A stretch of DNA of 64,000 nucleotides from Scytalidium lignicola. Taxonomy: Eukaryota; Ascomycota; Leotiomycetes. A program made the position numbers and the translations under genes. Below, piece by piece: positions 1-64,000 of the stretch. The stretch's first letter is position 1, and each line of letters begins with the position of its first letter. The stretch is from positions 1 through 64,000 of the forward strand of contig NCSJ02000100.1 in assembly GCA_002812745.2 (NCBI GenBank). The letters are read 5' to 3'. A model generated the notes under the pieces. It saw nothing but the letters and a program-made list of their open reading frames with translations, was not told the DNA's origin and searched no databases.

Positions 1-394
1 TTCGAAAATCCTAAAATGCAAGACGCGAACGCGTCCAATACATGGAAGAACAGAATACATAGTAATTTGCTAACAAAACTGTTCAGGGGGGTATTGCATA
101 ATTTTACCGAACCATTAAAATTGAAGTGGGGTTGTCAGATTTGCATAAATTGGCATAAATTACACAATTTGCATAACTGCCTCCATTTCCACCAGACGAG
201 GGGATAATAGCGTCTGTGTCTGGAATGGTTGTGGTAGTTATCAAAATTAGCCCTGGTGCCAGAGTCTCTCCAGCCATAGTGACATTGAAAGTGGGAGAGG
301 TGAAAGGCACGGTTTTGAAAGATTGGCTGGGCCATGCTTCGGCAGCCGTGACGCTGAGAGCGAAGAAGAAAAGAAGGTGCTTTAAAGTATACAT
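1..394 (-). CDS. N-terminal part of an arylsulfotransferase-like secreted protein, cut by the window edge
   Basis: Reading leftwards from the ATG at 394, the first ~20 residues form a signal peptide (hydrophobic LLFFFALSV followed by AEA). The next ~50 residues, containing WPSQSFKTVPF and GETLAPGL, resemble the start of fungal ASST-type (Arylsulfotran_2) proteins, which begin just after the signal peptide with a P-S-Q-x-F-K segment. The reading frame stops at 104, but a pyrimidine-rich stretch ending in TTTTAG lies at about 8-15 on the minus strand. The rest of the gene therefore probably follows an intron beyond position 1. Family assignment comes from remembered motif resemblance only. It could also be a truncated relic. 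Confidence 0.45.
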
Positions 395-1644
395 TATGAA
401 GGACCAGACTGAGAAATTAAGACGGATGACTTCTTCACGGCAGAGATAAGACTGTTCTACTTATAATGTATTGCCAACATAGGGGTAACTTTACCTAAGT
501 CAACTGGGAAGCTAAATGGCGAACATTAAAGCTCCCTCCCCACATTTGGAGAAATTTTAGGGAAAAGATGATAGTCAAGCTGATATGATTAACAGAGACG
601 TAACTTAAAGGAGGAATGAAGTTTGTGACATTAATGACAGGAAGCTAAATTTATGAGGAAGTCAGGGAACGCTCGAAGGGCGTGTGAGGAGATACGCACC
701 ATCCCAATTTGTTTTAGCCCTCAAGAATCGGATCCCGGACCGAGATTCTTCGCCAATGGGGAATCAGATATCAGAACGAACTCTATCGTGGTAGATGCTG
801 ATCCTAAAATCGCTATGGTCCCATTATTCATACTTTACGTACCAGTGTATATGGAAGGTCACGGTGAAATAAGATATATGGCTTGGTTTTATGTTTTCCG
901 TTCCGTGGTAGAAGTGCTCGCTCACCCTTTTAGCAAGAAATACTACGGTGCCCAACTACAACTCTACAATATCGCATGGACGGTATATACTATATGACTT
1001 CGCGACCATTAAATTATTAAGCCCTATTAAATTAAAATTGCAAAAGAATTCACCTGTATCTGAATCTTTATATATTCTCTAGAGAATTTATGCCAAATGA
1101 AAACCCCCCCTCCAATAGTGACGGTATTATCACTTTTATCGGTAAACCAACCATGTTGCTCACAAATCGTGAGTGGGAAAGAAGGAATACACTCCCAGGA
1201 AGGCTAGTCTACACGATGATTTATCTATTGTCCATAGTATTCTATGTAAACCTGCAAAACTCAAATGCCGCTTTTTACTGGATTTACAATAACTTAATTT
1301 CATAGGTATATTTATATCAACAGGCATATCATCCTAACCACAACATCGATATGTTCATGTCAGCATACAACTCGAGTGCAACGTATGAAGAGGAGTGCTG
1401 GATGGGCCAACTCGCATTTGAAATTGAGCCGTTCATTGGTGGCAAGCGGCTTCCAGACTTAGCTACGGCGCCGCTCTTCCCGGTCCGCTCAACTTGACAG
1501 CAGTTTGTAGGCCCTGTACGTTGAGCTTGTCCTGTCCTGATAGAAACAGAGTTGTTTAAATCGAGGTAATCATATGCACTGATGGTATCACTAACTGTGA
1601 GTGACGTTTTTATTTATAGCGGCTTATGATCGAATACAACTATT
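395..1644. other. Gene-poor stretch and upstream region of the DUF1338 gene
   Basis: Two short open frames (653-997 and 1090-1305, + strand) have no recognisable domain and no convincing splice partners; I do not call them genes. CGGACCG is at 736-742 and CGGTCCG at 1481-1487, the latter about 160 bp before the DUF1338 start. Confidence 0.5.
1481..1487. promoter_or_regulatory. CGGTCCG motif upstream of the DUF1338 gene
   Basis: CGG-T-CCG is an inverted pair of CGG half-sites, the triplet that Zn2Cys6 factors recognise. The same 7-mer, in either orientation, occurs at 4384 and at 11514 and 11567 in promoters of the same putative pathway. That makes it a candidate operator for the Zn2Cys6 regulator at 6165-8831. 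Binding is inferred. Confidence 0.4.
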
Positions 1645-3096
1645 ATGGCGACTACAGTGACCACCGCAGTTACAATGACTACTGATCAGTACCTCTCTTC
1701 TGATGACATTCGGCATATGTTCTCGCAGGAAATGTCATATATATATCAAAAAGAGGTGCCTTTATATTCCAACCTTCTCTCGCTGGTTGCGGCTACCAAT
1801 AAATCCGTTACGGCAAATGACCCTGCTCTGGAGGCCCGTTTAAAAGCTACTGGCCAGATTGAGCGCCTCAATTGCGAACGTCATGGAGCCATACGCCTTG
1901 GAACGGCAGATGAGATAAGAACAATGGCCCGGTTCTTAAACGTAATGGGCATGCGATCTGTTGGTTACTACGACTTATCACAAGCTGGCTTACCTGTCCA
2001 TGCTACCTGCTTTCGATGTTTGGACCTCAGCTCATTAGAGAAGAACCCCTTTCGGCTCTTCGTTTCACTTCTCCGCCCAGATCTAATCTCGCCTTCTATC
2101 CGCTCTAAAGTCTACGACATCCTTTCTCGACGGCACATCTTCCACCCCCATGTCCTCGAACTCATTTCTATCGCGGAGGAAACAAACAATCAGCTCACGC
2201 CATCACAAGCTTCTGAATTTGTCACCTATGGCCTCGAAACTTTCAAGTGGCGGCAGACTGCCAACGTCACATTTGATGAATACTCTGAACTCTATTCTGA
2301 AAATCCCCTGCTTGCAGATGTGGCAGGATTTGAAGGGCCTCACATCAACCATCTCACCCCTAGGACCTTGGACATTGACGCTATCCAAGCGGCAATGGTC
2401 GCACAGGACATCCCCACAAAAGACACAATCGAAGGGCCACCACGGCGGCAATGTCCAATTCTGCTCCGACAAACAAGTTTCAAGGCATTAGAAGAGGCCG
2501 TCTATTTCCCTCCTTCAATCTCATCTTCCTTCTCAGAGAACGCGATTCTCGGATCCCACAGAGCCCGCTTCGGAGAAATCGAAGAGCGTGGCATAGCCTT
2601 GACACCAAATGGTCGGGCTCTATACGATCGACTCATTCAAAAGGCGATCGCTGCTAGAATCACACCACAGAACACGCGGGAATATGCCGCTATATTCTCA
2701 GAATTCCCCGATGACTGGAATGAGATTCGCAAGGCAGGTCTGGCTTGGTTCGAGTACTATGTTGCAGACCCAGCAGAATTAAGGGCTGTTCTTCAGGATG
2801 CTGCATGTTCATGCGAGCCAAGGGGTCGCTCAATTGAAGATCTAATTGAACTCGATGCCATACGCTTTAAGCCTTTGATATATGAAGATTTTTTGCCTCT
2901 ATCCGCAGCAGGTATATTCCAGAGTAATCTTGGCGGTCCTAGCAAGACGGTAGTTGGTGCCCACGCGGAGAAGAAAGTAGATGGGCGACGTCAGTTGCAA
3001 ATGGCGCTGCAAACTGATATTGTGAACGAAATGGACGTTTACAAAAGGCTACAGGAGGAGAGTCTGGAGACTTGTCGGAAGTACTTTGCACTATAA
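1645..3096 (+). CDS. DUF1338 / HglS-like 2-oxoadipate dioxygenase/decarboxylase
   Basis: Single-exon gene for a 483-residue protein of the DUF1338 (YdcJ/HglS) family, whose characterised bacterial member converts 2-oxoadipate to D-2-hydroxyglutarate with loss of CO2. Visible hallmarks are CERHGAIRLG (His80), FRLFVSLLRPDLI (136-148), INHLTPR (His236) and an acidic EIEERGIALTPNGRALY segment (311-327). The His80-His236 spacing equals that I recall for the metal ligands His70 and His226 of Pseudomonas HglS, and the third ligand, a Glu, should lie in the acidic segment. Length is normal for the family. Its neighbours produce 2-oxoadipate-type C6 diacids from 3-hydroxyanthranilate, so it would act last in the route. 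Substrate is inferred from family and context; the family call is strong. Confidence 0.85.
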   Translation: MATTVTTAVTMTTDQYLSSDDIRHMFSQEMSYIYQKEVPLYSNLLSLVAATNKSVTANDPALEARLKATGQIERLNCERHGAIRLGTADEIRTMARFLNVMGMRSVGYYDLSQAGLPVHATCFRCLDLSSLEKNPFRLFVSLLRPDLISPSIRSKVYDILSRRHIFHPHVLELISIAEETNNQLTPSQASEFVTYGLETFKWRQTANVTFDEYSELYSENPLLADVAGFEGPHINHLTPRTLDIDAIQAAMVAQDIPTKDTIEGPPRRQCPILLRQTSFKALEEAVYFPPSISSSFSENAILGSHRARFGEIEERGIALTPNGRALYDRLIQKAIAARITPQNTREYAAIFSEFPDDWNEIRKAGLAWFEYYVADPAELRAVLQDAACSCEPRGRSIEDLIELDAIRFKPLIYEDFLPLSAAGIFQSNLGGPSKTVVGAHAEKKVDGRRQLQMALQTDIVNEMDVYKRLQEESLETCRKYFAL

Positions 3097-3543
3097 ATGT
3101 TTGAAATTGCCAATTTATGTTTCTTCAATCGGATGGGGTTTATAATTTATATGGGGTATACCTAAATATAAGCTTGAGCTAATTCACTCATAGACCAGCT
3201 AAATCCACTCACCGACTCCAGTGCTGGTCTGCATCCTTGTGTATTTAAGTATACCCTTTATATAGTATATATAATTCCTGAATGTAATTCTTAAGGAGAT
3301 GTAATTACTAGGAAATTAATAATGCTGTTATGCAAATGGAGAAGTGTAAATTAGAGACTTTCACTTCAGTCAGTTCCTTACTTGTAGAACCATCAAGTTA
3401 ATTATAAGATAGCACTGAGACAGTACAACATCGTAGTGGAGGCCAATTATGNTTTTTTCACGAGAAAAAAAACATAGCCCCTCTCAACTACATGTCAGTT
3501 TTTGAACTATAATGCTTTCGACTATTTCCAATATACAGTCCCT

Positions 3544-4242
3544 TTACATCGGATCTTCCACCTTCCCACATTCTGGGCAGACTCTAAGTTCCTCATTCGT
3601 CATCCACCTTTCTATCAAGGGATCTAATTGCGTTTCTAGATCCTCGCAGTAAAATACATCTTCCCTAATCATCACTGGGTGCTCGTGATTGCTCTTTGAA
3701 CAGTACCATTGCAGTCGATCTTGGCTTCCCGGCGGGCGTGTTCTTTCCATCACAAGCCCAAAAGTGTCCTTATAGCGGATTGGCGAATGGGGCGTGTTGC
3801 CTTGCAACGTGTTAACTAGACCTTCTGAGATAAAAGGAGAGAGCGGTGTTGTAGGGCGAAGTAGGTCAATTGAGGAGTTGCAACTTACCAGGTACTAGGA
3901 ACATCTCACCCTCCTTTAACTCAATATCGCGGATTTTGTTGTTCTCCACGAGTCGCAACTTCATGCTGCCCTTGATTTGGTAGAACCACTCCTCGGTTTG
4001 ATTCACTATTTTGTGCTGTTAATATCTAGAGTATGTTTTACATTGACATGCACTCCTGCATTTTAATAAGTCGACATACGATGAAAGTCATTTCTGGTGT
4101 TCGGCCCCCCGACAACCATCAATATGAAGTCCTTTCCAGAATATATGCAGCGGTTACTGACTGGTGGTTTCAGTGTACCACCATTCTCACCAAGCCATGA
4201 TGCGAAAGCGAGGGGTAGTTGCATTTCCGTAGATGAAGCCAT
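3544..4242 (-). CDS. BNA1: 3-hydroxyanthranilate 3,4-dioxygenase
   Basis: Three exons: 4242-4080, 4005-3889 and 3800-3544, giving 178 residues, the usual length of fungal 3-HAO. The enzyme is a cytosolic Fe(II) cupin that opens the ring of 3-hydroxyanthranilate to 2-amino-3-carboxymuconate semialdehyde. The iron ligands and substrate residues are visible after splicing: Arg50 and His54 in RNDFHLNQTEEWFYQ, Glu60, and His98 in PGNTPHSPIRY. A CPECGK motif lies near the C-terminus. The first acceptor was chosen as ...AAAATAG because only it restores DFHLNQTEE. It is divergent from the ACMSD gene across 350 bp. Since 3-HAO normally serves NAD synthesis, this clustered copy is probably a dedicated catabolic paralogue; whether another copy exists elsewhere cannot be seen here. 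Confidence 0.93.
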
Positions 4243-4592
4243 TGAAACGAATGCCACTTCTGGAGAACCTGTGAACTGGGCACAAGTAGTTATGAACTTC
4301 AATGCTGTAGCCCGCCATTCAACCGTATTACATATTGCTGATATTCGAGGTGCTGGGGCCTACCGGTGATTACATGGAGCTTACGGTCCGGGCGATGAAG
4401 AAGCGGGCCGCATCCGATCGATTCGACTTCCTTACCATGATTACTGGGGAGGCTCGGTACATGCAAGAAATGAGTGAGAGAAACGGAGTGCTATATGCCG
4501 AATGTGGTAGTGTGATATTAAATAGTTATCTTCACAGGATTCGCTGACTTTTATTATCATATTTTTACGTTGTAGTAACTCGAAGTCGTGGA
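4243..4592. promoter_or_regulatory. Divergent promoter between 3-HAO and ACMSD genes
   Basis: A 350-bp intergenic region shared by two head-to-head genes of consecutive steps. It contains CGGTCCG at 4384-4390, followed closely by CGGGCCGCATCCG, so several CGG/CCG half-sites lie together. Open frames through it are not supported by any domain. Confidence 0.55.
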
Positions 4593-5890
4593 ATGTCACC
4601 ATCTCGAGATACGGACTGCTGCTGCCAGCACGGCATCTCAAGCAACTTGAAGCCACAAGATGGCCGTTTCAATAATGGCAAGTTACAGGGAACCTCGTTA
4701 TATCGTATCGATATGCACACGCACATAATGCCCTCGTCTCTCCCCAATCTCTCGTCCTTTACTACCGACGGTTACCAATCTCCCTGGCTGGAAGCGCGGC
4801 CTTCAAAATCTGGGCCCGATGGAGCAGTGGATTTGTATGTCGGATCGACTTTCTTTAGAACTGTCAAGCCAAATTGTCTTGATGCCTCTGTACGATTGGC
4901 TGAGATGGATGCTGCGGGCGTAGATGTCCAGGTGTTGAGCACGCTGCCCATATTATTTTTCTACGAAGAAGCCGCTGAACCCGTAACAATGCTTGCGCGA
5001 GAACTCAACAATCACATTGCGGGAATTTGTCATGATTACCCAGACCGATTTGTTGGATTAGCAACAGTTCCCTTGCCGGACGTCACTGCGTCTGTTGAGG
5101 AACTGAAGCGGGCAAAGTTTGAGCTTGGGTTGAACGGGGTGGAAATTGGCACTACAATCGGAGACAGGAATCTCGACGATCCAGCACTGGAGCCATTTTG
5201 GCGGGCATGCGAGGAATTAAACTTTCCAGTCTTTATACACCCCCTTGGGTATTCCCTCGATCGAGAAAACAGGGCAAGGTGGGGGAAGTACTGGGCGTCC
5301 TGGCTGGTTGGGATGTAAGTTTTGATACCTGAAAATCTTGCAAGGAGGTAGCTGCTAACCACATTGTCTTCAGGCCGTGCGAGACTGCCCTTGCAATGCA
5401 TGCGATTACATCGTCCGGTCTTCTTCTCAACTTCCCCAATCTTCGACTGTGCTTTGCACATGCTGGTGGTGCATTTCCATCCTTGATTGGCAGGATTCAG
5501 CACGGCTTCGACTGCCGTCCTGATCTGGTGGCAAGGGATGCTGGAGGACGGACCCCTACGGAGCATCTAAAATCGGGGAAGAACCTGTGGATTGATAGCC
5601 TGGTTCACGACCCAGATATGCTGGAATATCTGTGTAAGAAGATTGGATCAGATCGCATCGTCATGGGAAGTGATTATCCTTTCCCTCTAGGAGAGGTGCC
5701 TGAAGCTGGAAGAATGTTAGCTTCAGAGGACCAACTGTCAAGTTTTCTGAGCTGGAAAGAACGCGCTTACATGCTGGCAGGAAACGCAATCGATTTCTTA
5801 GGGTTGGATGAGAGGTTCCGGCACCGGTTTGAGTGTAGGCTGAATGAATTTCTGGAACGTAACAACGTGAAAACAAAGGCTTGCCTCTAA
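4593..5890 (+). CDS. 2-amino-3-carboxymuconate-6-semialdehyde decarboxylase (ACMSD)
   Basis: Amidohydrolase-superfamily decarboxylase that diverts ACMS away from quinolinate/NAD and towards 2-aminomuconate semialdehyde. Two exons, 4593-5314 and 5374-5890; the junction rebuilds [13 protein letters not shown], as expected for ACMSD. Metal-binding His42 and His44 lie in [10 protein letters not shown], a further His in FAHAGGAFP and the conserved Asp in [11 protein letters not shown]. The predicted 412 residues exceed the ~335 of animal ACMSD, partly because ~40 residues precede RIDMHTH. The start at 4593 is the first in-frame ATG, but an upstream exon or a shorter start is possible. It shares a divergent promoter with the 3-HAO gene, whose product is its substrate. 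Confidence 0.92.
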
Positions 5891-6164
5891 ATTTACACAG
5901 CATTAGAAGGAGTTGTCATGTTATACATAATATATACTGTACATTATTTGTTTGCAATGCGTTCTATAACTGCTCATGTTTATAGTTTTCATAGAGTAAT
6001 AATAGTATTATCATTCTCTAATACTTCATAACTAAAAGCCGGTGTTGTGTTCGTCTCTCATGAGTCTCAGCTCTACTGTGAGCATTCCCGCGCCATTCAA
6101 ACCAACACATCACCATACTTATTATATACAGTATTCAACACAACACCTTCTTAACTCTTCTTCG

Positions 6165-8831
6165 TCAGAAAAACATGCCCTGATCGCCGACTGCCCAAGG
6201 CTGGGGATTCGGCATCATCAGATCACCCGGAGCAAAATCTAGATCCAAGTCGGAAATCAACATGTCGTTGTCCATTGTGAACCCCTGCGGCATGGCAGTA
6301 GTGCATACGCCGAAGCCATCATGAAATGTCGGATCGCAATCTATTTCACTTGGCCATGAATGCACATCCGGCTGCGTCCTGAGGGTATCTCTCAGGCGGA
6401 CCGCGGGTTTTAGCATAGATGGTAGACTTGGCATGCCGGTGTAGCCAAGTCTTCTCTCTGCGTTCATCTCGTGTGAGAAACCTCGATACGCACTCGTGTT
6501 ACCCCGATGAGTGGGGCTCGAGTCAGCACGTATCTGTCTCTTGGGAGGCCGCTCAGCAGGTGATTCCTGCGGCGTGATCTGGCCTTCTGACGACCTTGGT
6601 GCACGCTTCTTTGAGCTGATCGAACGACTTGGGCCCTCCGTAAGGTGGCCAAAGTTGCAGACGCCTTTCTTGTAATCCCCTTGCAGCACTTGAAGGGTCA
6701 AGTCGAGGTACTCCTCCACGATGCCTTTGCATTTCCGCGCCCCTTTCCATGAAGATTCCAAACTTTGAAGAGTTTGCAGGGCCATTTCCACGTCATGCAG
6801 GGCAATGTCGGTATACATTTGGTCATTAGACCCTCTAATACACTGCATCAAAACGATCGCGCCAACGAAGACATTCTGGCCGTGAAGCACATGATAATGG
6901 CCGGCGGGAACGCTTCGCAGAAAATCCGATGACCCGTGGATGCAGTCTGTGGCGGCTTTGGCGCACCGTATTTGAGCCTGGGAGCTCTCCAGCGGAGACT
7001 GCCTATGTGGATGGGGCATGAAAACTCGATGGAGGAGAATTACGGCGGAATAGTAGGAGGAGAGAGAGATGTGTCTTTCCGCCAGCATGGTGCCGGTTGT
7101 TGCTGTCTTAATCTGCTTAGGGACGCGATACTTTGCCCATTTCTGCAGGTTCAGATTTGACTCTCTCACTCTAGATCGAAGCTCTTCATACTTCTCGACC
7201 GATCTCCACTCGTTGGCGTTCTTGACAGAGTTGACAGTCTTCAAGATGCCACCTAGAATCGTATGCAGATGGATAAAAGATTCAAACCCTGTAAGTTGGG
7301 CGTTTTTTGAACTATCCGTCAGCTCGCTGGGTAGCTCTACGTCGCAGTCGCTATCGTCAATCGCTAATGGTCGTCCAAGTGCGATGCTAAGCTGTCTTTC
7401 AAGAATGTAAAGACACCACCAGATAAAACGTCGTTTGTTTCTTTCTTCCGACGGAAGGCGGAGTCTCTCTGGTGACCGCTACCATGATTTTAGCAGTGTT
7501 TGCAGTCGGATTTAAGGGTAACTTACGTGAAGGCCAACATCTTGTCCGAGTCTTATAGCTCTTCCAATCATGATCCAAGCATCCGCCTGGCTTCCTGTCT
7601 CAGAGAGATACATGCTGAGCAGTCCGAATGCCACGATTTGTTCTTGCAATATGCCCCTCCTATCTGACTTGATTCTTTGTGACAGATTCAAGAAATGGAT
7701 CGCCTGGGTGTAAAAATGAGAGCCGATGTTTTCATAAGAGTACTTCTCGTCTATGTCATTGAAGACGGCGTGTCTTTGAGGAATCAGCGGCGCTGCAACA
7801 GCCATGACGGCAGAAAATATGCCTGCGACCCCGGCATCGAAGTTGTCGCATCCTAGAAGCTCGTCGTAAAGCACAAGCACATCGGACTTGGAAATGATTG
7901 GGAATATGAAATATACCTGTTCGACGTAGGTCTCAATCAGAATATCCACCAGCGTTTGAGGTGGCAGCTGCTGCCTCAGACTATTGTCCAACGGCTGGGG
8001 TGGTACTTCGACGTCAATAACAGCGGCAGGACTCGTGAGGAACGGTTCTCCGATATCGTAGCCTTTCTTCTTCAGGCCTGTGTTGATATGTTGACGTAAT
8101 CCTATACAACGGTCGACGATCGATGCCGTTGACCCTAATCCAACATACCTGAGTTGCCCATTGATGTCAGGATCCAGTTCACCAAATCCGTCAGCGTAGC
8201 AATGTCGATAGGAAACCTCATCCTTTACTAATGTCTGAGACTCTTCTTCGGCTCCGCGTGCCCTTTCATGCTCGTTATCCTCATCCTCCAAAAAACCGCT
8301 GGCGGCAGAGCTTGCGATAAGAGCGTCTGGCTGGGCTGTAATAGATGCGCCGTCCTCAGTATCGCCTGGAGTTGCTAGCGCAGGAGAATCCTTTCTTGCT
8401 GCGAGGCTGTCTCGCAACTCGCCAGATTTGAGCTCCTGCAGAAACTGCCGGAATGTTTCCTCCATAGACGCAACCCGGCCTTCAAGTTTCTCCATGTTGC
8501 TTCACAACAGTTAACCATGGCTGCTAGAGACAGGGCCTCCTGCTTCAGATAACCCAGACGAGGCAGACGCGGGGTGGGAAACCTACTATAGGCTTGGATT
8601 TCGAGCAGATGAGCTGGCAAAATCTACGTACGTACAGCTCGAGCCATAGCTCCGACATCTCTGGCAAGGTTCCTCCCCATTGCACTTGATCTTCTTCTTA
8701 CGGCATCCTTCACACGCCCGGCGAATTCTTTGTCTGTCTTGAGGAGGATAATTGATGTTTGACTGCGCTATGGGTCTGGATCGCGAGTTGTCTGCTTTCC
8801 TTGAAAGTGGCAGCAAATTGGGGGCAGACAT
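6165..8831 (-). CDS. Zn2Cys6 transcription factor, likely regulator of the cluster
   Basis: Three exons (8831-8632, 8499-7527, 7478-6165) join in frame to 828 residues. The zinc cluster occupies residues 40-66: [11 protein letters not shown], then [11 protein letters not shown]. It is followed directly by a predicted coiled-coil starter ([13 protein letters not shown]). The middle region around [30 protein letters not shown] and DCDVELPSE is typical of the fungal-specific transcription factor domain (Fungal_trans). It sits in the centre of the catabolic cluster, tail to tail with ACMSD and divergent from the reductase gene. That position makes it the natural candidate for pathway-specific control, probably by a pathway intermediate. 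The target motif is unknown; CGG(A/T)CCG is proposed elsewhere in this annotation. Confidence 0.85.
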
Positions 8832-9533
8832 CCCAACCGCCGGGAGTCCAGTGTCATTCGCAAGGACGGGTGGTATATTACAAGTGTGATTGAAATTGTA
8901 CTGATCTCTGTATACAGCACCGATGATGTGTTTTGTTGAAGAATACTGCCTCCTGCAAATCCCAAATCCAGGTTGTTTTGTGAGGAAAAGAAACTCGGAA
9001 TTGTTATCAGAGGTGGAAAAGGTGGTGAATTCCCTAACTAGGATACTTCTCCGAGAAATGCACTAACTTAGTTCCCCTAACTGAATGAAGCTTCAACGCC
9101 ATGACAGAGACCAATTCCCTATCTCATTATAATTCACTTACGGTAAATCCTTCCGCCTCGTATTATTCCCTCTTTCCTAAGTGGCGAGAATGCCTCGGAA
9201 CTGGCTTGCCACCAATCAACGAGTCGACTTCCTTCTCCGCAGTTCAGCACATAGGCGAATTTAAGATTCGAGTCATATTATTGCCGTCGATTATTTTATA
9301 CTTCGCGTCGTGTACTGTACCGCTACTCTTTTCTGGGCGGATATTACAGGCGGAAGACGCTCCGCAAACCTCAACGGAGACTGGACCTTCTCCACGCACG
9401 AACGGGGCTGGCTTGAAGCTTCAAGAACGGTTTATAGCTCGTTCTAGTGCCCTGCTTCAATTATGGTGGTACTAACTACCCTTTCTACCTCATCGCTACC
9501 TCCCATCTCCTGCTTCACGTGACCGACCTCAGC
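8832..9533. promoter_or_regulatory. Divergent region between the Zn2Cys6 regulator and the reductase gene
   Basis: About 700 bp upstream of both genes. No CGG(A/T)CCG was found here, but a CGG-N8-CCG arrangement is at 9351-9364. Short open frames on both strands have no recognisable domain. Confidence 0.45.
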
Positions 9534-10514
9534 ATGCGCGGCGTGACCATCCCAGAGTATGGAGACTCTTCCGTGCTGACGCTGAAGAGCGATCTTCCTG
9601 AGCCGGTGCCTAAAGATTCGGAAATCGTTATAAAGCTTGAATTCGCTGGGGTCAATTTCGTCGACACATATCAGAGAACGGGATTGTATCCAATACCGCT
9701 ACCATGCATTGCTGGCCGAGAGGGCGCGGGCACCATCACAGGCATAGGGCCTCGCGTTCCACCTGAATACGGACTCCAGGTTGGCGACAAGGCCGCTGTT
9801 TTCTCCCAGGGCACCATGGCCGAGTTCGTGGCTGCTGACGCCAAGGGCATTCTCAAGCTACCATCGCAACTCTCGACCAAAGAGGGCGCCGCGATCATGC
9901 TACAAGGCCTCACTGCGTGGACACTTGTCAAAGACGCCTACGAGGTCAAGCGTGGTGACTGGATCTTGGTCCAGGCCGCGGCTGGCGGGACTGGCGGCCT
10001 GGTTGTGCAAATGGCCAAACATCTCGGCGNCAATGTCATTGGAACGACCTCGTCCCCCGAGAAAGCCTCCGTTGCGAAAGCGCACGGGTGCGATTTTGTC
10101 ATCAATCATACTACGTTTAATGTTGAGGAGGAGGTCATGAATCTTACTCAGGGTCGAGGGTGCCATGCCGTGTTTTCAGGCATCGGCCAGGCTACATTCG
10201 TTGCGGATCTGGCTTGCACAAGGAGAAAAGGGACGCTGGTCACGTATGGGAATTCAAGTGGACCTGTCCAGAGTGTAAAACCTCTGGATCTGAGCAAAAA
10301 GAATGTAAAACTGGTACGGCCTACGCTGGCAAACTACATTACGGAAAGAGAAGAGTTTGCTCTCAGGGGGAAAGAGTTGCTAGATCTTGTAGTTAGGGGC
10401 ATTGTGAAGGTCGGCTATGGTGGCGTATATGACCTGGAAGATGTAGGAAAAGCACAGGATGATCTGGTTGGCAAGAAGACCACCGGAAAGTTGGTTGTTA
10501 AAATCTCTTCATAA
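9534..10514 (+). CDS. Quinone-oxidoreductase-like MDR reductase
   Basis: A 326-residue zinc-free medium-chain dehydrogenase/reductase of the zeta-crystallin/QOR group. The start at 9534 (MRGVTIPEYG) matches the family; the frame is open further upstream but carries no domain. Hallmarks: FAGVNFVDTYQRTGLYP, PCIAGREGAGTI, and the NADPH-binding AAAGGTGGLVVQMAKHLG. The C-terminus GKTTGKLVV-type ending (KKTTGKLVVKI) is also typical. One N (10030) falls inside a codon after HLG and does not break the frame. Placed between the pathway regulator and the aminomuconate enzymes, it is a candidate for the C=C reduction needed to turn an oxo-hexenedioate or aminomuconate into 2-oxoadipate. That role is inferred; a generic quinone reductase is the alternative. 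Confidence 0.87.
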   Translation: MRGVTIPEYGDSSVLTLKSDLPEPVPKDSEIVIKLEFAGVNFVDTYQRTGLYPIPLPCIAGREGAGTITGIGPRVPPEYGLQVGDKAAVFSQGTMAEFVAADAKGILKLPSQLSTKEGAAIMLQGLTAWTLVKDAYEVKRGDWILVQAAAGGTGGLVVQMAKHLGXNVIGTTSSPEKASVAKAHGCDFVINHTTFNVEEEVMNLTQGRGCHAVFSGIGQATFVADLACTRRKGTLVTYGNSSGPVQSVKPLDLSKKNVKLVRPTLANYITEREEFALRGKELLDLVVRGIVKVGYGGVYDLEDVGKAQDDLVGKKTTGKLVVKISS

Positions 10515-10837
10515 CTGCACGCAAATATACTAGGTATTAAATAGGTGAAGGTAATATATTACACAGCATATATGTAAGCGCGCATCCAATGAGCAACTGC
10601 GCTAGGTTTCGCATTCTCATTCGGTAATTCAATAAACTCAAGCTAAGCATTTTATTAGATTATTAGATGAGTGCAAGAGGTATATTCAGAAAATCAAGGC
10701 TATGTGGTCATATAGTAGAGATCTAGACCACGCCCCTTTCGCGTGAAGGACGGCCAGAACCCAATATCAGGTAATCGGGCAATGCCACCACTTGATTCTC
10801 CCACCACATCCCATCATTAAAATCATTGGATCCTCAT

Positions 10838-11293
10838 TCAATTCACCTGAACCATCGCCATGCACTTGATCTCGATACAGAGCCTCTCGTTCGGAAGTGC
10901 CGCAACCTGTACGCATGTCCTCGCCGGCGCCTTCTTCTTATCCGGCCAGACCTTGTTCCACTCCGCATTCATTGCCGCGTAGTCCTTCATGTTAGTCAAG
11001 AACACCGTCGCATCCACGATGCTTTCCAGGCCGCATTTCCCATCTGTAGCCCCTGATATCACCGTCGAGATGTTCTGCAGCACGGCAGCGGTCTGTTCCG
11101 CAACATCGAGGGTGTATGTGGCGTCTGGGGCAGTAATACAGCCTGCGTAGGTCCCGTCACTGCGGCGGGATGAGATCCCCGAAACGTAGATCATCTGGGC
11201 AGTTGCGGGAATGGTACGAGCGTGGGGATAGTTCGCCAGCCCCTGTGCTCCTGTGGGAGGGAGAAAGTAATCGGTTCCATTTGAAGAGGCCAT
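10838..11293 (-). CDS. 2-aminomuconate deaminase (RidA/YjgF family)
   Basis: Single exon, 151 residues. RidA-fold enzymes are small trimeric enamine/imine deaminases. The segment VSGISSRRSDGTYAG closely resembles the SGTSSRRPDNT motif that separates bacterial 2-aminomuconate deaminases (AmnD/NbaF type) from ordinary RidA. The active-site arginine region is PARTCVQVAALP, near residues 122-133. Expected reaction: 2-aminomuconate plus water to 4-oxalocrotonate (2-hydroxymuconate) plus ammonia. It is head to head with the semialdehyde dehydrogenase gene that would make its substrate. The family call is strong and the substrate call is supported by both motif and neighbours. Confidence 0.88.
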   Translation of the reverse strand: MASSNGTDYFLPPTGAQGLANYPHARTIPATAQMIYVSGISSRRSDGTYAGCITAPDATYTLDVAEQTAAVLQNISTVISGATDGKCGLESIVDATVFLTNMKDYAAMNAEWNKVWPDKKKAPARTCVQVAALPNERLCIEIKCMAMVQVN

Positions 11294-11789
11294 TATTGGA
11301 AAGGGGCAAGTCAGAGAGGCTATCTGACTTCGGACGGATGTAGTTTTTTTTTTGATCAGCGTTGGAATTGGCAGATTGGCGGTGTATGGGACACTCCCGT
11401 AAGTACAGCGAGTTCATCCAGGAATTAATGAATACATGGAATTTGGCAATGCTGCATTGCACTTTTACTATCTAGCTATCTACCTATCTATTACAGATGT
11501 ACTACTTAAAGTTCGGTCCGCGACTAGCAGACGTTACTCGTTGATGGAAGCAGCTATCTCGGATCTCGGACCGGCCAGATCGGGTATCATCAAGTACCAG
11601 ACTGACCGTCGGATCCATTCCCGAATCAGGGGAGCTTCCAGGCCACAAGCTCTATCGAGCTACACACAGTACTTTAATTCTACAACATTGATATGCGCAA
11701 TAAATAAACTAGCTTATAAGAATTATGCTGTTCGGTATCATCTAGAAGGATATACCCCATTTCCCCTCAGATCGAATTTTGCGCAAGTT
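11294..11789. promoter_or_regulatory. Divergent promoter between deaminase and semialdehyde dehydrogenase genes
   Basis: A 496-bp head-to-head intergenic region. It holds two copies of the candidate operator: CGGTCCG at 11514-11520 and its reverse complement CGGACCG at 11567-11573, 53 bp apart. A T tract is at 11346-11353. TATC-type short repeats are at 11468-11490. Confidence 0.55.
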
Positions 11790-13481
11790 ATGGCAACAAC
11801 CGCGACGGATGCCAAGGTTGGGATCTCTGATATCCGGAGCCTTGACACTCTTCCCAAGGCCGAAGCATTTCTTCACGGCTCAAACAGCCCCCGTATAGTG
11901 ATATCCAATTTTATCTCTAATTCCTTCACCCCGCATTCGTCCTCCGACTACATCGACTCCTTTGATCCCAAGACCGGAAATGCGTACGCTCGAGTCCCCA
12001 TCAGCAGCGCCTCAGAGGTCGAGGATGCGATCACTTCAGCTGCAGAAGCTTTCAAGAGCTGGTGTAAAACTAGCCGGGGGGTGCGCTCCAAATACCTGCA
12101 ACGAATTGCACAGTTGATTCAGGAGAACAGAGAGCTCCTGGCTGTCTGGGAGAGTATTGACCAAGGCAAGACTCTGGAAAGAGCGAGGATAGAGGTCGAT
12201 CGTGCCATCTCGAATTTCTCGTACGTGACCACCTAGCCAGTGCTTTTGGGTGTCCTTCCGAATAACCATATTGTCAGGTACTTTTCAACATACATCTTGC
12301 ACGAAGAGACTGCGGCGCGCATGGTGGACGGTGTGGCTCTGTCATACGAGCACCGATCGCCTGCAGGTGTATTCGCACTGATTTCTCCCTGGAACATGCC
12401 CTTGTATCTTCTCACCTGGAAGATCGCGCCTTGTATAGCGTTTGGTTGTACAGCCGTCGCAAAACCGAGTGAGGTGACAAGCATGTCTGCTTTCTGTAAG
12501 TCCTCTCCAGTTTCTCACATGCATTGGTTAATTCAGGCTGACATCGCCAAGTACTTGCAGATATCATCCGCCAGGCTGAATTGCCTAGTGGAGTCGTCAA
12601 CATGGTCTTCGGTAACGGTGCTATTACAGGTTCGGCACAGGTTAAGAGCCAGCGGATCGCTGGTGTCAGCTTCACCGGTGGTACTGCGACAGGTATACAA
12701 ATACGGAAGGATACGGTAGCAGACATCTCCAAGCATCTTTCTCTGGAGCTAGGTGGCAAGAATCCGACGCTTGTATTTGATGATGTTGACCTCGAGAAAG
12801 CCGTTCCCCTTGCTGCTCGAGCAGCTTTTGAGAACCAAGGAGAAGTTTGTGGTGGTTTCCATGCTTCACCGTCATTGCACTTTGTTAACGAAAGAGCAGA
12901 TTTGTCTTTGTGGCTCAAGGATCTATGTACAGAAGCGNATCTACGATGAGTTTGTCTTGGCGTTCAAGCAATTTGTCGCAAAGAATTACAAGTGCAAGGA
13001 GAGCATCGGGGCAGTGGTCTCTCTGCCGCATTATCAGAAGATTCGATCCTACCTTACGTTAGCGGAACGGGAAGGCGCTACATTTGAGCTGGGCTCAATA
13101 CCAAACGAAACCCCTGATGGCGGGTATTGGATCGACCCGACAGTTCTTACCGGCATCTCGACTTCTAGCATTGTCATGAGAGAGGAAATATTTGGGCCGG
13201 TGGTCACGATAGCAACATTCGAGACAGAGGAAGATGCTATCAACTTAGCCAATGACAACCCCAACGGGCTTGCCAGCATCCTCTTGACCAGAGATGGAGC
13301 TAGGATGAGACGAGTAGGCGAGCAGCTGGAAGCAGGTCTGGTCTGGGTGAACTGCTGGCTGGTGAGGGAGTTGGGAACTCCATTTGGGGGAATGAAGAAT
13401 TCGGGTACGGGTAGAGAAGGCGGCGCCTACAGCAGAGATATATTTACGCATGTTCGTACGCTCCATATTCCAGATGTGTAA
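11790..13481 (+). CDS. 2-aminomuconate semialdehyde dehydrogenase (ALDH8A1-like)
   Basis: Four exons, 11790-12220, 12278-12495, 12561-12844 and 12900-13481, give 504 residues, a normal ALDH length. Rebuilt motifs include [47 protein letters not shown] and the catalytic-cysteine segment [14 protein letters not shown], created by the third splice. The GEICLC and SRIYVQ wording is that of ALDH8A1 (2-aminomuconic semialdehyde dehydrogenase) and related bacterial AmnC/NbaE enzymes. EEIFGPVV and [15 protein letters not shown] complete the pattern. It would oxidise 2-aminomuconate semialdehyde, the ACMSD product, to 2-aminomuconate with NAD+. One N (12938) lies at a third codon position in QK(R)IYDE and is harmless. 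Confidence 0.92.
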
Positions 13482-14273
13482 ATCATCTTATATTATGAAA
13501 TAGCCAAAGTGCCGAGACTCTGATCGCTCATAAACTCCTTTATAAACTTAACGGTTTGGGTAATGCTAAATCGACTTCTTCTTTTTTCGTCTATTCAGTT
13601 GTAGTCTTATAAAAGGCCCCAGATTCATCGTCAAATAAACTAGCCCAATACTTAATACTAGAGTAAATTTATATCGATACTTTTATTTATGAGTTATTAT
13701 GGGCCATTATTGCAGAGATATTGTAAATCTTAAATTTAACATTAACTATAAATATTAATCCTTTAAAAAATNAAAAATATATAGTTAAATAGACTGAAAN
13801 TTTTAATTATTTAAATTAAAAATTAAAAAATNATTATTATTATTATTATTAAAATTGTAAGGGGGTCATTTTTGTAGTAAAATCGACCTTTTTTTTTTTT
13901 GAATGATTACTACAAAGAACCAACAATTCTGTACTAAAATTTTATTAGATAATGTAGAATATTTATACTAAAACTATTCATATTTAAAAAATTAGGTCAA
14001 TTAACCTTATGATCGTAGAGTTATTTAAGTCCAAAAATCACAGATTTGTATGTAAAATGGGTGTCGATCAGGGGGGGGTGTCGGTTAGACGAGGTAGGGG
14101 CTTACTAATCGACACTGAACTATGGCTTCTGAATCTTGCAAGGACAGCGATCAGACCCAAGCACCACCCTCCAAATTCGTAGTTGTCAAGGTTTACGATC
14201 CTAAAGGAGAACTGACATTGCATCGTCTCTCTTCCTCCATCCCTTTCACATTCATTAAGCTTGTCTAACAAAC
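13482..14273. other. AT-rich spacer after the catabolic cluster
   Basis: From about 13500 to 14050 the sequence is dominated by A/T runs such as ATTATTATTATT and AAATTAAAAATTAAAAAAT, with three N calls inside homopolymers. No gene or RNA signal was seen. It marks the right border of the catabolic cluster and looks like RIP-degraded or low-complexity DNA. Confidence 0.6.
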
Positions 14274-15225
14274 TCACGCCGCCTCTACGCCCCTCCGAAG
14301 ACCCAAGTTCTCTTGTTTATCAATCCAGTCCATATTCTTAGTAAATTTCAGAAAGGTCTGGTCCAAATAATCGACACGCACGCTCAGACTCGCCATGGTG
14401 TAAGCACTTTCATTGAAATCGCGAGAATCCAGGCCAAAGCTCCGCAAGATGTAGTCCCGCGCTTCATCTTCGATGGTCACGGCGACACCTGCTGAGGTGG
14501 CGAACTGGAGCGCCAGGGTCAGTACAACGTCGTCCCACGCCTTTCTGAAACTGTCAAAATCCACCTTCACTACATACATGGTCAGTCACATACACAGCTA
14601 CTGTGTGTGGGATTCGATATCCACTTACTATCGCGGATTCGATCTCTGTACTCCTTATGCTCCAGCGACTTGCTGCCTGTTACCAATGCTGCGACGCAAC
14701 CGACCGCAATAGCAGCAACCATTGGCAAACCAGTGAGAGCGAAAATGCCATAGACAGCCACACCGACTCCACCAACAGCACCGATGGCATAGGCAGTAGA
14801 TTTGGTGGCCGAGTGTCTCGCCACCATAGCATCCAAAAGCCCGGTCTGGTTCAGATTGATGATCAAGTCCTCGCCATGGTGCCGTGCGGTGTCCGCGCGT
14901 ACTAGGTGCTTCCAGATCTTTGATAAGTCTAGAACCTTGCCTTTGCTCCCTGCAAGTTAGCTTCTTGCGTCTTCGTCTCTGCCAAAGACAACACAACTCT
15001 ACCTTGATTTTCAGCATTCTTGTAAGCCTGGTTCAGCGGCTTAAGCAGGCTGACGAGTTCTCTGGTTTTTTCTTTAAACTGGCAGTAGCTCCTTGCGGTG
15101 CCAGCTGTGGCAACGGCTTGTGTACTCTCAGATTGGGCTGTAAACCACTCGAAAAGGTTGCGTAGCGCATCAGTTACCGTTCGCTGAGCATAGTTCAGCT
15201 GGTGATTCCCTGGAAAGGTGGACAT
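14274..15225 (-). CDS. Helical protein with central hydrophobic hairpin, function unknown
   Basis: Three exons (15225-15003, 14949-14629, 14569-14274) join in frame; the first intron has a perfect GCTAAC branch site before CTTGCAG. From the Met at 15225 the protein has 279 residues, but the frame is open further upstream and can be joined to the exons at 15530 and beyond. Residues ~1-120 look like amphipathic helices (e.g. KEKTRELVSLLKPLNQAYKNAENQG). Residues ~125-165 are a Gly/Ala/Val-rich membrane-type hairpin containing GAVGGVGVAVYGIFALTG and VAAIAVGCVAALV. Helical sequence follows to the end. This helices-hairpin-helices order recalls alpha-pore-forming proteins, but I see no family-specific motif. 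Not recognised. Confidence 0.6.
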
Positions 15226-15529
15226 GCGACTTACAATTGCGTTGGAATCCTCTGGCGTAGCTTGTGCATGTTGTGATGTAGCTGTATTGGCCTGAGCTGG
15301 CCTAGGGTTCCCTGGCTGAGCTACTGGATTTTAGCTTCTTCTTTCGTGCTTGAGGCTGCTGGATCGTACGCTTACGTTCCGGCCCGGGGTTATCACTCCT
15401 AAACCAAGACCGAATAAAGCTAGTAACTGTGACTGCTGCATTCACGGGTATAGATAGGGTGCCATGAGTCCTAGCACCCTTACGTAAGCCGACCCCCAGA
15501 GCAAAAATAATCGGATACATGGGGATTAC

Positions 15530-17058
15530 TCACAGTCCTTTACCAATATCGCCCCAGGACTCTTCTCTCGGGAGTCGAAGCTCGCTTTTCCTCTGATAGA
15601 AAGCTTTTCTCACCCTGACCGTGGAGAAATGGTCGCAAATAATTTTTCTTTCAAGGCCTTCGACGAAGCAGTTGTAGAAATCTAGCGTCTTTTGAATGTG
15701 TTGAAAATACGCCGTAACCAAGTTGCCGTACTGTTCGTCTCTGAATGCAGTGATGATGTCCTCTTCATCGTCGGGGCTCACGATCTGTCGTGCTGACACG
15801 TAAACCTAGAACCACCAGCGGTAACTAAGCATCCCAATTCATTCTATAGGTGGTGGCAGTAAACGTACCGTGCGTGGAACTACGAGAGCCTTGATTCTGT
15901 TTGCTGGTGCGGCTGCTCTTATGTGCAGTTTTTGGGCAAAGTTGGGCTCAAGATGCTCTTCGAGGTACCGTGCCATCGCCTGGTTGTTGTAATATGTCTC
16001 GCTCACCAGTTCGTCGCCGAAATGCCATGCCTGGAAGCAATATTTGCGGGTACTAGAGCCCCGCCCCATTCCACGTTCCTGTGAGCCCACAATTGCATCA
16101 TCCCTCCGCGCCATTACGATCACGGCAGCCTTCAAGCTCTAGGCGAGGTAAGTCGAAGACCGAGTCCTAAAGATCAGAGTACCCCCGGCTTGAAGAAATT
16201 GCGACGATCTCTTGGGCGAGGTGACCCCCAAGAGATGCTTTGCAACCTGTGACAACAACATGCCAACCCCTCGATGGAAAGTGTTGCGAGGCCGACACGC
16301 AGTGCTGGTGCAATCCGATAGCCACGTGGCGACCTGACACTCAATCGCATTCTCGGTACCCCGCGTTTGGGTGAGGCGCGAGGGGATAAGGGAGTTACAA
16401 ACGACGTGAACACCGTCAAGTTTCACCTCCTTCTCTTCTTTCTTTCTCGTGGCCGTAACATCACGAGAGTCGGTCTTGAACGGCAGATGGCCAACGTAGA
16501 GGAAACCACTGCACTGATCACCGGGGCTCACGTCGACCATGTCCGACGCAAAGACTACCTGATAACCCGAAATGAGGCCCTGCAGGGCTCTGACAATGTT
16601 GGCGTAGATGTCGACGAAGCCTGGTGTCGCTTTGAAATAGCGAGGAGATCAGCAGAGTTCTACATGGACAAGTACTTCCAGCACCTCAAAGCTAGATCTA
16701 GCCGGCCGGAGACTGCGCCAAACACACATTTCGGTATTGTTTCCTTCACTGCCGTTGGGTTTGACTCGGCATTGGCTGTCCTTCACACTAACCAGCAGAC
16801 GCTTCAGATGTAGTTGAGAGTCGGGGAGAACAACTCCATGATAGCAAATACTGGAACATGAAAGCGGCGAGAGACTGTCTCATTAGGGACCTGAACGACA
16901 TGAGCTTCTGGATCCAGCAATTGGGCCCGTCGCGGCAGCCAGAAGTCAGAACCCCCATGGGTGTGGCCTGCTTCTCGTGAGTACCTCTTCCACATGTTGC
17001 GCGACGGATCCTCACACATTGGTGTGTTAGGGGAGTAGCAATTACTGGTCTTCAACAC
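15530..17058 (-). CDS. Probable 5' exons of the same unknown gene, structure uncertain
   Basis: Good coding-like segments lie in order on the minus strand. One exon carries SLKAAVIVMARRDDAIVG and EEHLEPNFAQKLHIRAAAPANR, ending at about 15869. Splicing (donor GTACGT, acceptor TTCTAG) leads into VYVSARQIVSPDDEEDI and ends after EESWGDIGKG at about 15536. Joining that end to an acceptor at about 15302 continues in frame into PAQANTATSQHAQATPEDS and the helical protein at 15225. Upstream pieces include TPGFVDIYANIVRALQGL near 16560-16620 and a frame starting at 17058. I could not fix the start or every splice, and I recognise no domain. Confidence 0.4.
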
Positions 17059-17594
17059 GTCAGATCAGAGTCACACCAGGCGTTGCTGGGTGTCGGAAAA
17101 GTGGCGGCGCTGCTAACGTTAGTGTCGTCGTTGGCGTACCTGCTACATGTGGTCAGCCGGCGGGAAGCGTACTCGCATTACCAGAAGTCTATTGCTCAGT
17201 GCTTAGACGCTGCGTATGGCTGGACCCTGACGGACTTTCATCAGCGAACGGTGAAGAAGTATCAGTATCAGTTGTTGAGAAGGCTGAGCTGAGTGCGCGG
17301 TGTCGCGGACAACAAGCCAGTCTCTGCGCATATATTCAGTTCCCAGGAACTGTTGGAGGGTTTTGCTAGACACGAAGCATTCCTTGCCACTGGTGGAGAC
17401 ATAGGAGAACATTCAAGGCATGAAACACTAGAAATTCATTCGAGTATCGCTTCATGAGGACAACCTCGGCCACCTCGGCCACATATAAGCCCTGCTGTCT
17501 ACTAAAATACTTAACTAAAAAAGTTGCGACACCCATTGTGTATGTGTGTGTGTATACCATGTTCTCTTGCCTTTTGCATATCCTCGGCCTGACC

Positions 17595-17723
17595 TACGGA
17601 GGTGCTGGGGGTAAGTTTTTACTCACCGCCCACTGGCAGAATTTCTGACCTCACTGTGAGTTGGTGGTGCTTAGAATTCTGCCTGTGGGCGGTGAGTAAA
17701 AACTTACCCCCGGCACCTCCGTA
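17595..17723. mobile_element. Foldback MITE with ~48-bp inverted repeats
   Basis: Left arm 17595-17643 and right arm 17675-17723 are inverted copies with only a few mismatches, starting TACGGAGGTGC and ending GCACCTCCGTA, around a loop of about 30 bp. TA at both ends (17595-17596 and 17722-17723) is compatible with a Tc1/mariner-type TA target duplication. The element is too short to encode a transposase. The near-identical arms suggest recent insertion or gene conversion. A TGTGTATGTGTGTGTGTAT microsatellite lies just upstream near 17540. Confidence 0.75.
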
Positions 17724-18817
17724 AGAGCTCTACAAGCCTCCTAGTAGATTTCGTCACTAGCGATTCTGTTCTTGGTACTGTAAGCTCATGTGTTAAGAAT
17801 GTTAAAATTTGGTGTCATTATTTGCTATAGTAATTGTTGTTATCTACTCCCCGAGGCAATTACTGGTGATGCTTCATTTTCGGACTTTGAGGAAATATAT
17901 ATCTAATCATGAAGTATCTGTGAGTTCAGATCTATTAAAAGAATTCGCGTAAAGTAAACACTGATTTCGTATATAGCCTTAGTTGACAAGAGTTGATTAA
18001 TTACTATGCTAAGATTATCTAGGTCAACTGTGATACTTCTAGCTGTAGCAGAATGATGGATAAAGGGGTTTAAACACTAGCGTGAACATATAAAGAACGT
18101 CTGCTCTCACTCTGCTCTACTCAAGCTTTTTACACTTTACCACAACAGCTTTGTCGAAAAGAAAAAACGTATATCACTCTCACAGTCAAAAGGATTAAAT
18201 TTAAAGTAATTGATTAAAAGTTTTAACTTTAAACTAATTATACTATTAAAGCTTTTAATTATAAAAAGGTAAATAAATTAATTATTATAACTTTTAATAT
18301 AATTGTTATATTATACCTTATTATATAAGCTTGTATAAACAATACCTTACTTAAAGAAAGTATTTAATAATATTATATAATAAATAGTATACTCATAAAT
18401 GTTAAATCTTTTAACTTTTTAAAATTATACAAAAGTATTAATCAACTATTATTAAGGTATAATATTATATGTATTTAAGTATAACGTCTTATATTAAATA
18501 ACAGTTAAATAAATGCTTAACAGATTAATATATGCTTATATATGTTAAAGTTGAATTTTATAAGGTTTAATAAGTTGTTTAATGTAATTCTTTATGAACA
18601 AAAATTTAAAATCAGCCTTGAAAGAACTCTTGCCTTACTCTTTCTAATTTTAGCTAGCAACAGTCATAGCCGAAGAGCCTAAACAAATCACCCCTGTCCA
18701 CCCGTGAGCTTACCTCCTTGGCTCACTTGCTCAGCCTGGCTCAGGTTTGGCTCACCCCCAGCTCACGCTATAGCAGCAACAGCTCAAGTCCAAAGACGGA
18801 AATAGAAAATGCTCATG
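17724..18817. other. AT-rich gene-free stretch
   Basis: No supported gene. From about 18190 to 18600 it is almost pure A/T with many stop codons in every frame, as in RIP-degraded DNA. At about 18705-18790, GGCTCAC/GCTCAG/GCTCACG words recur next to the MFS relic. Confidence 0.55.
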
Positions 18818-19640
18818 TTAAGATTCCGATATCGAACTGCCTGTTCCAGCCCAGTCCAATCTACCGAGCTTCTCTTTCTGGGTCAAGGATATCTGCAGTT
18901 CCCGTGGTGGAGATGTATAGAAGATAACACAGACTACTGTGGCCAGAGCATAGATGCCGCCCATTATGTAGAAATAGGTTCGGAATCCCTTTGGGTTTCC
19001 ATTTGTCAATGCTCCGCCAACCATTAACTTAACGAATCCACCCAATGCAGAACCAGCATTGAGCGCTGCTTGGCCTGACATCCGGCATCTTTGTGGCAAA
19101 ATCTCAGAAGCAATAGCGTGTACCAGAGACTGGGTGACACCACCTATGCTGCCAATGGTAGCTCCAAGAATGGCGATGACCATGGAATGTGCACTTGCTA
19201 ACACAATGCGGCCAATAAAGCCGATTGCAGACAGGACAATCATAAACTACCTGCGTCCCTAGTAGTCTGCCGCTTGGTTCACAGGTGTTGAGAGAACGAC
19301 ACTGACGATAGCAGTCACGTTAACGATCCAGCCGGACTTCTCTACATCTCCAGGCACCTCACCTACGTCTCCCCCAAAAGCTCCACAACCGACAATGAAG
19401 GCAACTTGTGCAAAATAAAACCAAGCAGCAGTGATAACGATTAAGATTGTTTTTGCATGGAGATGAGGGACTGCTTCGTCTTTGAGATCGCTTTCCACCG
19501 TATCGGAGTTCGTGCCGGATGTTCCTTTTTCGTTATGTTCAGAGCCGGCGCTAGGCTCTATACTTGCATCTCTTTCCTGAACACCTTCGGTCTTTGAGTA
19601 ATTTCTGTCGACATGTTCTTGCAGTTTGCTCCGAAATTTT
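18818..19640 (-). pseudogene. MFS transporter relic (amino-terminal half, two RIP-like stops)
   Basis: Reading leftwards, an acidic N-terminal tail leads into PHLHAKTILIVITAAWFYFAQ and AAD-Y-x-GRR-x-FMIVLS. The segment IGSIGGVTQSLVHAIASEILP and GLTNGNPKGFRTYFYIMGG-like residues follow, the pattern of the first transmembrane helices of fungal DHA/TRI12-like drug efflux transporters. The conserved loop should read YWGRRWF. Both tryptophan codons are TAG here (19259-19261 and 19247-19249), each one G-to-A change from TGG. No in-frame ATG was found near the N-terminus, and the second half of the protein is missing after about 18820. The relic is non-functional as it stands. Confidence 0.8.
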
Positions 19641-20537
19641 AGTTATCGTTATGCAGTGTGAATTTCTAAGGAGTCCCTTAGTTTCTTTGCGAAACCGGGT
19701 AGCTGTTAGGGGCTTGGATAATGGAACAAGTTCAAATTGATGGATGATTTGACTATTATTTATATAAAGGAGCATACCATCTATGATATACAATTCTCTG
19801 TCACCTGGCCAAGTACTATATTCTCGGGTTAAAGGTACGCTCACAGCTACCATATTACGCTTTCCCGCTCCCCAGAGCTCCCCAGATCCGGAGAGTATTG
19901 GGGCTCGTCTCCGCAGGATATTGATGTACCCCATATCCAAATAATTACGTCGTCTAGATAGCACACTTTTGTAACAATCTTATCTACCCCAATTTCTTAT
20001 TGTTTGGCGTCTAGCTTATTGAGCACCATAGCTTCCGCCGTATCAGTGAAGGCGTGAGCCAGCCAATTGAGTCGCAAGATAGGGGGCGTATTCGCTTCTC
20101 CTCGTCGAATTTACTAGCTCCACGGAAAACCCCTGAGCTACCTGGGAGGCGAATACGCTTGCAGTAATAACCTTGAATACGTTTATTTTTTTCGACAGCT
20201 GCTGCGCCTTCTTACGGTAAATACGCTGCTCTTGATTCTTTTTATGTCTGCGCCAGCCTTGAAGACTATTACAAATACCCCAATCCATACAAGATATCAC
20301 TAGGCAATCATGAACCAAATGGAGGATCCCAGAATCGTTGACGTAGCGGATAACGCACCGCCGCAACCGCCTCAATTGCGAGGATGCACTCCTAACACAA
20401 TATAAACACCCATTCTCCTTCCCCTACGTTCATTCAGGCAAGNAAAAAAGTCTTCCATTTATTTGCTTCAGTTGTCTACCGCCTCATTAGACTACAGCCT
20501 TATTTTAATCTTACTCTTTACGAAAATAAAACTTATC

Positions 20538-21291
20538 ATGACTTTCTTCAAACCAACCAGTGTTGACAAGGAATGCGACAAAGCAGCTCGAATACTTAAA
20601 AGCTTTGTGGGTAAGTACTGTTCTGGCCTTGAGTCCAGTCTTCCATAAAGGCACATAGGCTTATTGATCTATAGATAAGGGTAAAATACCCTCCGAAATC
20701 GTTGCAAATGCGAAGGGATTGGCGATTTTCACCGGATTCCGGGCTGGGATGTATTTAGCTGGATCCGGTGGCTCTGGTGTTGTAGTTGCACGTCTTCCCG
20801 ACGGGACATGGTCATCCCCATCTGCCTTCTCTGTGAGATCGGGAAGCATTGGGCTTGTTTACGGCGTGGATGTGTATGACTGCGTATGCGTGCTTAATAC
20901 GCAAGTTGCTGTCAATGCCTACACAAAGCCAGAAATGAGTTTTGGCGGTGCAGTAACCGCTGCAGCGGGGCCAATTGGTGGCACCGCCAACATAAGGGAG
21001 GTCAGTCCCGTCTGGACCTACACGAAATCAAGGGGTCTTTATGGCGGTTTGACAATTGACGGCACTGTTATCAAGGAGAGACCCAGCGCCAATGCTGACT
21101 TCTACGGACATAATGTCACCAGCGCCCAGATTTTGAGCGGCGAGGCTAAAGCTCAGAACAAAAGTGGTGATTTTCCTGCAGGGACCAAGCAGCTTATTGA
21201 AGTGATCAAAATGGCAGAAGGTGAACGAGCTGATGCATCCGTCCTCCAAGACATAAGCACGGAACCAACACCTGGGGATTTAACTGCGTAA
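20538..21291 (+). CDS. SYLF-domain (Ysc84-like, DUF500) lipid-binding protein
   Basis: Two exons, 20538-20610 and 20675-21291, give 229 residues. The splice rebuilds KSFVDKGKIPSEIVANAKGLAIF, the usual beginning of a SYLF domain. Further hallmarks are GSGVVVARLPDGTWSSPSAF, SIGLVYGVDVYD, GGAVTAAAGPIGG, YTKSRGLYGGLTIDGTVI and ERPSANADFYG. SYLF proteins bind phosphoinositides and link endosomal membranes to actin (yeast Ysc84). This one lacks an SH3 domain, as many filamentous-fungal paralogues do. It is an intact gene between decayed sequence on both sides. A single N (20443) lies upstream. Confidence 0.88.
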
Positions 21292-21772
21292 TATGAGGGA
21301 GTGGCTTATATGTAATTCAGAAATAGCACATGAAAGGGGTTAATCGCAAGACTGGATCATAAATCGAGGGCATGATGGGTACATGGTGTAGATAGATAAT
21401 CCGCTAGTCGTCTTTTATTATAGACTAATGATAAGAACTTTAAAGCATACCCGATTACTTTAGACGATTAAAATCATCACAATTTAATAAAAAGTAAACT
21501 AAAGTAAGATTATTTTAAATATAGCTTACTCATCGGAATAATTCACTCGTTTTGTTATACTAAAAATAACAATGTTCCAAAAATAGTGACATATCTGAAA
21601 ACCGTATTAAAACTATAAAATTAGAGTGCTACAATTAGCTTGATATATTAAGATACCAGCATATGTGGTAGTTGAACCCCTATAAAAATCATATCGTAAT
21701 TTTAGTTCTGTATGGTCCTATTTTCCATGGGTATGACTCTCAGCTAAACTTTTCAACAAGATATAATAAGGA

Positions 21773-23614
21773 TTATCTAGGATTTACAAGGTTCTTTAGC
21801 TCTCTCTCAACTTTATATATGCTTTCCGGCCACCAATATTCCCCCGTATCTATTGTGGAGTCAACCCAGCCCTGGCCCCGCATGAACGATACGATGCGGC
21901 CAAGTTCCCAAGCTCCTATGCCACCGATCCACCATACACCATCCAGTAACATAACTAGCACGACCCAGTGAGCAAAAATGTCTATAGCCAGCTTATGAAC
22001 TGGACTAGAATCTGACAAACTCAATCCTTGACATCCCCATGGCTCTTGGCTACTATCACTAGTTTGCATACTGATTGAATCAAGGATCGTCTGTACAAGG
22101 TTTAGATACTCGGCAGGGACTCGATTTAGAAAAGCCATTATAACTCTCCGTAGCGGTCTCGGTGTTGTTGCGGAAGATGTCACGCGGGCTAGGTAGCTCT
22201 TCAGCCACATTGGCACCGTGGAAAGTCGGCCTGATGATGGGAAGTCAAGCTTAGATTGGGACTGACTAGCATGTGATGCAACAGATGAAAACGAGCCCTT
22301 GGTTGAGAACAGTTCTGTTGCGATGCCAACGAGTATGTCAAGCGACTCAAAACAGGCATTGAGACCTGCATCGTACCTGTCAGACCGATCTAGTAGATTA
22401 CTAGAGCTATTTGATTGTGTTGGTGATAGCTTCATATTTTCAACTGCGCGGAAGGCATGCGCTTTCTTGCGCAGAGCTTCAAACGCAGGCCCTGATGATG
22501 CAGCTATGATAGGGAAAAGCAAATTCTTGGTTCTTTCTGAAGGCCCATCATCAGGAGATATATTTAGAATATCAAATGCTGTTTGGATATTACCGTTTGG
22601 ACAGGTAAATGCTAAGGGTGGTTCAATGGATTCTTGTCTAATTCCAACAGTTTTGGTATCATCATTAAGCAAACCAGTAAAAGCTAAATGGGCGGCGCGG
22701 ATTAGTGAAATCCACTGAGTCTGTGCGAGGATGAACTCTCTTAATAATGGTTCGTTGTCAGGTTGCGTTTCAGCAAGCCGTATTCGTAGGCAGTGACTTG
22801 ATGTTGCATACAAGACCATTAGTGCCGCATTTGCGAGCACATAGTCGTATTGGTTCAAATTGGGCAGGTCTGCTTGTACTTGTAGAAGTGAAGTCCTATG
22901 ATGCTGATCGGCAAAGACAAGGAGATCATGAATCTCGCGTCTATCTTCGACAGTAGTCCTAGGCCGTTTGAGCATATCGTGAGATTTGCATATTGCAGCT
23001 AACGCTAGTATAGAACTCATGAGAGGCTTGCTGCGGAACGCAAGGTTTGGAATGCCGACTTGCAGAGCGTACAGGTCTTCTGCATCGAGGGGTATAATTC
23101 GACTAGTATGCATCAAATAATGGCTGAATAGCTCTAATTCCATTGAATCCAAGAACACATTGGGGTACATATCCATGGGGAATTTGCTGGCCTCACTATA
23201 GTCCGGGAAGGGGGATGGAATATTATTAGAGGCAGGGCTCGACGCCGACGGTGAGCTCCCAACATTTGATGCCGCGTAATAATTCTGGCTACGGACAACT
23301 GGGTTCTGCCGCTGTCGTTTAGGACGATCGGGCAGTGTATACGGCACGAAGCTATGTTCATCTACACACCCAGAGTCGGACAGACTCTCTCGGTACTGGC
23401 AAGCCAGGCCATTTTTCACACATCTCGAGCAACTTGGGACAGCCTCATTGCACTATAGACAGCGGTCAGAAATCTTAGAGAGTAAACAGAGAATCATAGT
23501 TGGTTTATATACCTTCTTTCTCCGTTGCTTGCACCGTATGCATCCATTTCTAGACTTCTTGTGTGGTCGTCGGGTCCTATACTCGGAAGCACTTTCCAGT
23601 TGTTCATTACTCAT
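21773..23614 (-). CDS. Zn2Cys6 transcription factor (UPC2/sterol-regulator-like layout)
   Basis: Two exons, 23614-23513 and 23452-21773, give 593 residues. The intron splits the zinc cluster: the first exon ends NGCIRCKQRRKK and the second begins CNEAVPSCSRCVKNGLACQY. Together they restore the C-x2-C-x6-C-x5-C-x2-C-x6-C array. The C-terminal region (ELFSHYLMHTSRIIPLDAEDL, IPNLAFRSKPLMSSILALAAICKS) resembles the UPC2/ECM22-type fungal factors. An in-frame Met at 23668 is an alternative start. Fully open frame in a degraded neighbourhood; targets unknown. Confidence 0.85.
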
Positions 23615-26600
23615 GGCGAGTATGTCAAAACTTGGTGATATTAGATGTTCTACTGATGTTCTTTGCATAGAAGCATACCGGTAGCATCATATATATCATA
23701 TAATAAATTGTATAAATTATATACTTAAAGTAGGGTTTGTGCTCAGCCACCACTCCTACTCCAAGTATTTGGAATTTGAGATGGTAAGCGAATTGGGCGA
23801 CAATTAACTCCGCAGGGCTTGGCGATTCGCCTGGACGTCATCATCCATGGAGCACTCAATTGTTGCCTTAAGAAAGCTCAGCTGAACCGTGACTTATTCT
23901 TTGATAGCTTATGACTTTGACATGTATCAACGGATGTCTACTTCCGAGTCCACGACGACTTCATGCTGTGGATGGTAAGCCAGTTGAGAACAGCCTAGGA
24001 CCACAATTACTGCCTCAGGTGTCCGCACATACGAGTCCGACAAAGCCCTGTGCCTCCTTGCCTGAATTTTGCACTCGCTTGACTCCCAAAATCACCTGCT
24101 ATTCCTGAAAGCCACTCGTCATGAAAACTAGCTTCAATTGCGCTGCGCAATCCATCAACTTATGGTTAAACATGCCTTTCCTCAGGAGAGTCTGGCATAA
24201 ACTCCACCAGAATGAGGACTGCAAGCTTATCTTCGGCCAACTAAGGTAACAACAATCTCGTTATCGGAGTACAAATGTTGAGGTTGCTATACCGTCATAC
24301 AGCATCCGCACAAATGACCTCTATAAATAGTTTCTTTGGCTCATATGCGGGGATTTTCAACTCCTCAATCCGGATTGACACCTGTGCATTGTCGCAAGCT
24401 CCGATCTTTCCTATTAGCCAGTGTCAAGTCAGCCATACGTTAGAATCAAATACGTTAGCTGGAGAGACGGATCAATATAATCAGCACCTTGGAGCCCACT
24501 ATAACATCTGAAAAACCTAGTTAAATTGTCCATATGCCTCGTCATCACCCTGAAAATGATCGTATTCACCGCTTGTCTAACGGTAGCCCACGTGCTGTGA
24601 CATGCAGGACGTCTGCCATCTCACTGTGAGCAAGAATATGCCACCACAGATGTGGATAACACTAAACATGCCCGTTAGTACGTTTGTATGATTAGAGAAA
24701 GCTGTCCTCAGTTTGCCATATCTATGTTCTTCCTATCCTCGGCACATCTCAGCATTCATTGCAAGTGCCTGAACACCTCGGGTTAAATTCAATTTCTAGT
24801 CGGTGTTGCGACATTCGGATTGAAATCCAGAACAAAAATGCGTAGATGGTTAAATCTGAGGATTATCATGCCTCTTAAATGCCGTTCATGGTAGGTGGAT
24901 GGATAAAACTCGACGAAATTTGATTATTTTATCCTTCTCTCGACTATTTAACTATTAAGATCGAGACGTAGTCCTCTTATATTACAACTCCCCGTTTAAG
25001 TATCTACAGCTTCGCTCAACACAACTAATCCCCCGAAGCTGAATCTCGCGTATTCGCATGTCAAGTTTTAAAAGTATATATATTATCTTATTATGTATTA
25101 AATTTAACTTTTATCTTCTATTATTGCAATTTCTTATATTTGATAAGTCTTGTACNTTTTAACTTTTCTTCTTAGACTAAGCTTATAAAGTTCTTTATTT
25201 AGTCTGTTATTAGTATATGTTTAGTTATCAACNTTTTTTGGAAATCAATTCTTATAGACTTTTCAAGTAGCTTTTGTTCTTATGTCTTATATTATTATAA
25301 TGCCTTTACACATCTAAATAACCTTATTTCATTTTGGAATGTCAACTTTGGACCTTGGATCAACTGAATCTTTTACTTAAAGTAACTGCATATAATTATA
25401 AACATCGATTGTTTAAAGTAACTTAATTTCATCTATAATAGCTTTTAGTTCTAAGCTGTGCATTATCTTTTTCTACGAGTCTTTTATTATAACTTACACA
25501 AAGTATAATACTTTGTTAAGGAGTTTTATAAGGAAGTTGGTATTGATTATATTATATATAACTTTGTGAACGGGAACAAAGTAGTACTAAGCAGGTTAGG
25601 TGAAATCTTCAAGCAAATTGAAATTCTCACTGCATGCTAGAAGTATATGATTAAAACAGGTGACTTCTTGAATTCTTACAGTTAATACTTCTACACTTTT
25701 AGCATATAATTAAATTAAGTAGACTAGTCAGAAACATAACATCAATCAGCGATCTAACTTGATTAATCTTTTTCAGGTATAATATATACAGTATTATATT
25801 TGTATGCTTCACTATAAATGTCACCATTAAACGTTGGTTAATGCAGCCTCCTCCATAATTATATAGACTAGATAAAAATGAATCTAAAGATTGAACTGAC
25901 GAGTTCACTTATAGAATCTCTTTTATAACCCTTTGATAATGCTCTTATGTTCTAGAACACTTTCAAATTGCTACAATCACATCTTACTCACACTTAAACT
26001 CACACTCAAGCGACTGCATTGAAATGAAATATTAATTGCAAATATCAACACTCTAATATATTCCAGTGAGTAGGTTAATTTGACCTGTTAGCTAATTGAC
26101 TAGAAGAGGTATGAACGAACAAAAGCACTCTATGAATAATTTAGACCAGAATACGCAACCATCCGATCCTGATCTGTAGTTTCATACAGAATAAAGGATA
26201 AAACATCCACAATATACAAATTTATGAAAACGAAGCTCTTTCCCACTAGATAAAATCTAATAAATCAGGAGATATATTTCCAAATCGGGCTCTGGCTCAA
26301 TAATATTTAGAAACTTTGAAATGGCTAATCCGGATACGGCACAGACTAATCATAGTTTTCCTAACAACAGAAACGTGATGCATGACGTAAAAGGCCTAAT
26401 CTTGTGGATACGGACAGAAAGCCTCACCAACTCCTCATCTACATCAAAAAGTTAATTACTTACGCCTCAGGACAAAAAGAGCCATGAGGCAAGGGCAGAT
26501 CTGCTAGAAAAATATTAAAAGCAAAGAACTAAACCCGTCTCATAAATTATACTATAACAGCAATGCATATATTAGTAGCTAAGGATAAGTACGCCTTACG

Positions 26601-27106
26601 TGCCCTAACTTCCTCATAAAACTTCTTTATTCTTAAGACCCAGTTAACATAAAAGTGCAGCTGCATAAACCCGATAATCCTCCGGAAATGCCTCAAGAGA
26701 CTAAGTGATACTGTCTCGATAACCAACAATGGACAAGAAACACTCATTACCTCTCCTCGCCACGAGATCTTATGATAAGTTGTTCAGGATATTCAAGAGG
26801 TTGTTCAAGGTACAGTATTCAAAGCGATACTCAAGTTGTTCAAGTGAGTTAACTGAGCCGAAGGTGATTAGCGCCTGAGCAAGAGCGGCAAGCTTACTAA
26901 CCGAATGTGATCACAAAAGGGAAGGAATTACTTGATAATACCAGCACATTACAACCTTAGAACAACGTTTTAGAAGATGGATCAAATAAATATGGCTATT
27001 CTAAAATAAAATATCGAGTAATATATCTACTACTCACTGTCCATTCATCGTATTGAGCGGCCATTGCCCACATCGACCCCATGCAACACCGTTGCTGTCT
27101 CCGATA
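23615..27106. other. 3.5-kb gene-free stretch
   Basis: No open frame here has a recognisable domain or convincing splicing. From about 25060 to 25560 it is strongly AT-rich with N calls before T runs (25156, 25233). No tRNA, rRNA or tandem array was seen. It is probably repeat-derived DNA decayed beyond recognition. Confidence 0.5.
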
Positions 27107-28204
27107 TTAAGCCTTGAGTGCACCGTTTAGACCCACTACCGAAGCTCTGAGATAGTACGGATCCTCATCAATACGCTTCCGTATCTCTCCCATAGCTAAT
27201 TCTCCGACGTCCCAAGATGCCCAGACGAAGCGGCCATGAAGAAATTCGGCCTCCTTAGTGGCAGCCCAGACTGCAAATGAACCACAAAGTTCAGCTAAAC
27301 CGAATTAAATAAAAATAATTAGCATATATTACAACCACATCGATACAGGATAGGAGGATGTATCTTACGATTGTCGAAGAGAAGGTCCGGTGGTGGATTT
27401 AGTACCTTCCATCCCTCGGTAAGTATAAGGCCTGGATGGAAGCTAACGACCTGCATTTTCTGAGGCGGCGTATTCTGAGCAATAACTTGGAATAACAACG
27501 CTCCAGCCATTTTCGTAAGGGTATATGCTGGGCGCACGGCTATCACAGGATGAGCCGACATGTGTATCGCCTGAGTCGCCACATTGACAATGAACTGTAA
27601 ATATGAGCAGTTAGATGTATTCGTATTTCTTGGGAGTGGATATGGAAAAGAGTTCAAATTAGAAAGGGGAAAAACTTGCCCTTTGTTTGTCACCGGGCTG
27701 AGCGTAGAATTTCTCAGCCAAGTATAGTGGACCCTTTGTATTTACGTCGAATTGAGACCAGACTTCGTCTGCACCAAGCTCAAGTATTGGTTTGGCCTCT
27801 GTGAACTTGGCGGCATTTGGAACGAGAACGTCAACAGTGATGCCCTGGGTCGAGAGGTCTTTCCAGAGCACATCGAGTTCAGCAAGGTTGGTAATATCGC
27901 AGGTACGAGCAGTGATCCTGGTTTTGACATTCACTTCTTTTGCTACTTGCTCAAGACTGGAACTAGCTGTTGCTAGTACATCGGCACGACGGCCAATGAT
28001 GATGACTGTGTCAGCAGAGGCCTTGACGAAGGCTTGAGCTATGGCGAGGCCAATGTTGGTACCGCCACCAGTTACCAAAACTACCTTCCCAGACTGGTTC
28101 AACTCAGGCCTTGAGGGAGATATAGCGGGGTATACATCCCGGTGAACAGTTTTGGTGAAGTCAGTTCCAATGGCCTGATGGTATAGTAGTTCCCAGTCTG
28201 CCAT
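27107..28204 (-). CDS. Short-chain dehydrogenase/reductase
   Basis: Three exons, 28204-27680, 27594-27369 and 27294-27107, give 312 residues. The cofactor motif is VLVTGGGTNIGLAIAQAF, then IIIGRRAD. NAA is present in LVPNAAKF, and YTLTK supplies the catalytic Tyr-x3-Lys. The C-terminal WDVGELAMGEIRKRIDEDPYYLR is typical of a common fungal classical SDR group of unknown substrate. The first intron appears to begin with GC (AGG|GCAAGT) rather than GT, a recognised minority splice type. It is divergent from the Zn2Cys6 gene at 28773, suggesting a regulator-enzyme pair. Substrate unknown. Confidence 0.87.
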
Positions 28205-28772
28205 GGCTAAGCAGTAAGAGTGATGCTGACTTTGACTGCTTAAATGTGTATTAGAGGGGAGTTTCTGAGAGGGTTGATCGGTGAAGTAATATAGAAAATT
28301 TAGTTTATACTCTAAAGTTACTCTTGTTTTCATACTCAGAATATCGTAGGGAATCATGATGACTTTATATTAGTAGATTGCTAATCACTAAGAATCATCG
28401 GTGAATTCTTAAGCACCTTGGTATTCGCCACTGAAACAAATGACTAGGAACGATGGAAATGATGTTCCGCTATCTATCATCATAACAGAGAAAATTGGAG
28501 CTACGATATACTCCATTGTATCCAATGTTGAAAATTAATGGTAGAATATATCCATAAACGGATGGTTTCCGCAAATCGAGGTGGTAGATGTAAACGTTAA
28601 TAATGCTCACTCGTATGGCACAGCTGCGGTGACTATCCCAAAGCGGATAGCTCCCGCAGCGGCGCAGCATGTGTGCACTCGCTCTGAATAATCCAGTGAT
28701 CACAAATCCGCATCAAATCTATCGATTTCCTCCTCTGGATCACAGGCTGCGGGAGCTAATAGTTGTACAGCC
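28205..28772. promoter_or_regulatory. Divergent region between SDR and Zn2Cys6 genes
   Basis: A 568-bp head-to-head intergenic region. AT-rich near the SDR and more GC-rich near the regulator; GGATAGCTCCCGCAGCGGCGCAGC at 28646-28669 holds CGG and CCG triplets. No clear operator. Confidence 0.35.
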
Positions 28773-30017
28773 ATGGCTGGCGGTTTACAGACCAAAGCTT
28801 GCACTGCCTGCGCAGCGGCAAAGCGGAAGTGCGAAAAGCAGAAACCGTGTTGCATGAGGTGTAAGAAACGAGGGATAGAATGCAAGTATCCATCATCAAA
28901 GCCGAGCAATTTTGTTCTTTGCGAAGGAGATGATCCGTCTCCTGCTGTGATGGACAATCTACCTTATGGCGCTCAGTTGTGTGCATATTCTCCGGGCATA
29001 CAACCTAGGGGAGCCGACAATGTCAGGCTAACCCCGAGATTAAGCCCCGGATTCTCTAATGCTCTAATTAATAACACACTGCCTGCAACCTGGTTTACTT
29101 CCCAGGAGACCTGGGAAGTCCACCCTCTACCACTGACGCTGTACAAGTCATGCTCTTTCGCTGATATGAACCGTCCTATCATAAAGATTCATCAGTGGCT
29201 TACCCAATGGATCCAGGAAGGAAGTAATCCCTTCATCCACTCTCGACTATATCAGATACGGTTCCCCAAGTCAGTCCAAGATGCATATACGACTCTATTA
29301 TCCTACTTTCATAGGACACCGTCGAATGAAAAGATAATTTTTCAAATCATCGAAGATCGAGTTAAGCAATTGGTAGCAGAACAAGGCGTACGTCCAGGAG
29401 ACTCACCAGAGGACATAGCTGCGAATACAGTCACTACTGACCCTCTTGAGCATGTAGCTCGGGTTCAGGCATTGTTGTCTTATCAAGTTGTTTGTCTCTG
29501 CAATGGCGACATTCGACTTCGCCATCTTGCAGAGACTTACATTCCCGTACTAGACATCTGGCAACAACAGATGATTAAACATGCCAGTCAGGCGTTCTGT
29601 CTAGGCAGCTTCATGATCTCGTCGACCCATGAGCCAGCAATTCTGGGATTAAATCTATCCGACCTCGAACATGGCAGTAATCTTGTCTGGTACTCCTGGA
29701 TACTTGCTGAGAGTATTCGGCGCACGTGGCTGATCGCCTCTGGAATCCAAGCAATATATTTAGCAATTCAACGAGGAGGGGCGGTTCCTTGTAAGGGTGG
29801 TATGATGTTAACAACTCGTCAAGGAGTCTGGGAAGCTCGATCGGCTCCGGCTTGGGAAAAGATCTGTTTAGAGGTCAATGTAGGATTAATGCAGATGGCG
29901 GAGGCGGATAGGCTATTTACAGAATTCACACCAGAAGATGTGAATGACTTTACAAAAGTACTCTTTGAAGCAGCATTTGGTGTTGATAGAATAGAGAGGT
30001 GGGGAGTACGGATATAA
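28773..30017 (+). CDS. Zn2Cys6 transcription factor
   Basis: Single-exon 414-residue protein. The zinc cluster is at residues ~9-37: ACTACAAAKRKCEKQKPCC, then MRCKKRGIEC. The remainder (HQWLTQWIQEGSNPFIH, LLSYQVVCLC, RTWLIASGIQAIYLAI) matches the loosely conserved C-terminal region of small fungal Zn2Cys6 proteins, often found beside accessory metabolic genes. It lacks an obvious full Fungal_trans domain. The divergent partner is the SDR gene at 27107-28204. Target and inducer unknown. Confidence 0.85.
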   Translation: MAGGLQTKACTACAAAKRKCEKQKPCCMRCKKRGIECKYPSSKPSNFVLCEGDDPSPAVMDNLPYGAQLCAYSPGIQPRGADNVRLTPRLSPGFSNALINNTLPATWFTSQETWEVHPLPLTLYKSCSFADMNRPIIKIHQWLTQWIQEGSNPFIHSRLYQIRFPKSVQDAYTTLLSYFHRTPSNEKIIFQIIEDRVKQLVAEQGVRPGDSPEDIAANTVTTDPLEHVARVQALLSYQVVCLCNGDIRLRHLAETYIPVLDIWQQQMIKHASQAFCLGSFMISSTHEPAILGLNLSDLEHGSNLVWYSWILAESIRRTWLIASGIQAIYLAIQRGGAVPCKGGMMLTTRQGVWEARSAPAWEKICLEVNVGLMQMAEADRLFTEFTPEDVNDFTKVLFEAAFGVDRIERWGVRI

Positions 30018-30139
30018 GATTGAAATAACGATGAATTGTCAATAGTATAGCTCAATGTTTGTATTCTTCATATTCCTTTTTGAAAATAATTTAATCTACT
30101 TAAATTTTCTTGTAAATTGACCGCTCCTAAATTATATCT

Positions 30140-31830
30140 TACCACCAAAATTCTTCCAAGGCATTACTTCCATTAACTCCCATGATGCACGCTGCACTTC
30201 TTGCTCATTACCTGTAGCCTTTAGCAAATTGGCAATCTCTTGGAAGGAGGCGATATCAGCTTCACATTCTGTCCCTGGAACCGGTAAGATTCCATCTTGA
30301 AAATAAGCTCTAACATGCGATGCCGTACAGGATGAAAAAGCTGCTAATGACGTATGCTATAAGAGGTCAATTCGCTTCTTCATGATATTCAACGGATAAG
30401 CAAGGGATGGGGGTTGTAATATATATAGACTTACGCCGTATGAATTTTAAACCAAGACTACCAAACCCTTGAATCTATTCGCATTATTTCGTGCACTACA
30501 AAATGGAGTAACATTATCGGCTGTATTGGCAATGAATAGAACGGGGTAGCTAATGTTCCCGCCAAATGGTTCTACATTACCCTCAAAAGTTAACTTCCAC
30601 AATTTTCCAATTGATTATTCACAATTAAAACATACCTAAGTATCTCCATTTAGCTTCAGCCTTCCAACCCACGCAAGCAATTCGAAACAGTATATTTACC
30701 ACCCTAACAGCAAAGCTCATCTTCATTACATCGTCTGCATAGCAAATAAATCCTTCCACGTCATCCTTTTCCGCCAAACCATCCAAACACATGATCGCCC
30801 GAAAAGCATCGTCGGTCCCTTCTGGATCCTCAAGAGCACCGAGAATTCTACAATCACATGAGAACTGCTTCTGGCGCAATCCCCAGGCACTAGCTATAGC
30901 GAGAAATGAGGCTCCATCTCCTTGTTCAAGCGCAACACAAACACAAGCGAGCTTAGGGAATAGCTAAATAGGGTAATAAAGGCTGGTGGATATGAGGCGT
31001 TTAAAGGAGGAATAGATAACAAGCTCAAGAACAACTGTAATTCCAGAGTAGGTACCTATGCAACTAGCAAAAGTAGCCGATACAATGCGAGGGTTGATTT
31101 TGAGATTTTCTAGCAGTCGATTCAAGCGCTTTTCAATTGCAACTAGTGTAAACTCGTAGAGAGCACATCGTGAAAGTCCAGCATAATGACAAAGCTCATA
31201 AAATGCAGCCATTACTATATCTGTATCATACACAAAATGTGTATGTGCGCAGTTAACCCATTCATCGTAATCAACATTTCCTAATCAGTATTTCTGCGTT
31301 TAGTATAATAAAGCAAAGAAACATTTCAACAATAAAGATTACATACTATCATTCACCATCTGGTCAATCTTGTCAGGGTACATGAATGCAAACATCCTAC
31401 CAAGCACTAAGCCATAACTGAACACCCAATACTTTATCTTATCATATCCAGTCTTGTGTAAAATTTCCAGCATATCTCAAGCTGCTAATGTTGTACTAAC
31501 AAAACTCAGTAGTCTATATATCCCAGTAGTTTCATTCCCCCCCNAAAAAAGATGTACACAGATCTGAAGAGGCAGCTACACGAGCAAATACATCATAAAT
31601 AAGTCCTGGATATAAGTCGATCACACTTACATCTTGTAAAGACCAGACATATTTGCTCTGTCGTGATAGTCAACAGTTAAAGGAAAAAGTAGTTGCTCTA
31701 ACTGGTTTTTATCAAAGGCGAGTTACTATCATTATTGGTTAAAGCATATTGCTTACCACCCCGAGGATCAAGACTAATAATGTCATAATTCGTACCAACA
31801 ACTTTTTGAAGGGCTACTTGGTATTATCAA
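30140..31830 (-). pseudogene. Decayed TAP-like alpha/beta hydrolase
   Basis: Scattered but ordered pieces of a fungal TAP-family serine hydrolase are readable on the minus strand. VVGTNYDIISLDPRGG lies near 31750-31800, DMLEILHKTGYDKIKYW and the nucleophile-elbow-like FSYGLVLG near 31380-31470. DAFRAIMCLDG and CVGWKAEAKW are at 30640-30830. The C-terminal segment HTSLAAFSSCTASHVRAYFQDG and LPVPGTECEADI is at 30220-30350. The pieces lie in different frames, with stops and extra AT-rich sequence between them. The gene is therefore broken, although some gaps could be introns. An N at 31544 adds uncertainty. Confidence 0.8.
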
Positions 31831-31937
31831 CTAATCTCTTCTCTTTTACGATTATGTTCAGTTAGTAATCCTACCCCTCTTACTCCTCAGCTCAACTAAC
31901 TCACCTAAGCAACCTAAACCTCGTCTAAAGTACCTTA

Positions 31938-32172
31938 CGAACCGGGTGCCAAAAGTCTGTGTAGACTAACCGAAATTGTGCGCAGAATATCAATTATTGT
32001 GCAAAGTACCTTCTATAGAGCTATTTGAAATTTATTTAAATTAATAATTCAAGGCATCTCTTGATCTTAATGAATTTTTTCAATCATTAATGTAATGTTT
32101 TATTATTAGTATTTCCCAATTATGTGAAAGGCAAAACTTTGGGGTGTACACAGACTTTTGGCAGCCGGTTCG
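31938..32172. mobile_element. Short MITE-like element with 26-bp terminal inverted repeats
   Basis: CGAACCGGGTGCCAAAAGTCTGTGTA at 31938 has an inverted copy ending at 32172, with one mismatch in 26 bp. Flanking TTA triplets at 31935-31937 and 32173-32175 could be a 3-bp target duplication as used by PIF/Harbinger elements; a TA duplication of a mariner type is not exact. The 235-bp element has an AT-rich interior and no coding capacity. Confidence 0.7.
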
Positions 32173-32323
32173 TTAAGCAGCCTCCTGAACATCTTAAATA
32201 ACTCATCTTCCAATCTCATCTTCTATTTTTACAATTAATCACTTTCTGTCGGTTCACCTGTAGCACGCAGTACGGTACGCAATTATACGTAATATACTGT
32301 TGTGCTATTCCATGGTTGCTGTA

Positions 32324-32381
32324 CGATTAGGGGTGGGAGAGCAAAGCTGTAGGAGCTTCGCTCGCTCCCACTACCTAATCG
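32324..32381. repeat. Imperfect palindrome (hairpin)
   Basis: CGATTAGG...GGGAG near the left end pairs with GCTCCCACTACCTAATCG at the right end, around AAAGCTGTAGGAGCTT. GC-rich arms in an AT-rich setting suggest the tip of another foldback element. No flanking duplication was recognised. Confidence 0.5.
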
Positions 32382-33109
32382 GGACTAGTTTACATCGCAC
32401 GTGAATATCACGTGTACGCAACCAATATATTACTTCCAACACTTTCTTATTATACTTGTTAAGTCCTGTCAATACTTATAAAACACTAACGAGTATTACA
32501 ATTCTCTTTATAAATTATTCCCTTTTATTCTACAATTCCTTAAACATGTTATTTCCTCAATTTTATTATTTAACAAACTTTTTGAACCTTTTATCTAAAA
32601 GTTTAATTTACTAGTTTTATTCTATTTAGTTTTGTGTACAAACTATTATTCTATGCTCTTTGATGTTAAAAAAGAGCTTATTAAAAAGAATTCGTATAAT
32701 CATATTAAACTAACTGTCTGATCTAGTTAAGACCGGCAAGGGCTGTTTTCAAGACTAGACTGTTTAAACTGTAGACTACACGATCCAGTGAAGAGTTCGC
32801 CATTTCCCAGAGTTCGAATGGATCAACCAATGAGGCGAGCAACAGCGGCATCTTAACCGGATTGCATCATCTGTTCATTAACGGCTGCACAAGCCAAGGC
32901 ATAATGTCGCAATTTCAATAGAGCATTATGTGCTTCAAAACGACACAATCGTATATTTAACTTCATAGTCTTCATCTTATTGAGATAAATATCAAAGGCC
33001 AGGATCTATAGAGTGACCAAAGAATTGATAATATAGACCGTTACGTTCAATGCGACTGTGATCTTGATTTTCTGCCTTGACATACCATTTCTCTCGTCTT
33101 TGTTTTAAA

Positions 33110-34309
33110 ATGACGATTACTATCACTCAATCCGAATTGGTTCTCAGAACACAGCCCGAGAAAGGGCAGTACCCAGTACCATTGTTGCTCTCTGGAGCGC
33201 TTGATCAATTCAAATATGAGGAGATAACGCCTGTGATTGGACGTGAATATCCCAGTGTAAATATAGTTCACGATATCCTTAACGCCAAGAACTCTGACGA
33301 CTTGCTTCGCGATCTCGCAATCACGAGTAGGTCGTTGATGTCAATTCCATCGGTAATAGTTCACTGATATATATCATTCTAGTATCCCAAAGAGGCGTAG
33401 TGTTCTTTCGTGCTCAAGACAACTTGACCGATGATCTCCAGAAGACGTTGGTTCAACAACTTGGCAAGCTCTCTGGTAAACCTTCGGACTCTACCTTACA
33501 TATCCATCCTCTCTTAAATGGTAGCCATGAATTTGGCGTTGACGACAATGAGATTAGCACCATCTCATCTGCAGGTTTCAGGTCTTTATACCCTGGCCAA
33601 ATCCAAAAAGATCGGGATGATAGAAAAGGGGGCGCGGCATCATGGCACAGCGATATCCAATTCGAACAATATCCAGCCGATTATACGAGCTTACGGCTGA
33701 CCCAACTTCCATCCTCAGGTGGTGACACTTTATGGGCGTCGGGATACGAGCTCTATGATCGGTTCAGTGACCCGTATAGGAAATTCTTTGAGGGTCTGAC
33801 AGCGACGTTCAAGGGAGAAGGATTTATCAAGGCTGCTGATGCTCAGCCTGATAAGTTTCAAATCTATGAGAAGCCGCGAGGTAACCCTGCCAATATCGGT
33901 CGTGACCTTACAGCTGTTCATCCAGTTGTGCGAACCAATCCGGTTACGGGATGGAAGTCGATTTACGCCATTGGAAATTTTCCTCAACGCATCAATGAAC
34001 TGAGTTCGCGTGAGAGCAGGGAACTTTTAGATCTTTTCAAGAGACGAATCGAGGAGAATCATGACTTGCAAGTTAGATTCAGGTGGAAGAGTCAGCACGA
34101 CATTGGTGAGAGTTCAATTCAGTCAATATTGTAGATCTCAGGCTAACCAATTTCAAGCAATCTGGGATAACAGAAGTGTCTTTCATAGTGCTACTAATGA
34201 TTATGATAACCTGGGTGACCGTGTAGGTCATCGTGCTGTCGGAATTGGTGAAAAACCATACCTAGATCCTCAAAGCCTTTCAAGGACCGATGCACTCAGA
34301 GTAAATTAG
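33110..34309 (+). CDS. TauD/TfdA-family Fe(II)/2-oxoglutarate dioxygenase
   Basis: Three exons, 33110-33326, 33383-34105 and 34158-34309, give 363 residues, the usual size for fungal sulfonate/alpha-ketoglutarate dioxygenases (yeast Jlp1 group). Iron ligands are visible: His and Asp in SWHSDIQFEQYPADYT and the distal His in GHRAVGIGEKPYLDP. The splices restore AITISQRGVVFFRAQ and HDIAIWDNRSVFHSATNDY. The likely reaction is oxidative removal of a substituent from a small organic acid; the substrate cannot be read. It is intact, beside a damaged haloacetate-dehalogenase-like gene, but co-function is only conjecture. Confidence 0.87.
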
Positions 34310-35262
34310 GATATAGTCGAGTGGATTTCGGTCCCAAAATTGCCAATCAAAGTATAGGGCCTATCAATCATTTCCAGACTCTAAGAAAATAACTCTATAG
34401 GTTGTGCTGCCACTTTTTGAATGATGAAAATTCGCGAGCTTTATTAAGGTATCGTCAATCTGTTTAGATAAAGCGCTCTATCATATCATGTGAATTTCCT
34501 CGGGTGTTTTGTCCTCGATTGGCGTATTGATATGTTTACTTCTGAAACCCTAGCTACTTAGCACACAGTTCTGTAACCTCTTAACACAATGGACTACGAG
34601 AGCCACGGCTAGCAACAAAAGGACTTGAATGTATTGGATAGAGGAAGGGTGGACCGTACCATAGAGTTATAGATAATTCAAGATATATCAAGTTTACTAG
34701 ATTTACTTTTGTTTTCGACTGTCTTTTACTGCTGAATCTTTCATAACTTGGTGGGATCATGGAATATTGGTGTAAGGAACTCTGTTCCAGGTGTTCTCTA
34801 TGGGTTCCAATTAGGATTATCTGAATATAGAGTATGGTTCTAAAAAAGGGCAAGGACTTGGCTTACGCTGGATCTAAGCTATGTTTCAACCACAGTTCTC
34901 ACCACTATTAGCAGAATGCGTGTCTTCCCACATTTTTCTCTTTATCACGCTCTGGTTCTTCTACTGGTCCCTTCTTTTCCGAGTTTTCTTTTCCCCGGAC
35001 CCCAATCCCACTATTCCCGCAGCATTCATTTCCCCGGATGAACAAGAGTGATCGAAGAAGATTGCGAGGTTATGGGGAAGATGTAGACCCTTTACCACAT
35101 TTTAACACTCCTACCTATGAGCCTCAGCCAGTATAAAGTACGGGATCAAATATATGAAGGAGGGAAGACGCTATACAGCGAAGATAGCCAGCTGTTTAAT
35201 TAGTGCCCCGAATCTGATTTCGTATTTATCTACTGATCTACCGAGAGCCTCAGCACGTTAGT

Positions 35263-36138
35263 ATGCTACTCGAAGGCCTTGAAAGAACGACAATCCAGAC
35301 CAAGGGTGCCGACATTGTGGTCGCCTATGGTGGGAAAGGCCCACCACTTCTTCTCCTGCATGAAAACCCTTTCACGTACGTCTCCTGGCACAAAGTCGCC
35401 CCCGGCTGGCTCAACGATTCACTGTCGTTTTGTCCGATCTGCGTGGCTTTGGGGACAGCTCGAAGCCCCCTGGTGGCGGTGACCATTCAGATTATTCGTT
35501 CCGTGCCATGACTGATGATCAGGTCGAAGTCATGCAGAGGCTGGGCTTTGACAGCTTTTATGCAGGAGGTCATGACCGTGGCGCCAGGGTATTGCACCGG
35601 ATGTGTCTTGACCATCCAAGCACCGTCACCAAGGCCGCTTTTGTGGATATAGTACCGCAGCATCACCTCCTGAACAACGTGACCTTCAACTGGGGCAAGT
35701 TCTCCTGGCACTGGTTCTTCATGATCCAGCCAGAGCTTTTGCCAGAAAAGCTGATGGGCGCGGATCCAGAATTCTTCATCCGCTATAAGCTGTCCAAAAC
35801 TAAACAGGGCACCGAATTCTTTGATCCAGAAGCGCTTGCAGAATATATACGCTGTATCAAAAACCCTGCTACCATCCACGCTATGTGCGAAGACTATCGC
35901 GCCACCACCGGTGTGGACTTGGAAATGGATACGAAGCTTCAACGAGGGGGAAAAGGTCGACTGTATAGTGCTGGTGCTCTGGGGTGCCACTGGCGGAGTG
36001 GGTAGTAACCACGACGCATGCAAAGTGTGGTCGGATTATGCTACGAATATTGTAAATGCTCAAAGTGTGCCGTCCGATCATTACGTCCAGGAGGAATGTC
36101 CGGACGAAACGTTTGCTGTGCTCAACTCATTCTTCTAA
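35263..36138 (+). pseudogene. Haloacetate dehalogenase-like alpha/beta hydrolase with two frameshifts
   Basis: The first part ends in WHKVAP; the next part continues as VVLSDLRGFGDSSKP, with the nucleophile Asp in AGGHDRGARV and a long cap region; the last part has VLVLWGATGGVG and a candidate catalytic His in PSDHYVQEECPDE. This is the pattern of fluoroacetate/haloacetate dehalogenases (DehH1 type). The first frame change is at a run of five C (about 35399-35403), where one more C would keep the frame. The second is near 35931-35940. All catalytic positions look sound, so sequencing error in homopolymers is possible for the first shift. As written, the gene is broken. Confidence 0.78.
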
Positions 36139-37191
36139 GAGCCCATTAACCTCAACATCATTTGCACCTTTATTACGTATAAGAACTACGACCCTTATAA
36201 ATTTGTATCTACTATATCCTAATGATATTTGTTTATCAACCAATTGACTCCTTAAATTCAAACTCCCCAATCTTTTCCTAAGTTTCCTGTACAACCATAA
36301 ATAAATAGTTATAACTCATTTTTCTAGAAAGTGATCTCGAATATAGTATTAACTATTAATAACTTATTAGTTTATTTAACTACATCTTTACTTAATTATA
36401 TAAAATTTCTGTTTTAACATCGTTATTACTTGTAAGAGTAGATATGTTTTCTTAAAACTGGACAATGATTAATCATTATAATAACTGTTAATCAGAGAAT
36501 AAACAATTCAAATTCTTTATAAAAGCTTTTAACAGATTTTCAGAAGTATTAGTACTTATTTATGAATAATGGGTAATACAAGATTCTCATATTCTTTTTA
36601 AAGCATTTAAAGTAAGTATTCACAGATTTATTATAATTTGCTTGAGTAAACAACAGCTTTAAGATTAAAAATAACGATTAACAATTAAAATTTACCTTAT
36701 TATTTCTCTTATATGCTTTAATATATCTTTTATAAAATATTTTTAACTCGTTCATAATAAATACTCTTTCAGGATCATCAAATTCAGTATAATNAAAAAC
36801 GATTAGTAATGTTAAACTAAATATTAAAATATAAATTAACATAACTTTTAAAAGAATAACAAAGAAAGGAAATACTTATATAATGAAATAATGAAATAAT
36901 GACTTCTTATAACTTTGACTATGATATTATAGTCTTAATAGTTTAATACTCAAGATGGTATCTGTTTTTGAAGATGGACNTTTTTATGTTTTTGTCATCT
37001 CCATTCTCATAACTTAATGGTTTTGTTAGTCTAGAAGAACAAAGTATGTACAGTTGTTTTAACCTTTATAATCGTTGTTAAAGTGAAATAAGTGTTTTAG
37101 CCTTAATACTCTCTTCAGACTTGGTATGAACGTTAGTCGCAATTTGATAATTTAAGTCTTCAGGGTTCGGAACTAAAGCATCTGTTAAGCC
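36139..37191. other. AT-rich gene-free stretch
   Basis: Almost continuous A/T-rich sequence with stops in all frames and N calls beside homopolymers (36794, 36980). Nothing recognisable. It resembles the AT blocks at 13.5, 18.3 and 25.1 kb. Confidence 0.55.
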
Positions 37192-37461
37192 CTAAGCTGT
37201 GATGGCTCCATTTTGACTTTGAGCCCTGTTTACATTGTCGGACTTGGGTTGACTGCTGTATGTACATTGTATAGCATGTCTAGTTAACGTGTATTGTTCA
37301 CACAGGAGCAGTCTATCACATTTAATCTTTTGACGTCGATAGCGAAGGCAGGAGAGCACGGGACGAGGTTGTGGGCAAGAAAGTTGACGGCGAGAGCGGG
37401 AAGCGAGAAGGTCATCATTAGTGATGGCCGAATCTGTGTTCTGGCCTTTGATTGAAGACAT
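37192..37461 (-). pseudogene. Relic of a Zn2Cys6 DNA-binding domain with lost cysteines
   Basis: The frame contains SCLRYRRQKIKCDRLLLC then EQYTLTRHAIQCTY. An intact domain of this shape would have Cys where the two Tyr stand (CLRCRR and EQC). Both are single G-to-A changes (TGT to TAT and TGC to TAC) in the context expected from RIP on the other strand. Without these ligands the zinc cluster cannot form. No downstream regulator domain remains. Confidence 0.7.
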
Positions 37462-37466
37462 GGCAA

Positions 37467-38868
37467 ATCTCTAGGATGCTACTATTGCGTGTGATGATGG
37501 AAATTTCCTGCCAAGCTTTGCTTGTAATAGTGCACTGGGGAGGAGCACCGTGAATCCACTAAAAGCTATAATGAAGGGGTGTTAATGCGTCCTCAACAAT
37601 ATATTGGACGTTGCTTTTGAAGTTGTCGCACTTAATAGCTCACGAGGAGTAGCTAGACTATGTAGAATATGAAGCTGTAGATTGATTTTGTTGCGACGAA
37701 ATGAAGTTTGAAGCGTGTCTGCCAAGAGAAGTTTATTACTAACGTTGCACTGCAACTGCGCTGCAGAGCTTGTGCCCCTTTAGCCTCCAGCAAGCAAACC
37801 AAACAGGGGACGGATGAAATCCCTTGAGCCACTCCGCCGTTATTAAACCTGATCCTCCCGCTTCCTTCCTCGTGCTATTCGCTGATGTTACTCTGTATAA
37901 TGTCTTTAAATAACTTTCATAGGGATGGCCAGAGCGACAATCCTAGAATCTATGCCATGTCTGGACGCTGAAATTACACCTGCAGAGCTCGATCGACAGG
38001 ACAACCTTATGGCTTTGTTAGAAAATATCCGCAGAGAAGCAGCGGAGAGGATGCGGCTGGACCCAGATGTTGCAAGCGTCCCAAAAATTGTTAATTATTC
38101 TCTTCCCACCGAACGCTGATGCGATCGTGACGGGCGTTCTACCACTACACACCTAAGAGTTCAAGCCCCGAGCATAATGTGAATGAACTATACGCATTCT
38201 CCTTCCACACCTTCTAGACGTAATCGCTGAGGTCGGCTGAGAGACCTATCCCGCTTAAAGTCTTAAAGTTAAGGCCGCGCTGCACTACACTTTGAACCGA
38301 GCTTCTTTTTAATTACACACGCCAGGTAAATAAGTGAAGGAGTATCTTCTTCATCTACTTCAAGCGAAACTAACTACAGCACAGTCATAACTCAAATTTA
38401 CATTTCGCAACGTTATACAGTGTACATTGTAAGCATTAGAGGGCAAATCATCCCGACAGCCGTGCTACATGGCGTAATACAGGGGCTTAGTTCAGGGCCT
38501 ATGATATTCGAGTAACTGCGATAAGCGAGTACGCTCTAGGGTCTGACTGGGGCTGTGTTGTAAGTGAGGGCTTATTGTATTGTGGATCGTTTGTACGTAC
38601 GTACGTATAGAATCTTTTTTCTACTGCCAGTCATCCTACCTTTTCAGTAAGTGCGGGAATGCCTCCAATATACGCTCTAGCACTCACGAATACGCTCACC
38701 AAGCTCACTATACAGAAATTCGTAGTCCAAAACAATGGCATTAAGGCGGTGCTGTAACTACTTTTTACGAGTATATAAACCATCTGTTCTACTGTAACTA
38801 TATCTACAGAAACGTTGACTCCAATCTTCACCAAATCTACATCGCGATTGTTTCTTTACACTTAGCTA
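37467..38868. other. Intergenic stretch without a supported gene
   Basis: A 64-codon frame at 37925-38119 has ordinary composition but no partner exon or domain. A GTACGTACGTACGTAT microsatellite is near 38592-38607. Nothing else stands out. Confidence 0.4.
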
Positions 38869-40056
38869 ATGACTTCCCTTCTTGCTATAGGTGTCTTGTT
38901 GCTTCAAGGCCAGACCTCAGCTTCGTTGATTGATTATTCCACACGACCCGATGGATTTTGCAAGCAATTGGATATTCCAATTTCTGCTACGGCGAACAGC
39001 GCAATCTATAACATACCAAGGGTAGATAATGACATTGAAGCGTCGGCCTGGGCAATCTACGATGCCACCCGAGACACCTCACACAACGTGGAAAACATTA
39101 TCAAGAACACTACCACTTCTGGTATCTTCAATATCCATGCCCAGCTGTGTGTTCCTAAGTCTTCCAAAAAGAATGTCTTGCAGATTGCCACCCATGGAGT
39201 GCATTATGATTCAAGATATTGGGATTCTAAATACCAGCCAGGGAGTCACTCTTATGTTAACGCGGCGCTCAAGGCAGGATATTCTATCCTCACATACGAT
39301 CGTTTAGGAGTTGGCCACTCTGATATTCTCGACGCATACAACGAGGTTCAGGCCCCTCTAGAACTCGAGATACTGCGACAATTGACCTTGATGGCGCGTA
39401 ATGGAATATTGTATAACTTTGCAGGAAAAGCAAAACCCGCCTCCGCCGCGTTCAACAAGTTAGCAAATCCATCAAAGGTCGTTCATATCGGTCACAGTTT
39501 CGGGTCATTTCTCACCTCTGCATTCATTGCCAATTACGGTCCTCTAAGTGATGGTGCAATTATCACGGGTTATCTCCTGACCGAATATCTCGCAAGCGCT
39601 GGGTCAACGTCGTTCAGTGTCGAATATGCCGCCACTAGCAATCCTCCTTTCAACCGACCAAGCGGCTACGTCGTATGCCAGAAGGGCGGTATCCAGAACA
39701 TTTTCTTCGGAGGCGACCCCAAAACTGCGTTCACTCCAGAATTGCTCGAGTATGGCAACAGCATCAAGCAGCCGGTCCCGATCGGGGAATTCGCGTCAGC
39801 CTTTTGGCTTTTAGGAAATTACGGGCCTTCCTTCAGGGCACCGGTACAATATCTACTACCAGAGTTTGACTTTTATATCTGTCGAGGTGACTGCAACGGG
39901 TTAGCCAATAAGACCGCTTTACACGAAACCTACCCCAATGCCACCGATATCGACGTTGCCATCCAGCCGAATACCGGCCATGCCCTACCACTTCACAACA
40001 ATGCCACCGCTGGCTTCCAAATAATGTTCGACTTCTTTAAGAAGCATGGGCTATAG
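38869..40056 (+). CDS. Secreted alpha/beta hydrolase (serine esterase/lipase-like)
   Basis: Single-exon 395-residue protein. A signal peptide is likely over residues 1-18 (LLAIGVLLLQGQTSAS). The oxyanion region is THGVHYDSRYWD, the nucleophile elbow GHSFGS (Ser ~207), and the C-terminal candidate acid/His pair is DIDVAIQPNTGHALPLHNNA. Several N-x-S/T sites agree with an extracellular product. The wording resembles a group of fungal secreted hydrolases of unknown substrate rather than classic lipases. Intact gene; start chosen at the first ATG, which directly precedes the signal peptide. Confidence 0.82.
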   Translation: MTSLLAIGVLLLQGQTSASLIDYSTRPDGFCKQLDIPISATANSAIYNIPRVDNDIEASAWAIYDATRDTSHNVENIIKNTTTSGIFNIHAQLCVPKSSKKNVLQIATHGVHYDSRYWDSKYQPGSHSYVNAALKAGYSILTYDRLGVGHSDILDAYNEVQAPLELEILRQLTLMARNGILYNFAGKAKPASAAFNKLANPSKVVHIGHSFGSFLTSAFIANYGPLSDGAIITGYLLTEYLASAGSTSFSVEYAATSNPPFNRPSGYVVCQKGGIQNIFFGGDPKTAFTPELLEYGNSIKQPVPIGEFASAFWLLGNYGPSFRAPVQYLLPEFDFYICRGDCNGLANKTALHETYPNATDIDVAIQPNTGHALPLHNNATAGFQIMFDFFKKHGL

Positions 40057-40948
40057 TTTGTTTGGATTCTGTTATGGTTGTAGTAGCTTCCCCTAGTTGC
40101 TGTCTAATATCGTGTTCGACTCTATCGTTGGCTTATTCTTCTGTTGTCNTTTTTATATATCATAGACTAGTATAGTTCAACAAGACTATAAAAATCTCTA
40201 TAAAGCCTTTGAATAACAATTTTGAGTGAAGAGTGATTAGATTTCAATGCTTTAATATCACATATACTGTAATAGAAACTTCTTAATTTAACCAGGGTAT
40301 TCGAGTCGAATATTACGTAAGTTTGAGGTTAAATAGTTAAGTGAAGTAAATCAAGTCACAGAAACAAGAATTGTGGTGGCGTCCAGGGTTTGGACTAACT
40401 GTGCTCTGCTCTAAAATATCACATTATCCTTTTTAGACTTTCGGTAACTCCGCTCCGACCACAAAACAATGCTTATTGGATGAATTAATGATGTCCTTCA
40501 TACATTGCTTAGATAAGAGTTAAATAAAGGGGGTGTTATATCCGGATACGGATACGATTAAGAGGTCTTAAGTTTTGTATCTGTGCACGTTTTATACACG
40601 TGGTTCATTAAGCATGGTTTTCTGTTCTCTGCTTTCTTATTCGTATTCGGGTTTTTTTACACATGTCGAAGGTTTAGTGCGAATGTCAGAGTTACTACTA
40701 AACTACTTCGTAATAGTGTATCATTTTCGTATGTATGATTAGAGTTATTTTATTGACGTTGATCTGATACCCACCAGTCAAGTTTCGGGTTGGATATACT
40801 CTTATGAAGACCAAGCTTTTGTCGTGTATTTTCTATATAATCCCTCATCCCGTAGAACCTCAACTATTCAAAGTAGGATTCTTTTAAGTGTGTGTCTTTT
40901 TACCTTTGAACTTTGCTCCGAATATTTACTCAAAGGAATTTCATCATC

Positions 40949-42289
40949 ATGGCGATTAATAAATCTCTCATTTCTGCCGAGCAGGTGAAGAATTCTGCCT
41001 TCGACAGTATCTTACATCAGAACTCTAGCAAATCCCAAGGTGGTCTCCGTGCAATGATGAAGAAAGATAGTACCGCAAATATTGCCGCTATGGATGATTA
41101 CTTTCGACACTGGGATGACAAGAAGGTTGAGGAAGAGACAGAGGCTATTAGAGAAGCCCGGAAGTCTGAATATGCTAGCTTAACTAGACAGTAAGTACAA
41201 ATTCCTTGCACTTCTTGATAAAAGAGGATCTCTTAAAGAATTTATTTGCATCATACAGTCACTAGAGACTATATGCATTGGGATACTAACGATAACAATA
41301 ACTGTAGGTACTATAACCTTGCTACAGACTTTTACGAAAATGCATGGGGCCAGTCATTCCACTTCTGCCGATTCGCATACGGAGAGACCTTTTCCAATGC
41401 CATTAATCGCCATGAACACTACCTGGCACACAATATTAGAATCAAACGCAATATGAAGGTTTTGGACGTTGGTTGTGGGGTTGGGGGGCCGGCTCGTGAA
41501 ATAGTTAAATTCACCGATTGTCATGTCACTGGCCTGAACAATAATCAATACCAGGTAGAGCGTGCGAAGCACTATGCCGAGAAGGAAAACCTATCGCACA
41601 AACTTGATTTTGTCCAGGGGGATTTCATGGTATATCCTCTCTTATTCTTCGTGTCTCTAGTTTATTGATAATCTTTAGTAATAGTCAGCTAACTTAATGT
41701 TGTATCACAGAGTATTCCATTTCCCGATGAATCTTTTGATGCTGTCTATGCCATTGAGGCAACAGTACATGCCCCCTCCTTGCAAGCCGTATATAGCGAG
41801 ATATTTCGTGTCCTCAAACCAGGTGGTGTCTTTGGTGTTTATGAATGGCTCATGACAGAGGCTTACGATAACAACAACCTGGATCACCGTCGCATTCGTC
41901 TTGATATTGAGCAGGGTGATGGTATCGCGCAGATGGTCAGGATTTCTGATGGTATCGCATCTATCAAGGCGGCGGGCTTTGAGATTCAGACTCACTATGA
42001 TTTGGCTGCAGAAGATGATGGACCAGCTCCTTGGTACTGGCCGCTTGGTGCTGACATGCGGTACGCCCAGACCATTGGGGATGCTCTTATAGTCTTACGA
42101 ATGAACAGATGGGGAAGAGAAGTGGCACATAGGTTTTTCGGTCTGCTTGAGGCAGTCCACATCTTGCCCCCCGGCACAAGGAAGACCGCTGAAAGTCTAG
42201 GCAGGGCAGCTGATGCTCTTGTAGAAGGTGGGAGGAAGAAACTTTTTACTCCAATGTATCTTATGGTAGGGAGGAAACCTATGTTGTGA
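40949..42289 (+). CDS. ERG6: Sterol 24-C-methyltransferase-like protein
   Basis: Three exons, 40949-41190, 41308-41629 and 41711-42289, give 380 residues, matching Erg6. The first intron carries a TACTAAC branch site. SAM-binding and sterol-binding signatures: [62 protein letters not shown] and [14 protein letters not shown]. The C-terminal [13 protein letters not shown] agrees with the sterol methyltransferase C-terminal domain. The enzyme methylates C-24 of zymosterol/lanosterol at the ER or lipid droplets. Its place in an accessory, repeat-flanked region suggests an extra paralogue rather than the housekeeping copy, which cannot be decided from the window alone. Confidence 0.92.
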
Positions 42290-42827
42290 GTATAAGATAT
42301 GTTTTTGAAATAAAAACAGGTTCTCGGTATAATTAAGGGTACACTTAAATGCACACACGGTTTAATCGATTGTCGATTTAGAAGAATATGAAGAAGGATG
42401 AGGAGATGGATGCTGGGAGGAAGAGTAGCGGTGGATATGGACTGAGGCTCTAGTTTAAGCTTAAAAGAAAACACGCTGAGGCTTGCTAGAGACTGCTAAA
42501 AATTTGGTGCAAAGCTAGAAGGGTATACCTAAGATGTAGATAAATTTTTAGAATTTATCTACATAGTAATCCTAGGAATATTCATACAGAGCAAGTTGAG
42601 TAACAAAAGTCAACATATCTGTCTACATAGGACACTGCGAATACTACCTCCCGGGATCTATTACCATCCATCACAGGTGGAATTATTCCAGAATTCATTC
42701 AAGTCACGAGTGTTGTCCCTCGTAGTTTATGTAGTAATTGTTATTTGGATCTCCTCCAGACGCTTGGAAAATGAATTTGAATCAATAAAGGCTATTTAGT
42801 AAAGTTGAGTATGTTAGGGCCTGTGAA

Positions 42828-44454
42828 TTAATTCTACTTGGGATTTTGAATAGCGCCGAACCCAGAGTCGTCAAGATCGGAATTTAGCTCTACGGTTTCG
42901 ATAAACGGAAGGAGTTTTATGGCTGCAGCTTCAGCCACAGTGAGATTGGTGACTGTTCAGAATACCAAAGTCAGAAACAAGTCGGGATATAATTAACAGA
43001 ACTAATACAAAAGATGGGCAATGAACTGCATTTCTCTAAAATATACTTTGACTAGAAATATGTGGTACGAACGATATGTTTGCCATGGGATATGAGGATA
43101 GACAATTTGTGCACCATTTCCTTGGTCGGGAAGTGCCAGTATAAAGAACTTAAAGACCACCATACGAGTGTCTGTATATGTCGCAAGAAGATAGGGTTGA
43201 CTTGGTAAAGGTAGAGTATTATTATTTTCAGTGGTATTGTAATTAGAATTTGCAATGAGAGAAATCGCTTCAGGTGCTACAATAGCGAAAGCAGCTCCGC
43301 TAGTAAAGAACTGCCGGATTATTGGCCTGAAAGTGTTCAAAGCAGTGACGCCACTGGACACGAGTTTTTTTAAGCTTTGCAGGAGATTGAATTGCCTTGG
43401 TACTGAGTTTAGAGCCTCAAATATGTGCCTTCCAAGTTGGGGATCGAAGCTTCATCTCTTCGCTGAACGCTTCTAGAGAACTGGCGATTCCACTGAGTGC
43501 TTTGAAAGGTTAACAGAGCTTGATTTCTTAGTAGAAAATAGTTTTAGATTGAGACCCAGTGCCATAGATTGTGGCAATAACCACATACCTGAGGTGCTAC
43601 TGTTGAGTAGTGATCCAAGAACGGAGAAGTCGGAATCGCTAGTGGCACTAGAAATCCTGGATGATCTAGCAGCAGTAATTTCACTTATTATGAAAGACAC
43701 TGCACCTGCTGCAGGTTGCAGTGCTTGTAACTCAACAACTAGTCCACCAGATGGAGGACTTGAATTTGGCGATGGTCCTGGCTGGAATGTAACGGAGACA
43801 CCTCCGGCGCTTAAGCTCGTCGTTGCCGTCGCAGAAGGAACTGCGAATGTTTGGGAACCCACTTCCACCTGCTGCGGACTGAGAGTTATCGTCGAGCCGT
43901 CGGTTTGCGGAAGCTCTATACTTGTGTTGAATGGGAGCATCCAGGTCGTGTCACCAATGATGACATTGATCTCTGGAGGCAGCGATGTTACTCTTCCTGC
44001 CATTCCCGGAACAAATATCAAGGGTGAAAGTTAAACAATCTGTATCTGTGTCAGGTATAATCTTAAAGAGGTTATTTATTTGTATGTCTTCCACCAACGA
44101 TGATGTCTAGGGATAAGGCAGAAGTAAAGGGGGTTGTTGAAGAGCTGGATGAATTTGATGAGTTTGATGAGTTTGATGAGCTTGACGAAGCTGGATATAT
44201 TTTCAGTGGTTCCAGGAATTGTTATTACTGAGCTATTAAGATAAGTTATACGTAATTTGAATGGTTGGAGAGCTGAGTTGTCAAAACAATCGCTCCCTAA
44301 AATTAATACGTAAATATTTGGCGTTTGCGGCGTACGTGCTGGCCTAGACAACTGCAAGCAATACAAGGAATACAACCAATATAATGCTGAGAATGATGCT
44401 GAGAATGAATGCCCAGGCGGACAATGGAAGCATGGACGTAATCTGCTGAAGCTC
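42828..44454 (-). pseudogene. Decayed gene for a Ser/Thr-rich secreted protein
   Basis: On the minus strand, a hydrophobic leader (MLPLSAWAFILSIILSIILV, ~44430-44350) runs into a TAG. A long frame at 44021-43473 carries VGSQTFAVPSATATTSLSAGG and similar Ser/Thr/Pro-rich sequence typical of fungal wall proteins. A donor after SSTS (about 43590) and an acceptor near 43505 continue into ALSGIASSLEAFSEEMK. The frame then shifts at GCACATATTTGAG, where two bases of an AT repeat seem missing. It resumes as FEALNSVPRQFNLLQSLKK and ILALPDQGNGAQIVYPHIPWQTY, and after a last intron ends VTNLTVAEAAAIKLLPF...QNPK at 42828. Stop plus frameshift indicate decay. Function not recognised. Confidence 0.55.
44153..44191. 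repeat. Nine-base tandem repeat (TTTGATGAG)
   Basis: About four copies of TTTGATGAG, slightly varied, in the region between the decayed leader and the long frame of the secreted-protein relic. Confidence 0.7.
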
Positions 44455-44639
44455 TTAGTTATTTCTTATCCACCTGCAACTTCAGCAACTTCATGTGCTC
44501 GGTAGATCGATCATCGATAGGCACCTACAAGTCCGCCACCTGCCCCAGTTTCTCTTCCCTCATCTTCCACCTCTTCTAATACAGCATCATCCTCGAATTT
44601 CATTATACGTCAAGGGCGAGAAGGCAGACAATATCCATT

Positions 44640-45461
44640 ATGGATGAAGGGCGACGCACCCAGATTGCAAACGCACTGCAGCAATATCGTGAAACAGTAA
44701 CGCGGTACAGCTTCGTCTTGGTGCGCACCATGGTAGAAGCCATGGAAGCGCAGCCACTGCCGCCAGGCTGTTCAGCACGCGTCGCCCAAATTCTGCACAT
44801 GCAAGAATTGCGCCGATTCTTCCAGGGCGCAATTCCCGAATCCGTCCAGGCACCACGAGATCTACTCAGCGAGGAGGTGCGCGATGAGTTCATAAGACTG
44901 GCTGGTCTGGACGGAGTCGCTCACTACCTAGCCATCAATCCGCAACTAAGAGAGAGATACTTCGCCGCCATCCGAACACGGATCGCAGAGAAGAACGTCA
45001 AGGTGGCGGAATTTCCGCCAGCTGACTTGGAGTACCTCTGTACGCTGGTCAGCGGCATCTCGGGACTGCCATACTACCGCGAGCAACAGCAATTCGATTT
45101 TATATCTGCCGTTGAAGAGCATTACCTACAGGAAATGGTCGAAAATGTCACGGTGCCCATTCAGGACGGTGAAGGAGCAGAGTACAATGAGTTATCAGAT
45201 ATTTGGGAGGACTGGGAGATTGCGATTGCATTCAAGATTGGCACCGGCCCACGCAGCTGGGGCGGCTCATATGCCCTCTATTGCCGTAATGAGGACAAGG
45301 AACAATGGAAGTGGAGGTACGGCGTTCATGACGAGGAGTGGTGTAGCGATGTCTACGATAGTGTGGAGGAATTTCTGGGCTTCTATACTCACTTTGAAGA
45401 ACAGACGGAGGAAAGGGTTAGGAGGGACATCAGAGATCTGAAAGGGCTACTTGGAAGGTAG
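44640..45461 (+). CDS. Conserved-looking protein of unknown function
   Basis: Single-exon frame for 273 residues with even codon use and no low-complexity sequence, so it looks genuinely coding. The N-terminal half is helical (RRTQIANALQQYRETVTRY). The C-terminal half, residues ~190-270, contains WEDWEIAIAFKIGTGPRSWGG, QWKWRYGVHDEEW and VEEFLGFYTHF, which vaguely recalls the SMI1/KNR4 fold of fungal accessory genes. That resemblance is weak. No signal peptide or membrane segment. Function unknown. Confidence 0.6.
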   Translation: MDEGRRTQIANALQQYRETVTRYSFVLVRTMVEAMEAQPLPPGCSARVAQILHMQELRRFFQGAIPESVQAPRDLLSEEVRDEFIRLAGLDGVAHYLAINPQLRERYFAAIRTRIAEKNVKVAEFPPADLEYLCTLVSGISGLPYYREQQQFDFISAVEEHYLQEMVENVTVPIQDGEGAEYNELSDIWEDWEIAIAFKIGTGPRSWGGSYALYCRNEDKEQWKWRYGVHDEEWCSDVYDSVEEFLGFYTHFEEQTEERVRRDIRDLKGLLGR

Positions 45462-45723
45462 CCAATCATGGGCATTTCGACGGCGAAAAAACAGACTTTG
45501 ATCGTTTTGTTCTTTTATAGCCTTTGTATTATGTACTCTGTCAAGCCGTATAAACTTACTAATCTAGCTACGGGAGAAGAATATAGCATCTTCCTCCCCA
45601 GTATATATATAGTATGCACATAGATGGCAAAACACAACAAACCCGCCGAGCTGAGGGCGTGCGGGCAAACCGTCCTGGAACGACTTGGCACCTTTATCAG
45701 GAACCCGCTGGTGAGCCAGTATG

Positions 45724-46278
45724 TCAAGAACTCAAACTAATAGATACAAGCAGCACATCAAGATATCCGGCTTCAAAAGATCTAGTGAAATAGCCCGCTT
45801 CACTTACCACTCGCTCCCCTGATATGACGCAGAGATATCGAGTTGCTACCGAATCATACAAGCGTACAGTACTACCAGAAGGTATCGTCTGTGAGGTGCG
45901 CCACTCCTGTTTTAGTCGTGGAAATTGTTGGACTTGTTGGACTTCCCAGGGGTAGCGTTCGACGAATTTGTCTTCAAAGAAGACGCGGTATGACGCGGTA
46001 TGATCCATCGATAGACCAGTATTTTTCTCCCTCGTGACCGTAGTGATCTACCGAGTCTCGCAAGCTCTCTGGCAAAGTTTGCTTCCACATCATCGGACCA
46101 CTCCAGAGAAATTCCGCTCCTGGGACATAGAGAGTATACGCTGCGCCATGATGAAGACCGAAATCGGTTCCGGCTTGTGTCGAAGAGGACCGGATAGCTG
46201 GAAATGGCGTGAGGTCCCCACGCACCGTGTCTGGGAGGTGTCGTAGGTTGTATTCCCTCCTGCCGCTGATTCTGACAT
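45724..46278 (-). pseudogene. Unknown gene broken by a 10-bp tandem duplication
   Basis: One minus-strand frame (from about 46225) reads through GLHHGAAYTLYVPGAEFLWSG and ends SIDGSYRV before stopping. The adjoining frame continues FFEDKFVERYPWEVQQVQQF to 45724. The break falls exactly on a perfect tandem repeat of GACGCGGTAT (45982-45991 and 45992-46001). Removing one copy would make the two halves contiguous. Upstream, a Met at 46278 lies in a third frame, so a further shift near 46225 is likely. No recognised domain. Either a young pseudogene or an assembly duplication. Confidence 0.6.
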
Positions 46279-46847
46279 TGGGAGAAGTGGCTAAATCCGT
46301 ACGACCGTCTTATAAAATCCACACGCAACTATCGGTACCGGAGATGGCCTTAGGTGGCTTATAGGCTCCCAATGCCCTATAGCACACTATAATCACAGCA
46401 CACTCCAGGCTTTACAGTCATTGTAAAGCACTACACTCAATAGTTTATCAAATTACTTATAATTTGACTTTTGTAAATGGTTATTTCACATAAATGTTAG
46501 GTGGTTGGTAGCGAAAATTTCCACCCGTCCGAGCGCCCACCAACTAATATTATTCTAATTTGAAGATCCCAAGAGTGGGTGAAATCCGTTCCCAGCAAGC
46601 AATGCGGAGTAAATATTGCTGCATAACAAGCCACCACCGAGAAACTCCGATCAAGGCGTCCACAACCCCGCACACGAGACTCCAGTGTTGGATGCTTAGG
46701 CCGGCATCAGAGGTTTACCGTGCCTCGAAAATTGTCCTGTCTGTATAGGTCTAATCAACTCTCTATCTTCAACGTTACCTAATGACGAGAGGTGATGTAC
46801 GGATTCTCCAGTGGTTAGTGAATTGCTCCAGAGGGGAGAGGATCAGC

Positions 46848-49503
46848 ATGGCACCACAGTGAGCAGCGTATCTTCATCCCTCAGGTTCTCACACTCAACG
46901 ATCTTTCCAATCAGAATTGAGCATCAATGTTTAATTTGTTCAAAATGCTTTGATCGCAAGTGAGTTGTTTTATAAACTAATAATTCAGTATTATACTGAC
47001 ATGAAAATTCAAGAGACACCTTGACACGGCATACCCGAATACATAGTAGACAGCGTCCGCCTCCAAGAACTCGGAGAAAGGCTTGCACTGCATGTATAAA
47101 GTTAGACAGACCCGGCATTTTGTTTTCTGTTTGATCTATCTCATGTTTATGTTTTGCTCCAAAATATTCTTGTTGACCATCCTTGTAATAAATAGATCCA
47201 AGATAAAATGTCTTACAGAACGGCCTTGCTGCTCTTCATGTTTAAGAAGAGGAACTTCATGTGTTTATGAAGAGAGGGCCGGCGGTTATGTCCAATCTGC
47301 CAACTCCCTTTCACCGCCATGCGGAGATTCAGGTGTGGAAACCATGCCAACTCCTTCCGCTTCCATGGACTATCCACTTACGACAAGGCATTCGGATGTG
47401 TTTGACAGCTTCACGAGCGTTAATATTGACTGGAACCTTGACTGGCTATTCAGTACTAAATTTGATGAAGGTTTTCAGCCGGGGCAGAATTCAGAGAGTA
47501 GCGATCGTTCTTTTGGAATCTCCCCCAATGATCAGACTCAGGCTCACGCTGCCGGCGAATCTTCACCCAGAGACTCTCATGAATCATACCTGTTTGAAGA
47601 GCCTTCCAATGGCAATAATAATCTCCGAAGCTCGCAACCCCAACGTGTTGTGGATGATCCTTGGCCAATGGAATGGCATGCCGTACCAGTTCGAATATCC
47701 GCCCTACCAACACTAGGTGGGCCCGATCAAGACTATCATGGTGGTCTGACACATTTCCCGACTTCCCCAATAACTGAATCAACAATATCTTTTCTCAAAG
47801 ATAGCCTGAGTTTGCATCTTGCACGTAGTCCTTGGAAACCGGTTTCTTTATCAGGATTTCCTGGGACAGAAAAAATAAACCGCTGTATCGATATGTACTT
47901 CAAGCATTTTGATTGGGTGAGCTATATCATCACATGAAAACTTGTATTTCTAACGAGTATGAATAGATCTTGCCTGTGGTGCATCGTCCAACGTTTGATC
48001 CAGCAAAAGAACCTGTGGTAACGCTAGCTATAATTTCCATTGGAGCCTGCTATACTGAATTCGAAGGGGCTCATGCATTTTCTAATGTGTTATCAGAACT
48101 TTTGAGACGATTGTTATTACATATGGTAGCTCATCATTCCGATATTTACGATATCAAACTAACACTCTAAAGGCTGAAAGCGACGCTCCATACGTGAGGA
48201 CAGAGCCATATGTGACAGCCCAGCTGTTACAAGCATCACATGGATATGCTAGCGGGAGCAAGAGGCTCTTCGACTTAAGTGAATCCTGGAGAAGTTCGCT
48301 GGTACACAATGCCAGGTGCATGGGTCTTTTTCGTTATCGTCAGTCAACAGTTGTAGTCAGTGCAAGCCTAGAAGAACGGTGGCATGCTTGGATTGCTGAT
48401 GAGCGATTTCGGCGCATCGGTTGGGCAATATATGTAAATATCCAGTGCAACTTGGACAATTAGACACACAAGAGCTAACTTTGATTCAGGGCTGTGATTC
48501 GTCCGCTAGCTATCTATTTAATACTCGGCCGTATATCAGTGTATCCGATATCTGTATGGACTTACAAAGTTCAACAGAACACTGGGAAGCTGAGACGCCT
48601 CAAGCTTGGGCGTCCTTACATCCATGGTCTGAGAATGGACCAAGAAATCTTCATTTTAAAACCCTAATACGTAGTGTGTTTGGGGGCGATGAGGTAGCAT
48701 CACAAAGCATGACGGATGATCATCATAGAGTGCCAATCATTCTTACAATAATTCGCATGCTCTGGAGTTGTAAAGAAACCGAAGCGAATCCACTAAGTGA
48801 TCTCCTGGATGACAGAGCAAGAAATGAGCGCAACAGGAAATACCTCCTTGAAGTCTTAGATCGTTTCATACACCTACCAACAGATTCTCCCGCAATATAT
48901 ACTCGGCTTTCGCGGATGGATGCCGTGCATAGAGTGATGAATATCCACATAGCACATCTAATTGGCGCTGGAAATATGATGGACTGGCTCTATTCTTTAC
49001 TTCGCGGAGGGCCTGATGTAGAGAACACAAGAGTTCGGATGAAACGATGGGCAACCCAAGATCCAGTCCGTGTTCGAGAAGTTGCATACCGAAGTTCCCA
49101 AATCCTCTCGTTGATCAGACAATATCCTTATAATCTTCCTCAAGAACCATTTGATGCATTTCACGCCGGTACTACTCTCTGGTGTATTGCCGAACTGCTG
49201 CCTCAAAGTAATCGATCTCAGGATGTGTGTAATGCTGAAGCACATCAAACTGTCTGCCGTCTCGATCATCTTGGAAATAACAATGACCCTGAGACCGTCG
49301 CCATTCGGGCCTGGATACAGGATGGAGGACAACGGATTATTAGCTTGTACGGAGTACCAGACTTATGTTGTGAAGATGGACGACGACGGATTCTGGATCA
49401 TACGAGTACGATATTGAGACGCAATCGTGTGTGGGGCATTGCACAAAATTTTCTGGAAGTTATTTCAAGTCTTCAACAGGAAGACGATGAGATAATCCAA
49501 TAA
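46848..49503 (+). CDS. Dual C2H2 plus Zn2Cys6 transcription factor
   Basis: Seven exons inferred: 46848-46858, 46915-46959, 47014-47100, 47196-47916, 47967-48125, 48173-48433 and 48490-49503, giving 765 residues. Splicing the first three exons produces a complete C2H2 finger (CLICSKCFDRKDTLTRHTRIH). The following splice completes a Zn2Cys6 cluster (KACTACIKSKIKC, then ERPCCSSCLRRGTSC). The C-terminal half has ILPVVHRPTFDPAKEP, ISIGACYTEFEGA, FDLSESWRSSLVHNARCMGLF and STEHWEAETPQAWASLHPW, the fungal transcription-factor domain seen in C2H2/C6 regulators. The 47-bp fifth intron has an AACTAAC branch site. The 11-nt first exon is the least certain part. Targets unknown. Confidence 0.82.
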
Positions 49504-49720
49504 TCTATGATTTATAATCTAACTGCGCTTACCTTGGGCACTCTGCGATTTACAAAGAGCCACTGGGATATTTACTTATACGATGCCAGCTGAAAGAATC
49601 CACTGCAGTATACAGTAGGATCCTAATTGCCTGAGAATCTTCAGATTGGGCAATAAGCGTTCTGTATTATCATATAAACCCGTCTGATATAAAATTCAAA
49701 ACATTCAAAATTTCATCTAA

Positions 49721-51749
49721 TTATTTACTATAATCAAGGGTCATAGCATACTTCATAGCCGCATATAGCAGATCTCTTCCTTTCATGAACATATCCTTTC
49801 TCTCTGGTGTATCTACCAATTTACCCCATCTCTTGAACCCACAATCCCTTTCTTCCTGCGTTACTAACCGTGTCTTATTTCCGTCAAACGACATGCACCT
49901 CTTTCCAATGCTGTATGCTTCCCAAGGTTGCTCACCGTTAACCACGTCAACACAAGCCTTGGAGTATGCATCTGCCGTGGCTCGAAACTCAGCTGGAACT
50001 GATTCAGAAGCAACGGCTGGGAGATGGAAAAGAAATGCGATATCCGAGGAGTGGTAGGCTTGATTTTTGAACGCGTCGTATGTAGATACTAGATCGATTT
50101 GATCAAAAGAGTAGAGGAATGTTTGAGGACCGTATTGCGGCGAGGTGGCCGTGTTAGCAATGGAATAGGTAGTTTGAGCAAAGAGACAGTCTGTTGTATA
50201 GTCGATCAAGCCCGCCACAAGTTCCGCATGGCTCGAAGAATCACTTATAGAGTACGCATCTAAGATTTCCCTCGCAAACGAAGGATCTGGGCAGGCGGAT
50301 TTGAACGCTTGTAAAAGCTGTTCGGCGGGAAGTTCGTGCCATTGCGATGAGAACAGAGCATTTTCTTCCTTCGTCATGCCAACAACAATCAACTTGGCCC
50401 AGGATGGGAAAGGACGCTGGGTGTCATCTAACTGATGATCTCCTGAGTCTGGTAAATCCAAGAAGAATTCTTCATCCCAGGAAACTCGAGCTGGATGACC
50501 CTGAAGTAATGGCTCCAAGTCTTTCGGTAACAAGCTTCGCAGCGCAGATAGTTTTTCACCAGCTGGTGCCGATGATGACAAGCTAGTACCCTGAGCAATG
50601 AGTCTGTCAAATGTCTCTTGCGCTTGTTCTCGCGTCTGCAAAGCTACCGAAGGACAAGAGAGTATGAATGCTTGCTGAAAAACAGGGATATTGGAACGAA
50701 GGTGGGCGAAGACTGAGTAAGCACCAGCAGATTCGCCAGCAGCTGTGACACGCCACCCGTCGCCTCCGAAGAAGTGGATATTCTGTTGGATCTATATAGA
50801 ACGCAGAATGTTAGATGCTGATAATTGGGAAGTTTGAGGTGGAAAGCGGCAAACCCATTGCAGGCCAAGGCGCTGGTCATAAAGCCCTTGATTGCTAAAT
50901 CCTACTTCTCCAAAGGCTCGAGCTTCTTCTTTCAACTCCTTTGATGTCAGGAATCCAAAATATCCCAGGCGATAACTTAAGGATACAACAACAATAGGCT
51001 TTCCAAGAGCCACTGAGCGACGGACCAAATAATTCCCATCTGTTTTAAATTATACATCAGAACCATTTTGCAACAAACCGTATTTTATTATAGTCTGCTA
51101 GATACTTACCAGACTCACAACCTCCGTCACCATACGTAAATGCCCCTCCATGTATCCACACTAAAACGGGTAATCTCTTTTCCCCTTCAATGGCATCAAG
51201 AGGTGCATAGATATTCAAATTTAAGCACTCAAACTCAGATTGTCGGTCCAAAGTTCCCATGCGCGGGTATAGGTGCTTGGTCGCATCATGGAGCACATCC
51301 ACTGGCTGCGGACATCGTGTTCCATATTTCGTGGCGTCGATCGATCCACTCTCTTTGCGGGGATCAATAGGAATAGATTGTCGAAAGCGAGCGGGAATTC
51401 GAGCATAAGGGATGTTGAGAAAGCTCGCGACTGTTGTTGAGACTGTGGTTGTAGGAGCCGTCGTCGCTGTTGTATCACCATTGATGACTTTATTTGGTGT
51501 AACAGAAGGGTTGGCTTTGAAGCCTGTTATCTTCAGATTGTTGATTTGGATCTCGATTTGATTTGATTCCAACTCAGAAACTCCCTTGGTGCCATTACCG
51601 TTGACCGAGACGCTAATTGGGGTCACTGGTACTGACTCTACATTGATTTTGACCTCATTTTCCTTACGTTCTATACCTCTTGTGATGATGACATCATTAT
51701 ACTCGTTGCTTCCTTGAAGCGTATCTATGTCCGTACTGATTGTTGCCAT
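49721..51749 (-). CDS. Type-B carboxylesterase
   Basis: Three exons: 51749 to about 51111, about 51042 to 50850, and about 50790 to 49721. The start at 51749 (MATISTD) is the second in-frame Met; a Met at 51824 is possible. Carboxylesterase signatures: SFLNIPYARIPARFRQ, SEFECLNLNIYAP, LPVLVWIHGGAFTYGDG, SYRLGYFGFL, the nucleophile elbow AAGESAGAYSVF, and a candidate catalytic His in FKNQAYHSSDIAF. The N-terminal ~110 residues are an unusual Thr/Val-rich extension with no signal peptide (TTATTAPTTTVSTT), so the enzyme is probably intracellular. It lies beside a sugar-porter transporter gene, which may hint at uptake and hydrolysis of one ester or glycoside. Confidence 0.85.
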
Positions 51750-52397
51750 TGCTATGCGTTTACTCTTTAACCAGGTAGGATGAAGTTGCAAGAAAAGTCG
51801 GTATGTCAATAGAGGATTTATCAAATTTGGAGTCCAAGTTGCCTTTTCTCAATCAATATGTAATCAAACTCTCAACATAATCTCAGTTCTCATATAAGAC
51901 CAATTAAATAACTAATAACTGGAGTTACATCCCTCAGCTCGGACGAAGCTAGCGGTGACGAGGTTTTGCCATCCACGCCTCCGCCTCAAAACTCCGAGGT
52001 CACATTCAAGTAGAGGATCCAACAAGTTTGACTAAAGTATTTGGTTTGCCGATCAAAGAGGGTATCATTTCCCCACCTATGCAGCTATGCTACAAACTCT
52101 GACTTAATACAGCCACGAGAGGATCACAGTGTAAAAAGGATGCCGACAAGGTTGCTTATGTAATTGTGAGTGTAGCTCACACGCATGCATATAAAGTGGA
52201 TGTAAAACTGAAGCTACTTTATTGAAAAGAATGAGCTATAATACGAAAATGCCTAGAAAAGTGACCGAGATGAGCCATACTTCGAACTCTAACGAATTCC
52301 GGATAATCTAAGCTTACACGTAATCTTAATGCGTTTGAATATTCACGCATAAAAATCGTCTTGCCATTATCCTTCACATCACCCTTTCAAGCCTACG

Positions 52398-54215
52398 CTA
52401 ATTTCTAGTTCCCACATGCTCAATCATCTCAGTAACAACCCCCTTCATCTCCATCTTTTCCAACTGATCTTCAACCGATAAATGACCTGCATGACCAGTG
52501 CACACATAATCTTTAAACTTGAGAGTTGGTACTTTCTATAAAATATGTTAGTAACATGCATTAAATTAAACTTCTTCATAGTGAGGAATAAAAACATACA
52601 TTCAAGAACATCTCATCAATCTGTTCCAAAGTTCGTCCTTTAGTTTCCGGGAGGAAGAATAAAGTCCAGAAAAATGTAAGGATGGTGCAACCGCCAAAGA
52701 TAAACCCAACTTTAGTACCAAGATTGGCATAAGAGTTGCTGATTAAGTAAGGCATTCCGCAAATAATGAAGAGAGTGCACATCCAGTTGATCGTCGTGGC
52801 TATAGCGAGGGTCTTAGAACGGAGACGATTAGATGGGACCTNCCCCCAAAATGACCTGCGGTACGGGACCCCAAGTGGCACCGTAAGTAAAGATGTACAG
52901 GCAGGTGAAAGCAACAAGGCATTTGGCAGCGGCTGTGCTGTTGGGAGCCGCAACTCCAACAATGGCGAAGGTCATCATCGAAATCGCAGATACAGCCGCT
53001 CCGACGATGAGGATTGGCCGACGGCCGAAATATTTGATTATGGGGAAGGCTAGGGCAGAGCCAGCTATACCGCAGACACTGGTGATGACCGTAATTACAA
53101 AGGCATTGTTGATTCCTGAAAGGGTAAAGAAGTAGGTTCCGTAACTATTGACTAGTTAACCTAGGTCTGCAACGGTCAATATTCGATTCAAACTTACGCC
53201 GTAATGAAAGATATCCCCGTAAATTGTTGGCAGACCAATACCATGATGACGATTCGAGTTCTGCGATGATCTGTACCCTTGAAACAATCAAAGAAGGATG
53301 AAGAAGCCTCAAGTTCCCTCTCAATCTCATCGAAAGCAGCAATTTCACGTAGCTCTTTTTCAATCTCTTCTTCAGGAAAAGTATTACCCCTCAATGTTCG
53401 AAGAGCATCGTGACCTTCATCAATACGTCCTCTTGAGACAAACCAACCTGAGAGACATGAGCGATGAAAATTTTTTTGAAAGAGATTGGAACTTACGTGG
53501 AGTATGTGGGATAAAAGGAAGAAAGGCAAGCATGAGAAGAGGAGCGGGTAGCTCAGTCAAAAGTGGTGCTCGATATGCCCATCTGGTCGTCATACCATGC
53601 GTTCCTTCATTGATAGCAGCACCGATGAATTGCGCAAGGTTAATGAAACCCTGATACATAACAACGATAAGGCCACGAAGTTCAACTGGCGTAGCTTCAC
53701 TCCAGTAGGTGATGACGAAGTTTGCAGCAAATCCGATCCCAAAGCCAGCAATTGCTCTTCCTACAACCATTGCAGGAACATTTTTAGCACCTGCTTGGAT
53801 GCTAGGGCCGACAATGGATGTTAACGCACAGAGGGCAAGACCAGCACGTCGACCATATCGTGCACCGATTGGCCCAGAAATTATGCAGGCTATAACGGTA
53901 CATCCCAGAGTTGCGCCATACAGAAGGGTCTGACGCTGTGCCGTCATGTTGTAAGCACCTAAATTGTCATCGTAATATCCGAAGTCCTTTAGAAATCTAA
54001 GCTATAAGTCAGCATTTTTTTGACGTAAAATAGCAAAAATACTTCAGGGGCAATAACTTTGGCATAGCTAGGAAACCAGTGGTCTCTCCTTGGTCAATAC
54101 CAAAGAGCATGGCACCAAGGGCCACGACCAAGCAGTATCCAAAGACTGTCCTGTTACTTCGACGATACTCCATGTCATCCGCCATCCCCCCTGTTTCAAG
54201 ACTGCGAGAAGACAT
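52398..54215 (-). CDS. MFS transporter of the sugar porter family
   Basis: Multi-exon gene starting at 54215 (MSSRSLETGGMADD) and ending at 52398. Sugar-porter hallmarks follow splicing: GAMLFGIDQGETTGFLAMPKFLKDFGYYD, GARYGRRAGL, GRAIAGFGIGF, PHTPRWFVSRGR, QQFTGISF, YFGRRPIL and FFLPETKGRTLEQIDEMF. The tail ends VTEMIEHVGTRN after a final intron. An N at 52842 disrupts the frame only because it seems to be an extra base: without it the segment reads VILGEVPSNRLRSKT, the expected loop. Twelve transmembrane helices in the plasma membrane are expected. Specificity cannot be read. Confidence 0.87.
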
Positions 54216-55504
54216 CGTCGAGGATGAGCGGTATATTTGACTTAGAAGATAAATGGGAGGAAGACAGACGGACAGCTATAAACGGAGATTAGACATTTGT
54301 GCATGTTTAGCTTTCTATATATATTTCCGCACGTGCGTTGAAGTCGGATTGGCTCTTAGCCTTTATTATCGACATTTCATCCTTGTCTGGGGATGGCGTC
54401 GGATTTGCGGAGAGGGAAAATCTGGGGCTCGGAGGTGCTAGTGGGCATCGCAATACTTCTCCGATGTGGGGAAGTACGGACAACTCCAGGATTTCTTCTC
54501 CGTAACTTCACAGTCGACCTGGAATTCTCCTGAAAGGGATGTTTAATGTGCTGCTAACCTAATCCGAATGTAATGAGTTCACAACTCTATCTACCTAAAT
54601 AACGCTCGTGCAAGTCGTAAAAGCAATACTTCCTTCAGCGCATTCTAAGATCCTAGAAATGAGTTCCATTGCTTAGGTGTGTTGCCAGAAAATAACTAGT
54701 TATGCAGTGCTATATACACGTTATAGGCATAGTTACCATCTAAATACTGTTGATTATATAAGAATTATCTCCTTAGATGTGCATAATTATATCCTCCTAA
54801 CTTTCTTGGCTTTGATAAAGGCTTGTAGTTCAGTTTGCTAGAAACCGGCTTAGTAATCAAGCTCATCTGTCAAGGATTATGGCGCAGTGGTTAGGCTGGA
54901 GTGCATATATATTGTATGGTATAGTGACTCTATTGATTGCTATGCATGATGCTACTACATTGACCCTTAAATCTCTGCTCGGCTAACCCCTTAGTGCCTA
55001 TTACATAAGCACAATTCCTGACATCATCTGGACAAGCCATATTTTGCCTCAGGCGGCAAATATATTCAGCTACACGCACTGATTTCGGTGATGTCCGTGA
55101 TAGAACAAATGTCCTGAGTATTCAATTCACGTATAAATACAGCCTGTAGATACTACTCCAGACCAGAATTCAAATCAATATTACATTCTGACCATAGTCC
55201 ATTGCTGCCACCTGACCACCTGCACTAGCCGATAATACATCCACTTACTCATTCACACAATCCAGGATCCTCTTTGGCCTCCGTAACAGAGTCCGTTGTT
55301 GATTCCCATCCAGCCTATTGGAACCCCCGGTTAAGGTTAGATGTGATTGAAATTAGCCGCTGACCACCATAACTTTCAGGTGTGGAAAGCACCGGAGGGC
55401 TCAAATGCGCTCCATATTCTAAATATAGCCCCTATCGTTAGTCACTATCACCACTCGATCCTAGTCTACAATAGAAGAGTAGAAGAGTAATTCTTGCTCT
55501 TAAT
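54216..55504. other. Intergenic stretch without a supported gene
   Basis: No domain-bearing open frame. The first ~200 bp serve as the transporter promoter. Nothing repetitive was seen. Confidence 0.4.
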
Positions 55505-56794
55505 CTACTGGTCAAAGTCAGCAACAACGACCTTGTTGAAAAACCTAGCCTCATTTCTTATGGAACCCAGTGATGGCACAATCTCCTCATCTTGCCACTC
55601 ATCATAATCACTATCTTCACTATAGTCGTCGTCTTCAAAGACCAACTCTTTGTCGCCTGCACCGTAAACGCCCTCACCATGTTTCACGCGCATTATCTCT
55701 CCGTGCTTTATCGGCTCGGATTTCTTTTTAAGGTTCAGGTCCAGGATTCTGTAGCGTATTGCAAAAATTTGTTCACCGATCATTTTAGCGGATGCATTCA
55801 TGTTGTTCTCTCGTCGGCCATCGGTATCTAATTGTGGGTTGATTGTATTGCCCAGATTGACAGCGCCATGCGACGCCGCTTGTACCACAGCTTCCGCAGG
55901 AAATGCCGCTTGTAAACTCATGCTTTGCTTTTCCTCGAATGATTTATGCATATCCGCATCAACTGCAGCTTTGAAGCCAACTACCATGTACAGTCTCTTT
56001 CTTTTTACAAGTGGCGCAAGTTCCAGAATTTCTTTACGATGACGAGCCAGCAAAGTTTTCAACGTATCGTAGTGTTGTGTAAGATTTCTCGTTCTCACAT
56101 ATTTACTGGTGATGCCGACTTTTATTTCCTTTCCCTTTTCGACGGTAACGCCTAAGATCTGTCCAAGTTTGAATTGCACATTGTAGTTGTTGTTCTGCGA
56201 GAACAAGAAGGAGAACGCAGAATCCTCAACTTGAATCTGTTCATTCTTGATTGCTTCAATGATAGTTGCAGATTCAAGTTCAGCAGAGTAAGAACGGTCT
56301 TCTCCACTGGCTGTATCGTCCGTGTTTGCCAAGGCCGCCTCTTTAATATCCTCGACCCGAATATCTTCGTTCTTGATTGCATCTTTGGCTTTTGCGGGTT
56401 CAATTTGGACGGTGTCAGACCGGTCCTCTCCACTGGATGCCCTGTTCACGTTTGTTGAGGCTACTTCTTTGGCATTGCTACCCTGTGAAGGGTCTGTTTC
56501 TTCTTTCGTTTGCCCGATTGAATTAGAGCTCAATTGGTTCGATTTGCCGGCGCCATCATCGGAAGTCCCCAGAGATGTGCCTTGGCCGCTTTTGGCAATT
56601 GAAGTAGTGTTTTTGCTGGAAGGACGCTTGGTCTGGACGAATTCGAGCGGTTTCTTTGGTCTATAGTTGTCTGTAGGACGATCAATATCCACAACAATGC
56701 GACCGAGCAAGGAAGGCCCAACACTAGCCGGGATGCGATCAATGAGGACGTAGGCCGGCTTCTGGGACCTTGAGAATCTTTCCAACAAATTCAT
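55505..56794 (-). CDS. Fungal protein of unknown function, divergent partner of a CHAT-NTPase gene
   Basis: Single-exon 429-residue protein. Residues 1-50 (AYVLIDRIPASVGPSLLGRIV, DNYRP) form a small conserved-looking module. Residues ~60-205 are Ser/Asp/Glu-rich and contain an imperfect internal repeat (ASSGEDRSDTVQIEPAKAKDAIKNEDIRVED against ASGEDRSYSAELESATIIEAIKNEQIQVED, given here in part: SGEDRS, AIKNE, VED). Residues ~210-365 are compact and beta-rich in appearance, including FKLGQILGV and KRKRLYMVVGFKAAVDADMHK. The C-terminus is acidic. I do not recognise a named domain. The beta-rich core and its position head to head with a CHAT-domain NLR-like gene suggest an effector or pore-forming substrate; that is speculative. 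Confidence 0.65.
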   Translation of the reverse strand: MNLLERFSRSQKPAYVLIDRIPASVGPSLLGRIVVDIDRPTDNYRPKKPLEFVQTKRPSSKNTTSIAKSGQGTSLGTSDDGAGKSNQLSSNSIGQTKEETDPSQGSNAKEVASTNVNRASSGEDRSDTVQIEPAKAKDAIKNEDIRVEDIKEAALANTDDTASGEDRSYSAELESATIIEAIKNEQIQVEDSAFSFLFSQNNNYNVQFKLGQILGVTVEKGKEIKVGITSKYVRTRNLTQHYDTLKTLLARHRKEILELAPLVKRKRLYMVVGFKAAVDADMHKSFEEKQSMSLQAAFPAEAVVQAASHGAVNLGNTINPQLDTDGRRENNMNASAKMIGEQIFAIRYRILDLNLKKKSEPIKHGEIMRVKHGEGVYGAGDKELVFEDDDYSEDSDYDEWQDEEIVPSLGSIRNEARFFNKVVVADFDQ

Positions 56795-57110
56795 TGTTCT
56801 TTGTATTAAACAACGGTATCGCTGGGCAGGTGAAGCTACCTAAAGTTCTGTGTTGTTCAGCTTTGAATAAGAATAGNAAAAAGGTCCGCGACTTCACATA
56901 ATGCCAAGTGAAGTGAAGTACGGACGTAATGTGATCTCAATTGCCATTTGCAAGTGGAAGCGAGCCAATTAACTACATAATCCATGAACAAGGCGCGATT
57001 TCCAATCGTAACACGTCAAGTTTCCTAACGAAGTATCTTGGTCACTTCTCAATACTTTAATTTTAAAGTCTGAAGTAAAGTGTTTCTTATTACAGAGCAG
57101 GAGGAGCCTT
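56795..57110. promoter_or_regulatory. Divergent region between the 429-aa gene and the CHAT-NTPase gene
   Basis: A 316-bp shared upstream region, with an N at 56877 before an A run. TGCCAAGTGAAGTGAAGTACGGACG at 56902-56926 contains a GTGAA/GTGAAG direct repeat. Such short head-to-head spacing would favour joint expression. Confidence 0.4.
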
Positions 57111-60100
57111 ATGACTAATCAAGATGCTCACATTGTCATTATTGGACAGGAGCGGACTAGGGGACTTTCGTGGACGGTTGAGGTCCGGTGCGGGCAATTT
57201 GAGGCTGAGTATGCAAAATGTAAGCTTGGTCGTTGCCTCTTCCTTCTAGGCATATCGAATATTGACAACTTCTAGTTACCGATCCTTCCTTCGGAATGAA
57301 AGCCATAACTGAAGAAGATTTAAGATGGTACCTTGAGGATTATGCGCCTAAATATCCTTACGATATCACTCGGGCATCGCAAGTGGAGGTAGATTTGATG
57401 ACATATGGACAGACTCTGGTCGACAGCTTTCAAGTCTTGTCCATTGAGATGGTCAGGCTAGTTGTGAGAATTTCCTAGTTTCGTTTGTCCACTAGCGCAA
57501 TGCCTATCGAAGAACTGACTTGTGTACATAGCTGTCGTCCTATAAAAACGAAGATGAGCCTATAGTCATCGATGTGTTGGACAACGAGTGTCCTTCTTTA
57601 TTACAAGCTATCCATTGGGAAGTTCTCGAGAGCGCAGCTTCTTGGAATCCAGAAGCATCCGGCCATGCCAACGTACTTGTTCGGCGCAAAATCGTTTCGT
57701 CTTTTCCTCGACTAGTGCCTACAGACCTGTCCAGCAGGAAGAAACCAACATTCAATATTCTTCTTGTCAATTCCAGGCCAAACAAAGTCAAAGACATAAA
57801 TCCCCTTCTTGGTATACGAGGTATTATCGAAACTCTGAGCAAACTGGAACCTCGCTTGAGAGATACGATCAATTTCGAGATCGTCAGACCGGGAACCTGG
57901 TCTGCTTTTGAAGATCATCTCATTTTCCGAACCAATCAATGGCATCAATCCGGCGGCACCGGCCCATGGTTTGATATTGTCCATTTCGACGTCCATGGTG
58001 AAATCGTTGAAGGGAATTCTCATCTTATTTTTCTTTCGAAAGGCGGTAAAAGTGCCCTGGCGGTCAGCGCCAGCACTATGGCTCAACTGCTTCGACATTG
58101 CAAGATTGAAAGTGTTTTCATCAACTCTTGCTTATCCGCGAAAGCACTCGGGTTCGACACCTCTAACCTAGCTGAATTCTTGATACGCAACGGCATTCGA
58201 TCAGCCATTGCAATGTCCTTCGCCTTCACCAGCAGCGCAGCAAAACGACTGATCACAAACTTTTATTCAATTTACCTCCTGGATCCTTTAAAGAATATGG
58301 ATAAAGCCTTGAAGTACAGTCGTGATGCTCTACAGACAAATATGGAACGAGAGGCAACATTCGGCTTGAAGGTACATGTGAAGGACTTCATAATTCCAGT
58401 TCTGTATATAGATCATCATTGGAAGAATGAATATATTGTGCCAGAAGTAAGCTTAGAACCGCCGGATCCCGATTCATACACCATGAACGCAGCACCTCAG
58501 CCATCTATAGTTCGTGTGTTGGCTCAGAACGATTTAGAAACACAACTGCAGTCTAATCATGCCAACTTTGGTGGCCGAGAGCAAGATATCATGGAGATTG
58601 AAGCGCTTCTGCTAAGGAATGCCAAAAGTAACATTTTGGTTCTCCATGGTATGGCAGGAGCTGGAAAATCAGCGCTCATCCAATTTCTGGGTTGGTGGTG
58701 GGGTATTACGGAGCTTGTTCAAAATACAATATATTACAGCCTTGCACCGGATCTCATCACGCAAGAGCATGAAATTCCGAAAGAACTAGTATCTGTCGAC
58801 GGATTATACTTTCAAAATGAACTTTACCGCTATCTCCAGCAGCAACGGCGTCTGTTCATTATTGATGACTTTGACGCAATGTTACACCCCAGATTCACCA
58901 AAGATCGAGAGGTCTCATATACAGATATCCAGAAAGAGCAGCTCAGAAACTTCATATCTCGGCTTCGTGGCGGTCGGTCACTCGTCATTTTGGTCTCGCG
59001 ATGTAAGCATGACTGGCTAAACTTGGGAATCCGCGCACAATACTGTCTTCGAGAGCTTGCTCATTACGATTCGACATTGTTAGCTTCATCATGTCTCCGT
59101 GACCTGAATTTGTCTCATATGCTCGAGAACAGAGAAAACACAGTGTATTTGGGGCACTTTGTCGCCTATGTCGATCATAATCCACAGGCCATCCTAACAT
59201 TTCTTCGAGTTCTAAAAGAGGACCAACAAATTTCGAACCCGAGAAAGCTTCTCGAAACCCTTCAAACGGGCTTCGTTACTCTCAGTCCATCATATGAGCG
59301 ACAAATGTGCATGTTGTTCATCAGGAGATTGAAATTAACTCCTGGCTTGAATGGTATGCTCCTTCACGGTTTGGCGCCGTTATGGTCAACCTTCACGGAG
59401 GATTGGTTTGAGTCTCTTTCCGAAAGTCTAAAGCAAGAAAAGCCGACAGTAGCTCCATCGAAAAACGAAGTGTTGGAATTTTTCGTCTCAAATGCAGTTG
59501 ATACTGGATGGCTCGAAATAGAGGGCGAAAGTGCTGCCCGAAAGACGGTGTTCCGAATCGACCCTATTCTCTCGAACCTACTTAGGGAGACGATATCTTG
59601 GGGGGAAGATCACAATCCGGTAAAGAAGTGGGAAGCGGTATGCACTTCCACGACTGCAATATATCATTGGTTTCAGCTTCAAAACATGACCACCCAAGAT
59701 ATTGCAACACCTACACTGGAGCCTGTAATACAGCATGAAATCTCGAATTACCTCTATGCCTTGGGCGTTTGTCTATACCTCATGCCTTATCAGCCAACCT
59801 TCACAGATGCCGGCTATCAGATATTCTTCGAACTCTGGTCGATAGCAACCACTGGAAACAACCTGCTCCTTCCAGTTCCTTCCATGCTAACCTACGGAGA
59901 TCAATTCATGAATAACCTTCTAGAGAGCCATGGCGACTTAAATAATATGAATGAACACGAAATGGCATACTTCTTTCAACTAAGCACTATGATTTGCCGG
60001 TACCTGGTACGTCGGCAGCCTACGCGTGCAGCATCATACTTGGAGCCAATTGTGAAGACTTTCCCAAAATTGGAGGCGATTATAGTTGAAAAGGTCCCAC

Positions 60101-60843
60101 AAACGGAGATTCTATATTCGTTTACTCTTTTGAGCTTGGGAGCGGTTGCTATGTACAAAGACAGAGATGTGGAGAAGGCTGAGGAATACTTTCTCAAAGT
60201 AGCTAGTCAGGCTACCCTTGCTGACAACGATTCGAACCCCGAATTGGCAATTAAGAGAAGGTGGTTGGAAATGAACGCATACTTAAGCCTACAGGAACTG
60301 TATATGAACAATGAGAAACAACTAGATCGAAGGGGGAAAATAAGAGAAGCAGCAAAAGATGCATTCAAGAAGTACAAGAAACTCGTCTCAACGTCCTCAT
60401 CGGATCGAACGAAAACCTTGGCGCTGGGCTACGTTCCAGCCGCTCTCGTTGAGTGGGCGATGACATCACCCCAGGACCCACAAATATCGTCTCTACTGTC
60501 CCTCTCCGAGCAAGGAGCGGAGACCGCAGGCTTGTTAAAAGTTGCCCCTATGCTCGGTGAGGCCTCTCGACTTCTTAAAAATGGGAAGACCGCCGAGGCA
60601 CGCCAGGTTCTGCTTGAGGCTGTTAGTCAAGCTATGTCAGCTGAAGACAAAGAAGCTGAATACCCTTGTCAGTTAAATCTGGCAATAATAGCTTCGCAAG
60701 AGGGCAACATTGCAGCAGCAGATCTTCACCTGCGTCGACTGAAAATCCTTGAAGAAGAACTGCATGGAGGAGCTTATGTGCCCCTGTCTAGTCTCAAGGT
60801 TGTCTCTGCGGCAAAGGCTTCTGTGCTGGAAGTAAACATATAG
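57111..60843 (+). CDS. CHAT protease-like domain fused to a STAND-type P-loop NTPase (NLR-like)
   Basis: Three exons, 57111-57219, 57276-57463 and 57532-60843, give 1202 residues. The splices restore EYAKFTDPSFGMKAITEEDLRWYLEDY. Residues ~175-390 are a CHAT (caspase-HetF-associated) domain with the His of VHFDVHGE (~254) and Cys of FINSCLSAKALG (~299) as the expected catalytic dyad. Then come NFGGREQDIMEIEALL, a Walker A motif HGMAGAGKSALIQ (~472-484), a Walker B-like RRLFIIDDFDAML (~540) and SLVILVSR. The C-terminal ~500 residues are helical, possibly degenerate TPR (EKAEEYFLKVASQATL). Fungal proteins with protease-NTPase-repeat order act as NLR-like sensors in incompatibility and cell death. 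The partner at 55505 is the obvious candidate target. Confidence 0.88.
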
Positions 60844-61212
60844 ACGCGAACAAGACAGCTTCTTAAGACACGAGCCACTCAACTGATCAAATAATTTGAA
60901 CATAGGAAGACAGCGAGTGTTTGTTATGTGTGATCGTGATCGAGAATTAATCACTAGCCGGTTAATGTCTTGTCAGCTTGTCCACAATCTATGAAAGAAC
61001 ATAGGCCTGGGTGAAGGTTGTGGACTAATTAAAACTTTGGTATTTTAACGTATTGAAGAAATTGGAGCTAAGTGAAGGATTTTAATACCCAAGATGAAAG
61101 TTTTTGTTGTGAGCTAACGAACAAGTATTTTTATCTGTAACACAAATGCTGCTCTTAAAACTGTCGAGTACATTGCATCAACACAAATCACATTTTATAG
61201 GATAAACGTAAT

Positions 61213-61602
61213 TTACCTTTCTTTATACTCTAGTGAATTATTCATAAAATGCAAAGACACGATCAGATCTGACTTACTGGTATGCACCTGTTTTATATCC
61301 ACTACAAATGTGCGAAATTCTATCGGAAAACCCGAGACAGACTGCGTACGACTGCGAATTCTGGATGCTGAATCACAACGGAAAGAGCTATGTTTCTTCT
61401 CACTAGTTCGTCCTGGCCAGTTGGGATGATCGTCTGGCTCAAATGTGATTCGCTGAGGAGCAATAGAGTCTCTAGTTTCAATATCTTGTATTGCTCTGTC
61501 TAAAGGTATATCCATTATCTGCCGTGTGAAGTTACAGAAAAACGTGGAGTGAATATCCGCTATAGCTGTGCTTACACTGTTACGTAATTTCACTCGAGAC
61601 AT
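61213..61602 (-). CDS. Small open frame of unknown function
   Basis: 129-codon frame in the 1.5-kb gap between the CHAT-NTPase and antiporter genes. Sequence such as DIPLDRAIQDIETRDSIAPQ and HPNWPGRTSEKKH looks protein-like, and a GTGCAT donor-like site lies near its end. No domain or signal peptide. It may be an exon of a small gene or chance. Confidence 0.3.
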   Translation of the reverse strand: MSRVKLRNSVSTAIADIHSTFFCNFTRQIMDIPLDRAIQDIETRDSIAPQRITFEPDDHPNWPGRTSEKKHSSFRCDSASRIRSRTQSVSGFPIEFRTFVVDIKQVHTSKSDLIVSLHFMNNSLEYKER

Positions 61603-62390
61603 AAGTTACTTGGGCCTGTCGGGATGCCACTTGTTACGTACAAAATGAGGCATTTTCATTTGGGCTGCTCACGCACCCACATACAGCGGCCTACAAGGAC
61701 CAACAGGCTATAGGTGGAAGAGATCAGGTGTCATTTAACGCCCTACGCAAGAAGTGACAGCATAGCGGCAATAACTATCTCGCTGAGTAAACATGTTACT
61801 ATGACTGAACCTACCCTCGGCGGTTTACAGGCACGTGTTAGAAACCTATGGACATTTGGTTGACACCATTACTAGTGCGTAAGTACAATGACGCTTCTCT
61901 GATACGTTTACCTTTTAAAAACCCCCGAAATAATCGATTTACAACCGATGGTTTGCTGTAAGCCTGAAGCGATGATGATCTCACTTTGACCCTTCTCTGG
62001 ACAGCGCTTATCGATCATTTACTGCTATACCCCTGATTGTAGTCTACATTCGCTGAAATCTTAGGAGTCAACTAGTGATCGTACGACCAACAACATAATT
62101 CTAGAACTATCAAGCTACGGACAGATACATGCGGTCCGATGATCTCTCTCTGCAGTTTCAAGCTTCTATCAACTCATGCCTAAATTGCTATAATCTCTTG
62201 TATATCCCCAAATAACTAAGCTAGCCCTGAACCCGAATGATAAGAAACCTGCTCTAGACCTTCTAACTTATTGCTATGCAGTGAATCTGTCTGTTGCAGA
62301 AGATAACCAACTGTGGTTCAGCAGGCTTCTCAAAACACTTTGATATATCCTACAGAGGGTAAAGATATAGTTTTATGCTCTCGTTTACAG

Positions 62391-64000
62391 CTAATCGGAG
62401 AGCTGAATTGTTCCATACTGCATAGCAGATGGCGTCGCAGCATGACTTGGTAAGTTCAACGCTGTATATTCTGTGCTGCTTCCAGCCGAAACTGACTTGC
62501 CAGGTGTCTTGATCCAATGTTTGTTATCATCTTCCCTTGATATGACCGCTTTCTGTAAATAGAATGTCAGAAAATTTGGGTTTCTGGAGGAATCAAATAC
62601 TTGTGAGAGAATTTGTAGAAGGTGGAAGCTTAATTTTCCTAGAGGGATACTAAGGCCATGGACAACCTATAATTGTTACTATCTCTTCACCTTTATTTCT
62701 ATGGTATGGATTCTTACAACATTGCTGATAATAAGGAACCATACGACAATAGTCATAACCTCGGCAAGAACAGCAGCATCGTTGCGTTGCAGGCCGTCCT
62801 GATCCGTTACTCCATCTAGAAATTCTAGACCAAGATATAGGTAAAATACGGCGCTGACCCCAACTGGACCAAAGAATCCCACAAAGGCTGCTTGGCGATT
62901 ATCTTCAATCTGGTGGATGAAGTTGCGCAATGCAAAAACTATTGGCAAACGGCGTAGCAGAAGGATAAAAATGCTGAGAGAGATAAGTCGGGATAGAGGA
63001 ACGACGTCGTTCTCGAGAAATTTCGGCCATGGGCAGACGGTTCCAAACCACATAAAGATGGAAAGATTAAGCAACATATCGATTGTAGGTTGCAGAGAAT
63101 CGTGTAGAGTTTTGACGCGGAACCAGTCATCCCACGTAAACACATTACCGGCAATGAAGCAAGCCAGGACGTCGTCACTACCAATCAAACCACAACTACC
63201 GATGATGAACAGAGCTAAAGCGATAGCAAAGACCAGGAAACTTTCTCTGTCTACGAAGTTTTTTTCTTCAGTCCAGTGGAGCAGATTCCTTGCGATCCAA
63301 CCCACAATTGTACCATATACTATGCTTAGTAGAATCACGTAGCACCAGGTCTCTCCAAGCCAAAGACGTGCAACATCTTGGGCTCCCTTAACCTGATCAA
63401 AACCTCCAACATCCATGTATTTAATCATATATAGAGCCAAAAATAAGAATGGATATCCAAGGCCATCATTTGCTCCAGATTCTGCAACGATAATTCTTTG
63501 CAGGTCTTTTGGGACGTTTTTGTTCGCGAATTTGCCCTTGACAATGGCATTACTAAGGACAGGATCTGTCGGTGTAACGCATGCGCCCACAGCCAAAGCA
63601 TGTAGGAATGGGAGATTGGGGACTATTACCCAAATAATTATGCTGCTGGAGAGCCACATATATGTCAAGATTGGACCAAGAACCACCAATAATGATTTCC
63701 ATTCCGTTCTCAGGTATCGGCTGGGCAATTGCACACCAGTGAGGACTAACTGCACACCAAGGACAAGGCGACTGAAGTTAAGAGTGATAGAATTAATGTT
63801 GGTGAGAGAACCGTGAGCAAGTTCCAGAGGATTTATTAAGTTCAGAACATGCGGAGAGAAGATAACTCCGGCGAGCAAAGAAATCACTGCAAACAGTTAG
63901 TCCTGTGGTCGTTGTTGAGTTGCGGAACACCTACGGGCCTCAGAGAGATAGAATTTTTCTTTAAATAAATAGGATACCAATCCAAAAAGAGCGACGAAAC
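62391..64000 (-). CDS. CPA1-type Na+/H+ antiporter, 5' end beyond the window
   Basis: Exons read on the minus strand: beyond 64000 to 63935, 63886-62718, 62666-62601 and 62552-62391. The ion-exchange core is clear: CVTPTDPVLSNAIVKGKFA, AESGANDGLGYPFLFLALY and SDDVLACFIAGNVFTWDDW, as in fungal Nha1/Sod2 antiporters. A simple reading would end at IEIKVKR (62679), but using the donor GTAAGAATCC at 62717 joins IISNV to VVHGLSIPLGKLSFHLL, the conserved next segment of this family. The last exon adds a short tail (KAVISREDDNKHW ... IQLSD). The cytoplasmic tail is thus only ~75 residues, far shorter than in Nha1. The protein exports Na+/K+ at the plasma membrane. Confidence 0.87.

Follow-up and report, generated by a model that had tools for sequence, protein, structure and literature searches.

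In the mammalian kynurenine branch, ACMS is converted through 2-aminomuconate semialdehyde and 2-aminomuconate into 2-oxoadipate, which continues via glutaryl-CoA to glutarate, and a mammalian reductase activity is thought to act directly on 2-aminomuconate. Bacterial 3-hydroxyanthranilate operons, which we take to be those named nba-type, resemble the locus studied here in carrying 3-hydroxyanthranilate 3,4-dioxygenase (3HAO), an ACMSD-type amidohydrolase, a RidA protein, and a semialdehyde dehydrogenase. In the Ascomycota, a 3-hydroxyanthranilate cluster has been described (Martins et al. 2021, PMC7842363) which groups 3HAO, ACMSD, AMSDH, and, recurrently, a putative 2-aminomuconate deaminase of the RidA type. 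Its main text leaves the later pathway steps open, naming decarboxylation plus hydration as one option, and does not use the terms DUF1338, HglS, hydroxyglutarate, quinone, or Zn2Cys6. According to the same text, the RidA gene is absent from the Aspergillus terreus cluster; since no HglS or quinone reductase is named there either, RidA, HglS, and the medium-chain reductase (MDR) discussed below may not be obligatory.

The window analyzed here comprises 64,000 nucleotides of Scytalidium lignicola and starts at the first base of a contig of 131,624 bases, so that the cluster may extend further to the left. Between positions 1644 and 13481, we found the seven adjacent genes proposed in the first-pass annotation, with open spliced frames throughout and predicted GT..AG introns (Table 1). 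That annotation placed the genes in chemical order, whereas the actual order is HglS-like (HGLS), 3HAO, ACMSD, Zn2Cys6 regulator, MDR, RidA, and ALDH, the genes after HGLS forming three divergent pairs. The 3HAO frame is closed by a stop codon at 3544, and the single X in the MDR translation is caused by an N at 10030. In the flanks, 17 of the 20 right-hand open reading frames (ORFs) of at least 170 aa, one shorter ORF, and one ORF at 104-460 were compared with Pfam, a scan blind to genes built solely from shorter exons; 11 of these 19 ORFs had a match, and no obvious pathway member was seen among them. The matches include an SDR at 27.7 kb, a dioxygenase of the TauD type at 33.3 kb, and, at 53.4 kb, a transporter of the sugar type.

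Table 1. Predicted genes and candidate promoter sites of the cluster, in window positions
Feature	Position	Strand	Remarks
HglS-type 2-oxoadipate dioxygenase/decarboxylase (HGLS; DUF1338, PF07063)	1645..3096	+	1 exon, 483 aa
3-hydroxyanthranilate 3,4-dioxygenase (3HAO)	3544..4242	-	exons 4080-4242, 3889-4005, 3544-3800; 178 aa
ACMSD	4593..5890	+	gene model; closest solved structure ACMSD 2wm1
Zn2Cys6 regulator	6165..8831	-	exons 8632-8831, 7527-8499, 6165-7478; 828 aa
QOR-like medium-chain reductase (MDR), proposed 2-oxo-3-hexenedioate reductase	9534..10514	+	1 exon, 326 aa
RidA-family protein, proposed 2-aminomuconate deaminase	10838..11293	-	1 exon, 151 aa
2-aminomuconate-6-semialdehyde dehydrogenase-like ALDH	11790..13481	+	exons 11790-12220, 12278-12495, 12552-12844, 12900-13481; 507 aa
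Upstream of HGLS, CGGNCCG x2 (736, 1481)	736..1487	.	motif search
3HAO/ACMSD intergenic region, CGGNCCG x2 (4384, 4404)	4243..4592	.	suggestive only
RidA/ALDH intergenic region, CGGNCCG x2 (11514, 11567)	11294..11789	.	suggestive only

Across the cluster, the closest solved structures are those of HglS, 3HAO, ACMSD, AMSDH, 2-aminomuconate deaminase, and QOR. Families and solved structures strongly back the enzyme identities first given to HGLS, 3HAO, ACMSD, and ALDH, and weakly back the substrates given to RidA and MDR. HGLS reaches 468.6 bits against the Pfam HGLS profile (cut-off 25), 558.2 bits against the NCBIfam equivalog NF049974, narrowly above its cut-off of 550, and 419.7 bits against the HglS structure 6w1g. 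In the 6w1g alignment, with positions counted by hand, H70, R74, H226, and E294 of HglS are kept as H80, R84, H236, and E311, V402 is replaced by L419, and S403 is kept as S420; with the residue numbers that we presume for the HHE metal triad, both the triad and the substrate arginine are present in the cluster protein. Arginine 74, the metal triad, and a loop are named for HglS by Thompson et al. 2020 (PMC7286885), where activity is reported solely with 2-oxoadipate among the 2-oxoacids assayed.

The 3HAO protein, whose best solved match is 1zvf, scores above the cut-off of TIGR03037 (187.8 bits; cut-off 145.95) and below that of PRK13264 (204; cut-off 220). ACMSD is closer to proven ACMSDs, 13 of which score between 268.5 (2wm1) and 187 bits, than to the remaining decarboxylases in its superfamily, the best non-ACMSD entry scoring 90.6 bits; it matched zero NCBIfam models. 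For ALDH, the AMSDH structure 4i1w ranks first of 57 sequences at an E value of at most 1e-80, and the catalytic Cys302 and the substrate residues Arg120 and Arg464 of AMSDH are kept as C316, R138, and R470 (4i1w alignment, counted by hand). An assignment of this protein as bacterial 2-hydroxymuconic semialdehyde dehydrogenase was rejected, its TIGR03216 score being 416.5 bits against a cut-off of 693.25.

The RidA protein (PF01042, 78.1 bits) finds its best solved match, among 44, in the 2-aminomuconate deaminase 6izh with 53.5 bits, the next scoring 42.9; by this ranking, it is nearer to the proven deaminase than to other RidA proteins, at a low score. MDR matches the Qor structure 4rvs with 224.5 bits and may work as a QOR-type enone reductase. 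Its scores lie below the cut-off of each of the 22 matching NCBIfam models, including those for the QOR and PIG3 quinone reductases (205.1 against 348 and 166.2 against 296.8 bits), and its substrate is therefore a guess from context. This step is the weakest part of the pathway reading. Residues separating 11 contig-linked MDRs from nine other QORs were listed, both sets being hand-picked and the contig of one "linked" row (P0125) being too short for both genes.

The first-pass annotation read the locus as a route from 3-hydroxyanthranilate through 2-aminomuconate and 2-oxoadipate to D-2-hydroxyglutarate, and this reading fits the gene set best. We consider it quite probable that the genes form an inducible catabolic cluster for such a CoA-free route. 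3HAO would open the ring of 3-hydroxyanthranilate, ACMSD would remove CO2 ahead of closure to quinolinate, and ALDH would oxidize 2-aminomuconate semialdehyde to 2-aminomuconate. The RidA protein would then release ammonia to give 2-hydroxymuconate/2-oxo-3-hexenedioate, whose C=C bond would be reduced by MDR, yielding 2-oxoadipate. HglS would use O2 to convert this into D-2-hydroxyglutarate with release of CO2, and 2-oxoglutarate would follow through a D-2-hydroxyglutarate dehydrogenase encoded outside the cluster. The ring would thus reach the TCA cycle without CoA, rather than by the decarboxylase, hydratase, and aldolase of bacteria. The enzyme activities and the order of the last steps are predicted from the gene set, as are the induction of the cluster and its control by the Zn2Cys6 regulator.

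Exon 1 of this putative regulator encodes Zn_clus (PF00172, 36.8 bits), and its exons 2 and 3 encode Fungal_trans (PF04082). Among 175 two-half-site patterns, CGGNCCG was the best, with five sites in three of four promoters; none of 1,000 shuffles equaled this for that pattern, while some pattern did so in 21 of 1,000. The site at 736 lies about 900 bases before the HGLS start codon, beyond the stretch used in this test, and the regulator/MDR promoter has zero sites. Over the whole window, nine sites were counted, a number reached in 10 of 100 shuffles and thus not above chance, and a literature search on the motif returned nothing useful. CGGNCCG as a shared regulatory motif of the cluster is suggestive only.

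Linkage in other fungi was addressed through contigs of equal size (at least 5 kb) common to the lists of 120 matches each for HGLS, MDR, and RidA. Such contigs numbered seven for HGLS and MDR, seven for HGLS and RidA (one being the window's own contig), and nine for MDR and RidA, against a mean of 0.06 to 0.07 in an offset control; those of 19,557, 19,244, and 452,132 bases were common to all three lists. Seven of the equal-size HGLS contigs exceed 100 kb, so that co-occurrence there does not show nearness. In Pestalotiopsis fici, the locus tags of HGLS (PFICI_02119) and RidA (PFICI_02122) are three apart, and in Neoarthrinium moseri, MDR (JX265_002280) is next to RidA (002279). Scattered homologues without clustering, which the first-pass annotation named as refuting its reading, are thus not what is seen for these three of the seven genes, and from the contigs and locus tags we infer that their linkage recurs. 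Of the HGLS relatives ranked 2 to 41, 10 of 40 were tied to MDR or RidA by equal-size contigs and the other 30 were untied. In the HGLS tree, where the C610 row is void (wrong frame), linked rows are scattered across the fungal part with nine changes, a value as low in 75 of 500 shuffles, so that they do not form a clade; no bacterial row included in the tree is linked.

The genome showed no second cluster copy, judged by the ACMSD search, which gave a single close match and others at most 32% identical. Further 3HAO-like matches map to C599, C49, and C9. The HGLS copy on C610 consists of two matched halves in different frames without room for an intron, with no recognized pathway gene among the ORFs of 9 kb inspected by eye, and the match on C155 is a fragment with stops; the cluster HGLS is the sole match appearing whole in the assembly.

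Some steps might proceed otherwise. 2-Aminomuconate might lose ammonia spontaneously, or MDR might act on it directly, with RidA not serving as deaminase and the remaining steps as above. Nonenzymatic deamination is cited in PMC7842363, in line with the A. terreus cluster lacking RidA, but the nine contigs shared by RidA and MDR relatives make this rather unlikely, as does the 2-aminomuconate deaminase that RidA matches best among solved structures.

Alternatively, the core could stop at 2-hydroxymuconate and be followed by bacterial-type decarboxylation and cleavage, with HGLS and MDR employed in lysine catabolism and quinone reduction. We examined 84 bacterial 3HAO-like loci (the best 80 of at least 575 confirmed matches plus four plasmid loci chosen from 60 listed; 22 under 15 kb), using neighbor-gene score thresholds set by us and a decarboxylase query that also reaches the related hydratase. 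A 4-oxalocrotonate decarboxylase-like gene occurs in 36 of the 84. ACMSD is present in 47, of which 28 have such a gene, as this ending would predict, and 19 have none; some of the 37 loci without ACMSD may not be 3-hydroxyanthranilate operons. Inspection of 14 of those 19 showed no clear replacement for the decarboxylase. In three plasmid loci, aldolase and acetaldehyde dehydrogenase genes are also present, along with hydratase or fumarylacetoacetate-hydrolase-family genes; a 4-oxalocrotonate decarboxylase is annotated in one of the three. HglS beside 3HAO was found in 0 of 84. Although decarboxylation with hydration is one option named in PMC7842363, the bacterial aldolase and 4-oxalocrotonate decarboxylase queries, which did detect relatives in the bacterial loci, had no match in the S. 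lignicola genome in a search run without a positive control. Together with the co-occurrence of HGLS and MDR relatives with those of RidA, which far exceeds that in the offset control, this renders a bacterial-type ending very unlikely.

2-Oxoadipate is an intermediate of fungal lysine biosynthesis, so that our reading predicts a link of tryptophan breakdown to the supply of lysine. That 2-oxoadipate is made mainly for lysine or glutaryl-CoA, with HglS as an overflow valve, would agree with this and with the reported substrate specificity of HglS (PMC7286885) but is highly improbable, given that HGLS inside the cluster suggests removal of 2-oxoadipate as its normal fate and that a predicted glutaryl-CoA dehydrogenase gene is reported as down-regulated in A. 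terreus on salicylate (PMC7842363).

Returning to the CoA-free route to D-2-hydroxyglutarate, the gene content of the Ascomycota cluster is found here, judged by families and structures rather than by orthology. The claim of a new fungal cluster for the whole lower kynurenine branch therefore narrows: 3HAO, ACMSD, AMSDH, and the RidA-type deaminase are in print (PMC7842363), and the new part is the HglS-type 2-oxoadipate dioxygenase with the QOR-like reductase, candidate genes for steps left open in that 2021 description. A narrow search found no paper on 2-aminomuconate reductase; if our reading is true, MDR gives a gene to the 2-oxo-3-hexenedioate/2-aminomuconate reductase step. The cluster HGLS shares family, metal residues, and substrate arginine with the HglS of lysine catabolism (PMC7286885); familiar from bacteria and plants in that role, HglS would here be tied to aromatic catabolism, finishing that of the tryptophan ring. 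From the bacterial nba-type meta route, the seven genes differ in the absence of 4-oxalocrotonate decarboxylase and 4-hydroxy-2-oxovalerate aldolase. With the mammalian branch, the proposed route shares the intermediates from ACMS to 2-oxoadipate, whereas mammals continue via glutaryl-CoA. On balance, we favor the view that fungi own a CoA-free lower 2-aminomuconate pathway with a dedicated QOR-like reductase and a clustered HglS, by which tryptophan rings would reach 2-oxoglutarate in a manner unlike that of either bacteria or mammals.

According to our analysis, the cluster is real, functional-looking and half known. The first-pass annotation placed seven genes at window 1645 to 13481, which was borne out by an open frame in each predicted spliced model (7/7 genes), with eight introns in all, every one GT..AG and 48 to 132 bases long. 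Its description of the genes as standing in chemical order is wrong, since the actual order is HGLS, 3HAO, ACMSD, regulator, MDR, RidA and ALDH, on mixed strands. Because the contig starts at window base 1, further cluster genes may exist to the left, while the right border (window 13600 to 14050) is strongly AT-rich and contains three N. Far from the cluster, a single large frame of 1103 aa (57532 to 60843, +) matches a CHAT domain and, weakly, NB-ARC, and may encode a fungal NLR-like protein.

Predicted genes of the cluster and candidate regulatory sites (window coordinates)
Feature	Position	Strand	Description
HGLS (HglS-type, DUF1338)	1645-3096	+	predicted model, open frame
3HAO (3-hydroxyanthranilate 3,4-dioxygenase)	3544-4242	-	predicted spliced model, stop at 3544
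ACMSD	4593-5890	+	predicted spliced model, open frame
Zn2Cys6 regulator	6165-8831	-	predicted spliced model, open frame
MDR (QOR-like reductase)	9534-10514	+	predicted model, open frame
RidA (proposed 2-aminomuconate deaminase)	10838-11293	-	predicted model, open frame
ALDH (AMSDH-like)	11790-13481	+	predicted spliced model, open frame
CGGNCCG sites	736, 1481		upstream of HGLS
CGGNCCG sites	4384, 4404		between 3HAO and ACMSD
CGGNCCG sites	11514, 11567		between RidA and ALDH

HGLS narrowly passes the NCBIfam equivalog for HglS (558.2 bits, cut-off 550), matches the Pfam HGLS family at 468.6 bits, and can be aligned to the HglS structure 6w1g across nearly its full length. Counted on this alignment, H80, R84, H236 and E311 correspond to HglS His70, Arg74, His226 and Glu294, of which we take His70, His226 and Glu294 to be the HHE triad, and Val402 and Ser403 correspond to L419 and S420. 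Passages of PMC7286885 describe the HHE metal triad of HglS, assign Arg74 to the substrate and name Val402/Ser403; they report the arginine as kept by all triad-bearing fungal members examined, whose role is left open there.

The structure matches of 3HAO are yeast-type and bacterial enzymes. In a six-row alignment the columns that we take to be iron ligands are invariant. The cluster protein reads WYCSKS (window 3544 to 3800, -) against WYCxxC in the other five rows, and thus is without one cysteine of what is presumably the C-terminal metal site. ACMSD scores 268.5 bits to ACMSD structures and at most 90.6 bits to entries under other names. The nearest solved match of RidA is the 2-aminomuconate deaminase 6izh (53.5 bits) and that of MDR is Qor, MDR scoring below the NCBIfam cut-off in all 22 matched models. 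ALDH is nearest to 2-aminomuconate-6-semialdehyde dehydrogenase (AMSDH), whose Cys302, Arg120 and Arg464, as given in part of PMC4286809, are kept as C316, R138 and R470. The regulator carries Zn_clus and Fungal_trans domains.

CGGNCCG occurs nine times in the 64-kb window, a total that does not exceed the chance level, and six of the sites lie upstream of HGLS, 3HAO/ACMSD and RidA/ALDH; the regulator/MDR promoter has none. Taken by itself this gathering is above chance, but once the 175 patterns tried are allowed for, 21 of 1000 shuffles equal it, which is suggestive of a candidate Zn2Cys6 site.

When we searched the organism's own assembly (46.85 Mb, 664 contigs), HGLS matched the window copy, a copy on contig C610 and a fragment on C155. 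The C610 frame is broken near position 3180 of its extracted locus (L006), possibly through an assembly error, and the C155 fragment (L007) contains stops, so that the cluster HGLS appears to be the only whole copy in this assembly. ACMSD has one close match. Candidates for the entry step of the kynurenine pathway, IDO-like genes, are matched on five contigs, strongly on C127, C55 and C646, and FAD-linked oxidases of a family that presumably includes D-2-hydroxyglutarate dehydrogenases are matched on eight. Bacterial aldolase or 4-oxalocrotonate decarboxylase queries gave no match in this assembly, in a search run without a positive control. A span of about 18 kb on C125 (at about 21 to 39 kb) brings together relatives of MDR, ALDH and ACMSD-like amidohydrolase and may be a further cluster for aromatic catabolism.

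Linkage in fungal relatives was assessed from the best 120 protein-search hits each for HGLS, MDR and RidA, by comparing the length of each hit's longest contig; the same value in separate searches points to one contig common to both hits. As expected, the window's own contig (131,624) recurs in the HGLS and RidA lists. Among values of at least 5 kb, seven are common to HGLS and MDR, seven to HGLS and RidA (including the window's own contig) and nine to MDR and RidA, against a mean of 0.06 to 0.07 and a maximum of 2 when lengths were shifted by 1 to 500. Three values, 19,557, 19,244 and 452,132 (Pleurostoma richardsiae), occur in all three lists, although shared contigs of hundreds of kilobases do not imply nearness. 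Locus tags are close in Pestalotiopsis fici (HGLS PFICI_02119, RidA PFICI_02122) and Neoarthrinium moseri (MDR JX265_002280, RidA JX265_002279). Below 5 kb there were three matches: 1,697 and 1,301 bases cannot hold both genes and were treated as chance, and 2,091 bases (MDR-RidA) has room for both. Among the HGLS relatives ranked 2 to 41, this shared-contig test left 30 of 40 without a link.

Martins et al. 2021 (PMC7842363) described an Ascomycota 3-hydroxyanthranilate catabolic cluster of 3HAO, ACMSD, AMSDH and a putative deaminase, up-regulated on salicylate in A. terreus; reduction to 2-oxoadipate and decarboxylation are both discussed there as open options. Its main text does not contain DUF1338, hydroxyglutarate, HglS, quinone or Zn2Cys6. 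FAMeDB 2026 (PMC13094099) lists the pathway among known fungal ones, its main text being without aminomuconate, hydroxyglutarate, 2-oxoadipate, DUF1338, HglS and quinone. In a literature search outside which most subscription papers and all preprints fall, we found nothing joining HglS to the 3-hydroxyanthranilate pathway, nor did '2-aminomuconate reductase' yield a paper tying HglS to it. The earlier suggestion that such a fungal cluster appears new holds for the HglS and MDR end and fails for the core, already in PMC7842363. By its predicted enzymes, the core is a further example of the 2021 cluster, and the predicted HglS and MDR end, by which the Scytalidium lignicola cluster differs, has good genomic support as a new extension of it.

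Bacterial comparison drew on 84 3HAO-like loci (the best 80 of 575 confirmed matches and four chosen plasmid loci), none of which has HGLS nearby. ACMSD is present in 47 and was not seen in 37, so some of these genes may use another substrate. Of the 84 loci, 36 have 4-oxalocrotonate decarboxylase-like genes, in 28 cases together with ACMSD, and 24 have aldolase. Three of the four plasmid loci combine 3HAO with RidA, amidohydrolase, 2-hydroxymuconic semialdehyde dehydrogenase and lower meta route genes. The fourth, from Rhizobium (L070), has other genes instead: its 3HAO-like gene adjoins aspartate dehydrogenase, dihydrodipicolinate synthase and semialdehyde dehydrogenase genes, and there is no ACMSD. 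The fungal cluster resembles the bacterial loci in its upper enzymes and differs in having a reductase and HglS where many of them have decarboxylase, hydratase and aldolase.
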